Part shown: positions 1 through 64,000 of the stretch, in pieces
How the letters are laid out: every line of letters begins with the position of its first letter
Numbering within the stretch: position 1 is the first letter of the stretch
Source: Caldisericota bacterium
GTDB lineage: Bacteria; Caldisericota; JANLFM01
Length of the DNA: 64,000 bases
NCBI GenBank assembly: GCA_024655965.1
Contig: JANLFL010000004.1
Coordinates: forward strand, 1-64,000
Reading direction: 5' to 3'
The notes under the pieces: generated by a model
Database searches by the model: none
The model's input: only the letters and a program-made list of their open reading frames with translations
Told to the model about the DNA's origin: nothing
Made by a program: the position numbers and the translations under genes

Positions 1-31
1 TTTGATAAGCCAACATTTCCTTCCGCGGGGT

Positions 32-60
32 CCCCGAGAAAGCTTTATGCTTTCTCGGGG
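32..60. other. Perfect 12-bp stem hairpin, loop TTTAT (terminator-like)
   Basis: CCCCGAGAAAGC-TTTAT-GCTTTCTCGGGG; weak T tract follows. Confidence 0.6.
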
Positions 61-200
61 TGCGTTTTATCGCGTGACCCGTTAGATTTGGGACTGAAAC
101 TTGAGGTATGGAGGGAGTGCAATTAGGTTAAATTCCTTCTGGCGGGTGTCCTAGCCGCTAGGACCTTAAAGTCAACTATAACCAGAAAGGAGGGGAGAGA

Positions 201-488
201 TTGAAAAAGATCCCCAAATGGGTTAAACGCCTGGTGCGGAAGTACCGTACCAAAAAGGGGATGGCTTTTCTGGAAAAGCACCACCTGAAGGGGGAGCTGG
301 AAGATGTGATCAGGTTCGCCATGGATTCTTTCGGAGACGGAGCTTCCTTAATCCTAGCCGATTTCCTGCAATTGGTGTTAAAGTACCGGGATACCTTTTC
401 TACTGAGGAAGAATACGCCCGCTGGCTAGGGTGGCAAATCAAGCAGTACAAAAAGGACCTGGTCGATTGGTCTGGCCCGGTCGAGTAA
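201..488 (+). CDS. Small protein of unknown function, paralogue of 1027..1368
   Basis: TTG start after GGAGGGG SD; shares EEEYARWLxWQIKQ with second copy. Confidence 0.75.
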   Translation: MKKIPKWVKRLVRKYRTKKGMAFLEKHHLKGELEDVIRFAMDSFGDGASLILADFLQLVLKYRDTFSTEEEYARWLGWQIKQYKKDLVDWSGPVE

Positions 489-1026
489 AAAACTTTTTTG
501 CTCCAAGACGTAAACAAATTGGCATTTATTTGCTTTTATTTTTCCCGGAAAGGAGGTCAAAGAGAAAGAAAAGGAGTTTCATTTCACCCAGGGGTCGGGG
601 GGATGGAAAACATTGCTTCCCTGAATATCAGTTCCCTCAATCCCTTCTGCGATCCTGTGAATAGAATAAAGGAGGACTGAAAGCACTGCTACCCTGGCAG
701 GCAAGAAATTACCAGGTTTCACTTAGGAAAAAGCTGAAAGAGAAGGGCACCGTTCTCTTCCAGCCGTTTAAGAAAATTACCATATACCAACACCGCTTTT
801 CCATATTGCGTTTTCAATAGTTTTGGGGGAACTCTGGAATCTCGTCCGCACGGAAAATTTTATTACGCTCTGCGAAGCCAATCCGCCTATCATTCATGCT
901 CGGTGGACAAGTTGAATCGCGGGGCCGATTGGGTTGGGGGGAAAACCAAAAAATTTTTATTTTTACCCCAGTTCCTGTTTCGGACAGCCGGAGAGGTGAA
1001 TGATGTTATAAAATGGATAGGAAAGG

Positions 1027-1368
1027 GTGGAGAAAAAAGTGGACTTTAGGTTTATCCAAGTGTACTGGGACAATTTCTGGTACTGGGTAAAAGACAAAAT
1101 CTCCGACATGCGCACCAGGAAATCGGTGAAGTTCCTGAAGAAGTACGACATCCTGAACGCAGCTAACGATCTGTTCAACGCCGCGGTCGAGAACCTGGAA
1201 GACTTCAGGCCGTTCATCAACCAGTTCCTCGACCTGGTCAAGAAGTACAACGGAACCTTCAAAAGCGAAGAAGAATACGCCCGCTGGCTCAAATGGCAGA
1301 TCAAACAGCACCGGAAAAAATTGGACGAAATGATCAAACAGGGCGGGTTGCATGGCGGGACCCCTTAG
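1027..1368 (+). CDS. Small protein of unknown function, paralogue of 201..488
   Basis: GTG start; C-terminal TFKSEEEYARWLKWQIKQHRKKL aligns with TFSTEEEYARWLGWQIKQYKKDL. Confidence 0.75.
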   Translation: MEKKVDFRFIQVYWDNFWYWVKDKISDMRTRKSVKFLKKYDILNAANDLFNAAVENLEDFRPFINQFLDLVKKYNGTFKSEEEYARWLKWQIKQHRKKLDEMIKQGGLHGGTP

Positions 1369-1443
1369 ATTGGGTACTAAAACGCTTTCCCAGGGTGAAA
1401 TACACTGACACTTTGATGAAATTAACAGGAAAGGAGGTGACAT

Positions 1444-1569
1444 ATGGGGAGGGAAAACAGGATAGTATTAATTGGAAGTTGCCATCGGTGGGGCAAAAAG
1501 ACAATCACCGACTTTCGCTCGTTTAAGTCATGCCGTTTCTTAAAACAGGACGGTATTTTTATGGGGTGA
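1444..1569 (+). CDS. Candidate 41-aa small ORF MGRENRIVLIGSCHRWGKKTITDFRSFKSCRFLKQDGIFMG
   Basis: ATG preceded by a strong SD (AAAGGAGGTGACAT); below the length cut-off of the ORF track. Confidence 0.4.
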   Translation: MGRENRIVLIGSCHRWGKKTITDFRSFKSCRFLKQDGIFMG

Positions 1570-1772
1570 AAGAATTGAAAAAAATGCCATTTTCAACTTA
1601 GAAGATCGTAAACATTTTTTGAGCAATTCGCGAATTTCGTCCTGGAATAAAAGAGCACCTTCCCCACCGAAACGGAATAATCTCGTTGCTCAAGGGGTTG
1701 ATTTCCTGGGGGGAAAGCAAAAAATCCTTTTAAAAGGTCGATTTTCTGGGAAGCTGAAGGGAGAATTTTCGA

Positions 1773-2861
1773 ATGCAGGAAAAAGGAGCAATTGAACTTC
1801 CAAAAAAATTGGAGGAGGAGATTTTCGGAAATCAAAAAGGATTTTATTTTACCAATCCCGAAAAGGTTAAAATAACCAAGAACTTTACTGAAGAAGATTT
1901 AAGAATGTACCTGGGTACATATTTCCCCCGGAGTTATGCCGAATCTTATACCATTTTTTCGGAGCTTTTGAGAATTAAACCAATTGCAAAGGCTTTTGAA
2001 AAAAAGGAAAAAATTAAGATTCTGGGAATTGGAAGTGGGACTGGAGGGGAACTGGTGGGTGCAATTGAGGCCTTTTTTGAATGCTTTCCCCAAAATAAGG
2101 CAATTTTTGACCTTCATGTCATTGATGCCAATCCCCCAGCTTTAAAAATGCAAAAACAAATCCTTGACAATCTTTTTCCCAGAAAATTCCTTTGGACAAA
2201 GTATCTGGAAGATTTAAAAGCAGAAACATTTTTTGAACAGATTCAAGGAAAGGTTGGGGATAAAAAATTCGACCTAATTTTAATTTGGAAAATGCTAAAC
2301 GAAATCCTCCGCGAACTTGAAAACCAAAAGGACAAAAGAAGGAAATTCTTCAAAGGAACTATTCGAGTTGGGGAATATTTCTTAGTTAACCCCCACGGTT
2401 TATTTATTCTGGCAGATATAACGGACCCGGCATCACACCAAGGAAACAACACAGAGCCAGAGGAGTTCATTCCCCAAATATTTAACAAGTTCCTACGGAA
2501 AAGAATCGGCCACAAGACTTGCAGGCTAAAATTAATTTTCCCTTTAAGTTGTGCTTTTTGGTATTACGTATGCTCCCAATTTGAGGATTGTTTCCAATCC
2601 AGGACTATTTCGGTTATCCATAAGGAATCCAAAGAAAAACCAGAGGGTGTGGATTCAAGTAAAATTACTTACCGGGTCCTTTCTTGTTCCCAATTTGCGG
2701 AAGAAATCCTAAAAGAATTTCCCAAAAATAGACCATTTAGGCTAATGGAATCTAATAAGTTTGGAAATACAAATTATTGCGAAAGGGGATATTTGCGGAT
2801 AAATTTAAGTCAAGAAGCATTCCCCAATCCACTTGATGCCTGGACTGGAAAAGATATTTAA
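1773..2861 (+). CDS. Class I SAM-dependent methyltransferase-like protein
   Basis: ILGIGSGTGGELVGAIEAF motif I and downstream LHVIDANPPAL acidic motif; AT-rich coding sequence. Confidence 0.55.
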   Translation: MQEKGAIELPKKLEEEIFGNQKGFYFTNPEKVKITKNFTEEDLRMYLGTYFPRSYAESYTIFSELLRIKPIAKAFEKKEKIKILGIGSGTGGELVGAIEAFFECFPQNKAIFDLHVIDANPPALKMQKQILDNLFPRKFLWTKYLEDLKAETFFEQIQGKVGDKKFDLILIWKMLNEILRELENQKDKRRKFFKGTIRVGEYFLVNPHGLFILADITDPASHQGNNTEPEEFIPQIFNKFLRKRIGHKTCRLKLIFPLSCAFWYYVCSQFEDCFQSRTISVIHKESKEKPEGVDSSKITYRVLSCSQFAEEILKEFPKNRPFRLMESNKFGNTNYCERGYLRINLSQEAFPNPLDAWTGKDI

Positions 2862-2863
2862 AA

Positions 2864-3862
2864 ATGGGAAAATTATTTTGGAATTCAACCGAGATCAAAG
2901 TTGATGGCCAAACAGTTAAAGCAATTGAACCATTAATCATTTCCGCAAGCCGTTCAACCGATATCCCCGCCTTTTATTCGGCTTGGTTAATCACGCGGTT
3001 AGAAAAAGGTTACGCCAAATGGATAAATCCCTTTAACCAGAAACCGGAATATGTTTCTTTGAAAAAAGCCCGGGTTTTTGTTTTTTGGAGCAAAAACCCT
3101 CAGCCCTTAATAGAATACCTCCCCGAGTTTGATAAAAGGAATATTGGTTATTATTTCCAATTTACTTTGAATGACTATGAAAAAGAGGGACTCGAACCTC
3201 ATGTTCCCCCTTTAAAAGAACGCCTTTCCGTTTTTAAAGAACTTTCAGAGCAAATTGGTAAAGAAAAGGTGATTTGGCGTTTCGACCCATTAATTCTGGG
3301 AGAAAATTTAACCGTAAAAAACCTATTGGAAAAAATCGAAAGAGTGGGGGAGGAAATATATCCCTACACCGAAAAGCTGGTTTTCAGTTTTGCTGATATA
3401 AAAATTTACCCCAAGGTTCAGAATAATTTAAAAAGATTCGGGTTTTCATGGACAGATTGGACTCCCAAATTGATGGAGGAAATCGCGGAAGGAATTATGA
3501 AATTAAATTCAAGGTGGGGCTTAACAATTTCCACCTGCGCGGAAGAAATCCCGCTTGAAAAAATGGGAATAATACACAACAAATGCATCGATGACGATTT
3601 AATGGCCCGCCTTTTCCCAGGAGACTTTGAATTGATGAGTTTTATAGGCTATGAGCAAAACCTTTTTGGGAAAATTATTGGTTCAAGAAAAGGATTGAAG
3701 GATCCAGGGCAAAGGAAATTCTGTGGTTGCATAATCAGTAAAGACATTGGCCAGTATAACACCTGTCCCCACTTATGTGTATATTGCTATGCCAATTGTT
3801 CCCCCCCAAAAGTAAAAGAAAATTACTCCAAACACTCAAGGGAAAAGGATTCAATTATTTAG
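2864..3862 (+). CDS. DUF1848 family protein
   Basis: SASRSTDIPAFYSAWL N-terminus, VFVFWSKNPQPL, C-terminal CGCIISKDIGQYNTCPHLCVYCYAN cysteine motif. Confidence 0.85.
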   Translation: MGKLFWNSTEIKVDGQTVKAIEPLIISASRSTDIPAFYSAWLITRLEKGYAKWINPFNQKPEYVSLKKARVFVFWSKNPQPLIEYLPEFDKRNIGYYFQFTLNDYEKEGLEPHVPPLKERLSVFKELSEQIGKEKVIWRFDPLILGENLTVKNLLEKIERVGEEIYPYTEKLVFSFADIKIYPKVQNNLKRFGFSWTDWTPKLMEEIAEGIMKLNSRWGLTISTCAEEIPLEKMGIIHNKCIDDDLMARLFPGDFELMSFIGYEQNLFGKIIGSRKGLKDPGQRKFCGCIISKDIGQYNTCPHLCVYCYANCSPPKVKENYSKHSREKDSII

Positions 3863-3875
3863 CAGAATTTTTTCC

Positions 3876-3906
3876 AACCTGAAAAATTTTAGGTTGATGA
3901 TTTTTT
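3876..3906 (+). terminator. Rho-independent terminator-like hairpin after DUF1848 gene
   Basis: AACCT-gaaaaatttt-AGGTT followed shortly by TTTTTT. Confidence 0.55.
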
Positions 3907-4507
3907 AGGATTGCATGATCATTTTTTGTTTTTCAAATGATATGATTTAAAATCCCTGGGGGGGAATCCCAAAGCTCAAAATGCCATTAAAGCATTTCTA
4001 CAAGAAAGTGGGGAACAATTCCCCCGGGAAGAAATTCCGTTTTCCAATCTGGCCTGAAAACTGCCCTTGGATTAATGGATGGGTGGAAGTCCGTTATTTT
4101 AGGTTCTTTTCCTTCCCATCCCCCGTTTTTTACAGCCGGGGAGGCCATCCCCCTGGGGTTTGGTTCACTTAACCTTTTTGGTCCTCATATTAAAGCTTGC
4201 AAATTTGGCCCTACCTGGTTCCCTAAAGAGAGCGTTTTATATATCTTTTAAGGACAATCCGTTAATGGAGCAACTTGGGAAGCCGCGAGGAGTAACCATA
4301 ACCCACCCCAGAAAAAGGTCCCACTTTTTCCTGGGGGTCTCGGGGAAGGGAATTATAATTTTTCCTTATAAGGCGTTAATTTCATTGGCGTGAACCCCCA
4401 GAAAGCCTGATGCCTTTTCTGGGCCATTTTTTCCAGGCCTTAAAAATAAAGGACCGATACCGGGCCCTAATCGGGCCAACAATGTATTAGGATATTAAAA
4501 ATAACAC

Positions 4508-4521
4508 CCAGAAAATTCTGG
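4508..4521. promoter_or_regulatory. Inverted repeat CCAGAAAATTCTGG upstream of M28 peptidase RBS
   Basis: Symmetric 14-mer between AT-rich promoter-like sequence and the SD. Confidence 0.3.
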
Positions 4522-4542
4522 CTTCGAAGGAGGCGCTATATT

Positions 4543-5778
4543 TTGGAGGAGCAAGAAATTATTTTCAATTCTGATCTGGTCCAGGAAGCTCTGGCCTTCA
4601 CCAAAGAGGTCACGGAAGCATTTCCCGGGCGGATTACCGGCTCGGACTCCTGCTTTAAAACGGCAAAGAAGATCAAGGGGGAACTGGAAAAATACTGCGA
4701 TCCGGGCACGGTAAAAATGGAGGAATTCCCCTGCCACCCTCAGGCATTTTTGAAATACATTCCCTTCCTCGTCCTCCTTTACCTGGCCTGCTCCCTGCTT
4801 CTCTTCTTTGGCCAACCTCTTTGGGCCTTCGTTGGCTTTGCCTTGGGGAATTTCGTTTTCTACGGCCAGTTTGTGCGCTATTATGAAATTCTTGACCCTC
4901 TCTTCCCCAAAAGGAAGGGGTTCAACGTCTGGGGGGCAATCGAGCCGGCCCAAAAGGCCAGGGAACAGATCATCGTTTCCGCCCATCATGATGCGGCTTA
5001 CGTCTTTCAACTTCTGGCCCGCTTCCCCAGGCTCTATGCTTATATGATTTTGACCGGGATCGGCTTCCTGTTTTTGGGATTGGTGATTTCACTCCTTGCC
5101 CTGATCCTTTCCCTTTTGGGAATTGCCTTTCCCCAATGGCCTTCCATCGTCCTCCTCGTGGGCTTGCTTCCCGTGCTTCCCTTTCTTTTTTTCACCACAA
5201 ACCAGGTTTCCCCCGGAGCAGGGGACAACATGATCGCCGTGGCCATTATGCTTCAGGTGGCAAAAGTTTTTAGCGAAGCGAAAAAGAATGGAAACCCGCT
5301 GAACTCAACCCGGTTGCTCTTCGTCTCTTTCGATGCCGAGGAAGCTGGTCTGCGCGGCGCCCGGGCCTTTATTAAAGCCCACAGAGAAGAACTTCAAGCC
5401 ATCCCCACCAGGGTCCTGAACATCGACACGGTTTACAAGCTCCAGCATTTGAACTTCTTCGAACGGGATTTGAACTCCTTCGTCCCCCTTTCCAAGGAGC
5501 TCGCTTCGGAGTGCGCAACCGTTGCCCGTTCTTTGGGATACCCGGATAAGGTTTCCGGAATGTCTTTTGGAGGGGGCTCAACGGACGCCGCCGCTTTTGG
5601 AGAAGAAGGAATTGAAGCCACCAACATCTGCGCTATGAGTTTCAACATCAACGATTACAAGGAGGGCTTCGTCTACCACACTTCCCGGGACACCGTGGAA
5701 CACATCGAGCCTCAGGCCGTGGAGGCAATCATCAAGGTAATTGGAAATTATATCCTAAAGAGGGACCGCGGAAATTGA
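4543..5778 (+). CDS. M28 family zinc peptidase with transmembrane segments
   Basis: TTG start with AAGGAGG SD; SAHHDAAY, GAGDNM, SFDAEEAGLRGA metal-site motifs. Confidence 0.85.
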   Translation: MEEQEIIFNSDLVQEALAFTKEVTEAFPGRITGSDSCFKTAKKIKGELEKYCDPGTVKMEEFPCHPQAFLKYIPFLVLLYLACSLLLFFGQPLWAFVGFALGNFVFYGQFVRYYEILDPLFPKRKGFNVWGAIEPAQKAREQIIVSAHHDAAYVFQLLARFPRLYAYMILTGIGFLFLGLVISLLALILSLLGIAFPQWPSIVLLVGLLPVLPFLFFTTNQVSPGAGDNMIAVAIMLQVAKVFSEAKKNGNPLNSTRLLFVSFDAEEAGLRGARAFIKAHREELQAIPTRVLNIDTVYKLQHLNFFERDLNSFVPLSKELASECATVARSLGYPDKVSGMSFGGGSTDAAAFGEEGIEATNICAMSFNINDYKEGFVYHTSRDTVEHIEPQAVEAIIKVIGNYILKRDRGN

Positions 5779-6333
5779 GAACTAATTTTTCCGGGCCCCT
5801 TTTCCCCTGTGGGAACGGCTCCATGGAGGTTTGGCCTGGGCAAAGCGTTTTTTAATGGTTTTCAGAGAATGGTTGTAATCCGGGGAGGAGAAAGACCACT
5901 CATTCCGCGAATGCTGCACATTGGCCAAATTGAAGGGGAGCGACGGGCACTGGGGACACGATTGCCCAAAGAGAAAAAAATTCCCATTTAGGCCCCTCCC
6001 AACCACCCCCAGAATGTCCCCCAGGGAAACCTAAACCCCAAAATTTTGAATTCCTGGCAGCCCCTGTTTGTTTCAGACGCAAATGCCCTCAGGCTTAGAA
6101 TATTCCTGCTTAAAAAATTGGTAACTGCGGATATTTCCGCAAACTTCAATTTCCCATCGCATTGCTCGCCGGGGGAGATTAAAAGGGGTTTTCAATTCCA
6201 TCTACCCCAGCAATGTCAAAACCGGGTTTGGGGACAAAACTATAATTTTCCCCCAACAGATACCGGCAAGGTATAATAATCTTAACTTTCATCGGGCTTC
6301 TCTTTTTTTGATCCAATTAAAAGGGGGTTAATC

Positions 6334-6831
6334 ATGGAAAGGCTGTTAAGTTCCAAAGAAGTGCTTCTTTTTCAGCTGGACGACACCTGGGGGCAAGTAG
6401 AAGTAGCCACCAAGGGGATAACCTCGGAAGAGTTTTATTTCAAGCCTCTCCCCAAAGCATTAGGCCCTGAAGCCGCCCTGGAAGAGCCCATGCCCCAAGG
6501 GGTTTCCACAATCGGGTTCAAAGTCGCCCACATGGCCCTCACCGCCCTTGAGGTTGTAAGCTCCCTAAAAGGGGGAAAGTTCGACCTCAAGGAGTTCGTC
6601 CCCAAAGCGCCCAAGGATTTCCCCGAATGGATGGAGTTGCTCAAGGAAACCCACGGCGCTTTCCGACAATCGCTGGCTGATCTTCCGGAAGAAAAACTCA
6701 CCACTCCTCTAAAAATCTGGGAGGACGAATATCCACTTTGGAAAGTAATCGTCTGGATTGCTGACCACTATTCCTGGCATGCAGGGCAAATCAGGACTTT
6801 GAGGGCACACTGGGAACAAAAAAGAAAATAG
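6334..6831 (+). CDS. DinB family protein
   Basis: Length, FKVAHMAL and C-terminal ADHYSWHAGQIRTLR pattern. Confidence 0.75.
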   Translation: MERLLSSKEVLLFQLDDTWGQVEVATKGITSEEFYFKPLPKALGPEAALEEPMPQGVSTIGFKVAHMALTALEVVSSLKGGKFDLKEFVPKAPKDFPEWMELLKETHGAFRQSLADLPEEKLTTPLKIWEDEYPLWKVIVWIADHYSWHAGQIRTLRAHWEQKRK

Positions 6832-8064
6832 TCAGGAGCTCTGCTCGTCCTTTTTGGGGAGGACCTTCCGCAGAAGGTAAATACACAGGGCCATTAAAAA
6901 AAGAGCCCCCAATACTTTGGCCATTCCCAAAAGGAGGATTTCCAAGCCTACCTGGAGGGAAGGGATATTTCCGTATTTTGTGACCAGCTCCAGGAGAGCG
7001 CCACCAGCGAGCACTGATCCAATTTGCCCAGAGACATTGGCGGAGGCGGCGAACATCAAAAGGTAGTTCTGCTTGTCCTCCTTCTGCCCCATTTGATGCA
7101 CGAGGCGGGCGGACATGGGAAATGAGGAAAGACCAGCAGCTCCCACCAGGGGGTTCACTTTTAAGCCGCAGGCATGGAGGAATTTCCCTAAAAGCACTCC
7201 GAAAGCAGTGCCAAGGGCAAAAGCCACAAGCCCCAGAAGAAAGATGAGCAGAGTCTCCACTTTCAGGAAGGCTTCCGCTTTCATGCTTGCCCCAATGGTA
7301 AGCCCCAAAAATAAGGTGACAAATCCGGAGAGGGTTTCCCTGGCGGCTTTGGCTAAGGAATCCGTTACCCCGGAGGTTGCTAAGATGTTTCCGAACATCA
7401 AAAACCCGATCAAGGGGATGCTCATGGGGCTCAAAAGGGCGGAAAGGAGGAGAATCATATAAGGAAAGATCTTGAGCACGGTGTCGCTCACGGGAACTGA
7501 CCCGACTTCCATACGCACTTTTCTTTCCTTCTTGGTGGTCAAGAGGCGCATGATCGGGGGCTGGATGATGGGCACCAAGGCCATATAAGAGTAAGCAGCC
7601 AGACTAACGGAACCGATAAGTTCTGGAGCCAGTTGAGCTGTGACGTAAATAGAGGTGGGACCATCGGCGCTTCCAATTATGCCGATGGAGGCTGACTGAA
7701 AAAGGTTGAACCCCAAAAGCAAGGCAACGATCAGGGTGGCGAAAATCCCCATCTGGGCTATGGCGCCGAAGGCGATCAGCCAGGGCCTCTCCACCAGGGG
7801 ACGAAAATCCATCATCGCCCCGATGGAAATGAAAATCAGGAGGGGAAAGAACTCGGTTTTTATTCCGTACCTGAAAAGGAATTCCAGAATTGATCCCGCT
7901 TCTTTCAAAGGGGAGTAGGGAAGGTTGACGAGCAGGATGCCGATCCCAATTGGAAGCAGAAGCAGGGGCTCGTATTTTTTCAAAACCGCCACAGCCACAA
8001 GGGCGAGGGCAATAAAAATCATCACTAACTCTTTCCAGGTCGGGAGGGCGAGGATTCCTTCCAT
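6832..8064 (-). CDS. Sodium-ion-translocating decarboxylase beta subunit (OadB/GcdB family)
   Basis: GSADGPTSIYVTAQLAPELIGSVSLAAYSYMALVPIIQPPIMRLLTTKKER signature. Confidence 0.9.
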   Translation of the reverse strand: MEGILALPTWKELVMIFIALALVAVAVLKKYEPLLLLPIGIGILLVNLPYSPLKEAGSILEFLFRYGIKTEFFPLLIFISIGAMMDFRPLVERPWLIAFGAIAQMGIFATLIVALLLGFNLFQSASIGIIGSADGPTSIYVTAQLAPELIGSVSLAAYSYMALVPIIQPPIMRLLTTKKERKVRMEVGSVPVSDTVLKIFPYMILLLSALLSPMSIPLIGFLMFGNILATSGVTDSLAKAARETLSGFVTLFLGLTIGASMKAEAFLKVETLLIFLLGLVAFALGTAFGVLLGKFLHACGLKVNPLVGAAGLSSFPMSARLVHQMGQKEDKQNYLLMFAASANVSGQIGSVLAGGALLELVTKYGNIPSLQVGLEILLLGMAKVLGALFLMALCIYLLRKVLPKKDEQSS

Positions 8065-8297
8065 AAAAATTCTCCTTCGGGTCGAACTTTCAAAAAAGGA
8101 CGCTTCCTATTTTAAACCAAAAGAGGCCTTAACGGTAAAATTTAAGGAAAAAAAGGGATTTTCCCAGACTTACCTTGAAGTATAATTTCCACCAGGGACT
8201 TGAAGAGGGACATCTTTGGAAAACCTTGGGGGTAGAAAAATCGTTCATTTTTTTTGCAATAATGAAATAAGACCCCTATTCCAGAAAGGAGGCTTTC

Positions 8298-9047
8298 TTG
8301 GAAGAAATTCAATATCACATCAAATGCAAGAAAGGAGATGTGAACAGGGCGGTGCTCCTAACCGATAACCCGGGAAGGGTAGAGGTAATCGCCCAGAATT
8401 TTTTTGAAAACCCCACCAAAGTTTCGGAGAACAGGGAATTCCGCATTTTTAACGGAACTTTTGAGGGGATGGAAATTGCGGTCTGCTCCACCGGAATCGG
8501 TTGCATGTCCAGCGCTGTGGCCATCGAGGAACTTGCCAATGTTGGATGCAAGTTTTTCATCCGGGTTGGGACCGCGGGTTCGCTTCAGGGGGATATTCTC
8601 CCAGGGGAAATAGTCATCGCCACAGGAGCGGTCCGAGGTGATGGGGCCTCAAAGGAGTACATTGACATTTCCTATCCGGCGGTGTCAGGCTTCGAAGCGA
8701 TTAAAGCTTTAAGGCGCCGGGTGGAGAGGGAAAATTGTCCCTACCACCTGGGGATTATCCGCAGCCACGATGCCTTCTATCTGGAATCCCCCTTGGCTTT
8801 TGGGGATTACAAAAAAAGGATCCAGCCCTGGGCTGAAGCAGGGGTGCTGGCGATTGAAAACGAATCGGCCACCCTCTTCGTGGTGGGTTCGCTGAGGAGG
8901 GTTCAGGTGGGAAGTATTCTTGTAATTGCCGGACACCTCCTTGAGGATATCGAATACCCGGTTTGGAAATTTAAGGAAGGCCTTGACCGGGCAGTTCTAA
9001 TTGCCTGCGGGGCCCTCGCCGATCTTTTAAAGGAGGAGGAAAGATGA
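8298..9047 (+). CDS. Nucleoside phosphorylase (PNP/UDP family)
   Basis: TTG start with AGAAAGGAGG SD; RVGTAGSLQGDI, IENESATLF. Confidence 0.85.
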   Translation: MEEIQYHIKCKKGDVNRAVLLTDNPGRVEVIAQNFFENPTKVSENREFRIFNGTFEGMEIAVCSTGIGCMSSAVAIEELANVGCKFFIRVGTAGSLQGDILPGEIVIATGAVRGDGASKEYIDISYPAVSGFEAIKALRRRVERENCPYHLGIIRSHDAFYLESPLAFGDYKKRIQPWAEAGVLAIENESATLFVVGSLRRVQVGSILVIAGHLLEDIEYPVWKFKEGLDRAVLIACGALADLLKEEER

Positions 9048-9790
9048 AATTTGCCCCTCATTTGAGTCTTTACTCGGGCAAGGTTGGGGAATTCGCTATC
9101 CTTCCCGGGGATCCCGAAAGGTGCATTTTGATCGCCGATCACCTGGAAAATCCCCAACTGGTCTCCTCAAACCGCGAATTCGTGACCTATACCGGAAAAT
9201 ACAGGGAACTGACCGTGAGCGTTGTTTCCACCGGGATGGGATGCCCTTCCGCGGCAATCGCCCTGGAGGAGTTGGTCATGCTGGGGACAAAGGCCTTCGT
9301 CAGGCTGGGTACTACCGGAGCCCTCCAGAAAAATTTGAAAATCGGGGAATTGGTCATCGCCCATTCAGCAGTCAGGACAGACGGGACCTCCCTGGAATAC
9401 ATTGCCCCTGAGTTTCCGGCAATCGCTGACTTAGACCTGACCATTTTTCTGGAGGAAGCGGCCAAGGGGAAAGGGGTTAATCCCTGGGTTGGTACAATCT
9501 GGAGCCACGACGCTTTTTACAAAGGTTCCGTGTTCGCCGACCCGGAGTTCCTGAACCGGGAAAAATGGATGATCGAGGCCAACGTCTTAAGCGTGGAAAA
9601 CGAGTCCACCGCCTTATTCGTGATAAGTTCAATAAGGAAGGTGAAAACCGGGACAATCCTGACCGTGGTCGCCAACCACCACACCCGGGAGGTCATTTCA
9701 AATGAGGAGAATCTGCGCCCCATTTTTGATTTGATGACCGAAATCTGCCTGGACGCCTTTTACCGGCTTAGGATTTCGGGAAAGGTTTAA
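9044..9790 (+). CDS. Nucleoside phosphorylase (PNP/UDP family), tandem paralogue
   Basis: ATGA overlap with previous gene; RLGTTGALQ, VENESTALF. Confidence 0.85.
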   Translation: MKFAPHLSLYSGKVGEFAILPGDPERCILIADHLENPQLVSSNREFVTYTGKYRELTVSVVSTGMGCPSAAIALEELVMLGTKAFVRLGTTGALQKNLKIGELVIAHSAVRTDGTSLEYIAPEFPAIADLDLTIFLEEAAKGKGVNPWVGTIWSHDAFYKGSVFADPEFLNREKWMIEANVLSVENESTALFVISSIRKVKTGTILTVVANHHTREVISNEENLRPIFDLMTEICLDAFYRLRISGKV

Positions 9791-9796
9791 GGAAAT

Positions 9797-11149
9797 ATGG
9801 GGCTGGTCTTAAAGAACGTAAGAATTTTTGATGGGGAGACTCTTTCCAACCCTTCCTCCATTTATATTTCTGGGGGAAAAATTATGGGGGTAGGGGAGGG
9901 CTTCCCGGAATTTAACCCCAGGGATGGGTGGGAGTCCCTTGATTGCCAGGGAAAAGTGGCCTTTCCCGGGTTAATCGACTGTCACACCCACCTGTACCAG
10001 ACCTTCGGCAGGGGTTTGATGGACAACCTGCACATCACTAATTGGCTGGAGGTGATCTGGCAGTTCCCTCGGATCTTCAGCGAGGAAGCCCTGTACTACT
10101 CCACCCTTTTGGGGGCCATGGAGGCTTTAAAAACAGGTACCACCCTGGTTGTCGATCTAATCGAGGGCAGGGGAGAAGAACCCATCATCCAGGCCATAAT
10201 TGATTCCGGCTTGAAGGCAGTGATGGGGAAGATGCAGAACGATTTTCCTGAAGGGAAGAACACCCCGGTCAAGTCCACCGAGGAGTGCCTGAAGGATAGC
10301 CGAAGGTTCTTCAAAAAGTGGCAGGGATCAGGAAATGGGCGAATAAATGTTCGCTTTTCTTTCGCCGGGCTTCCCGCTTCAACCGAAGGACTGGTCCGGG
10401 GAATGGTTAAATTGAGCCGGGAGTACGGGGTGGGGATCCACGCTCACGCTGCCGAGGGTAAGGAGCCCACGGAGCAGGTAAAAAGAAGGTTCAATTCCGG
10501 GGAAATATTCGCCCTGGAAAAACTGGGGGCCCTTGGTCCTTCCACCCTTCTTGCCCATGTTATCTGGGTGGAAGAGAGGGAAATGGACCTCCTTGCCCAG
10601 AGGGGGGTCTCGGTGGTCCACTGTCCCTTCACCAACTGTAAAGTTACCGATGGCTTATCCCCGATGTATGAGATGTCCAGAAGGGGTGTAAACATTACTT
10701 TTGGGTGCGACGGGGCAGCCTCCAGTGGAAATTACGATCTCATCCGCGAAGGCCAGCTGGGGTCAATGCTCCAGAAAGTTTCCTCAATGGAGGAAAAGGC
10801 TTTCAATCCCCCCTTTCTTTTCCGGTGCATGACCTCCAACGGGGCAAGGGCGCTGGGGCTGGAAGGGGAAGTGGGAAAAATTGAACCGGGATTCAAAGCG
10901 GACCTGATCCTCCTCGAGCTCCCCCCAGCAAAAAACCTTTCCTGGAAAACCTTTTTAACCAATTTGATGTATTCCTCCTCCGGGGGAGAGGCTGTAAAAG
11001 GGGTCATAATCGAGGGGAAAACGATCATCTGGGAGGGAAAGTTTCTTCAGATTCCTGAGGAAAGCGTCCTGAATATAGCAAGGGAAATTTTCTCCAAAGA
11101 GAAATGGAAGTTGGAAAAAGCTCTGGCTAAAACTTTTAAAAAGGAGTGA
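9797..11149 (+). CDS. Amidohydrolase, MTA/SAH deaminase-like
   Basis: PGLIDCHTHLYQTFGRG, HAHAAEG, HCPFTNCKV, FGCDGAASSGN motifs. Confidence 0.8.
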   Translation: MGLVLKNVRIFDGETLSNPSSIYISGGKIMGVGEGFPEFNPRDGWESLDCQGKVAFPGLIDCHTHLYQTFGRGLMDNLHITNWLEVIWQFPRIFSEEALYYSTLLGAMEALKTGTTLVVDLIEGRGEEPIIQAIIDSGLKAVMGKMQNDFPEGKNTPVKSTEECLKDSRRFFKKWQGSGNGRINVRFSFAGLPASTEGLVRGMVKLSREYGVGIHAHAAEGKEPTEQVKRRFNSGEIFALEKLGALGPSTLLAHVIWVEEREMDLLAQRGVSVVHCPFTNCKVTDGLSPMYEMSRRGVNITFGCDGAASSGNYDLIREGQLGSMLQKVSSMEEKAFNPPFLFRCMTSNGARALGLEGEVGKIEPGFKADLILLELPPAKNLSWKTFLTNLMYSSSGGEAVKGVIIEGKTIIWEGKFLQIPEESVLNIAREIFSKEKWKLEKALAKTFKKE

Positions 11150-11692
11150 ATGGAAGAGATGAAAAGAGAGGAACTGCTGAAAAAAGCCTTCGAATTAGGA
11201 CCCCCTCTGGCCGCGGCCAGGGCGATTACTTCTCCCAAGGGCAAGGGAAGGGACTCGGTCCAGGTGATCTTGCTGGAGGAAAAAGAGGAGATCGAAAGTC
11301 TTTTGAAAAAAGTTGAGGAATTGGGGGAAAGGGAGGAAGACCCCAGACCAATATTTTTAAGGGACGCCCAGACCATCAGGAAAAACAACTGCCTGATCCT
11401 TCTATTCTATTCGGAAAATGAACCCTTGGGGCTGAACTGCGGTTTTTGCACCAAGAACTGCGATGCCGCCACAAAGAAGGAGGTGTTCTGCGCTTTTTCC
11501 CTCCTGGACCTGGGGATTAGCCTGGGATCAGCGGTTTCACTCCTCTCGCAAATGGGCTTCGATAACCGGATTCAATACACCCTGGGTAAGGCGGCGGTTG
11601 ACCTGGGGATTGTTCCCAAAAATTCCGCTTGCTTGGGGGTGCCGGTTTCCCTCTCCTCGAAAAACCCCTTTTTTGACCGTTTCTGGTGGTAG
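11150..11692 (+). CDS. DUF2148 (ferredoxin-domain-like) protein
   Basis: GLNCGFCTKNCD, LGISLGSAVSLLSQMGFDNRIQYTLGKAA, NPFFDR. Confidence 0.8.
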   Translation: MEEMKREELLKKAFELGPPLAAARAITSPKGKGRDSVQVILLEEKEEIESLLKKVEELGEREEDPRPIFLRDAQTIRKNNCLILLFYSENEPLGLNCGFCTKNCDAATKKEVFCAFSLLDLGISLGSAVSLLSQMGFDNRIQYTLGKAAVDLGIVPKNSACLGVPVSLSSKNPFFDRFWW

Positions 11693-11699
11693 GGATAAT

Positions 11700-12671
11700 T
11701 TGAAAAAGTGGCTTCGGGTTATTGTCCTCCTCACCCTGGCAATCCTTTTTCTTCTGATCGTGGTCCCCTTTCTCATTCCCATACCTCCGCTTGTTGGAAC
11801 CTTCCCTCCCGAGGAGCTGGCGGATGAAAACAGCCTCTTCTGCGATGTTTTGGGGATAAAGGTCCACTTTAAACAGGCAGGCTCCGGGGAAAGGGCTTTT
11901 TTTCTTCTCCACGGTTTTGCCTCCAGCATTTTTTCCTTCCGGGAGGTGATGGCTCCCTTATCGGAGCTTGGGAAAGTCGTTGCTTGGGACCGCCCCGGTT
12001 TTGGTTTGACCCAGAGGCCTTTGCCCGGGGAATGGGAGGGGGAAAGCCCCTACTCCCCGGAATTTCAGGCGAAGCTCACGGTCAAATTGATGGACAAAAT
12101 GAATGTCTCCCGGGCAATTCTTGTAGGTCATTCAGCGGGTGGGGCGATTGCCCTTTTCACGGCGATCCTCTATCCGGAAAGGGTTCAGGGCTTGATTTTA
12201 ATTTCCCCCGCGGTCTATTCCCAGGGAGGCATCCCTGGTTTCATTCGCTTTTTGCTGAACACCCCTCAGGGAAGGCATCTTGGGCCCCTATTAATTCGCT
12301 CCTTCGCCAACCAGGGGAAGGAATTGGCTCAAAAGGCCTGGAATGACCCTTCAAGAATCACTCCGGAAATCTGGGAAGGTTACCTAAAGCCCTTGAAAGC
12401 CCGGAATTGGGATCAGGGCCTTTTCCAATTTCTCCTTTCCAGCCATCCCCTTCCTCTGGAAAATAACCTCCCGGAGCTCAAAATTCCCGTATTAATAATT
12501 CACGGGGAAAACGATGGGGTCATTCCTTTAAAAGAGAGCTTCCGCCTCAAAGAAAGCATTACTGAAGCTGATTTGGATATTATCCCTGACTGCGGGCATA
12601 TCCCTCAGGAGGAATCTCCCGAAGCTTTTCTTAAAGCGGTAAAGGATTTCATAAAAAGAAAAGGACTTTAA
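11700..12671 (+). CDS. Alpha/beta hydrolase with N-terminal TM/signal segment
   Basis: Start reassigned to TTG 11700, because the ORF-track start at 11463 lies inside the DUF2148 gene; LLHGFASS, VGHSAGG, DCGHIPQEE. Confidence 0.85.
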   Translation: MKKWLRVIVLLTLAILFLLIVVPFLIPIPPLVGTFPPEELADENSLFCDVLGIKVHFKQAGSGERAFFLLHGFASSIFSFREVMAPLSELGKVVAWDRPGFGLTQRPLPGEWEGESPYSPEFQAKLTVKLMDKMNVSRAILVGHSAGGAIALFTAILYPERVQGLILISPAVYSQGGIPGFIRFLLNTPQGRHLGPLLIRSFANQGKELAQKAWNDPSRITPEIWEGYLKPLKARNWDQGLFQFLLSSHPLPLENNLPELKIPVLIIHGENDGVIPLKESFRLKESITEADLDIIPDCGHIPQEESPEAFLKAVKDFIKRKGL

Positions 12672-12808
12672 CTTCTATGTGGAAAATTTCCCTTAATTCC
12701 CTTGAGGCGCTTGAAGGGTAGGGGAGGTTCCCAAAAAAAGTTGGGGGGAAAACGATTTACCAATTGATTTATAATTAAAGCGGAAAAAATCAGAAGGGGG
12801 TTTTCCTT

Positions 12809-15388
12809 TTGGGAATTGAAGACCTTTTTCGAAAAATAGTGGAGACCAGCAACGAGGGGGTCATCGCCATTGATCCTCAAGGTTCAATTATCTTGGCAAA
12901 CCATCAAATGGAGGTAATGCTGGGATATGGAAAGGGGGAACTGTTGGGCCTTCACGCCCGGGACCTCGTCTGGGAGACGGAGTTACCCGATTTTGTTGAC
13001 CATTGGTTGAAATTACAGCAGGGGTTAGGGGGAAGGTATAAGAGGACGCTGAAAAGAAAAGATGGCAGTCCAACCGTTGTCCTGGTTTCTGCAAACCCCA
13101 TTATTGAGCAAGGGGAATTCAAAGGGGCCTTCGCCCTGGTGGGGGAATTTTCCCAGTACCAGCAAATTTCCCGGGAACTATTTTCGGCAATAGAGGAACT
13201 GAAGACCCTGGAAGTAATCGTCAACCGGAGCCCTGCCGTGGCCTTCGTTTGGAAACCCGAGGAAGGTTTACCCGTCCAATATGTCTCGGAGAACGTGTCC
13301 CAGTTTGGATATCAAAAAGAAGAGTTTGAAAGCGGGACCTTGGTCTTTACAGATATCATTCATCCCGAAGATCGGGAAAGAGTAGTCCAGGAAGGGAGAG
13401 AGTTCCGAAAAGAGGGGAGAAATGAATACTTCCAGCATTACCGGATCATCACCAAAGACGGGAAAATCAGGTGGGTGGACGATCGGACAATTGTAAACCG
13501 GAGCCCAAGCGGGGAAGTCCTAAACACATACGGAATCATCCTGGACGTCACCTCCCGGGTGCTGATGGAAGAGGAAGCCCTGGAAGCGGAAGCCAAGCTC
13601 CGAGCATTTCTGGAAGCCAGCCCCGACCTCATTTATTTAAAGGACACCGAAGGGAGAAACCTGCTTGTTAATACCGCTTACGCTCATTATTTTGGCCTCC
13701 AACCAGGGGACATCAACGGGAAAAAGGACTCGGAAATCATGCCCCCGGGCCTTACGGAGCAGTGCGCTCAGAGCGATCGCCTGGTAATTCAAAAAAATGA
13801 ACCCATCAGGGCTGAGGAAAAGATCCAGAACGAGAAAGGGGAAAGGGTTTTCGACACCATCAAGTTCCCCATAAAGGGCGCCTATGGGAAAGTCCGGGGG
13901 ATCGGAGGGATCAGCCGGGACATCACCGAACTCCGCCGGGCCTCCGAAGCTTTGAAAAAACAAGGGGAGTTCCTGAAGCTCATCCTGGATCACGCCCAGG
14001 ACCTGATATACAGGTACCGTTTGTTCCCTGAACCTGGTTTCGAGTACGTTAGCCCATCCGCCACCAGGATCACGGGATACACCCCGGAGGAGCATTATGC
14101 TGACCCTTATCTGGGAATGAAAATCGTCCATCCCGAGGACCGTCCCATCCTCGAAGCTCTGAGGAATGACCCGGTTTCCTTCCAAAAACCGGTGGAGTTC
14201 CGGTGGGTGAAAAAGGATGGGACCATTTTCTGGACAGAGCAAATTAACACCCCGGTTTTCGATGAAACAGGAAGGGTAGTGGCAATAGTGGGTATCGCCC
14301 GGGACATAACAGAGCAGAAGAAAGCCCAGGAGAAGATCATCGAAAGCGAGCGGAACCTGAGGGCTTTTCTTGAAGCCCTCAAGGAACCAGCGGTCCTTCT
14401 GAATACGGAGGGGGAAATCCTCTTTGCCAATAAAAACGCTTCCTTGAGGCTGGGGTTGCCTCCTTTGGAAAATTCCCATTGTTGCTTGTGGGATTTTTTA
14501 AGCGGGGAGCTGGAAAAAAAGCTGAAACCCCTGGTGTTAAATGCGGTTGAGGGCAAGGGGCCAATATCCGGGGAAATTGGCATCGAGGACCGGACTTTTC
14601 TCCTTCAGGTCTACCCCTGGGAGACGGAGGATGGTAGGGTGGAGAAGGTGGTGCTTTTAATGATCGACATTACGGAAAGAATCAGGGTGGAGGGGGAGAA
14701 GGAAAAAGTCAAAAACGCCTTGATTTATTCAGTCTCCCACGATTTGAAGACCCCGTTGATGGTCATGGAAGCCTCCCTTGATTTAATTTCCAGTTCCGAC
14801 CCCGAAAGGAGGGAGGAAAAGTTCCTGGAATACAGCATCTTGTTCAGGAACAACTTAAACCGGATGAAAGGCTTGGTGGAAAACCTCCTCTTAAGCCAAA
14901 GGGCGATTCTTTCCGAGATCAAACCCTCCCCTCAAACAGTGAACGTCTTCAAGATGTTCGGGGAAACCGTCTCCGAGATGAGGACCCTTGCCCGGTCCCT
15001 GGGGGTGGAGCTGGAAGAGAAAACTTCCGGGGAACCCCTTTTTATTGAGTTCGACCCGGAACTGGTGAGGAGAGCGCTGGAGAACATCATATCCAACGCC
15101 ATCAAATTCTCAAAAAAGGGGCAGAAGGTTACGGTGAGCCTGGAGAGGGAAGATCATGAGCTCCGTTTCGTGGTTGAGGACAAGGGACCAGGAATAAAAA
15201 AGGAGGAAATGGAGGGTCTTTCCCAGCCCTTCAGAAGGCTTGAATCAGCGGAAAGGAGCAATATCCCAGGGACGGGCCTCGGGCTTTTTGTTGCTCGAAA
15301 ACTGGTGGAAGCGCACGGGGGAAAGCTTGTCCTGGAAAGTTCCCCCGGTATGGGAACAAAGGCCATTATCAGCCTCCCAATAAAATAA
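12809..15388 (+). CDS. Multi-PAS sensor histidine kinase
   Basis: Repeated PAS/PAC segments; SVSHDLKTPL H-box, NIISNAIKFS N-box, DKGPGIKKEE, GTGLGLFVARKL. Confidence 0.9.
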   Translation: MGIEDLFRKIVETSNEGVIAIDPQGSIILANHQMEVMLGYGKGELLGLHARDLVWETELPDFVDHWLKLQQGLGGRYKRTLKRKDGSPTVVLVSANPIIEQGEFKGAFALVGEFSQYQQISRELFSAIEELKTLEVIVNRSPAVAFVWKPEEGLPVQYVSENVSQFGYQKEEFESGTLVFTDIIHPEDRERVVQEGREFRKEGRNEYFQHYRIITKDGKIRWVDDRTIVNRSPSGEVLNTYGIILDVTSRVLMEEEALEAEAKLRAFLEASPDLIYLKDTEGRNLLVNTAYAHYFGLQPGDINGKKDSEIMPPGLTEQCAQSDRLVIQKNEPIRAEEKIQNEKGERVFDTIKFPIKGAYGKVRGIGGISRDITELRRASEALKKQGEFLKLILDHAQDLIYRYRLFPEPGFEYVSPSATRITGYTPEEHYADPYLGMKIVHPEDRPILEALRNDPVSFQKPVEFRWVKKDGTIFWTEQINTPVFDETGRVVAIVGIARDITEQKKAQEKIIESERNLRAFLEALKEPAVLLNTEGEILFANKNASLRLGLPPLENSHCCLWDFLSGELEKKLKPLVLNAVEGKGPISGEIGIEDRTFLLQVYPWETEDGRVEKVVLLMIDITERIRVEGEKEKVKNALIYSVSHDLKTPLMVMEASLDLISSSDPERREEKFLEYSILFRNNLNRMKGLVENLLLSQRAILSEIKPSPQTVNVFKMFGETVSEMRTLARSLGVELEEKTSGEPLFIEFDPELVRRALENIISNAIKFSKKGQKVTVSLEREDHELRFVVEDKGPGIKKEEMEGLSQPFRRLESAERSNIPGTGLGLFVARKLVEAHGGKLVLESSPGMGTKAIISLPIK

Positions 15389-15404
15389 AAGAAAGGGGAA
15401 TTCC

Positions 15405-15893
15405 ATGGTGGCAATTGTTTATTATTCACGGACCGGATCAACCCGGGAATATGCAAAAGGGATCAAGGATGCAACCGGAGGCGATTTAATCGAACTCTTG
15501 GAAAGGAACCCCAAAAAAACCAACGGCCAGTGCGCAATTCAAGCCCTTTTTGGGGTTTGCCCTCAACTGGAAAACAAGGACCTGGAACTTGCCCCCTATG
15601 ATCTGGTCGTGCTTTTAACACCGATTTATGCCTTCAACCCTTCGCCCGCCATAAATTCCTTTCTAAAAATAGCGAATTTAAAGGAAAAGAAGGTTTACCT
15701 CGTTACCCTGGGCGAAGACCCAAAATCACACCGGAAACCAACTGAAAAAATAAAAAGGAAAGTGGAAAAGAAGGGTGGGACCTTTTTAGGGTCAAGCTCG
15801 TTCAGGGGAGCGAGCATGTTCAAAAAGACCTTTTATTTCACTGAGGAGGAGCTCAGGAAAAATATAGGGGAAATTGTCCAAAGGCTTTCTTGA
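15405..15893 (+). CDS. Flavodoxin-family protein
   Basis: N-terminal YYSRTGSTREYA FMN-binding motif. Confidence 0.75.
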   Translation: MVAIVYYSRTGSTREYAKGIKDATGGDLIELLERNPKKTNGQCAIQALFGVCPQLENKDLELAPYDLVVLLTPIYAFNPSPAINSFLKIANLKEKKVYLVTLGEDPKSHRKPTEKIKRKVEKKGGTFLGSSSFRGASMFKKTFYFTEEELRKNIGEIVQRLS

Positions 15894-16020
15894 AGATCCT
15901 CATCTTGTTTCCCAGTAAGCCAGAGGCCCCCGGCTTTCAAGCTCAAAGGATTTCTCCCCTCAATTCTTTTAAGTCCTAAAAAATTTTTACGCAAGGGGAT
16001 AAATATTTCACAAAATTTTT

Positions 16021-16048
16021 ATTTCGCAAAATGTAACTTTTCCGAAAT
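16021..16048. promoter_or_regulatory. Candidate Xer recombination (dif-like) site, 11-6-11
   Basis: ATTTCGCAAAA-TGTAAC-TTTTCCGAAAT; arms inverted with 1 mismatch; symmetry extends to 16017..16052; directly upstream of the xer-like gene. Confidence 0.5.
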
Positions 16049-16063
16049 AAAACCTGTTATTAT

Positions 16064-17011
16064 ATGGGGGAGGACATGGAAAGCCACATCAGGCGTTTTT
16101 TAGAACATTTGGAAATAGAAAAGGGTTACTCCCCCGGTACTGTGGAGGCTTATGCAACTCACCTCTACCGCTTCGCTCAATGGTTAAAGGAAAACTTTCC
16201 GGAAATTGACCATCCGGAAAAGATCAACCTGGAACACATCCACCAGTTTCGCCTCTATCTTTCAAGGCTTGTTTCCCCGGAGGGAAAGCATTTGAAAAAA
16301 GTCACCCAGGCTTACTACATCATCTCCATCAGGACCTTCCTCCGATATTTGATGGTCAATTGCCAGATGGATGTCCTTTCCCCGGATCGGATCGATCTTC
16401 CCAAGATCGGCCAGCGGGTGGTAAATTTCCTTTCCCTGGATCAGGTTGAGCTTCTTCTCCAGGCTCCAGATACCACCAACCCCAAAGGTTTAAGGGATAG
16501 GGCGATACTGGAACTTTTGTTCTCCACCGGGCTCAGGGTCTCCGAGCTTGTTTCCCTCAACCGCGACCAGGTATCCCTGGAGCGGAAGGAATTCGGGGTT
16601 GTGGGAAAAGGGGGGAAGGCCAGGGTTGTTTTCCTATCAGATTCAGCGGCAAACTGGCTTTCCAGGTACCTCCAGACGAGGACCGACAACCTGAAACCTT
16701 TGTTCATTGCGGTCCCGGGAAAGGGGAAAAAATCAAAAGATGGCAGGCTCACAGCCCGCTCCGTGGAGTTAATCGTCGACCGCTACGCTCGCCAGGTGAA
16801 CCTCCCCTTTAACGTCACCCCTCATACCTTGAGGCATTCCTTCGCCACCGATTTGATGATTGCAGGAGCGGATATCAGGGCGGTTCAAGAGATGCTGGGC
16901 CATTCATCCATCCGAACCACCCAGGTTTACACCCACGTAACGGATAGACAACTGAGAGAAATTTACCGGGCCTTTCATGGGCGTTCCAAACCGAGGGAAA
17001 ACCGAAAATGA
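16064..17011 (+). CDS. Tyrosine recombinase (XerC/XerD-like); start may be ATG 16076
   Basis: SAM-like N-terminal domain; LFSTGLRVSEL, TPHTLRHSFATDLMIAGADIRAVQEMLGHSSIRTTQVYTHV catalytic region. Confidence 0.92.
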   Translation: MGEDMESHIRRFLEHLEIEKGYSPGTVEAYATHLYRFAQWLKENFPEIDHPEKINLEHIHQFRLYLSRLVSPEGKHLKKVTQAYYIISIRTFLRYLMVNCQMDVLSPDRIDLPKIGQRVVNFLSLDQVELLLQAPDTTNPKGLRDRAILELLFSTGLRVSELVSLNRDQVSLERKEFGVVGKGGKARVVFLSDSAANWLSRYLQTRTDNLKPLFIAVPGKGKKSKDGRLTARSVELIVDRYARQVNLPFNVTPHTLRHSFATDLMIAGADIRAVQEMLGHSSIRTTQVYTHVTDRQLREIYRAFHGRSKPRENRK

Positions 17012-17123
17012 GAAAGAGCCCTGGAAAAAAAGTGCCCTCAAAATGCCCCTACAAGGGCCGGTAAATAAAATGGACGATAAAAAACCCGTCTTTAATTTTT
17101 CCCCTTAAAATTCTGGGCAAATT

Positions 17124-18047
17124 TTAGATATCCTGAAACCAGCCGTTTTCCAGACCGCTTTCCAGCATCGCCCTCTTTGCCTCTTCGTATTCCGAGGGTG
17201 TGATCCTCCGGTTAATTTCCGGGTTTTCAGTTGCTTTGTAAGCGGGAAAGTACTGGGACATCAAACTAATATAAGTACGAGGGGAAATCTCCCGGGCAAT
17301 AAACTCCATGGTAGATTTTGTCCCAGCCCAGCCCCGGGGAAGGACCAGGTGCCGTATCAAGAGCCCCCTTTTGGCGATGCCCTTTTCATCGAGCTGGAGG
17401 TCCCCTACTTGCCTGTGCATTTCCCGAACGGCTGTTCGACTCACTTCCACATAATCTTCAACCCCAGAAAACATCTTCCCCGCTTTGTTATCCGCATACC
17501 GAAGGTCTGGCATGTAAATATCGATCACCCCATCGAGGAGCCGGAGGCTTGAAAGGGAATCATAACCTGAGCTGTTGTAAACCAGGGGCAGAGAAAATCC
17601 CTTTTTCACCGCGAGCCAAAGGGATTCCAAAATTTGCGGCACCACATGGCTGGGGGTGACGAAATTGACGTTGTGGCATCCCCACCTCTGGAGGGTGAGC
17701 ATCATGGAGGCGAGTTCTTCGGGGGATACCTCCTCCCCATGCCCCAATTGACTGATAGGATAGTTCTGACAGTATATGCAGCGCAGGTTGCAGTTTGTAA
17801 AAAAAATTGTCCCTGAGCCTTGAATTCCGGAAATGGGCGGTTCCTCCCCGAAGTGGGCGTTAAAACTGGATACTTTTGCCAGCCTCCCCGTGCGGCAAAC
17901 CCCTACCCTTTCCTGGCGGTCTACTCCGCATTCCCGTGGGCACACCCGGCAATTGGTGAGCATTTTAAGGGCCTCCCCTACCCTATTTTCAAGCTCCCCG
18001 GTCTCAAAAAGTTCAATATATGATGGCTGAAAGTGGCTCCTAATCAT
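17124..18047 (-). CDS. Radical SAM protein, PflX/PFL-activase-like (COG1313-type)
   Basis: CRVCPRECGVDR, FTNCNLRCIYCQNYPIS CxxxCxxC. Confidence 0.85.
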   Translation of the reverse strand: MIRSHFQPSYIELFETGELENRVGEALKMLTNCRVCPRECGVDRQERVGVCRTGRLAKVSSFNAHFGEEPPISGIQGSGTIFFTNCNLRCIYCQNYPISQLGHGEEVSPEELASMMLTLQRWGCHNVNFVTPSHVVPQILESLWLAVKKGFSLPLVYNSSGYDSLSSLRLLDGVIDIYMPDLRYADNKAGKMFSGVEDYVEVSRTAVREMHRQVGDLQLDEKGIAKRGLLIRHLVLPRGWAGTKSTMEFIAREISPRTYISLMSQYFPAYKATENPEINRRITPSEYEEAKRAMLESGLENGWFQDI

Positions 18048-18099
18048 ATTTTTCAGGTTTTAAAGGAAATTTTTGATCAATTTTTCCCTTTTAATGGAA

Positions 18100-18125
18100 A
18101 ACCCCTGGTGTTCTTTCCAGGGGTT
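18100..18125 (-). terminator. Terminator-like hairpin downstream of csp
   Basis: AACCCCTGG-N8-CCAGGGGTT perfect 9-bp stem. Confidence 0.55.
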
Positions 18126-18207
18126 CCGTGTTTCTGGTTCTCAACTTCTTGCCCTGGCTGCTTAAAACCCGGTGGAAAACTGGAGCAACCGAGAGCTTGA
18201 GAGTGGT

Positions 18208-18411
18208 TTATTTGACCTTCATCACATTGGCCGCCTGGGGACCTTTGGGTCCTTCGACGATCTCGAACTGGACCCGCTCCCCGGGCTCAAGGGTCCGGTA
18301 GCCATCCATTTTGATTGCCGAGTGGTGAACGAATACGTCCTTTCCGTTGTCAAGTTCGATGAAGCCAAAACCCCTCTGAGCATTGAACCACTTCACTTTT
18401 CCTTCGGTCAT
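18208..18411 (-). CDS. cspA: Cold shock protein (CSD)
   Basis: [30 protein letters not shown]. Confidence 0.95.
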
Positions 18412-18471
18412 CCAATTTTCCTCCGAGACTTCTTTCGTACTTTCCTTCAGCTTAGGCTGAAAGATATCTAA

Positions 18472-18499
18472 ATTATCCCATCCAAACTCGCTTTGTCAA
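18472..18499 (-). promoter_or_regulatory. Sigma70-type promoter of csp
   Basis: TTGACA-N16-GATAAT on minus strand; transcribed leader contains 8-bp hairpin at 18444..18463. Confidence 0.65.
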
Positions 18500-18502
18500 G
18501 TC

Positions 18503-19684
18503 TCAGGGAAGTGTAGATGGCATCTGTTCAAGTTTCAAGGAAATGGTCATGGTCGACCCTGCTCTCCAAATGGTGAGGTTAATTTCGTCACCCACCTTTT
18601 TTCCCTTGATAATGTTGCGGAGGTCGTCGATTTGGTAAATCGGGGTTCCGTTGATGGCTTTGATCACATCGTTGACCTGAAGCCCAGCCTTCTGAGCGGG
18701 GCTTCCCTGGATTACCTCCACAATTATCACCCCCATCTGGTCGGGGAGGTTGAGCTTTTTTGCGGTATCCGGGGTGATCTTGGAATAGGTGATCCCGATC
18801 CAGGGACGGACGGCTTGCCCCGTGGTGATCAAGTCCTGGAAGACCTGCTTGGCGGCGTTGATGTCCACGGCAAACCCCATTCCCTGAGCGTAAGGGATTA
18901 TGGCGGTATTAATTCCAATGACCTCACCCTTGATGTTCACTAAAGCGCCCCCGGAATTACCCGGGTTGATGGCTGCATCGGTTTGAATGAGATCCTGAAG
19001 GGGCCGCCCGGTCTCGGGGTTGGAAAGGGTTCGGTTTTTGGCGCTCACGACACCAACGGTAACAGTATTTTCAAAACCGTAGGGATTCCCTATGGCGATC
19101 GCCCAGGAACCGACCTTTAAATTCGTGGTGTCCCCAAGAGGCGCTTCCGGAAGGTTTGTGGCCTCAACCTTGACCACCGCAATGTCGGAAAAGGAATCGG
19201 AGCCTATAACTTTCCCCTGGAAGGATCTTCCGTCGGGAAGGGTAACCCGAATATCCACTGCTCCAGAAACCACATGGGCGTTGGTCATGATATAGCCATT
19301 CTTGCCGTCCACGATTACACCAGATCCTTGCCCTTCCTGAATAGGCTCCTGCTCAAAGAAAGGGTAGAAGAAATCGGGGAAGCCGAAGGGGGTAGAGACC
19401 TGGAACTTGGTATCGATAAAAACCACCGCTGGGGCTACCCGTTCCACCGCGGCAGTAATTGCGTCCTGGGTAGTCTCCGTGTAGCCAACTGGTTCCTGAG
19501 TGGGTTCCGGGGTCCAGGGGGTAATAACCGGAGAAGAAGAGGTTGAAGTTGAGGGAGTTTGGGTCCCCGGTACGGAAAACCCCGTTCTGGATGGGGTCGC
19601 GCAAGAAGAAAGGGAAAGGACCAAAACCAGGATCAGGGAAAGTGCTGTCAATCCTTTTCCCTTAGTCACACGGTTTTTGACCAT
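18503..19684 (-). CDS. HtrA/DegP-like S1C serine protease with PDZ domain
   Basis: TNAHVVSGA, DIAVVKVEA, DAAINPGNSGGALVN; lipoprotein-like N-terminus LSSCATPS. Confidence 0.92.
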   Translation of the reverse strand: MVKNRVTKGKGLTALSLILVLVLSLSSCATPSRTGFSVPGTQTPSTSTSSSPVITPWTPEPTQEPVGYTETTQDAITAAVERVAPAVVFIDTKFQVSTPFGFPDFFYPFFEQEPIQEGQGSGVIVDGKNGYIMTNAHVVSGAVDIRVTLPDGRSFQGKVIGSDSFSDIAVVKVEATNLPEAPLGDTTNLKVGSWAIAIGNPYGFENTVTVGVVSAKNRTLSNPETGRPLQDLIQTDAAINPGNSGGALVNIKGEVIGINTAIIPYAQGMGFAVDINAAKQVFQDLITTGQAVRPWIGITYSKITPDTAKKLNLPDQMGVIIVEVIQGSPAQKAGLQVNDVIKAINGTPIYQIDDLRNIIKGKKVGDEINLTIWRAGSTMTISLKLEQMPSTLP

Positions 19685-19771
19685 ATTTGTTCATTCCTCC
19701 TTTCGGGATATTTCTAAGTCGATTAAAGCGAAAATTTTAGAAAAATGGAGAAAGTTTTTATAAAGATTCTG

Positions 19772-20614
19772 TTAAGATTTGAAAAACGCCAGGGCGGCAT
19801 ACCCTACAACCTGTGAAAAATCCCCTCCCGTCTCGCCCGAGGTGCCATATTTCAAAAGTTTGCATTCCTTAATCGAAGCGGATTTGCAGGCTTCCAGAAG
19901 GGCAATCACCGGGGCATAACCGCACATGGAAATGGGGATGTTGTGCACCCTCTCCCAGAGGAGATCGCTGTCGAAGTTGGTTATAGCCTCAAGGGCCATG
20001 TGATCGAGTTTCACCGCCAGGGGGTGAGGGTGATAATGGGATAAGTCCGTGGAGGCAATGATGACCATCCCCCGATCATCCTTAAAAAGATCCCCAATAC
20101 CCTTTCCCACTTCCTTTATTTCCTCAAGGTCAGGCGAGGAAATGCAAAGGGGAACCATTTGGGCTTCGGGGTTAAGAAACTGAAGAAAAGGCAATTGAAC
20201 TTCCAGGGAATGTTCCCTTATGTGGGCGGTAGCATCTTCTTCAATCAAGGGGATTTTTTTCAAAAGGCTCCCTTTTTCTTCCTCGATTTTCATTTCTCCC
20301 AAAGGTGTCCTCCAGGAACCCCTCGACATGAGGGAAAAGTCCCTCCCCAAGCCGGTGTGGTTGGGCCCGAGAAGAAGGGCCCAGCGAAAACCGTTTTCTC
20401 CGAGAAGGTAATAGGAATGAGCGGCAATGGGCCCCGAATAAATGTATCCGGCGTGGGGGACTATCAGGCCGAAAAGTTCACCCTTGGGAGGGGAATGGAA
20501 CTCGGGAACCTCTCCGGGACCAAGCGGGTGCTGGAAGCATTGAAGGATTAAATGCCTTAAGGATTCCGGGCGGGAGGGATAAAAAGTTCCCGCTGCAACT
20601 GGCATCCTGATCAT
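19772..20614 (-). CDS. MEMO family protein (AmmeMemoRadiSam system protein B)
   Basis: AGTFYPS, VPHAGYIYSGPIAAHSY, STDLSHYHPH, CGYAPV. Confidence 0.9.
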   Translation of the reverse strand: MIRMPVAAGTFYPSRPESLRHLILQCFQHPLGPGEVPEFHSPPKGELFGLIVPHAGYIYSGPIAAHSYYLLGENGFRWALLLGPNHTGLGRDFSLMSRGSWRTPLGEMKIEEEKGSLLKKIPLIEEDATAHIREHSLEVQLPFLQFLNPEAQMVPLCISSPDLEEIKEVGKGIGDLFKDDRGMVIIASTDLSHYHPHPLAVKLDHMALEAITNFDSDLLWERVHNIPISMCGYAPVIALLEACKSASIKECKLLKYGTSGETGGDFSQVVGYAALAFFKS

Positions 20615-20633
20615 TCTTCCACCCCCTTTTAAA

Positions 20634-21905
20634 TCATATTTCGATCATCTGTTCCCTTGAGGGACCAACCGAGACGAGGGAAATGGGGACCTCCAGAGCT
20701 TGTTCCAGGAATTTTATATATCCGATGGCTTCCCGGGGAAGATCGCGGAGCCGGCGGGCACGGGAAATGTCCTCCTTCCAGCCCGGAAGAGTTTCATAAA
20801 CAGGCTCCAGTTTTTCAAATTCCTCAAAAGCCGCAGGAAGGCCAGGGAATTCCTTTCCCTCAAGGTGATAACCCACGCAAATTTTCAATTCTTCAAGGCC
20901 GGATAAGACATCGAGTTTGGTTATAACCAGCTCGTCCGGGGAGTTGGGATAAATCACGTATTTTATTGCGGGAACGTCGAACCAACCGCACCTTCTCGGC
21001 CTTCCCGTTGTTGTCCCGTACTCCCCTCCCCTATCCCGAAGGTACTGACCAATTCCTTCGACCAGTTCAGTTGGGAAGGGCCCGGTTCCCACCCGGGTGG
21101 CATAGGCTTTGACCACCCCAATGATCCGATCAACCTGGTGGGGACCGAGGCCGGATCCCAGGGAAACCATTCCCGCCATGGGGGAGGTGGAGGTGACGAA
21201 CGGGTAGGTCCCTAACTCGTGATCGAGCAAGGCACCCTGAGCGCCTTCCAAAAGGATTGACTTTCCATCCCGGTAAGCTTTTTGCAGAAGAAGGAGGGTG
21301 TCGGTTACAAAGGGACGGAGAAATTCCCCATCTTCTAAAAGTTTTTCGTAGACCTCGTAAAAATCGAGGGGATTTTCCCCGAAAACGAGGGTCAAGAGTT
21401 TGTTCTTTTCTTGCAGAAGGTTTTCCAGTTTCTCCTTCAGGGTACCGGGATGGAAGAGGTCCCCAACCCGGATTCCTTTCCGGGAAATTTTGTCGGCAAA
21501 AACTGGTCCGATTCCCTGCCCGGTGGTCCCCAGCCGCCTTTTTCCCCTGGCCTTCTCCTCCACAAGGTCAAGAATTTTGTGAAAGGGAAGGATTAAGTGA
21601 CAACGATCGCTGACAAAAAGCTGGGCATGTCTCTCCTGAGCGCCCCGAACTTCCTCCAATTCCCGCCTCATTGTGTCCACGTCCAGGACCACCCCATTGG
21701 CAATCACGCAGACTTTATCCGGATAGAGCATTCCCGAAGGGAGAAGGTGGAACTTGAACACCCTGTCGTTAACTTTCACCGTGTGGCCGGCATTTGGCCC
21801 CCCATTAAAACGAACCACAAGGTCATGCTGGGGAGCCAGGTAATCGATAATCCTTCCCTTTCCCTCGTCTCCCCAACCAAGGCCGATTAAAACAGTTGCA
21901 GGCAT
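20634..21905 (-). CDS. purA: Adenylosuccinate synthetase
   Basis: GLGWGDEGKGRIIDYLA, FNGGPNAGHTV, GTTGQGIGPVFADK. Confidence 0.97.
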   Translation of the reverse strand: MPATVLIGLGWGDEGKGRIIDYLAPQHDLVVRFNGGPNAGHTVKVNDRVFKFHLLPSGMLYPDKVCVIANGVVLDVDTMRRELEEVRGAQERHAQLFVSDRCHLILPFHKILDLVEEKARGKRRLGTTGQGIGPVFADKISRKGIRVGDLFHPGTLKEKLENLLQEKNKLLTLVFGENPLDFYEVYEKLLEDGEFLRPFVTDTLLLLQKAYRDGKSILLEGAQGALLDHELGTYPFVTSTSPMAGMVSLGSGLGPHQVDRIIGVVKAYATRVGTGPFPTELVEGIGQYLRDRGGEYGTTTGRPRRCGWFDVPAIKYVIYPNSPDELVITKLDVLSGLEELKICVGYHLEGKEFPGLPAAFEEFEKLEPVYETLPGWKEDISRARRLRDLPREAIGYIKFLEQALEVPISLVSVGPSREQMIEI

Positions 21906-21907
21906 TT

Positions 21908-23257
21908 TTACCCTTCTTTCTGAGAGACCCTTCTGGCGATCTCCCTGGCAGCCACGACCCCTGAAGCCGAGGCTTGAATCAAACCCCTGGAAACCCCAGC
22001 CCCATCGCCGATGTTGAAGAGGTTCTGGACTTCGGTCTCCAAAACAGCGTTCAACTTGGGCCGGGAGGAGTAAAACTTGACCTCAACCCCGTAAAGAAGG
22101 GTATGGCGTGAGGCCAAGCCGGGGGCGAGAAAGTCGATGGCTTTGATCATTTCGAGGATGTCCGTCAAGTAACGGTAAGGAAGGACGAAAGATAGGTCAC
22201 CGGGAGTGGCATCCTTCAAGGTTGGGCTTACGATTCCGTGAGCGATCCGGTCTTTGGTGGACCTCCGGCCAGATTCCAGGTCCCCCAGTCTCTGGACTAT
22301 CACTGTCCCCCCGAGAAGGTTGGCAAGGCGTGCGATGTAGCGCCCGTAAGTGATGGGCTCCTTGAAGGGGTCGGTAAAGCGAGTGGAAACCAGGATGGCA
22401 AAGTTGGAGTTTTCCGTCTTTTTATTGGCGTAACTGTGACCGTTAACCGTGATGATTCCCTCGGAGGATTCCATGGCCACAACGCCATAAGGACACATGC
22501 AAAAAGTGCGCACGCGGTCGTCGAAGGACTTGCTGAAGTATTCAAGTTTTGCCTCAAAGGACACACTGGTCAAGGGCTCAAGGACAGCCGCAGGGACTTC
22601 CACTCTGACCCCCACGTCCACGGGGTTCCTTGCCATGGTCAGGTTCAACCTCCGGCATTCCTCAACCCACCAGGCAGCCCCTTCCCGACCTGGAGCAACT
22701 ACCAGAAAATCGCTTTCGATGACCTCCCCGTCAGCTGTTTCCACACCCTTGGCCCGGCCATTTTCCGTAATAATTTTGGAAACTTGAACCCCCGTCCGGA
22801 TTTCCACCTTTTCCTTGAGGAAATCCCTGAATCCCCGGAGGATGCTTTTGCAGTTATCTGTCCCCAAGTGACGAATGCGGGAGGGAATAAACCGCAGGCT
22901 TGCCAGGGCGGCTTTTCGGGAAAGGGTGTTAAGCTCATCTTCGTTCGTTCCGTAAACAGTCGAAGGTGCTCCGAACTCCAGGTAGATTTGATCCACATAG
23001 TGAATCAAATCGAGGGCTTCCTCCAACCCCCGGAAATCACGGAGGTATCCCCCGATTTCCGGGGAAAGGGTAAGCTTTCCATCGGAGAAAGCCCCAGCCC
23101 CGCCCCATCCGGAGATCAGCGAGGTCCTTTCATCAATTTCCTGCCCTTTTTCCAGGAGGAGAATTTTGAGAGGAAGGTTCGACCGGGTGAGTTCAATTGC
23201 GGTGAATATTCCAGCGGGACCGGCCCCGACAATTATCAAATCGTACTTCTTATTCAT
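21908..23257 (-). CDS. FAD-dependent oxidoreductase (COG2509-like)
   Basis: IIVGAGPAGIFTAIEL dinucleotide-binding motif; GWGGAGAFSDGKLTLS. Confidence 0.85.
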   Translation of the reverse strand: MNKKYDLIIVGAGPAGIFTAIELTRSNLPLKILLLEKGQEIDERTSLISGWGGAGAFSDGKLTLSPEIGGYLRDFRGLEEALDLIHYVDQIYLEFGAPSTVYGTNEDELNTLSRKAALASLRFIPSRIRHLGTDNCKSILRGFRDFLKEKVEIRTGVQVSKIITENGRAKGVETADGEVIESDFLVVAPGREGAAWWVEECRRLNLTMARNPVDVGVRVEVPAAVLEPLTSVSFEAKLEYFSKSFDDRVRTFCMCPYGVVAMESSEGIITVNGHSYANKKTENSNFAILVSTRFTDPFKEPITYGRYIARLANLLGGTVIVQRLGDLESGRRSTKDRIAHGIVSPTLKDATPGDLSFVLPYRYLTDILEMIKAIDFLAPGLASRHTLLYGVEVKFYSSRPKLNAVLETEVQNLFNIGDGAGVSRGLIQASASGVVAAREIARRVSQKEG

Positions 23258-23287
23258 CTTGCCTGTATTCCTGTCTGAAAAATTTAA

Positions 23288-23365
<78 letters not shown>

Positions 23366-23384
23366 AACCAGAAATATGTTAGCA

Positions 23385-24716
23385 TTATGGTTTTTTTCCT
23401 GCAACCCGGCCCCTTTTTGGCCGAAATTCAAAAAAGAGCGGGGTCCCCTTGAGCCCCAACTTCTGAAGGAACTGATTTTTCAGGTAACGCTCGTAGGAAA
23501 AGTGAAGTTTTTCCTCCCGGTTTACAAAAAGGAGAAAAACGGGTGGGGAATGGCCCTTCTGGGTGAGATAGTAAATCCGATAAGGCCTCCCCTTGGATTG
23601 GGGAGGCGGATTCTCGGCAATGATCTCTTCCAATGTCCGGTTCAAAAGGCTAGTTGAAAAATGCCGCCGGTAGTCATTTAGAACCTCATGGAAAAGAAAA
23701 GGAAGTTGCTTAAGGTTTAGTCCCGTTTTTGCTGAGATAAAGACAGTCTGGGCATAGGAGAGGAAATCCAGCTCCTTTTTCAGGTATTCCTGGAACTGAG
23801 CTACCTTTTTCGGTTGAAAATCAACCAGGTCACATTTGTTTACTGCCACAATGCAAGCTTTCCCCGCCTCCTGGATCATCCCCGCGATTTTCCTATCCTG
23901 GGAGAGAATTCCTTCGGGGGCGGAGATCACTAAAACTGCAAGATCGCACCTGGAAATGGCTTCTTGAGAACGCAGGTTGCTAAGGAATTCCAAATCTGTG
24001 GAAATTTTGCTTTTCTTTTTTATTCCCGCGGTATCGATCAAAAGAAAATTTCCCTCAGTTGATTCCCAGTAGGTGTCGATGGCATCCCGGGTTGTCCCCG
24101 GGATTTCGCTTACTATCACCCTCTCTTTTCCAAGAAGGGAATTTAAGAGGGCTGATTTCCCCACATTGGGCCTTCCAACAATTGCCACCTTGCCTAAAAG
24201 CTCCCTTTCAGGGGAGGAGACCTGGGGGATCCTTCGAGAAATCTCGTCCAGGAGTTCCCCGATGTTGAAACCATTCAGTCCCGAGACCGGAATGGGGTCC
24301 CCCCAGCCCAGGGAAAAAAAGGAAAGGGCCTCGTTCATTTTGGAATATGAATCGATTTTATTGGCCACCAGAATCACGGGTTTCCCTGCTTCCCTAACCA
24401 TCTGGGAGACCTCCATGTCCAGAGGGTGAACTCCCTCCCGGGAATCAAGGACAAATAGGATCAGTTCAACCTCTTTCATCATTCCCAGTAAAATTTCCTG
24501 GGCTTTGGCTTTAATAACATCTGAGGAGTCAAGGTCCAATCCTCCTGAGTCTATCAGGAGAAACTTTCTTCCGTTCCATTCCACTTCAGCCTGGAGGAGG
24601 TCCCGAGTCACACCTGGTTCCTGGTGGACGATGGATTTCCGGGAGCGAATGATCCGGTTAAAGAGGGCTGATTTCCCCACATTGGGCCTTCCAACGATTA
24701 ATACTTTTGGGAGCAT
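23385..24716 (-). CDS. der: Ribosome biogenesis GTPase Der (EngA)
   Basis: Two GTPase domains (GRPNVGKSALFN, GRPNVGKSALLN). Confidence 0.97.
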   Translation of the reverse strand: MLPKVLIVGRPNVGKSALFNRIIRSRKSIVHQEPGVTRDLLQAEVEWNGRKFLLIDSGGLDLDSSDVIKAKAQEILLGMMKEVELILFVLDSREGVHPLDMEVSQMVREAGKPVILVANKIDSYSKMNEALSFFSLGWGDPIPVSGLNGFNIGELLDEISRRIPQVSSPERELLGKVAIVGRPNVGKSALLNSLLGKERVIVSEIPGTTRDAIDTYWESTEGNFLLIDTAGIKKKSKISTDLEFLSNLRSQEAISRCDLAVLVISAPEGILSQDRKIAGMIQEAGKACIVAVNKCDLVDFQPKKVAQFQEYLKKELDFLSYAQTVFISAKTGLNLKQLPFLFHEVLNDYRRHFSTSLLNRTLEEIIAENPPPQSKGRPYRIYYLTQKGHSPPVFLLFVNREEKLHFSYERYLKNQFLQKLGLKGTPLFFEFRPKRGRVAGKKP

Positions 24717-25381
24717 TCCTCCAGCCTCTCTTTGGTGATTTCCATAACTTTTTTTAGAACCTGCTCGAAGTCCAGGGAAGAAGTGTCGATGATCAACGCA
24801 TCGGGAGCAGGAACGGCTGGGGCAACTGGCCTGGTGGAATCGATGGAATCCCTCAGTTTAATTGTTTTTCGGGCTTCCTCTTCCGATGAAGGAAGGTTCA
24901 GTTTTTTATTCTGGAGTGCCCTCCGCTTTGCACGGACCTCCTCGCTTGCCGTGAGGAAGATTTTGACCTGAGCCCGAGGGAAAACAACGGAACCAATATC
25001 CCTTCCCTCCACGACCATCCTCTTCCCCGAAGAATATTCCCGGATAAATTGGTTTACTTTCTCCCGCACCCGGGGAATTCGGGAGACCTCGGAGACCCAC
25101 CTTTCCACCTGGGGGGAACGCAGAAATGGGGTGACAGGTTTCCCCTCAAAAAAGTGGTCCGGAGGGCGATAGTCGAATTGGAGCAAGCGAAGCCCATTTT
25201 CCAGGGAATCCTCTTTTCTCCAGTCAATTCCTCTTTCCAGGAAAAAGAAGGTCACGAAGCGGTAGAAGGATCCAGAATCCAATCGCTCCAGGGAAAAATG
25301 CCTGGAGAGGGCAAGGGCAATTGCGCTTTTTCCGGAGGCCGCCAACCCGTCAATGGCGACTACGAATTTTGGGGAATTCAC
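24698..25381 (-). CDS. cmk: Cytidylate kinase
   Basis: AIDGLAASGKSAIA, VVEGRDIGSVVFP, RDSIDSTRPVAP. Confidence 0.93.
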   Translation of the reverse strand: MNSPKFVVAIDGLAASGKSAIALALSRHFSLERLDSGSFYRFVTFFFLERGIDWRKEDSLENGLRLLQFDYRPPDHFFEGKPVTPFLRSPQVERWVSEVSRIPRVREKVNQFIREYSSGKRMVVEGRDIGSVVFPRAQVKIFLTASEEVRAKRRALQNKKLNLPSSEEEARKTIKLRDSIDSTRPVAPAVPAPDALIIDTSSLDFEQVLKKVMEITKERLEECSQKY

Positions 25382-25680
25382 TTGGAGATCAGGAGATCCT
25401 GGACCCTCAAAGCGAGGTCCCTTTCATCCTGGACCCCAGTCAAATCAAGATGTTGTCCCATCAATCCTTCAATCAGGCCCCGGATGATTTCTCCTCGCCA
25501 TAGCTGCTTTCCTCCCCGGGCCTTGCACTCCTTGGCGATCTGATCAATCCAGCGCACCTGGTGCTGATACAGGAAGGCAATTATCTTTTCCGTCCCCTCC
25601 GAGGGAGCGGGGCTCGGCCTTTCCCCTCCCTCCGCTCTCTGCCGCCTCTCTTCTCGCATTAATTCGCTAAACCTTGGCAT
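25378..25680 (-). CDS. 100-aa protein, possible ribbon-helix-helix type partner of the ATPase
   Basis: C-terminal RGEIIRGLIEGLMG; overlaps 25667..26479. Confidence 0.5.
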   Translation of the reverse strand: MPRFSELMREERRQRAEGGERPSPAPSEGTEKIIAFLYQHQVRWIDQIAKECKARGGKQLWRGEIIRGLIEGLMGQHLDLTGVQDERDLALRVQDLLISK

Positions 25681-26479
25681 CTTCTAAAACACCTCCCAGG
25701 TCTTTGACTACATCCTGAACAATCTGGTTTGTAAGGGTCTTGGTGCGCCTGATATAACCTTCGAGAAGGCACATGTCGCAGATCATGTTGATTAACCTTG
25801 GTATCCCCGCGGAATAATTATATATTTCTTTAACCGCATCGGGCTGAAAGGGAAAGAGGGGAGCCCCGGCGACCCTCATCCGGTGGACGATGTACTCCAG
25901 GGTCTCTTTATCGTTTAAAGGCCCAAGTTGGGCCCTAATCACAACCCTCTGGTTGAGCTGGGGTATTTTTCTCAATCTCTTCTCCAGTTCCGGCTGGCCG
26001 ACAAGGACAACCGTGAAAAGTTTCTCCTTGTTGGTTTCCCAGTTGGTGAGGAGCCTTATTTCCTCCAAGGACTCCCGGGAAACAAGCTGGGCTTCATCAA
26101 GAATAATCACCAGAAAGATCCCTTCCTCGAGTTTTTGCAAGGCGAATTTCCTCAGGAGGACAACCACTTCCCTTTTAAATCGGGGGACGATTTCGAATCC
26201 GAACTCGTAAGCGGCCTCTTTTAAAAGCTGAGTGGGGGTATTTTTGGGGTTGAGGAGAACAGCGGATTTAATGTTCTTCATTTGGGTCAATAAAGCCCTG
26301 GTCAAGGTGGTCTTCCCGGTTCCCACGGCCCCCGTTAACATCGCCAGCCCTTTACGAGAAAGAATGGCATATTTGACCCTGGCAAGGGCTTCTTCATGTT
26401 GGGGACTAAGGTAAAAAAAGGCAGGGTCGGGAGTGGTTCCGAACGGTTGTTCTTTTAAACCCCAGAAACTCTCGTACAT
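25667..26479 (-). CDS. ExeA/GspA-family AAA ATPase
   Basis: MYESFWGLKEQPFGTTPDPAFFYLSPQHEEAL, GAVGTGKTTLTRALL, ILDEAQ. Confidence 0.9.
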   Translation of the reverse strand: MYESFWGLKEQPFGTTPDPAFFYLSPQHEEALARVKYAILSRKGLAMLTGAVGTGKTTLTRALLTQMKNIKSAVLLNPKNTPTQLLKEAAYEFGFEIVPRFKREVVVLLRKFALQKLEEGIFLVIILDEAQLVSRESLEEIRLLTNWETNKEKLFTVVLVGQPELEKRLRKIPQLNQRVVIRAQLGPLNDKETLEYIVHRMRVAGAPLFPFQPDAVKEIYNYSAGIPRLINMICDMCLLEGYIRRTKTLTNQIVQDVVKDLGGVLEDAKV

Positions 26480-26480
26480 T

Positions 26481-26858
26481 TTACTTTCCCTTCAAAGCGA
26501 TGGCTTCAATTTCTATTTTAGCACCAAGAGGAAGGGCGGAAACCTGAACAGTAGTCCTTGCCGGAAATGGTTCTTTAAAGTTGCGGCGAAAAACCTCGTT
26601 CACACCCTGAAAATCCTTTAAATCGGTGAGGAAAATGGTGGTTTTTATTACCCGAGAAAGGGACGAGCCGGCGCTTTCCAGAAGGTCATAAATGTTTTCC
26701 AGGATTTTCTCCGCCTGGGTTTGGGTATCACCAGAGATTACATTTCCATCCCTAGCCAAAGCCACTTGCCCGGAGAGAAAAAGGAAGTCGCCGACTTCCA
26801 AAATTTGAGAATAAGGACCCAAAGGCTTTACCTTTCCGGAATGGGGTTTAATTTCCAT
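26481..26858 (-). CDS. ridA: RidA family deaminase
   Basis: GPYSQILEVGDFLFLSGQ, PARTTVQVSALPLGAKIEIEAIA. Confidence 0.95.
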   Translation of the reverse strand: MEIKPHSGKVKPLGPYSQILEVGDFLFLSGQVALARDGNVISGDTQTQAEKILENIYDLLESAGSSLSRVIKTTIFLTDLKDFQGVNEVFRRNFKEPFPARTTVQVSALPLGAKIEIEAIALKGK

Positions 26859-28131
26859 CTCCGCCCTCCTTGTCCGTTTCTCCTATTAAACTATAAATGT
26901 TAGCTTTTGTAATCCTGGCTTGTTTAAAGGATCCTTCTGGAAGGGTTTCTTTAATTTTGACCGTCAGATCAACCTCCGGGGCATCGCGGAAGGTCCTGCC
27001 AATGGAAAGCCCATTTTCCTGGCGATCAATCAGGACCGTTTCCCTCTTTCCCACGAGCATCCGGTTCTTTTTTCTATATATTTCCCTTTGAAGAAAAATA
27101 ACCTGATTAAACCTATCCTTTTTCTCCCTTTCTCCCACCTGATGAGGGAGTTCCTTGGCAACGGTTCCCTCTTCCGGAAAAAAGGGAAAGACTGCAAGTC
27201 GGTCGAATTCAGATTCCTCGATAAAGTTCAGGAGTTTCTTAAACTCTCTTTCCCCCTCCCCAGGAAAACCAACAATAAAGGTTGCCCGAATTGCTGCCTC
27301 CGGCCATAACTCACGAATGGAACTGATTACCTGGCGAGTTTCCCTCTCCCCATAGCCCCTCTTCATCATTGAGAGGATCCGGGAATCAACGTGCTGGAGG
27401 GGAAGGTCAAGGTAGGGAACAACACCGGGAATTGACCTAAAGGAGAGGAGGAAATTTCGATTGACAAGCTGGGGATGAAGGTAAAGGAGACGGACCCAGG
27501 GGAATCCGATTCGGGAAACACCCTCAATTAAATCCAAAAGGAGGGGCTTCCCCTCCCGGTCAATCCCCCAAAATGTGGTGTCCTGAGCCACAAGGACAAG
27601 TTCCTGAACCCCCATTTCCCTCAATTGCCAGGCCTCCTTGAGGAGAAAGGCGGGATCAAGGGAGCGGTATTTTCCCCTCAGTTCGGGAATTAGGCAAAAG
27701 GAGCATTCCCGATTACATCCTTCGGCGATCTTAAGAAAAGCGTAGGGAAAGGTGGTAAGGACCCGGGGGGCTTCCTTCTCCTCTAAATTGCAGGGGATTT
27801 CTTTAAAAATCAATTGGTCGATCTCCGGAAATTTGGATTTAAGGCTCTCCCCTACCCTTTCAGGGAGGCACCCCATGACGACTATCCCTTCCAATTTCCC
27901 TTCCCTCTTTCGCCGGGCCGCCTGGCGGATATAAAAAAGGCTTTCTTGAACCGCGGGTCTTATGAAAGCGCAAGTGTTAATGAGAAGAAGATCTGACTCC
28001 TCAGGGCTTGAAAGGGCAAATCCCTCACAGGCAAGCTGGGCAAACTGACGTTCTCCGTCAACCCGATTTTTTGGACATCCGAGGTTAATAAGGGAGACCC
28101 TTTTTGGCCGGTTTTGTTTTTTTAAGGCCAT
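26848..28131 (-). CDS. rimO: Ribosomal protein S12 methylthiotransferase
   Basis: NLGCPKNRVDGE, EGCNRECSFCLIPELRGKYRS radical SAM motif. Confidence 0.93.
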   Translation of the reverse strand: MALKKQNRPKRVSLINLGCPKNRVDGERQFAQLACEGFALSSPEESDLLLINTCAFIRPAVQESLFYIRQAARRKREGKLEGIVVMGCLPERVGESLKSKFPEIDQLIFKEIPCNLEEKEAPRVLTTFPYAFLKIAEGCNRECSFCLIPELRGKYRSLDPAFLLKEAWQLREMGVQELVLVAQDTTFWGIDREGKPLLLDLIEGVSRIGFPWVRLLYLHPQLVNRNFLLSFRSIPGVVPYLDLPLQHVDSRILSMMKRGYGERETRQVISSIRELWPEAAIRATFIVGFPGEGEREFKKLLNFIEESEFDRLAVFPFFPEEGTVAKELPHQVGEREKKDRFNQVIFLQREIYRKKNRMLVGKRETVLIDRQENGLSIGRTFRDAPEVDLTVKIKETLPEGSFKQARITKANIYSLIGETDKEGGDGN

Positions 28132-28922
28132 TTAAAAGTTTGCTCTCCTTTTAGGTTAACCTCCTGACCCTCGATGAAAACGCGAAAATTTGCCGGGTCG
28201 TCAAAATTCAAGGTAAAACTCTCACCACGCCAGGTGCCTCTTTGCCCGGCCTCAAGTTGCCCTTTGAATTGGACCTTCCCCCCGATTATGACTTCTATTT
28301 CTCCGGAATTTGTCGCTTCCACCTGGAGTTCAACAATGGAAGGGGTGGTGGGAGAGGAAGAGGCGGAAGGGGTTTCGGTCAAAGAGGGGGTGGAAGTGAT
28401 AACGGGAAGGGATGGGCTAAGAGAAACTGAAGGAGGGGGAGATGAAGAGTTTGAGGGACTAACTGGAGAGGGGGAAATTGAGGTTTCCACCGCCTCCCGG
28501 GGAATTGCTAAATTGATAAAGAAAAGGATCAATAGGAACAGGATCAACCCGCCCCCGGAGATTAAGAGGATCTGCCTTAAGGGGCTTTTTTTTCGGTAAA
28601 AAATCTTATCCTTTTTGGGAGGGGAGGGAAGGTCCAGTATATAAGAAGCGGGGACGGTGTCCTCGATACTTTGAAGGAGAGGGGCGGGGTCAAGGCCCAG
28701 AAATTCGGCGTATTTCCGGACATAGGCTTTTACGTAGGCCAACGCCGGAATTTCGTGAAAGCGATTCTCTTCGAGGGCCAGAAGGTAATTCAAGCGGATA
28801 TGGATCGCTTTTTCAACCTCTTCGAGGATAATTCCTTTTGAGGTCCGGGCCGCGTAAAGGGTTTTCCCCACATCGATTTTTGCCATCTCGTTAATCTTAA
28901 AAACCCGCAGATATCCTGTCAA
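28122..28922 (-). CDS. RodZ-like membrane protein (HTH + DUF4115)
   Basis: N-terminal HTH, single TM, Ser/Thr/Pro linker, C-terminal beta domain. Confidence 0.85.
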   Translation of the reverse strand: MTGYLRVFKINEMAKIDVGKTLYAARTSKGIILEEVEKAIHIRLNYLLALEENRFHEIPALAYVKAYVRKYAEFLGLDPAPLLQSIEDTVPASYILDLPSPPKKDKIFYRKKSPLRQILLISGGGLILFLLILFFINLAIPREAVETSISPSPVSPSNSSSPPPSVSLSPSLPVITSTPSLTETPSASSSPTTPSIVELQVEATNSGEIEVIIGGKVQFKGQLEAGQRGTWRGESFTLNFDDPANFRVFIEGQEVNLKGEQTFKWP

Positions 28923-28937
28923 AAGAGAGGGGGTTGC

Positions 28938-28966
28938 TTGTTAAAGAAGGGAATTTTCTCTATTAT
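28938..28966 (+). promoter_or_regulatory. lexA promoter with internal palindrome AGAA-N7-TTCT
   Basis: TTGTTA-N17-TATTAT; -10 ends 11 nt before ATG 28978; palindrome 28945..28959. Confidence 0.5.
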
Positions 28967-28977
28967 TGATTTGCCCG

Positions 28978-29568
28978 ATGGAAAAGTTGACCGAAATCCA
29001 GCAGCGCATACTTCAATTTTTGACCCAAAGGATTTCCCGGGGCCAGGGTGTCCCTTCAGTCCGGGAAATCTGCAACGCAGTGGGGTTAAAATCCACCTCT
29101 TCGGTCCATGCCCAGCTTTCCATGCTTGAAAAGAAGGGTTATATCCGTCGAACCCCCTTTAAGAGCAGGTCAATCGAGGTGGTGGGAGTTTCAAATTCTG
29201 TTTTTCGAGTCCCCCTGGTGGGAAAAGTTCGAGCAGGGGAGCCAAACCTCGCCCAGGAGGAATGGATCGGGTTCTTCCCCCTCCCAGAGGTCTTCAAAGG
29301 CCTGGACTGTTTTGTCCTGAATGTTAAAGGGGATTCCATGGTCGAGGCGGGAATTTTTGAGGGCGATTATGTCGTGGTTCGCCGCCAGCAGCAGGCGGAA
29401 AATGGGGACATCGTTGTGGCCTTAATAGACGACGAAGCAACCATAAAGAGGTTCAAAAAATCCCCTAAGGGAGTGATCCTCGAACCAGCCAACCCCAAAT
29501 ATTCCCCCATTGTGGCTCCGGACTGCTTGATTCTGGGAAAAGTGATCGGGCTTTTTCGAATCCTTTAG
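28978..29568 (+). CDS. lexA: LexA repressor
   Basis: KLTEIQQRILQFL, SVREICNAVGLKSTSSV, VKGDSMVEAGI; start set to ATG 28978. Confidence 0.95.
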   Translation: MEKLTEIQQRILQFLTQRISRGQGVPSVREICNAVGLKSTSSVHAQLSMLEKKGYIRRTPFKSRSIEVVGVSNSVFRVPLVGKVRAGEPNLAQEEWIGFFPLPEVFKGLDCFVLNVKGDSMVEAGIFEGDYVVVRRQQQAENGDIVVALIDDEATIKRFKKSPKGVILEPANPKYSPIVAPDCLILGKVIGLFRIL

Positions 29569-30800
29569 GGAAGAAGCCCTTTTTTTAACATTTCCTGAGC
29601 GGCATTCAAAGCACCGATAAAGGCGTGATCGAAGGTCAACCCCCCCTGAACGTAGCCAATATATGGAGGCACCACCGGAGCGTCGAAGCTTAGTTCAAGA
29701 GAAGCCCCGGAAACAAAAGTCCCTCCCGCCATGATTACTTCTTCATCGTAACCGGGCAATTTCTGGGGAAGGGGAATCGCCTGGTAATCGAGGAAACCTG
29801 CTCTCTGAATTCCCCGAGCGAAGGCCAAAAGCCTATCCTTCGTTTCCAGGAAAATTGCCTGGACAATGTCCTCCCTGGGCTCTTCCGGCTCCGGTTTCAC
29901 CTTAAACCCCAGCTCTTTAAAGAAGTAGGAAAAAAAGATCGCCCCCTTCAAAGCCTCACAAACGGTGAAGGGCGCAAAAAACAAGCCCTGAAAAAGGTTC
30001 CTCAGCTGACCCTCAGTGGCTCCCAGCTCCTTGCCCAGCCCGGGGGCAAAAAACCTCTCAAATACTCCCTTCATCGCCTGGCTGGTGCCCGCAATATACC
30101 CCCCGCCAATCGCTAAGCCTCCCCCGGGGTTTTTAATTAAGGAACCGCAAATGAGATCGGCCCCGAAGAAAGTGGGCTCTCTTTCCCTGACAAACTCCCC
30201 ATAACAGTTATCCACAATTATCAAGGAAGAGGGGAATTCACCCTTCAGCAGGGAAATCAAATCCAGGAAATCCGTTCCTGGACTTTTATTTCCCCTTCCA
30301 TAACCGATTGACCTCTGGAGGTAGAAGACCCTGGCTTGGGGAAACTTCCGGGCAAAGGAAAGGGGGTCCTCCCCCTCCTCATTGAGGAAAACCTTCACCC
30401 CGAGCCCCTCCAGGGAATGGAAAGTGGGAAGGAGGGAATCATAAGGCTTCCCAAAAAGAGAAACAAGGGAATCACCGGGTCGGAGATGGGAAAAGAGAGC
30501 CGTGGAAATGGCGTGGGTGCCGGAGACAAATTGCAGGCGAACCAGGGAATCCTGAGCGTCAAGGGCAAAAGCGAAAGCTTCTTCCAGGGCTTCTCTCCCG
30601 GAATCTCCCAAACCGTACCCCGATGACCCCTTCAGCAGGGACTCGGAAACCCCTGCTCTCTGAAAGCCCGAAAGGACTTTTTGGAAATTCGCTCTCCTTA
30701 TCTTTTCAAGAGCGGGGAAGTAAAACTGAGCTTTCTCCTCAGCATCCCTGGCGATCCTGAAAATCCGGGGATCGATATTCTCAAGAGGGAAGGAACACAC
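29565..30800 (-). CDS. Methionine gamma-lyase family / aluminium resistance protein-like PLP enzyme
   Basis: GSSGYGLGDSGREALEEAFA, VSGTHAISTALF, DNCYGEFVREREPTFFGADLICGSLIKNPGGG. Confidence 0.9.
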   Translation of the reverse strand: MCSFPLENIDPRIFRIARDAEEKAQFYFPALEKIRRANFQKVLSGFQRAGVSESLLKGSSGYGLGDSGREALEEAFAFALDAQDSLVRLQFVSGTHAISTALFSHLRPGDSLVSLFGKPYDSLLPTFHSLEGLGVKVFLNEEGEDPLSFARKFPQARVFYLQRSIGYGRGNKSPGTDFLDLISLLKGEFPSSLIIVDNCYGEFVREREPTFFGADLICGSLIKNPGGGLAIGGGYIAGTSQAMKGVFERFFAPGLGKELGATEGQLRNLFQGLFFAPFTVCEALKGAIFFSYFFKELGFKVKPEPEEPREDIVQAIFLETKDRLLAFARGIQRAGFLDYQAIPLPQKLPGYDEEVIMAGGTFVSGASLELSFDAPVVPPYIGYVQGGLTFDHAFIGALNAAQEMLKKGLLP

Positions 30801-31908
30801 TTCGCGATCTTTCCTCCAATTCCTTAAGCCTCGAGATCAGGTTCCCCAAACCGTCCCCCTTCAGGGCGGAAACAGCGATTGCCGGGTGGTTAGCTTTCAA
30901 TAGAAGATCGAGCCAGGGACGGGATTGGATCAAATCCACCTTGTTGATCACCGTTATCATTTGCTTCTCCTGAAGATTGAGATTTTCGATAATCTCCCGG
31001 GCAAGCTGGATATGTTCCTGAGCTTTGGGGTCTGATCCATCGACCACCAAAAGGAGAAGATCCGCTTCTTGAGCTTCTTCCAGAGTTGCCCGGAAGGAGG
31101 CAAAAAGGTGGTGGGGGATTTTCCTGATGAAACCCACGGTGTCGCTCACCAGGATGTTCCCTGAACCCTTTAGCAAACGAACCTTCGGGTCTAAAGTGGA
31201 GAAAAGGCGGGAGGAAATGGTTGTCTCCTGGCCAGTCAAAGAAGAGAAAAGGGTTGATTTTCCGGCATTTGTGTAACCGAGAAGACTAACAGTGAAAAAG
31301 TTTTTCCTCCTCCTGCTTCTCCGGAGGATCTCCCTTTCCTTTTTTACTTCTTTCAGTTCCTCCTGGAGTTTATGAATTCTCTGGCGCATGAGCCTGCGGT
31401 CAAGTTCAAGTTTGGTCTCCCCGGGCCCCCTGGTGCCGATTCCGCCCCCCAATCGGGACAACCACCTCCTGCCTCCTGTGAGTCGGGGCAGAAGGTACTC
31501 CAGCTGGGCCAATTCAACCTGGATCTTACCCTCCTTGGATTGAGCCCTGCGGGCGAAAAGGTCAAGGATAATCTGGCTCCGGTCCAGGACTTTAGTCTGA
31601 AGGAAATTTTCCAGGATCCGCACCTGAGAGGGAGTGAGTTCGTCATCGCAGACAACCAGGTTCGCCCGGGATTGTTTTAAAAGGCTCCTCACTTCCTCCA
31701 TTTTTCCCTTACCCAGATAATATCTGGGATCGATGGAGAGCCTTTTCTGGATTACAAAGTCCACCACTTCTCCACCTGCGGAAACAACCAGGTCTTTGAG
31801 TTCATACAGGAGGTTCCAGGTATCCTGCTCGCTTCTTTCAGGAAGTTCGCAAGAAATGAGAAGGGCCCTTTCCTTTTCTTCCCGGGTTTCCTTAAGGGTT
31901 CTGGCCAT
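30781..31908 (-). CDS. hflX: GTPase HflX
   Basis: GGIGTRGPGETKLELDRR, GYTNAGKSTLFSSLTG. Confidence 0.95.
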   Translation of the reverse strand: MARTLKETREEKERALLISCELPERSEQDTWNLLYELKDLVVSAGGEVVDFVIQKRLSIDPRYYLGKGKMEEVRSLLKQSRANLVVCDDELTPSQVRILENFLQTKVLDRSQIILDLFARRAQSKEGKIQVELAQLEYLLPRLTGGRRWLSRLGGGIGTRGPGETKLELDRRLMRQRIHKLQEELKEVKKEREILRRSRRRKNFFTVSLLGYTNAGKSTLFSSLTGQETTISSRLFSTLDPKVRLLKGSGNILVSDTVGFIRKIPHHLFASFRATLEEAQEADLLLLVVDGSDPKAQEHIQLAREIIENLNLQEKQMITVINKVDLIQSRPWLDLLLKANHPAIAVSALKGDGLGNLISRLKELEERSRSVFLPS

Positions 31909-31916
31909 TAATTCTT

Positions 31917-33113
31917 TTAATCAGAAGTGAGTACTTCAAGGGCTTTATCGAAAACGGGATCTTTCCCCTGCTCGATATCCGAAGGAGAAGGAACGACTTC
32001 GATATCCGGGGTGATGCCAATTTTGTGAATCGACCTCCCCGAGGGAGTGAGGTACCTGGAGGTGGTAAGGATAACGGCGTTCCCCTGAGATAAAGGGGAG
32101 ACCGTCTGGACAATTCCCTTTCCGAAGGTTGTCTGCCCGATCAGGGTCGCAAGTTTGTGATCCTGAAGTGCGCCTGCCAGGATCTCCGAGGCGCTGGCCG
32201 TCCCCCCATCGACAAGGACCACTATCTTTTCGAACGAATATTTGGGAAGGAAGGGGTCGGACCGGGAATATTTCTGCTTCCCATCCCTGTCCTCAATGAT
32301 TACCACAGTTTGGGCAGCGGGGACGAGGTAACTGGCCACATCTATAACGGAGGAAAGGAGTCCCCCAGGGTTTTGCCGCAAATCCAGAATCAATCGAGTC
32401 ACTCCATGGCGAGTGAGCTGTTCCAGGGCGTCCCCGAAGTCCATGGCAGTCTGTTCCTTGAACCCCAGAAGTTGGATGTAGCCAATCTGATCCTTTACCA
32501 CCCTGAAGGAGACAGTCTGGATGGTGATCAATTCCCGGGTGAGGGTGAATTCCAGGAGTTCCCCGTTTCTTTCAAGGAGCAATTTCACTTGACTGCCCGG
32601 TTCACCCCTCACCTTTGAAGCAATCTCGGAGACGGAAAGGCCCTCCACGTAGGAGTCATCGACTTTGAGGAAATGGTCCCCGGAGCGAATCCCAGCCCTT
32701 TCAGCAGGGGATCCGGGAAAGACGGAGATCACGGTGGGTTTGGAATCTTTTGCCCCGATCTCCATCCCCACTCCTCCATAGGTACCGGAAATTTCCGAGC
32801 TCCACTCCTTGTAGGACTCCGAATCCAGGAATTGGCTGTAAGGATCTCCCAGGGAATTGACCAGCCCTTTAAGGATCCCCTTCATCATCTGGGATGGGGA
32901 AATATCCTTTTCTAAATATTCTTGCTGGACGGTATTCAGGGTCTCGGAGAAAAGCCTCCAATCATCCTGGGTAAATGGACCATTGGAGGGGGGCGAAAAG
33001 GCCGCTTTTAACCCTGGAGAAAAGATGAATCCTAAATAAAAACAAGCAACTGCCAGGGCAAAAGCGGCAATAATTGTCCTGATTTTCAAGTCTTTGTTCT
33101 TCATGGTAACCAT
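31917..33113 (-). CDS. S41 family C-terminal processing peptidase
   Basis: PDZ domain; LRQNPGGLLSSVIDVA, VDGGTASASEILAGALQDHK. Confidence 0.95.
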   Translation of the reverse strand: MVTMKNKDLKIRTIIAAFALAVACFYLGFIFSPGLKAAFSPPSNGPFTQDDWRLFSETLNTVQQEYLEKDISPSQMMKGILKGLVNSLGDPYSQFLDSESYKEWSSEISGTYGGVGMEIGAKDSKPTVISVFPGSPAERAGIRSGDHFLKVDDSYVEGLSVSEIASKVRGEPGSQVKLLLERNGELLEFTLTRELITIQTVSFRVVKDQIGYIQLLGFKEQTAMDFGDALEQLTRHGVTRLILDLRQNPGGLLSSVIDVASYLVPAAQTVVIIEDRDGKQKYSRSDPFLPKYSFEKIVVLVDGGTASASEILAGALQDHKLATLIGQTTFGKGIVQTVSPLSQGNAVILTTSRYLTPSGRSIHKIGITPDIEVVPSPSDIEQGKDPVFDKALEVLTSD

Positions 33114-34264
33114 TCTAAAGGATCGACGAATTCCCCTCCAATGCGTACTTCAAAGTGGAGGTGGGGCCCGGTGGTTAAACCGGTCAGGCCGACCCATCCG
33201 ATGACCTGCCCTTGGTAAACGGTCTCCCCTGGCCCAACCGCAAATCCGGAAAGGTGGGCGTATACAGTGGAGACACCATTGGCGTGGGCGATTAAGATCA
33301 TGTTTCCGTAAGTCCCCCGGTATTCGGCGGCGACAACAATCCCATCAGCGGCAGCGGCGACCGGGGTTCCATAGGCTGCCCCGATATCAATCCCCCTGTG
33401 AAAGTCCCCCCATGACCTGTAACCGAAATAGGAGGTGATGTTTCCTTGAACAGGCCAGATTAACCCCGCTTCCGAGGGCTCCCCAGTGTAAACAAAGGTC
33501 GTCGTGGAAAGGAGGTATTCGATGTAGGCCTGGTCCTCTTCGATGGCCTGGATCAGCTCCGATTCCTCTCCTTCAAGCTGGCTCTGCTCAAGGGCAAGGG
33601 AAACTAAATCTGATTTTTTGCTCAAGTACTCTTCCTCCAGGGTCTTTTGCTCCTCCTCGGCTTTCTGTTTCAGGTAAGCGTATTGTTCCTGCTGTCTGAG
33701 GAGGAGCGCTTTCTGTTCCTCAAGTTGTTGCTTATCCAGATTCAGTTGGGCAATTAGTTGCTTGGTTTGCTCCAGCAGTGCCTGGTCCTCCCTAAAAACC
33801 CTCTGGAAGTAAGCGATGCGATTGCGGAATTGTTGAAAGTCCTCGGAGGAAAAAATGATTTCCAGATACCTTCCCCGGTTAAGCCGGTAAAGGGCCACAA
33901 GCCTTTGCATGATGAGATCCTGCCTTTCTTTCAAGGCTTTCTCGATCACCTTTACTTCTGCGTCCTTCTTGGCAATTGACTGGGAAGCCTGCTCGATGGT
34001 TTCGGACACCTGGGAAAGCTTGGTCTGGTAGAAAGTGTATTCTGCCTCAAGGTCATACATCTGGCTGTTAATTTCGTCCAGTTCGTTCAAAATATTGCTT
34101 TGGTGGGTTTGAACCTCCTGCATTCTCTGCCTGACCTCCTCAAGCCGGGCTTTGTACTCCTCAAGTTCCGACATGATGTCATCGATGTCATTCCCCTTTA
34201 CCGGGTTGAAGGAAAGGAGAAAAACCTGAAGGAACACGAGGAAAAGGAGGAGCAGGCGCTTCAT
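33101..34264 (-). CDS. M23 peptidase with coiled coil (EnvC-like)
   Basis: Signal peptide from M at 34264; HRGIDIGAAYGTPV, VYAHLSGF, GPHLHFEVR. Confidence 0.92.
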   Translation of the reverse strand: MKRLLLLFLVFLQVFLLSFNPVKGNDIDDIMSELEEYKARLEEVRQRMQEVQTHQSNILNELDEINSQMYDLEAEYTFYQTKLSQVSETIEQASQSIAKKDAEVKVIEKALKERQDLIMQRLVALYRLNRGRYLEIIFSSEDFQQFRNRIAYFQRVFREDQALLEQTKQLIAQLNLDKQQLEEQKALLLRQQEQYAYLKQKAEEEQKTLEEEYLSKKSDLVSLALEQSQLEGEESELIQAIEEDQAYIEYLLSTTTFVYTGEPSEAGLIWPVQGNITSYFGYRSWGDFHRGIDIGAAYGTPVAAAADGIVVAAEYRGTYGNMILIAHANGVSTVYAHLSGFAVGPGETVYQGQVIGWVGLTGLTTGPHLHFEVRIGGEFVDPLEWLP

Positions 34265-35187
34265 TCTTTTAAGAACCTCCGGATGCTGGTATTGGCCGCC
34301 ATTGCCCCCAGAAGGGACCCGAGGAAAAGGAGAGCAACCATAACCCAAAGCAGGAATTGCTGATCAGGGGCGATGTGGGCAAGAAAAGAGAGCCTGCTCA
34401 AACTGGCAACGAGGACCGACTGCATGGGGATCAAGACCAGGCAAGCGATAATCCCTCCAGCAAGCCCGTAGAAAATTCCCTCAGTGACAAAGGGATACCT
34501 GATGTAATTGTTGGTCGCCCCGACCAATTTCATCACCTCTATCTCCGTTTTCCTGGCGTAAACGGTCATCCGGATAGAGGAGGAAAAGAGAAACCAGGTG
34601 GAAAAAACGAAGAGAAGGGATACCACTATCCCCAAAAGGCGAAAATAGTTGGCGAAAGAAATCAGTTTGGAAACTGTCTCTAAGTCATACTGAACGTCAT
34701 CAACCTGAGGTAGATTGCGTAACTGGGAAACCACGCTCAGGGTTTGGGACGGGTTCTTGGGCTTAATTTCCAGGGAAGCAGGGAGGGGATTTGCGGGAAG
34801 AGTGGCTAAGACATCCTCAAATCCGGAAAGGTCCGCCTTCAGAGTTTGCATTGCCTCTTCGGAGGATACATATTTCACCACTTCAACCTCTGGCCAGGTG
34901 ATAATGCGTGATTGAAGCCAGGAAGCCTCGGAGGGGGTGACCGTGGATTTCAAGTAGGCGGAAATGCCCACCCTTTCCTCGAAACTGTTCACCAGGTTAT
35001 TCAGGGAGCCATCGAGAAGGAGGAAAAGCCCGAAAATCAAAAGGGAAATACCGGAGACCACGATACAGGCAAGGGAAAAAGCCCCGTTCCTTCTGATGTT
35101 CAACCAGGCTTCCAGAAGGGCCTTTTTGGTTAACCGAAAGGAAATCCCCTCAAAACGGGGGCGGCGGAGCCTGATCATCTTCTCCAT
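34261..35187 (-). CDS. ftsX: Cell division protein FtsX
   Basis: Permease topology; downstream of ftsE; KKALLEAWLNIRRNGAFSLA. Confidence 0.93.
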   Translation of the reverse strand: MEKMIRLRRPRFEGISFRLTKKALLEAWLNIRRNGAFSLACIVVSGISLLIFGLFLLLDGSLNNLVNSFEERVGISAYLKSTVTPSEASWLQSRIITWPEVEVVKYVSSEEAMQTLKADLSGFEDVLATLPANPLPASLEIKPKNPSQTLSVVSQLRNLPQVDDVQYDLETVSKLISFANYFRLLGIVVSLLFVFSTWFLFSSSIRMTVYARKTEIEVMKLVGATNNYIRYPFVTEGIFYGLAGGIIACLVLIPMQSVLVASLSRLSFLAHIAPDQQFLLWVMVALLFLGSLLGAMAANTSIRRFLKE

Positions 35188-35878
35188 TTATCTCTCCAAC
35201 CTTTCTTCCCTGATCAAGCATGATGGTGTGGCACTTGAACTTCTTGACGATCTCCTCGTTGTGGGTGGCCATCAGAATCGTGGTCCCGCTTTCATTAATC
35301 CTTTTTAATAGAAGCATCAGATCCCAGGAGGTAGTCCAGTCGAGGTTTCCGGTGGGTTCATCGGCAAGGAATAAAGGAGGATTATTCGCCAGGGCTCGGG
35401 CAATGCTCACTCTTTGCTGTTCCCCGCCGGAAAGTTCTTCCGGGAAACAGTTCACCTTATCCTCCAACCCGACAAGTTCCAGGACATAGCGCATCCTCTT
35501 CCTTGCCTCCTTGTCGGAAACACCGATGACCTCAAGGCTGAAAATTACATTCTCACCCACTGTCCTCCTGGGCAAAAGCTTATAGTCTTGAAAAACCGTG
35601 CCGATGCTTCTCCTCAGGTAAGGAATCTGGCTCGGTTTCAATCGGGAAAGGTCATGACCATCAACCACCACCCGCCCCTGAGTGGGGGCTGTCGCCCGGT
35701 AAAGGAGCTTTAGGAGGGTCGACTTCCCGGCTCCCGAGGGGCCCATGACGAAAGCCATCTCCCCTTTTTCGATGGTCAGGGTGATGTTCTCGAGGGCAAT
35801 GATTTTGGGGGGATAAATTTTGGTTACGTTTTGTAATTCGATTATGGGGATTCCGGATTTGGGCAAATCACTCACCAA
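35150..35878 (-). CDS. ftsE: Cell division ATP-binding protein FtsE
   Basis: GPSGAGKSTLLKLLYR, LSGGEQQRVSIARAL, LADEPTGNLD. Confidence 0.95.
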   Translation of the reverse strand: MVSDLPKSGIPIIELQNVTKIYPPKIIALENITLTIEKGEMAFVMGPSGAGKSTLLKLLYRATAPTQGRVVVDGHDLSRLKPSQIPYLRRSIGTVFQDYKLLPRRTVGENVIFSLEVIGVSDKEARKRMRYVLELVGLEDKVNCFPEELSGGEQQRVSIARALANNPPLFLADEPTGNLDWTTSWDLMLLLKRINESGTTILMATHNEEIVKKFKCHTIMLDQGRKVGEINGEDDQAPPPPF

Positions 35879-36305
35879 GCAACTGGTATTTTCCCCAAAC
35901 CATCAAAACAACATCGGTTTGAGCAAAAAGCCCTCTGCCATCGGAACGGGGAATAACCAGATGATGGTTCAGGGGGACTGGTTCCATGTGCTTGATATCA
36001 ACTCCCCCGGTGAGGTCCGCAATCCCACCCTTGGTCGTGGCAGGATCAGCCAGGCAATAAGTGGAGCCCACGCGGACGACGAACTCCGTCCCAGCTTCTC
36101 CAATAATTGACTGTCCCGCTTTTAATTCCAGAACCGTAGGAATCAAAAACTGATCGATATAACTTTTGGTGATCAGCGGGTCCTCCCTTGAGCCAGGAGT
36201 ATCGCTCTGAGCGGTCGCCTGCCCGAAAAAAACAAGGATACCAATAGAGAAGACCGCTATTATTAACAGGGCAATGCCCTTTTTTGTCATCTCAACCCTC
36301 CGCAC
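35868..36305 (-). CDS. Secreted protein of unknown function
   Basis: Signal peptide; PLITKSYIDQF, GEAGTEFVVRVG, VPLNHHLVIPRSDGRGL. Confidence 0.7.
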   Translation of the reverse strand: MRRVEMTKKGIALLIIAVFSIGILVFFGQATAQSDTPGSREDPLITKSYIDQFLIPTVLELKAGQSIIGEAGTEFVVRVGSTYCLADPATTKGGIADLTGGVDIKHMEPVPLNHHLVIPRSDGRGLFAQTDVVLMVWGKYQLLGE

Positions 36306-36317
36306 TGAAGAATTATA

Positions 36318-37433
36318 TCAACTGCCCCTCAGCCGTCGCAAGTTTTCCCAGATCAGGTCGTCGATATCTCCTTCTAAGACTCGATTCACGTCCCCAATGG
36401 TGTATTCCGTTCGATGATCCTTAACCATGGTGTAAGGATGAAGGACATAAGACCTGATTTGGTTGCCCCAGGCGGCGGTCTGATATTCGCCCCTGATCTG
36501 AGAGATCTTTTCTTTCTCCTCCTCCTCTCTTTTTTGGTGGAGGCGGGAAAGAAGGATTTTCATGGCAGTGTTCTTATTCTGGAGCTGGGACCTTTCGTTT
36601 TGACACTGGACGACGATCCCCGTAGGAATGTGGGTGATTCGGATGGCGGAATCGGTTTTCTGAACGTGCTGCCCTCCATGCCCGGAAGCTCGAAAGGTTT
36701 CGATCCTTAAATCCTCCGGGTCAATTTTTACCTCTTCGCTTTGGATTTGAGGAATCACATCAACCAGGGCAAAGGAGGTATGACGCCTCCGGTTGGCATC
36801 GAAAGGGGAAATCCTCACTAACCTGTGAACTCCCTTTTCGTTTTTCAAAAGGCCGTAAGCCCTTTTTCCGTTGACCAGGACGGTTGCGGACTTAATCCCG
36901 GCTTCCTCTCCTGGAGAAACATCGACAACATCCGCTTTAAAGCCCTTCTTATCCGCCCATCTCAGGTACATGCGAAGGAGCATCTCTGCCCAATCCTGGG
37001 CATCAGTCCCTCCGGCTCCCGCGTGAACGGAAAGAATGGCATCCGATTGGTCGTATGGTCCATCTAGGAAAAGGTACTGTTCCATCTCATGGGCAAGTTT
37101 TCCCCAGAAGAGGAGTTTTTCCTGAAGCTCCGGAAAGAGGGCGGGAAAGTCCTCTTCCTCGATCAGGTGAAGCCAGGTTTGGGCTTCGAGGATCTCCTTT
37201 TCAAGGGTTTCCGCTTGATTAATCTGGTCCTCAAGGTCGCTCATTTGCCGGAAAATTTCCTTGGATTCCTCGGTTTTGTAGAAATCTGGTTGAGACCTCA
37301 TCTTCTCCAGGGAATTGCGCCTTTTTTTAAGTTCCTGGAGGTCGAAGGCGGAAAAAAGCTCCCTCAAGCGCCTCAGGTTTTCCTCGATGTCCCTTTTTAA
37401 ATCGGAAACCTCTATTGATTTTTCCCGTGACAT
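36318..37433 (-). CDS. prfB: Peptide chain release factor 2
   Basis: [13 protein letters not shown], single uninterrupted frame. Confidence 0.95.
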
Positions 37434-39955
37434 TTTTTGAATTTCAAGCCACTTCCGCAGGGGCAGGGATCGTTCCTCCCTACTCCCTTAAAGCTTTGGG
37501 GGGAAACCCTATCCTGGGAAGCGGGGCTCCCCACAAGTGAAGGCCGGGGGGGATTTCTTTGACCCTGGGAGCGGACCGGAGCCACTTTCTCCCGTGAAGG
37601 AGGTTCAGGAGCCCCTTGGGGTTTCAGTTGGACTCGGAAGAGAAATTTTAAGGTGTCCTCCTTAATCCTTCTAAGCATGTCTTGAAACATCTCATAAGCT
37701 TCAAACTGGTATTCCAGAAGAGGCGATTTTTGACCGTAAGCCCGGAGCCCGATTCCCTCCTTCAGAAAATCGAGGGAGTAAAGCTGGTCCTTCCACTTCA
37801 TGTCGATTGTTCTGAGCAGGACGAACCTCTCCACCTGGCGCATTAATTCGGGAGAAATCTCCTCTTCCTTTTTTAGGTAAGCCCGAAGGGCAACCTCCTT
37901 TCCCCATTCAATCAGGGCTGTCCGCGAAAGCTCTTCCTCGGGAGGAGTAAGGGGACTGGCAACCAGTTGCTCAACCGCTTTGAGGAAACCTTCTGAATCC
38001 CACTGATCTCGAGAACCATGGGGGTTCATGTAAAGGTCAGCCAATTCATCGATGTGGGAGTTCAACATCTCAAGAATGTGCTCTTTCAGGTTCTCCTCCT
38101 CCATGACCTTCTTTCTTTCCGCATAGATCACTTCCCTCTGCTTGTTCAACACGTTGTCGAACTCCAGGAGTTGCTTTCGGATTTCGAAGTTGTGAGCCTC
38201 CACCTTTTTCTGGGCATTTTCAATTGCCCGGGTTAGAAGGGAATGCTCGATGGGGGTATCCTCGGGAAATTTCAACCGTTCCATGAAGTTGGAGATTGAG
38301 GAACCTCCAAATATCCGGAGCAGCTCGTCCTCCAGAGAGAGATAAAACCGGCTGGAACCAGGATCCCCCTGACGCCCAGCCCTTCCTCGAAGCTGGTTAT
38401 CGATCCTCCTCGATTCGTGCCTCTCGGTGCCAATGATATGCAGTCCGCCCATCGCCGCGACTCCTTCGCCGAGGACGATGTCCACACCCCTTCCGGCCAT
38501 ATTGGTGGCGATGGTGACGGCCCCTGGTTGCCCAGCTCTGGCGATGATCTCCGCTTCTTTCTCGTGGTACTTGGCATTCAAGACCTGGTGAGGGATCCCC
38601 TCGTGGGAGAGCATTCGGCTCAAGATCTCGGACTTCTCGATGGAACGGGTACCTACTAAAACCGGCCTTTTCCGCTGGTAGAGTTCCTTGATCTCGTTCA
38701 CAATCGCCCGAAATTTTGCCTTTTCCGTTTTATAGATCACATCGGAGAAGTCTTCCCTGATCATCGGTTTATTCGTGGGAATGACCACAACCGGAAGGTT
38801 ATAAATTGCCCGGAATTCCTCCTCCTCTGTGGCTGCGGTTCCCGTCATCCCTGCAATTTTTCGATACATGCGGAAGTAATTCTGAAAGGTGATGGTTGCC
38901 AGAGTCTGATTTTCCTGGCGCACCCTGAGGCCCTCCTTCGCTTCAATTGCCTGATGCAGGCCATCAGAATAACGCCTCCCGAACATCAGCCTGCCCGTGA
39001 ACTCGTCGACGATCACGACCTCCCCATCCTTCACGATGTAGTCCACATCCCTTTTGAACAACCTCATTGCTTTCAATGCTGCGTTTATGTGCCTGAGGTA
39101 TTCAACGTTCTCGCTGGCATACAGGTTATTCAACCCAAGGTAGCGCTCCACCTTCTTTGCCCCCTGGGGGGTTAAAGAAACGGTCTTAGCTTTTTCGTCC
39201 GTCTCAAAATCCTCCCCCTCAATCAGCCTCTTCGCAGCTTGGGCAGCCCGATAGTAAAGGTCGGTTGATTCCTCAGCTGGCCCAGAAATAATCAAAGGGG
39301 TCCTTGCTTCGTCGATTAAGATTGAGTCAACTTCGTCGATTATTGCGTAGTTCAATTCTCTTTGAACCGTATGCTCGATATCGATGGCCATATTATCCCT
39401 CAGGTAATCGAAGCCGAATTCGTTGTTCGTCCCGTAAGTGATATCCGAAGCATAGGCTTCCTTCCTCTGAGAAATGGAGGAATCGTGAAGGATCAACCCC
39501 ACTTTAAGGCCCAGGGCCTCGTACAGGGGTCCCATCCAATTCCGGTCCCTTTTTGCAAGGTAATCGTTGACCGTAACAATGTGAACCCCCTTTCCCTCAA
39601 GGGCATTCAAGTACGCAGCTAAGGTAGCGACGAGGGTTTTTCCTTCACCGGTTTTCATTTCCGCAATTTTTCCCTCGTGGAGGACGATTCCGCCGATGAG
39701 TTGAACGTCGAAATGCCTCAGCCCAATGGTCTTTGGGGAAATTTCCCTGACAAGGGCGAAGGCCTCAGGAAGGATATCTTCAAGGGTTTCCCCGGAAGAA
39801 AGCCGCTTCTTAAACTGCTCGGTATAGGGTGGAGCCTCTTCCGGGGTGAGGTCCCGGAATTTAGGTTCAAGTTGATTTATCCTTTGAACAACCTGCCAAT
39901 ATCGATTGAGCTCCCTTTCGTTTGAGGAGAGCAGGTTTTTGAGGATTTTAATCAT
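37412..39955 (-). CDS. secA: Preprotein translocase SecA
   Basis: [21 protein letters not shown]-terminal [14 protein letters not shown]. Confidence 0.98.
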
Positions 39956-40492
39956 CTATTCCATTTCGGGCTCAATTAGCCCGTAATTTCCGTCCTCCCT
40001 TTTATATACGACATTTACCCGGTTGGATTCCGCATTCAAAAAGACAAAAAATGAATGCCCCAGAAGTTCGAGCTGTTCCACCGCTTCCTCGGGATTCATG
40101 GGTTTTAAAGCGAAACGTTTTGTTTTCACGACCCGGGGCTCCTCAAGGGCAATTCCTTCGCCTTCGAAGGAGGGAACCGCCCTTTCGCCCTGAGAGGTTG
40201 CCTTTCCTTTACGGGTAAGCCTTTCCTTGTGTCTTTTTACCTGCCTTTCGAGTTTGTCCGCCATCCGGTCAATGGCGGAGTACATATCGGAATCCTTTTC
40301 TTCCGCCCGGATTAAAGCCCCGGAAACCTGCATGGTGGCTTCAGCAGAAAACCTGCCTCTTTCCATGCTAAGGGTTACCAGGACATCCTGGATGTTATTA
40401 AAGTAGCGATCAACCCGCTGGACCTTTTTAATCGCGTACTGGTGCAGGGCTTCAGTTAAATCCACGTTCTTTCCTTTTACGATTATCCGCAT
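39956..40492 (-). CDS. hpf: Ribosome hibernation promoting factor (long form)
   Basis: N-terminal HPF domain and C-terminal KTKRFALKPMNPEEAVEQLELLGHSFFVFLN. Confidence 0.95.
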   Translation of the reverse strand: MRIIVKGKNVDLTEALHQYAIKKVQRVDRYFNNIQDVLVTLSMERGRFSAEATMQVSGALIRAEEKDSDMYSAIDRMADKLERQVKRHKERLTRKGKATSQGERAVPSFEGEGIALEEPRVVKTKRFALKPMNPEEAVEQLELLGHSFFVFLNAESNRVNVVYKREDGNYGLIEPEME

Positions 40493-40566
40493 ATTTCAAG
40501 CCTCCTTAAAAATCGGCTAAACCTTCCTTAAAGGTAAAATGAAACTAACATCGGGGAGGGTAGATG

Positions 40567-41250
40567 TCAACTTTTGGCTTTCCCGGAGACCACAATGGTT
40601 ATCTCCCCTTTGATTTTTTCTCTGGGAGAAACAGTGGATAAAATTTGGGAGAGTGAACCTCTGATTATCTCCTGGTGAACCTTGGTCAACTCCCGGCAAA
40701 GGGCAGCTTGTCGGTCCCCGAATACTTCCAGCATATCTTTCAAAGAGCTTTTCAACCGGTTCGGGGATTCAAAAAAGATAAGGGTAGTTTTTAGTTCGGA
40801 AAGGGAGGAAAAAAGGCGCTTTCTTGGGGAACTTTTGGGAGGAGGAAAAGCGTGGAAGAGAAAGGAGTGCGTGGGGAGGCCGGAGAGGATCAAGGCTGCA
40901 ATTACTGAGGAAGGACCAGGAATGAATTCCACCTCCACATTCTCCTTAATCAAGAAGGGAATCAATTCCCCTCCGGGATCAGAAATTCCCGGAGTCCCGG
41001 CGTCGGATACCAAGGCGATGTTCTTTCCGGATTCCAACTCTTTCAAAACCCACTCCTTCATTGAGCTTTCCCGATACTTTTCCAGGCATTTTAAGGGCTT
41101 TTGAATATTGAAGCGCTTCAAAAGGATCCCCGCTCTACGGGTATCCTCGGCCAGAATGAGGTCCACTTCCTTGAGGGTGGAAATTAACCGAAGAGAGGAG
41201 TCCTCCAGGTTGCCAATGGGAGTTGCGCAGACGAAAAATTTCCCCGGCAA
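40567..41250 (-). CDS. rsmI: 16S rRNA (cytidine1402-2'-O)-methyltransferase
   Basis: FVCATPIGNLEDSSLR, AEDTRRAGILL, SDAGTPGISDPG; start reassigned to TTG 41250. Confidence 0.92.
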   Translation of the reverse strand: MPGKFFVCATPIGNLEDSSLRLISTLKEVDLILAEDTRRAGILLKRFNIQKPLKCLEKYRESSMKEWVLKELESGKNIALVSDAGTPGISDPGGELIPFLIKENVEVEFIPGPSSVIAALILSGLPTHSFLFHAFPPPKSSPRKRLFSSLSELKTTLIFFESPNRLKSSLKDMLEVFGDRQAALCRELTKVHQEIIRGSLSQILSTVSPREKIKGEITIVVSGKAKS

Positions 41251-41251
41251 A

Positions 41252-43228
41252 TTAAACCGAAAGGGCTTTTTTGGAGCCTTTTTGAGCGTACATCCGGCTA
41301 TCCGCAATTCTAAGGAGGGTCTCCCCGTCGGTGGCATCCGTGGGGAAAACGGAATATCCTATGGAAGCGCTGATGGGAACTTGAAGGTTGGGCGGGAAAG
41401 CCTCCTCGATTTTTGTATTTAACCTTTGGATGATCTGCTCCGCTTCCGGTGAGTCTGTTGAAGGGAGAATAATCACAAACTCCTCCCCTCCATACCTGAA
41501 AACCACATCCGAGACACGGATGTTTTCCTTCAAAACCTGGGCGAACTTCGCAAGAACCTTGTCCCCCTCCCGGTGGCCGAAGATATCGTTGAATTTCTTG
41601 AAATGGTCAAGGTCCAAGTAAACCAGGGTCAACTTTTGATTGTGCCGCTGAGCGAAAGCCAGCTCCTCCTCAAGCCTGCGGAAGAAATAACGGTAATTGT
41701 AAAGCCCGGTGAGATAGTCGGTAATTGCCATTTCGGATACGGATTTGAACAAGCGAGCATTGTAAAGGGCGCTTGCGGCAAAAGAGGAAAAGATGGTGAT
41801 CAAGCGAAATTCGGAGTCGGAAAACGGGCGGTGTCCAAGCCTGTAAACGGTCATCGCCCCAATGACCTCGTCTTTAATTTTTAAAGGGAGGGAGATCAGG
41901 GATTCTTCTTCAACCGGGGTTCCGTTGACCTGCTTTACGCGGGGGTCGAGTTCCGCTTCGGCGAGATTCACACCAACTCCCTCTTTTGCCACCCAGCCTG
42001 TGATCCCCTCCCCAATTCTAATCTTCATGCTCTTAATCTGATCCTGGTAGGACCCGCTTGCGGCAATGCAACGCATTTCCTGGGAACCCTCAACCTTTTC
42101 AAAAATGAACCCCTCGTCCGCTTCTACGAGCCTCTGGGCGCTATCAAGAATCTTGGAAACAATCTCCTCCATGTCCATTGACCCCATGAGGGCCTGGGCA
42201 ATGTCAAAGAGGGAGGAAAATTCATCGGCCTTCTGTCGAGTTTCATGAAATAACCTGGAATTGGTAATGGCTACTCCACACTGGTTCGCCAGGGATTGGG
42301 CCACCAGGAGCTCCTCAGGAAGGAGTGTTTTCTTGGGGGGAAGGGGAATAACCAAAAATCCAAGGAGCTTTTCCTGGTAAAGGATAGGGAGAAGCCCTGT
42401 GGATGAAATGGAATAACTGGAAAGGAAATCTTGAGGAAATTGATTGAAAATGATCGGTTTCCTCTGCTCCCTCAACTCGGGAAAAGCGGCATTAAAAACT
42501 TCCGAAAGTTTTGCGGAAAGGTGGGAGTACCTGCTTTCCTGAAGTTCGAAGGGGACGAACCTGTTTTCCTCGATCAGGAAAACAAAAACCTCATCCAGGG
42601 AGAGAAGGTCCTTTGCGGAACGGGTTACGGCTCTAACAGCTTCCTCAAGATACAAGGTGGAGTTAATTTGCCGGGAAACGTCAATTAGGGTTTTCATCTG
42701 TTGGAGCCTGCTTCTGTTCTCCTGGGTTTGTCTCTGATTTTCCAAAAACAGGCTAACGATATTTGAGGCAATTGAGAACCAATCGAGCTGGTCTTTATTG
42801 AAGGCGTTTTCCCTCTGGGAGATCACCAAAACGGTTCCAAAACTTCTCCCCTGAAGGGAAAGGGGGGCAATTAAAGCTGATCCTATGGAGGATTTGAAAA
42901 AAGGGAAAATGTTCCCAAGGGGAAGATCCTCCAGGGAGCATTTCTCAAGTATCACAGGTCCTTTGATCTGGGTTAATGATTCCACTTCAGGGTCAGCGGG
43001 ATCAATCCTGGAGGGAAGATGAAAAGCCATTTCCCTGGGGAAAACTTTCAGTTGAAAGGACAAGGTAGGGGGGTCCCAGAGGAGGAGAACGGCTATTGTC
43101 CCCCCAGAAAAGAACAGGGTCTTGCTTAAAAAATTCTCCAGGAAACTTTCCGGGTTTTTGAAAGGGGAATGGATTATCCCGCTTAAATACTCAAAGGTTT
43201 CATTGGATTTAAAGGATCCCATGCTCAA
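41252..43228 (-). CDS. Multi-GAF diguanylate cyclase (GGDEF)
   Basis: DYLTGLYNYRYF, FRYGGEEFVIILP; GAF-like repeats upstream. Confidence 0.9.
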   Translation of the reverse strand: MSMGSFKSNETFEYLSGIIHSPFKNPESFLENFLSKTLFFSGGTIAVLLLWDPPTLSFQLKVFPREMAFHLPSRIDPADPEVESLTQIKGPVILEKCSLEDLPLGNIFPFFKSSIGSALIAPLSLQGRSFGTVLVISQRENAFNKDQLDWFSIASNIVSLFLENQRQTQENRSRLQQMKTLIDVSRQINSTLYLEEAVRAVTRSAKDLLSLDEVFVFLIEENRFVPFELQESRYSHLSAKLSEVFNAAFPELREQRKPIIFNQFPQDFLSSYSISSTGLLPILYQEKLLGFLVIPLPPKKTLLPEELLVAQSLANQCGVAITNSRLFHETRQKADEFSSLFDIAQALMGSMDMEEIVSKILDSAQRLVEADEGFIFEKVEGSQEMRCIAASGSYQDQIKSMKIRIGEGITGWVAKEGVGVNLAEAELDPRVKQVNGTPVEEESLISLPLKIKDEVIGAMTVYRLGHRPFSDSEFRLITIFSSFAASALYNARLFKSVSEMAITDYLTGLYNYRYFFRRLEEELAFAQRHNQKLTLVYLDLDHFKKFNDIFGHREGDKVLAKFAQVLKENIRVSDVVFRYGGEEFVIILPSTDSPEAEQIIQRLNTKIEEAFPPNLQVPISASIGYSVFPTDATDGETLLRIADSRMYAQKGSKKALSV

Positions 43229-44118
43229 AGTTGTTCACCCGTTCCTTCATTTTTATCAATTATAAGCCTTTCCCAGGAAAAAATCCTGATTGATCCTGCT
43301 TCAATAGCTTTTACCCTATCCGGTGAGTCGATTGGGGAAACAAACCTTACCATTCTTCCCAACTCCAGGAGAATCCCCAGGGAAATTAACCACCCCTCAC
43401 CATCAATAAGCCCAACAAGGAGATTACCGTTTCCGTTTGACTTCTCAAAGAATCTTGGCCCGGGGAGAAAGGTGAGCAAGTCGGCCCTTAACTGGTGCTC
43501 CTTTGAGCCTTGAAAGTACTGGGAAAATTTCTTTTCCCGCAGAATGGCCCTCTCTTTGGGGGAAAATTTTCTAACTTGAGGGGGAATGGGATCCCGGAAA
43601 ATTTTGATGTCTTCTCTAAAGGAAAAACGGTTAAGGATTGGCCCCAATTCTGTCCCCCGCTCCCGGGCAATAATCAAATCCGGTTTAAGTATTTCGATCT
43701 TGGTCCTTTTGAGCCAGATTCCCGCAGACCCCTCAACGAGCCCGGTAGTGTCCACCACAATCAGTGAGGCCCCCCTTTTCTCTGCCTCCCTCTTTAGAAT
43801 TGAGGCTGCCGTTAAACAACGCCAGAATGCCCCCTGAGGGGAAAACCTGCCGATGAAATAATGCTTTCTCTCATTTTTATTGAAGAACAAGGTGGCCGTT
43901 GTTGGAGGTCCAAATTCGCTCTGCCCAACATCGAGTTCCAGCACGGCTGTTCTTAGACCAGCCTGGCAACCTTTCCCGTAAATAAACCTCGCAAGAGAGG
44001 TCTTGCCGGTATCCACGCCCCCCAGAAGGAAAACCGTCCCTCCCCTTTTTAGAAGTTCTGGTCCCCATTGCTTCCAGGTGGAAGGCTCTGCGGGGGCAAA
44101 GAGGGTCGACTTATTCAT
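43225..44118 (-). CDS. Clp1/Grc3-like P-loop polynucleotide kinase family protein
   Basis: LLGGVDTGKTSLARFI Walker A; VLELDVGQSEFGPPTTATL Clp1-type motif; start reassigned to ATG 44118. Confidence 0.65.
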   Translation of the reverse strand: MNKSTLFAPAEPSTWKQWGPELLKRGGTVFLLGGVDTGKTSLARFIYGKGCQAGLRTAVLELDVGQSEFGPPTTATLFFNKNERKHYFIGRFSPQGAFWRCLTAASILKREAEKRGASLIVVDTTGLVEGSAGIWLKRTKIEILKPDLIIARERGTELGPILNRFSFREDIKIFRDPIPPQVRKFSPKERAILREKKFSQYFQGSKEHQLRADLLTFLPGPRFFEKSNGNGNLLVGLIDGEGWLISLGILLELGRMVRFVSPIDSPDRVKAIEAGSIRIFSWERLIIDKNEGTGEQL

Positions 44119-44890
44119 TCTCCGGAAAAACCCTCTGAAAATATGCTTCCCAGGGGAGTTCGCCAAGGGACCCCCATTTTGAGGGGGGAAGAAAGGAAAT
44201 AAAACCGCACCACTTCTCGCAAAAGGGAATAGCCTCCAGCCATCTAAGGATGGTTTCCACCTCCCCTTTAATTAGTTCGAGGAATTCAGGCAATTGGAGG
44301 GAACGGGGCGCCACCCCCAAAAGGTGAGAAAAAATGGAATCAAAGTCAAAAATGAGAAAATCTCCCCCGAGCAAACCTTGAATGTTCCTTAAGGAGAAGG
44401 GGTTGTCAATTCCCACCCCAATTTTCAGGTACCTATCGAAGGGAACCCTCCTGGCATTAAGCTCTTCCATGATCTTCATAACCGCCACCTGAACGGCCTT
44501 TAACTCGGTCCCGGCCCTCAAGGAAGGAAGAAGCACCCAGCATTTCCTAAAGTAAGAGGATTGGAGAAAGGCTTTTATTTGGGATTCAAAAAGGAGGGGA
44601 AAATTCTTCCAGAGAGGGAACCCGTTAAAATCCCGGAACTTCTGGAGATCGGTAGCCAGTAAACTTTCCTCCCTTCCCGGGGGGGAAGAGAAATCGAAAA
44701 GGGAAAAAATTAATGGCGCCCAGCTTCCGAGAGATGAACATTCGATGTACATTTTGAACTGCTCTTCCGCTGAAGGAAACGATAAGCGGTTCCGAAATGC
44801 CCACTCGGTCTTAAGGATCACGGGAACCTGTTGGCCCGCGGGCAATTTCCGCAGGGAGAATCCGTCTTCCACCAGCCACCCGGAATCCAT
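44111..44890 (-). CDS. Degenerate PTS EI / PEP-utilising enzyme TIM-barrel-like protein
   Basis: ILKTEWAFRNRLSFPSAEEQFKMY ~ LLRTEFLYMDR..PTEEEQF.AY; KIGVGIDNP ~ EIGVMVETP; DFLIFDFDSIFSHLLGVAPRS ~ [21 protein letters not shown]. Confidence 0.55.
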   Translation of the reverse strand: MDSGWLVEDGFSLRKLPAGQQVPVILKTEWAFRNRLSFPSAEEQFKMYIECSSLGSWAPLIFSLFDFSSPPGREESLLATDLQKFRDFNGFPLWKNFPLLFESQIKAFLQSSYFRKCWVLLPSLRAGTELKAVQVAVMKIMEELNARRVPFDRYLKIGVGIDNPFSLRNIQGLLGGDFLIFDFDSIFSHLLGVAPRSLQLPEFLELIKGEVETILRWLEAIPFCEKWCGFISFLPPSKWGSLGELPWEAYFQRVFPENE

Positions 44891-44893
44891 GGC

Positions 44894-45559
44894 TTAAATT
44901 TTATCCCTTCCTTCGGTTTTTGCTCCCTTTCCGAAGAGAGCCTTAAAAATTTGAAAATACATCTTCATGCGGGAAAGGAATCCTTTCCCGAATCCCATTT
45001 TTTGTTCTTTCATCCGGTGGCTCAACCCGGGAAGATATACCTTTTCCACCTTGATCCCTTTTGACTTTAAAAACCTTTCAAGAACTACCTCCAAGCCAAA
45101 ACCAACCCCTACCTGGGGAGCCACCCCTTCCTCCCAGGCCCAGCGGGGAAGGACCCTTTGCCCGGAAAGAAATGGTGTCACAGCCTGAGCGAGGTCCGTG
45201 GGAAGGGAACCCTTCTTAAACAGCCCCAGGGTAGCTTCAGCCTCTCCCTTTAAAATGGGTTGGATTAATTGGCGAATGTGCTCAGGTTTTAATCCCATCA
45301 GGTCAGCATCAAGCAATACCAGGTAATCGGATTGAGAGGCAAGGGCGCCAGCGTTAAGGGCATAATCCTTCCCTTTGTTCTGAGGAAGTTCAATAACTTT
45401 GTGCGCCCCCGATTCACGGGCAACCTCGGCAGTGGAATCGGTTGAGCCATCGGAAATTACAATCACTTCATCTATCAATCCGGATTCCAAGCAGGATTTC
45501 ACCACTGCCCCCACGGTTTTACCCTCGTTTAAAGCAGGAATCAGGGCGGTAAATTTCAC
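44894..45559 (-). CDS. Family 2 glycosyltransferase
   Basis: IPALNEGKTVGAVV, ISDGSTDSTAEVA, LLDADL. Confidence 0.9.
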   Translation of the reverse strand: MKFTALIPALNEGKTVGAVVKSCLESGLIDEVIVISDGSTDSTAEVARESGAHKVIELPQNKGKDYALNAGALASQSDYLVLLDADLMGLKPEHIRQLIQPILKGEAEATLGLFKKGSLPTDLAQAVTPFLSGQRVLPRWAWEEGVAPQVGVGFGLEVVLERFLKSKGIKVEKVYLPGLSHRMKEQKMGFGKGFLSRMKMYFQIFKALFGKGAKTEGRDKI

Positions 45560-46590
45560 CCGGACTTCAACTCCTTCGCCAATTCCTGGGGGATTTCATT
45601 CAAGGAGACCCTTTTTACGATCTTCCCCTTTTTGAAGATCGCTGCCCCCTTCTGGGTAAGGGAAATTCCAAAATCAGCATGGGAAGCCTCACCTGGTCCA
45701 TTTACTTCGCAGCCCATTACCGCGACGACCATGGGGTTCTTCGCCTCGTTTTCCAGAGCCCTCACCATTCTTATTAGGGGATAGAGGGAGGAATGGGCCC
45801 TCCCGCAGGTAGGGCAGGAAATAAGGGTTAAATTCTTCTTTCTCAATCCCAGGGAATCAAGGAGGGAAAAAGCTGCTTGAACCTCGACTTCCGGAGGGGA
45901 GGTCAGAGAAATACGAACGGTGTCTCCAATTCCTTCTTTCAAAAGGGAGTAAAGAGCAATAGTTGATTTCACCACCCCCTCTGGAATTGGCCCTGCTTCA
46001 GTTAATCCCAGGTGGAGAGGGAAGGGGAATCTTTGCGAGAAATCCCGGTAAGCTTCTACTGTGTCCTCAATTGTGGAGGCTTTAAGGGAAAATACCAGGT
46101 CGGAAAAATCAAACCGGGAAACCCAATTTAAAAAATCCTCTGCGGCAAGAAGAAGGCCCTTCCATAAGGGACGGATATTCCGGAATTTGGCAGCCAAAGA
46201 CCCGGAATTGAACCCCACCCGCAGAGGAATCCCCTTGCCCTTGGAAACCCTAAGGATTTCTTTTAAACCTTCTTTGGGGATATTTCCAGGATTGATCCGA
46301 ACTTTGTCTGCTCCGGCCCGAATCGCTTTAAGAGCCAGTTGGGGGTGAAAATGGATATCTGCAATCAAAGGGATGGAGGACCTCTGTTTTAGGTAGCGAA
46401 AAGTTTCCAGGGAAAGTTCATCCGGTATAGCCATCCTTAAAAGGTCGCACCCTGACCTCTCCAGCTTTCGGAGTTGCCTCAAGGAGGAGGGAATATTATG
46501 GGGATCGGTCTTGAGCATACTTTGAACGGCAATCGGCTCCCCTCCTCCGATAACGACCTTCCCAATCTTGACTTTAATGGAGCTCATCAA
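45556..46590 (-). CDS. ispG: 4-hydroxy-3-methylbut-2-enyl diphosphate synthase
   Basis: VQSMLKTDPHN, ADIHFHPQLAL, SCPTCGR, MGCEVNGPGEA. Confidence 0.96.
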   Translation of the reverse strand: MMSSIKVKIGKVVIGGGEPIAVQSMLKTDPHNIPSSLRQLRKLERSGCDLLRMAIPDELSLETFRYLKQRSSIPLIADIHFHPQLALKAIRAGADKVRINPGNIPKEGLKEILRVSKGKGIPLRVGFNSGSLAAKFRNIRPLWKGLLLAAEDFLNWVSRFDFSDLVFSLKASTIEDTVEAYRDFSQRFPFPLHLGLTEAGPIPEGVVKSTIALYSLLKEGIGDTVRISLTSPPEVEVQAAFSLLDSLGLRKKNLTLISCPTCGRAHSSLYPLIRMVRALENEAKNPMVVAVMGCEVNGPGEASHADFGISLTQKGAAIFKKGKIVKRVSLNEIPQELAKELKSG

Positions 46591-47588
46591 AGTCTCAAAA
46601 TATCTCCCCAGGTGACGAGCAATAGGAAAGCGAGAAGAAAAATAAAACCGATGGCGTTCACTGTGGCGTATACTTTGGGATTTATTTTTTTCTTTCTAAT
46701 TCCTTCGATCACCAGAAAGAGAATGTGTCCTCCATCCAGTGCCGGAAAGGGGATGAGGTTAAAAACCCCCAGGGCCATGGAAAGAACTCCGGTTATTCCC
46801 AGAAGGTTCATGATTCCAGCCTGGGCTTGTTGAGCGGTAATCTGGACAATCCCAACAGGCCCGGAAAAATCTGAGAGGGAGACTTTTCCGGAAAATAACA
46901 TTCCTAAGGACTGGAAAATGAGGAGGAACATGTTCCCGAAATAATAGAAGGCCGAGCCAATTGCCTCCAGGAACCCCCTCTTTCTTAAAGCGGGAATAAT
47001 CCCCACGATGAACCTTTTCTCTTCCGTAAGGAAGGTAGGGGTAGCGGTGATTTCCAAAGTCTTGCCCTCTCGTTGAATCTCGAAGGCAAGGGGAGAACCG
47101 CCCTGGCTCTGGTTAATTGTCAAGGTGATGTCCTCCCAGGAATTAACTGACTTTCCCCCGATTGCCAGGATTTGATCTCCGGGAAGAAGGCCAGAGGCCT
47201 CGGCAGGGCTATTTTCGATAATTTGGCCAATCGTGGTCGTGGGCATGGGAGCGAGGGAAAAGAGGAGGATGAAGAGCAAGAGTGCCAGAACCATGTTGCT
47301 CAATGGTCCACCGAAGAGGATTAAAAAACGCTTCCCAATTCTTTGAGCGTTGAACCCATCTGGAGATTGATCACCTGGTTCCATGCCTTTCACCTTTACA
47401 TAGGCGAGGATGGGGATCAGGTTCAAGCGATAAAGCGTCCCCCGCGATTTTTTGGAAAGGATTGCCGGGCCAAAACCGAAGGCAAATTCTTCAACGGGGA
47501 CACGAGAAATTTTTGCAAAGATGAAGTGGCCAAGTTCGTGTCCGATTGCCAAGACAGTCAAAACCAAAATGCCAATGAGGACGTTCAA
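46587..47588 (-). CDS. rseP: Site-2 zinc protease RseP-like
   Basis: HELGHFIFA, PDZ domain, NLIPFPALDGGH. Confidence 0.94.
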   Translation of the reverse strand: MNVLIGILVLTVLAIGHELGHFIFAKISRVPVEEFAFGFGPAILSKKSRGTLYRLNLIPILAYVKVKGMEPGDQSPDGFNAQRIGKRFLILFGGPLSNMVLALLLFILLFSLAPMPTTTIGQIIENSPAEASGLLPGDQILAIGGKSVNSWEDITLTINQSQGGSPLAFEIQREGKTLEITATPTFLTEEKRFIVGIIPALRKRGFLEAIGSAFYYFGNMFLLIFQSLGMLFSGKVSLSDFSGPVGIVQITAQQAQAGIMNLLGITGVLSMALGVFNLIPFPALDGGHILFLVIEGIRKKKINPKVYATVNAIGFIFLLAFLLLVTWGDILRL

Positions 47589-47607
47589 CCTAAAAGAGTT
47601 CCTTTCT

Positions 47608-48393
47608 TCAAATTAGAAAAACCACACTATAAAAATATACTAAAGGTGCGGTAAAAAGAAGGGAGTCCAGACGATCCAAAAAACCCCCGTGGCCGGGAAT
47701 GAGTAGGGAGGAATCCTTCTTTTGGGCCTCCCTCTTGAAAATAGATTCAAAAAGGTCCCCTATCAAAGAAAAAAGGCTGACAATTACCCCAAGGGGGATG
47801 ACAGGGAGGAGGGGTTCCCCAAAGATTAAAGCGGCCGCAACGGCTCCAATGATTCCTCCCAAGGGGCTGGAAAGAGTCCCTTCAAGTGTTTTTCCCGGGC
47901 TGATCCGAGGGAATACTTTCCTCTTTCCAAGGTATTTCCCCACGAAAAAAGCTACCGAATCGCTGGCGAACGTGCTGAGAAGGAAGATGGTTAATAAATA
48001 GAAGCCCTTGGGTCCTTCCCGGAGGAGGTAAATGAACCTCAAAAGAAAGCCCAGGTATATGGGGGAGAAGGTGATTTGAGCGGCCTTAATGGACCGATTA
48101 TTTCCTCCTTTAAAAAGGGTAAAAATTGCCCCAATAAGCAGGGAAAGGGCAAGGACAATTTCCAACGATAAACAGATCTCTGGCCTGAGGCTCAAGAGGA
48201 AAAGAAGAAAAATCATGAAAACAGGGAAAAAATCGGACTTTTCGAAGTGAAAAAGGTTCCCAAGTTCCCAGAGGGCAAATCCCCCGAAAACCAGAATTAG
48301 TGACCAGAGAGCCCATCCTCCGAAATACCCCACCAAGAAAATCAAGGGAAGGAGGAGGAAGGCGGAAAGAAACCTCAAGGCCAGGTTACTCAT
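47608..48393 (-). CDS. cdsA: Phosphatidate cytidylyltransferase
   Basis: SDSVAFFVGKYLGKRKVFPRISPGKTLEGTLSS; start likely M at 48393. Confidence 0.93.
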   Translation of the reverse strand: MSNLALRFLSAFLLLPLIFLVGYFGGWALWSLILVFGGFALWELGNLFHFEKSDFFPVFMIFLLFLLSLRPEICLSLEIVLALSLLIGAIFTLFKGGNNRSIKAAQITFSPIYLGFLLRFIYLLREGPKGFYLLTIFLLSTFASDSVAFFVGKYLGKRKVFPRISPGKTLEGTLSSPLGGIIGAVAAALIFGEPLLPVIPLGVIVSLFSLIGDLFESIFKREAQKKDSSLLIPGHGGFLDRLDSLLFTAPLVYFYSVVFLI

Positions 48394-48940
48394 TGATCTT
48401 TCCAAAACGCCTTTCCCTTTTTGAAAAATCTTGAAAAGCCCGGTCCAGTTCCTCAAGGGAAAAATCCCTCCAGCAAACCGGGGAGAAAAACAGTTCGCTG
48501 TAAGCTATCGACCAGGTAAGGCTATCGCCGATGCTCCTTATCCCTCCGGTGATGATCACCAGATCTGGTTCAATCCAACCCAGGTTTTGCATGTAATTTT
48601 TTATCTCCGCTTCGGAAAAGGAAAAATCTGGGTGCTTCCGTAAAATTCCCGCAAGGAACTCCTTTTCGCTGAAATTCAAACCCAGGTTAACAACCGGGGT
48701 TTGGCGAGATGGGGGAATTTCCCCGTCCTTCAAAACCCTCAGGTAAACGGGAATTTCATTAGAAAATGGGGGGAACTCGCCAAAGTATCCGTAAAATAGA
48801 AAACTGGCCTGGTCAAAACCGGATCTGAATGCTTCCTGGGAAAGCAGGGTGATTTTTTTTACGGTTTCCCCAGCTGAAAGACCAAAAAATGAAGAGGAGC
48901 TTTTTTCGCCTTCCCCGATTAAAAAGGCCAGGTGCTTCAT
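48386..48940 (-). CDS. Divergent UppS-like cis-prenyltransferase homologue lacking key catalytic motifs
   Basis: C-terminal EPDLVIITGGIRSIGDSLTWSIAYSELFFSPVCWRDF...SKRERRFGK aligns with UppS; N-terminal DGNGRW replaced (LIGEGEKSS). Confidence 0.8.
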   Translation of the reverse strand: MKHLAFLIGEGEKSSSSFFGLSAGETVKKITLLSQEAFRSGFDQASFLFYGYFGEFPPFSNEIPVYLRVLKDGEIPPSRQTPVVNLGLNFSEKEFLAGILRKHPDFSFSEAEIKNYMQNLGWIEPDLVIITGGIRSIGDSLTWSIAYSELFFSPVCWRDFSLEELDRAFQDFSKRERRFGKINE

Positions 48941-48948
48941 GGAGTGGC

Positions 48949-49215
48949 TTATTCCCCAAAAACCAAGAAAAAAGCATCCTGAGATCGGGGGGGCCTTTTT
49001 TCAGAAAGGTAATTATCGAAACTTAAAATGACTCGAATGCGATTCTCCCCGGTTTTTTTGAGGAAAATCACCCTTGGGTTTCCCAGGGGCTGGGCGGAAG
49101 GGGAAGGCTGGAAAAAGTGCTCCTCAATCTCCAGGCCTCCTTCCTCAAGAAGGGGCTTTACTTCGTTCCACAATTTTCCGCAATAACTGGGGAATTCGAG
49201 GGAGAATTTGTTCAT
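48949..49215 (-). CDS. 88-aa protein of unknown function
   Basis: Start overlaps frr stop; open frame in tight operon. Confidence 0.55.
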   Translation of the reverse strand: MNKFSLEFPSYCGKLWNEVKPLLEEGGLEIEEHFFQPSPSAQPLGNPRVIFLKKTGENRIRVILSFDNYLSEKRPPRSQDAFFLVFGE

Positions 49216-49772
49216 TAAACCTCCATTATGGAGCTTTCTTTCTTCTCCAGGGCAAGATCAACGAGCTCGATATACTTGTCAAGGAGCTTCTGGACTTTCT
49301 CCAGATAGCGGTCTCGGTCATCCTCGGAAATTTTTCCCTGGTCCTTCAGTTCCTTAATGCTCTCGTTCGCTTCCCGGCGATGGTTCCTGAGCTCAACCCT
49401 GCAATCTTCAGCCATTTTCTTCGCCGCTTTGACAAATTCCTTCCTCCGTTCCTCGGTTAAGGGAGGGAAAACCAAGCGAATAATTCCCCGGTCAACTTGG
49501 GGGGTGACCCCGAGATTTGCTTTGAGGATGGCTTTTTCAATCTCCTTGAGGATGGATTGATCCCAGGGCTGGATCACTAGGACCCGGGGCTCTGGAGTGC
49601 TGATCGTGGCTAACTGGTTGATGGGAAGCAGGGAACCGAAATAATTAACGGTGATCTTTTCCAATACCGCAGGGGTTACCTTCCCCGCCCGGATAGTCTT
49701 GAACTCTTCCTGCAAAAAGGAAAGGGCTTTGTTCATTCGTTCTTCGGTCTGTTTCAAAATCTCCTCGAGCAC
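49215..49772 (-). CDS. frr: Ribosome recycling factor
   Basis: RAGKVTPAVLEKITVNYFGSLLPINQLA, PPLTEERRKEFVK. Confidence 0.97.
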   Translation of the reverse strand: MLEEILKQTEERMNKALSFLQEEFKTIRAGKVTPAVLEKITVNYFGSLLPINQLATISTPEPRVLVIQPWDQSILKEIEKAILKANLGVTPQVDRGIIRLVFPPLTEERRKEFVKAAKKMAEDCRVELRNHRREANESIKELKDQGKISEDDRDRYLEKVQKLLDKYIELVDLALEKKESSIMEV

Positions 49773-49774
49773 CT

Positions 49775-50488
49775 TTATCCCTCCTTTACCTCGGTTCCGA
49801 TTTTCTCGCCCATGATTAACTTTTTTATGTTCTCCGGTTCGTTAATATTAAAAACAATGATCGGGATCTTGTTTTCCCGGCAGAGAGCAACCGCAGTCGC
49901 ATCCATCGCTTTGAGGTCCTTGGCGAGGTACTCGGTGTAGGTCAGGTTACTAAAAAGTTGGGCGTCTTTATCCTTTTTGGGGTCTGCAGTGTAGATTCCT
50001 TCCACTTTTGTTCCCCGAAGGAAGACTTCAGCGCCAATCTCGATTGCCCGGAGGGCTGCAGCGGTGTCCGAGGAAAAGAAGGGGCTTCCAACTCCAGCTG
50101 CGAAGATCACCACCCTCCCTTTCTCCAGGTGCCGGATGGCTTTTCGTCGAATATAGGGTTCGGCGATTTTTTGCATGTCGATGGCGGTTTGAACCCGGGT
50201 TGGAATTCCCATTTTTTCCAGCATTGCCTGGATGGCCAGGGAGTTCATGACCGTTGCCAGCATTCCCATGTAATCAGCGGTAGCGCGGTCAATTCCGATT
50301 TTTTCGGCCATTTCAACTCCCCGCCAGATGTTGCCCCCGCCAACTGCGACGGCAACTTCACAGCCCAGGCTCCTGATCTCCTCGATCTGGTGGCACACCG
50401 TCTCCAGAAACTGGGGATCGATCCCGAAATCAAGTTTTCCCTGCAGGGCTTCTCCGGAAATTTTTAGAAGAACCCTGCGGAACTTCAA
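49775..50488 (-). CDS. pyrH: UMP kinase
   Basis: RVLLKISGEALQG, VAVAVGGGNIWRG; start reassigned to TTG 50488 just after tsf stop. Confidence 0.95.
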   Translation of the reverse strand: MKFRRVLLKISGEALQGKLDFGIDPQFLETVCHQIEEIRSLGCEVAVAVGGGNIWRGVEMAEKIGIDRATADYMGMLATVMNSLAIQAMLEKMGIPTRVQTAIDMQKIAEPYIRRKAIRHLEKGRVVIFAAGVGSPFFSSDTAAALRAIEIGAEVFLRGTKVEGIYTADPKKDKDAQLFSNLTYTEYLAKDLKAMDATAVALCRENKIPIIVFNINEPENIKKLIMGEKIGTEVKEG

Positions 50489-50489
50489 A

Positions 50490-51089
50490 TTAGATTTCCT
50501 CTCCGAGCTTGAACCTGACGAACCTTCTGACCCGAACATTTTCCCCCACCTTTGCAATTAATTCTTTAATCAGGTCGTGGATGGTCTTTTGGGGATCCCG
50601 AACGTAAACCATCTCCATTAAGCAGTTTGTTTTAAAGAAGCTCTCAATCTTGGATTCGACGATCTTGTCAACCACTTTCTCGGGTTTCCCTTCCTGGAGA
50701 GCCTGTTTGCGGTAGATTTCCCTTTCCCGATCCAGAACCTCCTGAGGGACATCCTCCCTCTGAACGAAAGTCGGGGCTTCAGCGGCAATCTGAAGGCAAA
50801 GCTCCTTTGCCAGGGCCCGGAATTCAGGGGTCCGAGCGACAAAATCGGTCTCGCAGTTCAACTCAACCATGACCCCGAGTTTGCTGTCGTGGTGAATGTA
50901 AGCTTCGATAATACCTTCCTTTGCTTCCCGCCCCATCTTTTTGACCGCAGCCGCTAACCCTTTTTCCCTCAAAAGCTCTACGGCCTTATTAAAATCTCCC
51001 TGAGTTTCCCGGAGGGCATTTCGGCAGTCGAGGATTCCAGCCCCGGTCTTCTCGCGAAGTTCTTTAACCATTTCGGATGTTATTTCCAT
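50490..51089 (-). CDS. tsf: Elongation factor Ts
   Basis: VKELREKTGAGILDCRNAL, VELNCETDFVARTPEF. Confidence 0.97.
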   Translation of the reverse strand: MEITSEMVKELREKTGAGILDCRNALRETQGDFNKAVELLREKGLAAAVKKMGREAKEGIIEAYIHHDSKLGVMVELNCETDFVARTPEFRALAKELCLQIAAEAPTFVQREDVPQEVLDREREIYRKQALQEGKPEKVVDKIVESKIESFFKTNCLMEMVYVRDPQKTIHDLIKELIAKVGENVRVRRFVRFKLGEEI

Positions 51090-51110
51090 CTCAATTCTCC
51101 TTTCAGGGGA

Positions 51111-51914
51111 TTAAAAATTCTCCTCTTCCAAATCGATCGTGTCCAAGTACTTTTCTTCCTCTTCGATCATTTCGAGGACGGAAGCAAGAGTCTCCTCAGG
51201 AGCGGCTTCCGCAGCTTCCACCGGGAATTGAACACCTTCTCTGGCCTCAATGACCGCATCAGCGATTTTGCTGGCAATCAGTTTTACCGCTCTAATAGCA
51301 TCGTCGTTTCCGGGAATGGGGAAGTCAATTTGATCTGGATCGCAGTTGGTATCAACAATGGCAATTACCGGAATCTCTAATTTATTAGCCTCAACCACGG
51401 CGTTTTGGTCTTTCCGCGTATCTGTTACAAAAACTGCCCCGGGAAGATCGGTCATTCCTCGGATCCCTCCCAGGAAACGGCTAAGTTTGGTTTTTTCGCG
51501 CATCAAGGAGGAGACCTCTTTTCGCGGGAGCTTATCCATCACACCATCGGTCTCCATTTTCTCCAGTTCCGCCAGGCGATCCAGGCGCCTCTTTATGGTT
51601 TTGAAATTTGTGAGGGTCCCTCCCAGCCATCGCTCGTTGACGTAAAACATTCCGCACCTTTCGGCTTCAGTTTTTACCGCTTCTTGAGCTTGTTTCTTGG
51701 TCCCGACAAAGAGGATGGATTTTCCCTGGGAGACCACTTCCTTCACAAAGGCGTAAGCTTCCTCGAGTTTTTGAACAGTTAACTGAAGATCGATGATGTA
51801 AATTCCGTTCCGTTCAGTGAAGATGAATCTCCGCATTTTGGGATTCCAGCGCCTGGTTTGGTGCCCAAAATGAACTCCTGCCTCGAGCAGGCTCTTCATA
51901 CTGACTACTGCCAT
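51111..51914 (-). CDS. rpsB: Ribosomal protein S2
   Basis: [39 protein letters not shown]. Confidence 0.98.
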
Positions 51915-51944
51915 TTTAAATTCCTCCTATTGGTTATTTTCCTC

Positions 51945-52003
51945 CACTTCCCTCATCTTGGGACGAGACCTGTCAAGGCCACCGCGTCTCCAATCAGGAA
52001 GTG
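51945..52003 (-). ncRNA. Candidate structured leader of rpsB
   Basis: Perfect 7-bp closing stem CACTTCC/GGAAGTG plus internal GAGAC/GTCTC and CTCGTC-CCAA-GATGAG; promoter TTGCTT-N17-TATACT at 52018..52046. Confidence 0.5.
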
Positions 52004-52058
52004 TGCGAAATCGCTTTAGTATAATAAGGATTTTTATTTCAAGCAAGGCCGGGGGCGC

Positions 52059-53117
52059 TTATCTCCTGACGAACAAGTTTCCCGGGAGAGAACGGATAAG
52101 CCCTTTTACTTCAAGAAGGGAGAGCGAAGCGAGGACGGTTCCCGTACCAAGGTCAACTTGGGCGAGAATATCCTCAAGGGGTAAGGGTTCGCTGGAAAGG
52201 GTTTCAAGAATTTTCCTCTCCTCGAAAGTCAATTTTTCCTCCTTTTTCTCCTCGGGAAACAGGGTGAGCCCAAAGTCTTCCAGGATATCTTGAGCGCTCT
52301 CCACCAGCTTTGCCCCATCCTTTATCAATTGATGGCATCCCCTGCTTGAGGGGGAAAAGACGGAACCAGGGACCACATAGACCTCAATTCCCATATCCAG
52401 GGCAAAGTCGCAAGTAATCAAGGCCCCTGATCCCTCCCCTGCCTCGATTACCAAAACCCCCCGGGAAAGGGCGGCAATTATCCTGTTTCTGGAGGGAAAA
52501 TGCCATTGGTTCGGGGAGGTTTCGGGCGGATACTCGGAAATCAAGCATCCGTTTAAGATTATTTTTTCCGCCAGCTTTTTGTTCTCCGGAGGATAGATTT
52601 TCTTGAAACCGGAACCAAGAACCGCAATGGTCCTCCCCCCAGTTTCCAAGGCAGCTTGGTGAGCCACACTGTCCAGGCCTCTCGCCAAGCCGGAGACGAT
52701 TCCCAATCCTGCACGAGAAAGATCAGCGGAAATTCGAAAAGCCACTTCTTTTCCGTAATTTGTGGGCTTCCTCGTCCCCACTACGGCAATGTTTTTTTCG
52801 TAAAAAATCTCCCCTCCCCAGAGGTAAATCACTGGAGGTGGGTCTTCCAGCCGATTAAGGCATTCAGGATAAGATGGGGACGACCTCCCCAGGACTTTAA
52901 TCCCTTTCTCCTGACACCACTTTTGGGTTTTTTCCACCTCTTTCCAATCGAGGGACTTTACCTTCAGGTAAAAGTCCTCATCCAGAGGAAGCTCTCTCCA
53001 GGCTTTCCCGGAGAAGAATTCTTCTGGAGTCAAACCCCTCAACTGGAAATTGATTCTCCGGGGGGAGAAATGAGGAGCCAGAAAACTCAAAGCGATAAGG
53101 TTTAAATCCAGATTCAA
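52059..53117 (-). CDS. dprA: DNA processing protein DprA
   Basis: AVVGTRKPTNYG, VSGLARGLDSVAHQAAL, FPSRNRIIAALS. Confidence 0.95.
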   Translation of the reverse strand: MNLDLNLIALSFLAPHFSPRRINFQLRGLTPEEFFSGKAWRELPLDEDFYLKVKSLDWKEVEKTQKWCQEKGIKVLGRSSPSYPECLNRLEDPPPVIYLWGGEIFYEKNIAVVGTRKPTNYGKEVAFRISADLSRAGLGIVSGLARGLDSVAHQAALETGGRTIAVLGSGFKKIYPPENKKLAEKIILNGCLISEYPPETSPNQWHFPSRNRIIAALSRGVLVIEAGEGSGALITCDFALDMGIEVYVVPGSVFSPSSRGCHQLIKDGAKLVESAQDILEDFGLTLFPEEKKEEKLTFEERKILETLSSEPLPLEDILAQVDLGTGTVLASLSLLEVKGLIRSLPGNLFVRR

Positions 53118-54634
53118 ACCAACTCCTCGCTTCCCCTGTATTGAAGGGCTTCAGCAAGGTGGGGTAATTTGATGGTTTCCGACCCTTCCAGATCGGCGAT
53201 TGTCCGCGCAAGTTTTAAGGTCCGGTCGTAAGAGCGGGCAGTGAGATTAAGCCTTTCCACCGCCTGTTTTAGAAATTGCCTTTCGGTTGACCCCAGGGGG
53301 CAGAACTTCTTGATCTGCCGGCTTGAGAGTTGGGAATTTGTCCGAATCCCCAAAAGTTCGTACCTCTCTTTTTGCAACAGACGAGCTTTCTCAACCCTTG
53401 CCCTCATTTCCTTTGACTGTTCTTTAAAATCGCCCGAGGTCAATTCTTCCGCAGTAAGAGGGGGAACAACAATGTGGATGTCGAATCGATCCCAAATTGG
53501 CCCGGAAATCTTGTTCCAGTAACGCCGAACTTCCCCCTGGGTGCAACGGCAGGCCTTGTTGGGATCGAGACGGTACCCACAGGGGCAAGGGTTCATGGAA
53601 GCCACGAGCATGAAATTGGCGGGAAAATTCACCGTGCCGTGGACCCTGGTAATGGAAACGCTCCCTTCTTCAAGAGGCTGTCTGAGAGCCTCGAGGGCAT
53701 CCCGACGAAATTCTGGAAATTCATCCAGGAAAAGGACACCGTTGTGGGAAAGAGAAACCTCCCCTGGGGATGGGTTTGTTCCCCCTCCCACCAGCCCGGC
53801 ATAGGAGATGCTGTGATGCGGAGAGCGAAAAGGCCTTTGGGAGACAAGTCTTCCCTCCCCAAGGAGACCGGAAATCGAATAAATTTCCGTGACCTCGAGG
53901 ATCTCCTCCCGGCTCATCGGGGGCATGATCGTCACGATCCTTTTGGCAAGCATCGTCTTTCCTGCTCCGGGACTGCCAATCATTAAAAGGTGATGGCCTC
54001 CGGCAACCGCAACTTCGATCGCCCTCTTTGCCGCCTCCTGACCCTTTATTTCCCCGAAGTCAAGGCTGGAGAAATCAGGGGAGGAAGGTCCGAAGCCCGA
54101 ACTACTCTCCGGTTCAATGACCAAATCCCCGTTTAAAAAGGAAACGATTTGAGAAAGAGTTTCCGCCCCGTAAACTTTTACCCCTTCTATTAGGGTGGCT
54201 TCAGGAGCAGAAGGCCTGGGAACCACGAATTCCTCAAACCCAAGCATCCTGGCCCTTTTTACGATGGGCAATACCCCCCTTATTGGTTTCAACTCCCCGG
54301 AAAGGGAGAGCTCCCCCAGGAAAACCTTTTCAAAGAAAGAGAGGGAACTTATCTGCCCTGAAGCTGCGAGCACCCCGATGGCAATGGGAAGGTCATACTG
54401 GGGCCCTTCCTTCCTCAAGTCTCCGGGAGCGAGGTTCACCGTGATCCGGGAAAGAGGAAAGGAGAACCCGGAATTCTTAATCGCAGATCTCACCCTTTCC
54501 CTCGATTCCTGAACCGCAGCATCTGGAAGCCCGACAATTGAAAAAGAGGGCAAGCCAGAGCTGATATCAACTTCTACCTGAGCGGGAATGGCATTCAGCC
54601 CATCGAGGGCAAAGCTCAAAATCCTGCTGGGCAT
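53114..54634 (-). CDS. comM: YifB/ComM family Mg-chelatase-like AAA ATPase
   Basis: GSPGAGKTMLAKRI, NGVLFLDEFPEF, NPCPCGY. Confidence 0.95.
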   Translation of the reverse strand: MPSRILSFALDGLNAIPAQVEVDISSGLPSFSIVGLPDAAVQESRERVRSAIKNSGFSFPLSRITVNLAPGDLRKEGPQYDLPIAIGVLAASGQISSLSFFEKVFLGELSLSGELKPIRGVLPIVKRARMLGFEEFVVPRPSAPEATLIEGVKVYGAETLSQIVSFLNGDLVIEPESSSGFGPSSPDFSSLDFGEIKGQEAAKRAIEVAVAGGHHLLMIGSPGAGKTMLAKRIVTIMPPMSREEILEVTEIYSISGLLGEGRLVSQRPFRSPHHSISYAGLVGGGTNPSPGEVSLSHNGVLFLDEFPEFRRDALEALRQPLEEGSVSITRVHGTVNFPANFMLVASMNPCPCGYRLDPNKACRCTQGEVRRYWNKISGPIWDRFDIHIVVPPLTAEELTSGDFKEQSKEMRARVEKARLLQKERYELLGIRTNSQLSSRQIKKFCPLGSTERQFLKQAVERLNLTARSYDRTLKLARTIADLEGSETIKLPHLAEALQYRGSEELV

Positions 54635-54638
54635 CTGA

Positions 54639-55001
54639 TCAATCCTCCAAAAAATTTTCTATGTGCTGAATTTCTCTCACCCTTCCTCCCGTATCCAAGA
54701 GGATTGCCACAAGGTCAAACCGAAAAGCCTTTTCGAAGATCTGCTTCTCCGCTAAATATTGATACCCAGTCCGAAGAAGCCTTTCCTTTTTAAAGGGGGT
54801 AAGGCTCTCCAGGGGGTGTCCCGAGGCAAGGGATTTCCGAGTTTTCACTTCCACGAAGACGATGACGCCGTTCTTCACGCAGACGAGGTCGATTTCTCCC
54901 CCTTTTCTGCGAAAATTCCTTTCCAGGATGCGGAAACCCGCCCTCCGGAGGAACTTTTCCGCTAACTTTTCACCATGTGGACCTAAATCAGAGCTCTCCA
55001 T
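54639..55001 (-). CDS. YraN family (UPF0102) nuclease-like protein
   Basis: LGPHGEKLAEKFLRRAGFRILERNFRRKGGEIDLV, FVEVKTRKS. Confidence 0.93.
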   Translation of the reverse strand: MESSDLGPHGEKLAEKFLRRAGFRILERNFRRKGGEIDLVCVKNGVIVFVEVKTRKSLASGHPLESLTPFKKERLLRTGYQYLAEKQIFEKAFRFDLVAILLDTGGRVREIQHIENFLED

Positions 55002-55647
55002 CCTCCAGGAAGGACCTCAAACACTTCCAGTTTATCCGGTGCTCGCAAGAAATGCCCTCTTTCTCGATTGCTAAAAAGTGATCCCTGGTGGCATATCCCT
55101 TGTGTTTCCCAAAACCGTAAATGGGGTAAATTTTATCGAGGGCAAGCATGATTGTATCCCGGTAAACTTTGGCAAGGATGGAGGCAGAGGCAATCACCCC
55201 GCTTTTGGCATCCCCTTTTATCACCGGGATCTGAGGAGGATTTTTCGCCCCGTCAAATGACCATTTCCCGTCAATCAGAACAACCCCGGGCCGGAGTCCC
55301 AGGCCACGGAATGCCCTTTTGAATGCCAGAAGGTTAGCCTGATGCATGTTCAGGTGGTTTATCTCCAAGGGGGTGACGATTCCGAAGGAAAATTTCAAGC
55401 AGGAGTGGATAATCTTGAAGAATAGAGCCCTTCTTGCTTCTTCGCTAAGGGCTTTTGAATCCTTGACCTTGATTTCGGGACAGGGCTGGGACCAGGCAAC
55501 CGCACAAGCCACTAAAGGACCGGCTAAAGGGCCTCTACCGGCCTCATCAATCCCGCAAACAGTCTTGAATTTTTCAAAAAAAGGAAGGTCGAAACTCCAG
55601 AGGTTTGAAGAAGTTAAAAGTTCCACTTGAAATGATTGAAGGGCCAA
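54988..55647 (-). CDS. rnhB: Ribonuclease HII
   Basis: GIDEAGRGPLAGPLVACAV, KGDAKSGVIASASILAKV. Confidence 0.96.
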   Translation of the reverse strand: MALQSFQVELLTSSNLWSFDLPFFEKFKTVCGIDEAGRGPLAGPLVACAVAWSQPCPEIKVKDSKALSEEARRALFFKIIHSCLKFSFGIVTPLEINHLNMHQANLLAFKRAFRGLGLRPGVVLIDGKWSFDGAKNPPQIPVIKGDAKSGVIASASILAKVYRDTIMLALDKIYPIYGFGKHKGYATRDHFLAIEKEGISCEHRINWKCLRSFLEDGEL

Positions 55648-56213
55648 AAACAGAGGAAAGTTTTCCCCTCCAGAGAAGCGATGGAGACAGGACCAAAATA
55701 CCTCGAGTCAGAGCTGTTCATCCGGTTATCACCCATCACAAAAACCGTCCCCTCCGGAACGACAATGTGGTTGAACTTCCCTCCGGAGGTTTCCCCCAGA
55801 GCATAGGGCTCGTCGAGGGGTGATCCATTAACAAATACTTTTCCATCTTTTATGTCAACCGTCTCTCCCGGCAAACCGATTACCCTTTTAATATAAGGCT
55901 TCTCCATTTGCCCCCCCGGAGGCATGAAAACGACGACATCGCCCCTCCTGGGGGTTCCAAGCTTATAAGCCAGTTTGTTAACCAGAATGAAATCCCCTTC
56001 CTCCAAAGTGGGATGCATGGAACTGAGGTGCACCTGAAAAGGTTGGACTACGAAAGTCCTCAGCAAAAGGGCAAGGATTAAAGCAATGAGAATGGTTTCA
56101 ATCCATTCCCACAAGGCCGACCTCTGCTTTTTGGATTTTTCCGGAAGGGACTGTTCCAGGTTCTCTACCTGGTCTTCACTTACCCCATTCTCAGGAGAGT
56201 TTTCTTTCTCCAC
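55614..56213 (-). CDS. lepB: Signal peptidase I
   Basis: [54 protein letters not shown]. Confidence 0.96.
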
Positions 56214-56535
56214 TTACCTTCCGCTCTTTTCCTACCTTTTCCCTCAAATAATAAAGTTTTGCCCGCATCACTTTCGCTTTGCGCACCACCTCGATTTTTT
56301 CAATTGAGGGGGAATTAACGAAGAAGACCTTCTCAACCCCAACTCCGTGAGAAATTTTCCTCACAGTGAATGATTCCACGCGGCTAGGACCCTTTCGAGC
56401 GATCACGATTCCCTCGAAAACCTGGATCCTTTCTTTCCCTCCTTCGACGATGCGAACATGGACCCTTACGGTGTCGCCGATTTTAAAGTCAGCCGGATTC
56501 TCCTTAATATTTCCACCCAGTTGGGCTAAATTCAT
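56191..56535 (-). CDS. rplS: Ribosomal protein L19
   Basis: [32 protein letters not shown]; start likely M at 56535. Confidence 0.96.
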
Positions 56536-56612
56536 CTTTTTTGCTCCTTTCACTTCGCATTTCAAGGTTTCAATCCTATCAGTTTTAATCCGGTTCTTCA
56601 AGTCCCCGTGGG

Positions 56613-57173
56613 TTATTTTAAGCGAAAGATACGGTCGAGCATAATTGCGCAGGCTGTCCGAACAGAAAGGTGGTTATAATCGGAAGTGTGGGCAATTGGC
56701 TCAAGGAAAAAATCCCCTTTTTCAATCTCTTCCCGGGAAATTCCCCATCCCGTCCCAAGAACTAACAACCCGGGCCTTTTGGAAACCAGGATCTTTCTTT
56801 TAAGTTGTGAATAGGAAAGGAAGGGCTTCACCGTTCGGGCATCGGTATATACCGAAAAGGGAGGAAGGCCAAAGGCAAGTTCCAAATCATCCTTTGCCTG
56901 CTGGAGGGTTTCCACCACTTTGACCAATTTTAGGGCTTCCTTCCTATCGGGGTTGATCTGGGAGCCTTTCCCCCCGGTCCAGTATTCGATGATCCTTAAA
57001 GCGATTTTCCGTTGGCTCTCATAGGGGTGGACGATGTAATAGGAAAAAAGGTCATAGGTCCTTGCCAAGCGAGCAATATCGTGGATGTCGAAGTTGGTGA
57101 TGTTGGTCACGGAAATTCCTCCGCACCGGTCATAAATCGGGTAGTGGACGAGGGCAAGGGCCAACTTGTTCAT
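56613..57173 (-). CDS. SPOUT-type RNA methyltransferase domain protein
   Basis: Adjacent to trm[38 protein letters not shown]. Confidence 0.75.
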
Positions 57174-57913
57174 TGGTTTTTCTTCAAAATCCCTTCCAGG
57201 ACCTGGAGGGTCTCAGAAAGGATTTTCCTCTCTTTGGGGTTTAGCTCCTTCTTGGAAAGAAGATCCGGACGGAAGAACAAGGTTTTTAAAAGGGAGTTCC
57301 TCAGCCTCCAATCGCTAATCGCAGCATGGTGACCCGAGATTAAAATCTCAGGAATGGTCAATTCCCTGGGCCTTGTGAAATGATCATACTCCAGAAGTCC
57401 TTCGAAAAAGGATTCTTCCCCAAGGGATTCAATGTTCCCCAAAACCCCAGGGGTCAGGCGGGAAATTGCATCAATTATCACCATAGCCGGAAGTTCTCCC
57501 CCGGAGGTGACGAAATCGCCCAGGGAGATCTCTTCATCGCAGACCTCCCTCACCCGGGAGTCAACTCCTTCGTAGTGACCACAAATCAGGCAGATGTCCT
57601 TCATCCGGGCAAGCTCCAGCGCTTTTTGGTGAGAGAATCTGGTTCCTCCGGGTCCAAGAAGGATGGTATAGACGCCTTCCGCTTCTTTTTTAACCCCGTT
57701 TAAAGCTTTAAATATGGGTTCGGCGAGCATCACCATTCCTGGTCCCCCTCCAAAAGGGTAATCGTCGGTTGTGCGGTGCTTATCCCGGGAAAAATCCCTC
57801 AAGTTCAAGGTTTTTACTTCCACGACCCCGTTTTTTATCGCCCTCCCAAGGACGCTGTAATCCTCGAGGAACTTAAAAATTTCTGGAAAAACGGTGAGCA
57901 CGAAAAATCTCAT
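57170..57913 (-). CDS. trmD: tRNA (guanine-N1)-methyltransferase
   Basis: TVFPEIF, DDYPFGGGPGMVM, GHYEGVDSRV, EISLGDFVTSGGE. Confidence 0.97.
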   Translation of the reverse strand: MRFFVLTVFPEIFKFLEDYSVLGRAIKNGVVEVKTLNLRDFSRDKHRTTDDYPFGGGPGMVMLAEPIFKALNGVKKEAEGVYTILLGPGGTRFSHQKALELARMKDICLICGHYEGVDSRVREVCDEEISLGDFVTSGGELPAMVIIDAISRLTPGVLGNIESLGEESFFEGLLEYDHFTRPRELTIPEILISGHHAAISDWRLRNSLLKTLFFRPDLLSKKELNPKERKILSETLQVLEGILKKNQ

Positions 57914-58419
57914 CTGACGATCCCCCAGTCCTTTACGAGGATATAGCCTTCCTGGAGATTAACCTCTATTACTGCCTCTTTGAGGGCAGGAACCATAACG
58001 GTGTTCCCTGATGAATCCCTGATGAGGAAGACGTCGTTCCCCGAAAGGGGCCAAACTTCAAAGATTTCTCCTATGGTTTCCCCGGAATCCGACAACACCT
58101 TCAACCCCTTTAAATCTTCCACGTAGAATTCCCCCTCGGGAAGCGGGGGCCTCTCGCTTGAGGGAATCCGAAGGGAGGAACCGGAGAAGGCTTCCGCCTG
58201 GCTTCGGTTTTCGATCCCTGCCAATTTCAATAAAAGGAAAGGCCCCTGAAATTTCACCGCTTCTATTTTTTTTGGCTCCCCGTTGAGGAAAACCCTTTCT
58301 ATTTCTTGAAACCGCTCCGGGGAGGTAAAAGGTTTGACCTTAACCCATCCCGAGACCCCGTGGGCTTTAAGGATCTTCCCCACGCAGACATATTTGAAGC
58401 TATCACCGAATCTCGACAA
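57910..58419 (-). CDS. rimM: Ribosome maturation factor RimM
   Basis: VGKILKAHGVSGWVKVKPFT, PRC-barrel region. Confidence 0.95.
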   Translation of the reverse strand: MSRFGDSFKYVCVGKILKAHGVSGWVKVKPFTSPERFQEIERVFLNGEPKKIEAVKFQGPFLLLKLAGIENRSQAEAFSGSSLRIPSSERPPLPEGEFYVEDLKGLKVLSDSGETIGEIFEVWPLSGNDVFLIRDSSGNTVMVPALKEAVIEVNLQEGYILVKDWGIVR

Positions 58420-58801
58420 TGATTCCGTCTCGGATTACGATCTCCTGCCTGCCGATTTTTTGAAACAAGTCATCTCCAACATTGACTTCAACCAACCCCT
58501 CGAGGGTACCTTGAGGGTATTCAGAACCGGGGGGGAGGCTTTCCACTTCTTTGATTTTCTCGTTGATTTGAGCCTTCACGAGCTCCTGTTTCTTCTTTTC
58601 CTCTTCGATCTCCTGTCTGACCGCCATCATCTGTTGAATGTTCTGGCTGTCCATGCCCAGGAGATACCTTCTCCCCTGAGTCTCCAGCTGCTCAATCCCC
58701 AAGTCAATTTCCTTGATAGCGGCTTTCAGCTTAGAAAGCAAATCCTGGCGAAAATTTTCCGTAACGATTGCCTTAACCAGAACTGTCTGCTTAAGAAGCA
58801 T
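58403..58801 (-). CDS. YlqD-like protein
   Basis: Coiled-coil protein between khpA and rimM. Confidence 0.7.
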   Translation of the reverse strand: MLLKQTVLVKAIVTENFRQDLLSKLKAAIKEIDLGIEQLETQGRRYLLGMDSQNIQQMMAVRQEIEEEKKKQELVKAQINEKIKEVESLPPGSEYPQGTLEGLVEVNVGDDLFQKIGRQEIVIRDGIIVEIR

Positions 58802-58815
58802 TCCTTTTTCTCCTT

Positions 58816-59043
58816 TCAGGCGATGCTGATTGTGATCCTCTTTTTGGGTGTCCCGAAAATGTTCCTTACCACCGTCCGGATCGCTTTTATTACCCTACCG
58901 TTCTTTCCGATCACCTTTCCCAGGTCTTCTTTGGCAACCTTTATGGTGATCTCGATGGCTTCCGCGGTCTCCCTTTGGGAAATTTCCACTTCCTCCGGGT
59001 GATCAACCAAACTTTTCACCGTGAATTCCAAAAACCCCATCAA
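58816..59043 (-). CDS. khpA: KH domain RNA-binding protein
   Basis: LGKVIGKNGRVIKAIRTVV KH motif. Confidence 0.94.
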   Translation of the reverse strand: MMGFLEFTVKSLVDHPEEVEISQRETAEAIEITIKVAKEDLGKVIGKNGRVIKAIRTVVRNIFGTPKKRITISIA

Positions 59044-59045
59044 TT

Positions 59046-59318
59046 CTAAGATCCCTTCTTCATCTGCAGGAATTTCTGCCAGATTCCCTGGGATCTAAGC
59101 AACTCCCTTGCGGAATCTGTGGGCTGAACCCCTTTTGAAAGCCAGAAAAGGATCCTCTCTTCCTCCAGTTTTACTGAGGGTGGATCTGTCCGGGGATTGT
59201 AACTTCCCAGGTTTTCGATGTATGCCCCGTCCCGGGAAGCCCTCGAGTCGGTGAGGACTAAACGATAGGTTGGTTTCCGAGGAGCACCCTGTCTTGTAAG
59301 TCTGATTTTAACTGCCAT
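59046..59318 (-). CDS. rpsP: Ribosomal protein S16
   Basis: MAVKIRLTRQGAPRKPTYRLVLTDSRASRDG. Confidence 0.97.
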   Translation of the reverse strand: MAVKIRLTRQGAPRKPTYRLVLTDSRASRDGAYIENLGSYNPRTDPPSVKLEEERILFWLSKGVQPTDSARELLRSQGIWQKFLQMKKGS

Positions 59319-59320
59319 TT

Positions 59321-60628
59321 TCAACCTCCAATGGAAAATTTATTCAAAAAGGGCAGATTCCCCTTTTTCGCTTGTTTGAGTAAAAGCCTGAACTGTTCGA
59401 ACCTTTTAAGGAGCATGTTCACCTCGGAAACGGAGGTCCCGCTCCCATGAGAAATTCTTTTCTTTCGGCTGGAATTTATAATCCCCGGATTTTCCCTCTC
59501 CTCGTAGGTCATGGATTGGATGATGGCTTTAAAACGGAGAAGCATCTTTTTATCCACTTCCTGGGGAGAAACCCCGGGAATGCTGGGGATCAAGTCCTTG
59601 ATGTTCCCCATGCGCGAAACTCCCTCAAGTTGCTCCAAGAAATCGGAAAGCGTCACCCCACCTTTTATCTGCCTTTCCAGTTTCTCCTGATCAGAAAGGG
59701 AGAGGGCTTTCTCCGCTTTTTCAATCAAGGTGAGCATATCCCCCATCCCCATGATCCGGGAGACGAAACGATCCGGGTGAAAAACCTCCAGGTCTTCCAC
59801 TTTTTCTCCGGTCCCGATGAAACGGATGGGCTTCCCCGTCAGAAAGTGAATTGAAAGGGCAGCCCCTCCTTTGGCATCCCCATCGAGTTTGGTGAGGATC
59901 AAGGAATCAAAACCAACAGAGCGTTGGAATTCATTCCCCACTGAAAGCGAAACATGACCGAGGGTAGAATCGAGGACGAGGATGGTCTCCGATGGATTGA
60001 AAATCTTTTTCACAGCGTGAAGTTCTTCCATCAAATCGGAGTCCACATGAAGCCTTCCGGCGGTATCGATGATTCCAATGTCGAAACCCTTGCTCTGAAA
60101 GAATTGAAGCGAGGAGCGAGCAAGATCGAGAGGGTCCTTGCCCGTCCCCAAGAAGACCGGGATCCCCTCTTTCTGGCCCAGGTAGGAGAGCTGCTCCATC
60201 GCGGCAGGTCTTTTGGCATCAAGCCCAATGAGGAGCACATGCTTACCCTGGTTCCTCAGGTTTTTTGCCAATTTCACGCAGGTGGTGGTCTTCCCCGACC
60301 CCTGAAGCCCAATTAGCATGACGGTGGTCGGAAGAGAAGCAGGGGGGAAAGGGCTGGGCTTTTCCCCCAGAATCTGAAGCAGTTCATCGCGGACAATTTT
60401 AATCACCTGCTGCCCCGGGGTCAGGCTCTCCATAACCGCTTGTCCCACAGCTTTTTCCTTGACCCTGTCGGAAAAAGCTTTTACCACTTGAACGTGAACA
60501 TCGGAGGAAAGGAGGGCAACTCGAATCTCCTTCAGGTATTGTTCAACCTCTTCCGGGGTAAGCTTTCCCCTGCTTGTAAGTTTCCTGAAGACCTCCTGAA
60601 GTTTTGAAGTGAGAAAGTCAAACATCAA
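59321..60628 (-). CDS. ffh: Signal recognition particle protein Ffh
   Basis: GLQGSGKTTTCVKLA, DTAGRLHVDSDLMEEL, MGNIKDLIPSIPG. Confidence 0.97.
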   Translation of the reverse strand: MMFDFLTSKLQEVFRKLTSRGKLTPEEVEQYLKEIRVALLSSDVHVQVVKAFSDRVKEKAVGQAVMESLTPGQQVIKIVRDELLQILGEKPSPFPPASLPTTVMLIGLQGSGKTTTCVKLAKNLRNQGKHVLLIGLDAKRPAAMEQLSYLGQKEGIPVFLGTGKDPLDLARSSLQFFQSKGFDIGIIDTAGRLHVDSDLMEELHAVKKIFNPSETILVLDSTLGHVSLSVGNEFQRSVGFDSLILTKLDGDAKGGAALSIHFLTGKPIRFIGTGEKVEDLEVFHPDRFVSRIMGMGDMLTLIEKAEKALSLSDQEKLERQIKGGVTLSDFLEQLEGVSRMGNIKDLIPSIPGVSPQEVDKKMLLRFKAIIQSMTYEERENPGIINSSRKKRISHGSGTSVSEVNMLLKRFEQFRLLLKQAKKGNLPFLNKFSIGG

Positions 60629-60938
60629 AAAATTCCCCCAATGCTTGGAAGTTCCCGTCCTTTAATTCCCCGTTGGACTCCATGAACTGGCAAACTTGAT
60701 TTTTGATTTCCTCGAGCTTTTTCAAGAAAGACAATTTTTTTTCAAGTTCTCCAAGGGTGCTCAGGGACCTCCTTAAAAGGTCATGAACCCCTTGCCGGGA
60801 AATACCCAAAATCTCCCCAATCTCCGCCAAGTTCAGGTCCTGGTCCAGGTAAAGCTCCAGGACTTGCTTTTGTCTGGGAGTAAGGAGGGCTCCATAAATT
60901 GATTTCAAGCGGGAATAGTAATCCCTTTCCGAAAGCAT
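60618..60938 (-). CDS. ylxM: YlxM-like DNA-binding/SRP-associated protein
   Basis: LLTPRQKQVLELYLDQDLNLAEIGEILGISRQGVHDLLRR. Confidence 0.92.
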   Translation of the reverse strand: MLSERDYYSRLKSIYGALLTPRQKQVLELYLDQDLNLAEIGEILGISRQGVHDLLRRSLSTLGELEKKLSFLKKLEEIKNQVCQFMESNGELKDGNFQALGEFFDV

Positions 60939-60970
60939 GTAAAGTATTTTTACTTAACAGAAATCAAAAG

Positions 60971-61840
60971 TCAAGAGAGGAATTTTTTCAAGAAAAAATC
61001 GGGATGGAATTCGATCAGGTCATCAAGCCCTTCTCCCAACCCCAGGAATTTCAAGGGAATTGCCAACTCCTTTTGAATGGTGAATACGAACCCTGCCTTT
61101 GCGGGGGAATCGAATTTGGCGAGGATTATCCCGGTTACTCCAAGCTCCTTATGGAAAGCCCTTGCCTGGTTCAAACTGTTTAACCCTGCATTGGAATCGA
61201 GAACTAAGAGGGTCTCCTCGGGAGCACCATCCTTCTTTTTAGAAATTATCCTTTTTATCTTCTTCAATTCTTCCATCAAGTTGGTATCGGTGTGCTGCCG
61301 TCCGGCCGTGTCGATAAGAAGGAAATCCGCTCCCTTGGCTTTTGCCCCTTCCAGGGCGTCAAAGGCGACCGCCGCGGGGTCCCCGCCGGTGGGATAACCA
61401 ACAAAGGGGCAACCTAACCTATCAGCCCAGACCTTCAGCTGTTCCCTGGCAGCTGCCCGAAAGGTATCTCCGCAGGCCAGGTAAACTGAATTCCCCCTTT
61501 TTTTTAAAAAATGAGCGACTTTGGCGATGGAGGTGGTCTTTCCCGTCCCATTAACCCCAACGAAAAGGTAAACGGAAGGAGGGGTTGAGGAGGTCTTCAG
61601 CCCTGGGTTAATTATCAGGTACTTTCGGAGCTGGTTTTCAAGGAGCTCCATTGGTTCGGGGCTTCCTTTCGACCCAGAATCCCCCTGTTTTAAAACCTGA
61701 AGGAATTCCTCCACCAGGAACGGCCCGAAATCCCCCTCCAACATAAAGACCCTTAGGGTTTCCAATTCCTGGGGGCCCAAAAGGGAACGAGAGGAAGTGA
61801 GCTGTTTGAAAAAACCTTTAACTTTATCGGACCACTTCAT
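60971..61840 (-). CDS. ftsY: SRP receptor FtsY
   Basis: GVNGTGKTTSIAKVAHFL, DTAGRQHTDTNLMEEL, FLGLGEGLDDL. Confidence 0.95.
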   Translation of the reverse strand: MKWSDKVKGFFKQLTSSRSLLGPQELETLRVFMLEGDFGPFLVEEFLQVLKQGDSGSKGSPEPMELLENQLRKYLIINPGLKTSSTPPSVYLFVGVNGTGKTTSIAKVAHFLKKRGNSVYLACGDTFRAAAREQLKVWADRLGCPFVGYPTGGDPAAVAFDALEGAKAKGADFLLIDTAGRQHTDTNLMEELKKIKRIISKKKDGAPEETLLVLDSNAGLNSLNQARAFHKELGVTGIILAKFDSPAKAGFVFTIQKELAIPLKFLGLGEGLDDLIEFHPDFFLKKFLS

Positions 61841-62480
61841 CCTTCAAGATCCCATTCTTCAAGAGGAAAACCCTGGCGGCCTGCTGTTCCGCAGCTTTTT
61901 TCGTGGTCCCCGATCCCAGGGCGCTGTGATACCCCTTAAGGCTCACCTTGACGACAAAAATCCTGGCGTGAGGGAGACCTTTCTCATCCACCACCTGATA
62001 GTTGGGAAGGTGGGGGGTAAATTTCTGGGCGTATTCCTGGAGAAGGCTCTTGTAATCTGTCTGAGGAATAAAGGGAGAATGAAGCTCATGCTGGAAGAGC
62101 CCGAGAATTACCCTCTTTGCCTTCTCAAAGCCTTTTTCAATAAAATAAGCTCCGAAAAGGGCTTCCATGGCATCGGCAAGGATGGAATCCTTTCCCCTCC
62201 CCCCGCTTCGCTCCTCCCCTTTTCCTAAAATCAATTTCTCCCCTAACCCGATCTCCCTGGCCTTCTTTGCCAAGGATGTCTGGTTGACCAGGGAAGCCCT
62301 TCTCTGGGTGAGTTCCCCTTCCTCGGAGTCCGGGAAAATCACATATAAAGCTTCGGAAAGGGCAAGCTCTAAAACGGCATCCCCGAGAAATTCAAGCCTT
62401 TCCCATCCTTCGTGGGCGTTTTCTGGGGGGAGGGCTGAAGGATGGGTTAAGGCCTGAGTGAGCAGTTTTTTATTTTTTAT
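61824..62480 (-). CDS. rnc: Ribonuclease III; no canonical start codon upstream of catalytic motif
   Basis: Extending the ORF-track frame upstream gives LLTQALTHPSALPPENAHEGWERLEFLGDAVLELALSEALY; start at ATA 62480 is a placeholder. Confidence 0.8.
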   Translation of the reverse strand: MKNKKLLTQALTHPSALPPENAHEGWERLEFLGDAVLELALSEALYVIFPDSEEGELTQRRASLVNQTSLAKKAREIGLGEKLILGKGEERSGGRGKDSILADAMEALFGAYFIEKGFEKAKRVILGLFQHELHSPFIPQTDYKSLLQEYAQKFTPHLPNYQVVDEKGLPHARIFVVKVSLKGYHSALGSGTTKKAAEQQAARVFLLKNGILKDEVVR

Positions 62481-62499
62481 TTTTAAAAGGGGGTGGGTC

Positions 62500-62745
62500 C
62501 TACTCTTCCAAACGATCTTTGATGTACCTCACGGCGTCGCCTACGGTTTCGATGTTCTCCAGGTCCTCATCGGGAATCCGGATCCCGAAAAGATCTTCCA
62601 CAGCCTCCGCAAATTCTACCATATAGAAGGAATCCGCTCCCAGGTCCTGAAGGAAATAGGCATCCATGTGGACTTCCTCGGGTTCAACCGCAAGCTGATC
62701 AACGATTGTTTCCTGGACTTTGCGGAAAATCTCCTCTTCATCCAT
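62500..62745 (-). CDS. acpP: Acyl carrier protein
   Basis: LQDLGADSFYMVEFAEAVEDLFGIRIPDED. Confidence 0.95.
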   Translation of the reverse strand: MDEEEIFRKVQETIVDQLAVEPEEVHMDAYFLQDLGADSFYMVEFAEAVEDLFGIRIPDEDLENIETVGDAVRYIKDRLEE

Positions 62746-63754
62746 TTGTCATCTCTCCTCCTTGGGAATCTTTTTCAAGCAAGTCCTTAAGTTTTCCTAC
62801 AGTATTTTTCTCAAGCAATTCAATTGCCTGAGTAATGCTATTTTTTATTGCCCTTGCCCGGGAGCGTCCATGGCATACGAGCACCAATCCGTTAATTCCC
62901 AAAAGGGGGGCAGCACCTACCTCGCTGTAATCAAACCCTTTTAAGATAGAGGAAAAGAGGGGTTTTAAGAGAAGCCCTCCAAGCTTAAAGCGCAGGTTTC
63001 GGGATATACCCTGCTTGAGGCGGGAGAGAATCTCCTCCCCTACCCCCTCCATAGCTTTTAAAGCGATATTGCCCGGAAATCCATCCGCCACAAAGATCTC
63101 CCCTTTTTGGGAAAAGAAGTCTCTGGCTTCAAGGTTCCCTACGAAATTCAGGCTCGATTTTTCAAAGAGGGGAAATGCTTCCTTGATGAGAGAATTCCCC
63201 TTTGATGGTTCCTCACCGTTAGAAAGGAGGGCAATGCGAGGGGACTCTATTCCAAAACTCAAACGGTAATACTGATCAGCGAGGAGGGCGAATTGTAGAA
63301 GCTGCTGCGGGGAACAATCCACATTAGCGCCCGCGTCGAGAAGAAGGACCGGCCTTGTTTTCCCGGGAAGTGGCACCGCCAAGGGGGGCCTTTTTAGCCC
63401 AGGAAGGGTCCCTAGGATGATAATGCTTGCTGCCATTATCGCTCCCGTATTTCCCGCAGAAATAAAAGCATTCGCTTCATTTTCGGCAACGAGCCTCAGC
63501 CCGACCTGAATTGTGGAATTCTTTTTTCGCAAAGAAAGGGAAGGGACCTCGTTCATGGATACTATCTCTTCCGCGGGAACAAGGGAAAAATCCTTCCCCT
63601 TTAGGGAGATTACGGATAATTCCTTTTCCAGGATCCCTTGGGGCCCTACAAGAAGGAATTCACACTTTTCCCCCTGGTATTCCTGGATTCCTTTCAAGAT
63701 CTCTTCCGGGGCGTAATCCCCTCCCATGGCGTCCAGGGCAAGGCGAAAAGACAT
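62738..63754 (-). CDS. plsX: Phosphate acyltransferase PlsX
   Basis: ALDAMGGDYAPEEILKG, SAGNTGAIMA, DAGANVDC. Confidence 0.97.
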   Translation of the reverse strand: MSFRLALDAMGGDYAPEEILKGIQEYQGEKCEFLLVGPQGILEKELSVISLKGKDFSLVPAEEIVSMNEVPSLSLRKKNSTIQVGLRLVAENEANAFISAGNTGAIMAASIIILGTLPGLKRPPLAVPLPGKTRPVLLLDAGANVDCSPQQLLQFALLADQYYRLSFGIESPRIALLSNGEEPSKGNSLIKEAFPLFEKSSLNFVGNLEARDFFSQKGEIFVADGFPGNIALKAMEGVGEEILSRLKQGISRNLRFKLGGLLLKPLFSSILKGFDYSEVGAAPLLGINGLVLVCHGRSRARAIKNSITQAIELLEKNTVGKLKDLLEKDSQGGEMTNG

Positions 63755-63963
63755 TACCTTCCTCTGATCTTCTTCTTGTGCTCCTTTACGACAATTTCAA
63801 CCTTGTGCTCCCCGTCGTAGTAACCACAATGGGGGCAAACGCGATGAGCCTCCATCAATTCATGACAGTGAGGGCATTCCACCATTTGGGGAGGATCAAT
63901 CTTCAGGTGAGATTGCCTCCTTCCAATTTTGGTCTTTGTCTTCTTTTTCTTCGGAACTCCCAA
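63754..63963 (-). CDS. rpmF: Ribosomal protein L32 (zinc-binding form)
   Basis: GVPKKKKTKTKIGRR and CPHC...CPHC; TTG start 63963 with AAAGGAG SD. Confidence 0.93.
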   Translation of the reverse strand: MGVPKKKKTKTKIGRRQSHLKIDPPQMVECPHCHELMEAHRVCPHCGYYDGEHKVEIVVKEHKKKIRGR

Positions 63964-64000
63964 TTCAATTTCTCCTTTCAAAAATCAAAACGAAGTCTAT

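Follow-up and report, generated by a model that had tools for sequence, protein, structure and literature searches.

The window (the whole 64,000-nucleotide stretch of DNA that was analysed) carries the gene order rpsB, tsf, pyrH, frr, an 88-aa ORF, a degenerate homologue of undecaprenyl diphosphate synthase (UppS) here called DEG, cdsA, an M50 protease gene and ispG/gcpE (Table 1). The flanks reported in an earlier note, frr plus a small ORF on one side and cdsA on the other, are confirmed. The start of cdsA is likely an internal ATG near 48393, as indicated by the sequence and by the orthologue in the related genome G001, which begins at the matching position; the DEG stop is then overlapped by a few bases. 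Other families of the phylum carry an ordinary uppS at the same place (pyrH-frr-uppS-cdsA or pyrH-frr-uppS-dxr-like), and the DEG locus is therefore the ancestral uppS locus. The 88-aa ORF has no convincing match in 56 other genomes; NCBIfam gives no hit for it and Pfam none that passes its cut-off, and its AlphaFold2 model is uninformative (pLDDT 58). Because it is restricted to this family and keeps its place, it may be part of the same system as DEG. Elsewhere in the window, a CLP1-type P-loop polynucleotide kinase domain, here in a bacterium, is encoded at 43225-44166 (minus strand, PF16575, E=8.5e-31); G001 probably has a counterpart (L035 3805-4803). It adjoins the gene of a free-standing 259-aa protein (44111-44890, minus strand) that has only a partial match to the PEP-utilising enzyme C-terminal domain (PF02896, E=4e-8); similar ORFs occur at the same place in the other family genomes.

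Table 1. Features of the DEG locus and of the second uppS gene (window positions unless a contig is named)
Feature	Position	Strand	Basis or remark
Degenerate UppS homologue (DEG), proposed NgBR-like accessory subunit	48386..48940	-	ORF, ATG start, 184 aa
Lost DGNGRWA pyrophosphate/Mg loop, now LIGEGEKSS	DEG residues 7-15, 48896..48922	-	alignment
AYSELFF dimer-interface motif, kept	DEG residues 146-152, 48485..48505	-	E149 corresponds to E. coli Glu213
R-F-G, C-terminal RXG motif, kept	DEG residues 178-180, 48401..48409	-	5/5 DEG proteins
88-aa ORF between frr and DEG	48949..49215	-	five-genome family only; same place in 5/5
frr (ribosome recycling factor), gene marking the canonical place of uppS	49215..49772	-	PF01765, E=6.7e-63
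cdsA (phosphatidate cytidylyltransferase)	47608..48456	-	PF01148, E=7.9e-54
Catalytic UppS copy	source genome, contig C33, 167886-168668	-	PF01255 profile positions 2-213

The Pfam family PF01255 (Prenyltransf) covers residues 107-180 of DEG, the C-terminal third of the protein (E=7.9e-15, 55.4 bits, cut-off 27), in keeping with the UppS likeness that the earlier note had seen in the C-terminal part. The replacements, the length and the RRFG tail quoted there also agree with the sequence. At the N-terminus, MKHLAFLIGEGEKSS stands in place of the ...IMDGNGRWA of UppS, and the ORF begins at the first beta-strand, leaving DEG without an N-terminal extension. The RTSGE motif has become ITGGI, with loss of its Arg and Glu; the FSTENW block is absent, and the region from GLPR..GH to FSTENW is mostly deleted or unrecognisable. 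The tail ERRFGKINE (with RRFG) and AYSELFFS are intact. E. coli numbering follows an ungapped alignment of DEG residues 124-181 to E. coli residues 188-245. An AlphaFold2 model computed from a five-sequence alignment has a pLDDT of 80 and a pTM of 0.80, and a Foldseek search with it returns UppS structures as top matches, the best being E. coli UPPS (E=2.2e-8, probability 1.00, TM 0.62). By profile and by fold, DEG is a cis-prenyltransferase homologue. The tunnel-helix region (alpha2 and alpha3) is missing from both sequence and model, and residues 180-184, from the RXG glycine to the end, have pLDDT values below 50, as would be expected of a modelled tail without its partner. Having lost the DGNGRW loop and the IPP-site residues Arg194, Arg200 and Ser202, DEG is predicted not to be a catalytically competent undecaprenyl diphosphate synthase.

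The source genome (G000; 1.73 Mb, 47 contigs, 98% complete, 5.12% estimated contamination) has just two PF01255 matches in a profile search, spanning positions 2-213 and 146-219 of the 219 profile positions. The longer match is a second uppS, for which the earlier note had proposed to look: DGNGRWA, FSTENW and RTSGE are all intact. This catalytic copy ends ...EALRDWSDHYFPLPLRNGK and has no ordinary RRFG tail. It terminates in LPLRNGK, which places an RNG four residues past the expected position of RXG; this offset RNG could be a makeshift RXG, and it occurs in the G000 copy only, neither the sister species nor the other three family members having it. A frameshift as the cause of the missing RXG is ruled out, since no hidden RRFG tail was found in three frames beyond the 3′ end of the catalytic copy in five genomes. 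The start of the gene overlaps the end of a Glycos_transf_4 gene in G000, and in all five family genomes it overlaps or directly follows such a gene. The product of this neighbour is WecA/TagO-like (best NCBIfam ECA_wecA, under the cut-off of that model). A second Glycos_transf_4 gene, taken as MraY, lies on contig C42, and BacA (UppP) is present; given BacA and MraY, a lipid carrier is needed. The genes of DEG and of the catalytic copy are not adjacent and lie on different contigs in G000. On C33 (L033 7125-8940), genes for an ECF-type sigma factor and an anti-sigma-like zf-HC2 protein lie convergent to the catalytic uppS, overlapping its 3′ end, an arrangement that recurs across the family. 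In trees built with and without the degenerate rows, the catalytic copy clusters, with weak support, among long-branched single sequences from other phyla; an alignment of the C-terminal part has too few columns to tell duplication from horizontal transfer as its origin.

The distribution of motifs over the two proteins was scored in an alignment of 50 ordinary UppS, five catalytic copies and five DEG proteins, using E. coli numbering; tails were scored by alignment position, with KFG and KYG tails retaining the Gly and a basic residue. Twelve residues that bind FPP or IPP (D26, N28, R30, W31, H43, S71, N74, R77, R194, E198, R200 and S202) are present in 50/50 ordinary sequences and 5/5 catalytic copies and are essentially lost in DEG, where R194 is found in 0/5, R200 in 1/5 and S202 in 1/5, and DGNGRW is absent from all five. 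Tyr211, Glu213, Arg241 and Gly244 follow the opposite pattern: they are invariant in the ordinary enzymes (50/50) and in DEG (5/5) and missing from every catalytic copy (0/5). Before the PDL motif, where 30 columns are at least 90% conserved in ordinary UppS, the catalytic copies keep 26-28 and DEG 5-9; from the interface helix to the C-terminus, DEG keeps 10-14 of the 17 conserved columns and the catalytic copies 5-8. Judged by these columns, the catalytic copy has lost just what DEG keeps, the RXG predicted to act in trans and the interface Glu. DEG in turn, with its catalytic loop gone and its C-terminal RXG kept, has the make-up of a putative accessory subunit, and in 5/5 genomes it co-occurs with an apparently RXG-less catalytic subunit, the G000 copy carrying the offset RNG at its end.

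The five genomes analysed from this family of uncultured bacteria (G000-G004) all carry the pair and no third UppS. DEG always has frr and the small ORF on one side and cdsA on the other, and the catalytic copy always adjoins a Glycos_transf_4 gene. The relatives include MAGs labelled Caldisericota bacterium A05DMB10 and Coprothermobacterota bacteria from LacPavin samples. In the four other genomes DEG has 56, 37, 40 and 30% identity to the protein of the window, with RRFG and AYSE invariant across all five; since the degenerate form recurs there at the corresponding locus, DEG is not a local sequence error. Relatives that retained DGNGRW here would have spoken for such an error; within the family none does, and outside it the frr-linked uppS is canonical. 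Each of the two genes forms one clade (support 100/99). No complementary pair was detected in 56 other genomes: each has a single ordinary UppS or no detected one, and any further match is a contig-end fragment. Three further phyla, sampled with 39, 151 and 77 genomes, likewise show no complementary pair among the matches listed, which comprise full-length sequences (1-219), a few divergent full-length paralogues and contig-edge fragments. For the G002/G004 pair, in which dS is unsaturated, dN/dS is 0.27 for DEG, 0.19 for the catalytic copy, 0.12 for the small ORF and 0.04 for frr; between G000 and G001, the DEG gene has pN 0.27 and pS 0.73. Within the DEG family, identity rises from 24-48% ahead of the PDL motif to 46-72% beyond it. 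The DEG gene is under purifying selection and is therefore not decaying.

DEG is very probably the non-catalytic subunit of a heteromeric cis-prenyltransferase in bacteria, an enzyme that would supply the lipid carrier of the wall. In cis-prenyltransferases the RXG motif acts in trans. DEG would be an NgBR/Nus1-like subunit whose catalytic partner is the second UppS on C33, the one without an RXG tail. The two chains would associate by the face that UppS dimers ordinarily use, and the RRFG tail of DEG would cross over to the catalytic subunit, close the sole active site there and bind the pyrophosphate of IPP. The product would be a polyprenyl carrier, probably C55, serving both peptidoglycan synthesis (MraY) and the WecA/TagO-like transferase encoded beside the catalytic subunit. 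On the simplest reading, an ancestral homodimer gave way to a catalytic and an accessory chain, each retaining the half lost by the other. Of the two readings offered in the earlier note, an accessory subunit of a heteromeric enzyme is strongly supported by the finding of a UppS that has the catalytic motifs and appears to lack RXG and the interface Glu. The other, a decaying gene, is disfavoured by a reading frame that stays open in all five genomes even at 30% identity, by the dN/dS of 0.27 and by the invariant RRFG and AYSE.

Among the accounts in which the two proteins do not form one enzyme (homodimer, decay, contamination), the sole serious alternative is that the catalytic copy is a self-sufficient homodimer without RXG and DEG a separate uppS-derived regulator or scaffold acting outside the active site. 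It is quite unlikely, even though Methanosarcina mazei MM_0014 and its close relatives, homodimers that lack RXG, provide a precedent (PMC8131916), the G000 catalytic copy has its terminal RNG and the two genes lie on separate contigs. A regulator or scaffold would have no reason to keep RXG and the interface Glu invariant in 5/5 proteins while the N-terminal part falls to 24% identity, and the loss of the interface Tyr and Glu from the catalytic copies (0/5 vs 50/50) fits a changed partner. Because MM_0014 is a homodimer without RXG, loss of RXG alone is no proof of partner dependence. That DEG is what is left of a decaying ancestral uppS, superseded by the C33 copy, would suit its ancestral locus, its lost catalytic residues and its faster evolution than frr (0.27 vs 0.04 in G002/G004), but the ORF has stayed intact in five genomes over long divergence, dN/dS is far under 1 and the C-terminal motif is invariant. 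Decay would also leave the loss of RXG in the replacement copy unexplained; it is already mostly refuted and very improbable.

A binning or assembly artefact, with the catalytic copy coming from another organism, could draw on the estimated contamination of the MAG; its probability is close to nil, since five genomes, each assembled separately, show the same pair with the same neighbours, and each of the two genes is a single, well-supported clade. Contamination or misbinning is ruled out by this recurrence. The question of product is a different one, compatible with the mechanism proposed above. The heteromer might make a different carrier, such as a dolichol-like lipid or a longer polyprenol, used only by the WecA/TagO-like pathway. 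Eukaryotic heteromers yield long chains (PMC7573591, PMC7839719) and the catalytic gene adjoins a Glycos_transf_4 gene; however, MraY has no other UppS as supplier, and the archaeal heteromer gives C45-50 (PMC8131916). Such a product is unlikely, with a small chance of being right.

UppS is essential and an antibiotic target, and mutations in human DHDDS/NgBR cause disease. The pair described here is likely the first bacterial heteromeric cis-prenyltransferase, an obligate split that is confined to one Caldisericota-affiliated family and reached by convergence the very residues (RXG, interface Glu) on which DHDDS/NgBR relies, possibly with a third small protein encoded next to the accessory subunit. 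If so, evolution has repeated the DHDDS/NgBR architecture independently in bacteria, and the pair shows which residues must be split, RXG and the interface Glu going to the helper and DGNGRW to the catalyst. It would also provide small subunits without a membrane anchor for studying how a helper activates a catalyst, and a system in which to ask whether the split is tied to product length. A search of mainly open-access literature for a bacterial heteromeric cis-prenyltransferase found no case. Heteromeric enzymes are described in eukaryotes (PMC7839719) and in one archaeon (PMC8131916); as far as the literature searched shows, a bacterial case would be new.

Cis-prenyltransferases have been divided into homodimers, found in bacteria and plants, and heteromers, found in eukaryotes (PMC7839719). 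In the human enzyme, the C-terminus of NgBR crosses the interface and its RXG builds, in trans, the two DHDDS substrate sites S1 and S2, the tunnel of NgBR is collapsed, and kcat of the complex is about 400-fold that of the DHDDS homodimer (PMC7573591). The PDB sequence of DHDDS (WQTSHSCLVF...FQMNHSVLQK) has lost the Tyr, the Glu and the RXG, and that of NgBR (WHIRLTEIVS...ACEQRLGK) keeps the Glu and RLG. The bacterial pair resembles human DHDDS/NgBR and yeast Rer2 or Srt1/Nus1 in that one subunit has the catalytic Asp motif but neither RXG nor the interface Glu, and the other lacks the catalytic loop and has the interface Glu and a C-terminal RXG (the RXG as in the human protein). Yeast Nus1 and some other eukaryotic accessory subunits lack the RXG arginine. 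Like NgBR and Nus1, DEG resembles other cis-prenyltransferases solely in its C-terminal part; unlike NgBR, it is bacterial and has no N-terminal membrane domain, and unlike in DHDDS there is no C-terminal helix-turn-helix extension.

The archaeal enzyme MM_0618/MM_1083 of Methanosarcina mazei, a heteromer that serves a glycosyl carrier lipid (Emi et al., 2019, as cited by PMC8131916), is likewise a prokaryotic two-protein cis-prenyltransferase, likened here by description alone; its product is C45-50 and not a long chain. MM_0014 of the same archaeon shares with the catalytic copy the absence of RXG but differs in being a homodimer without an accessory subunit, its loss of RXG apparently unmatched by a partner that keeps it (PMC8131916). 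With homodimeric UppS (E. coli, Enterococcus, Helicobacter) DEG shares the family, the dimer motif, the RXG tail and the frr-uppS-cdsA locus; in contrast to those enzymes, the motifs are divided over two proteins and not all on one. The DEG family profile matches bacterial UppS with E=7e-20 vs E of 0.1-1 for NgBR. Orthology of DEG with NgBR/Nus1 is ruled out by these best matches and by the absence of the N-terminal membrane domain. Because DEG is nearer to bacterial UppS than to NgBR, the likeness looks like convergence rather than shared descent, and the split enzyme seems to have arisen independently of the eukaryotic one.
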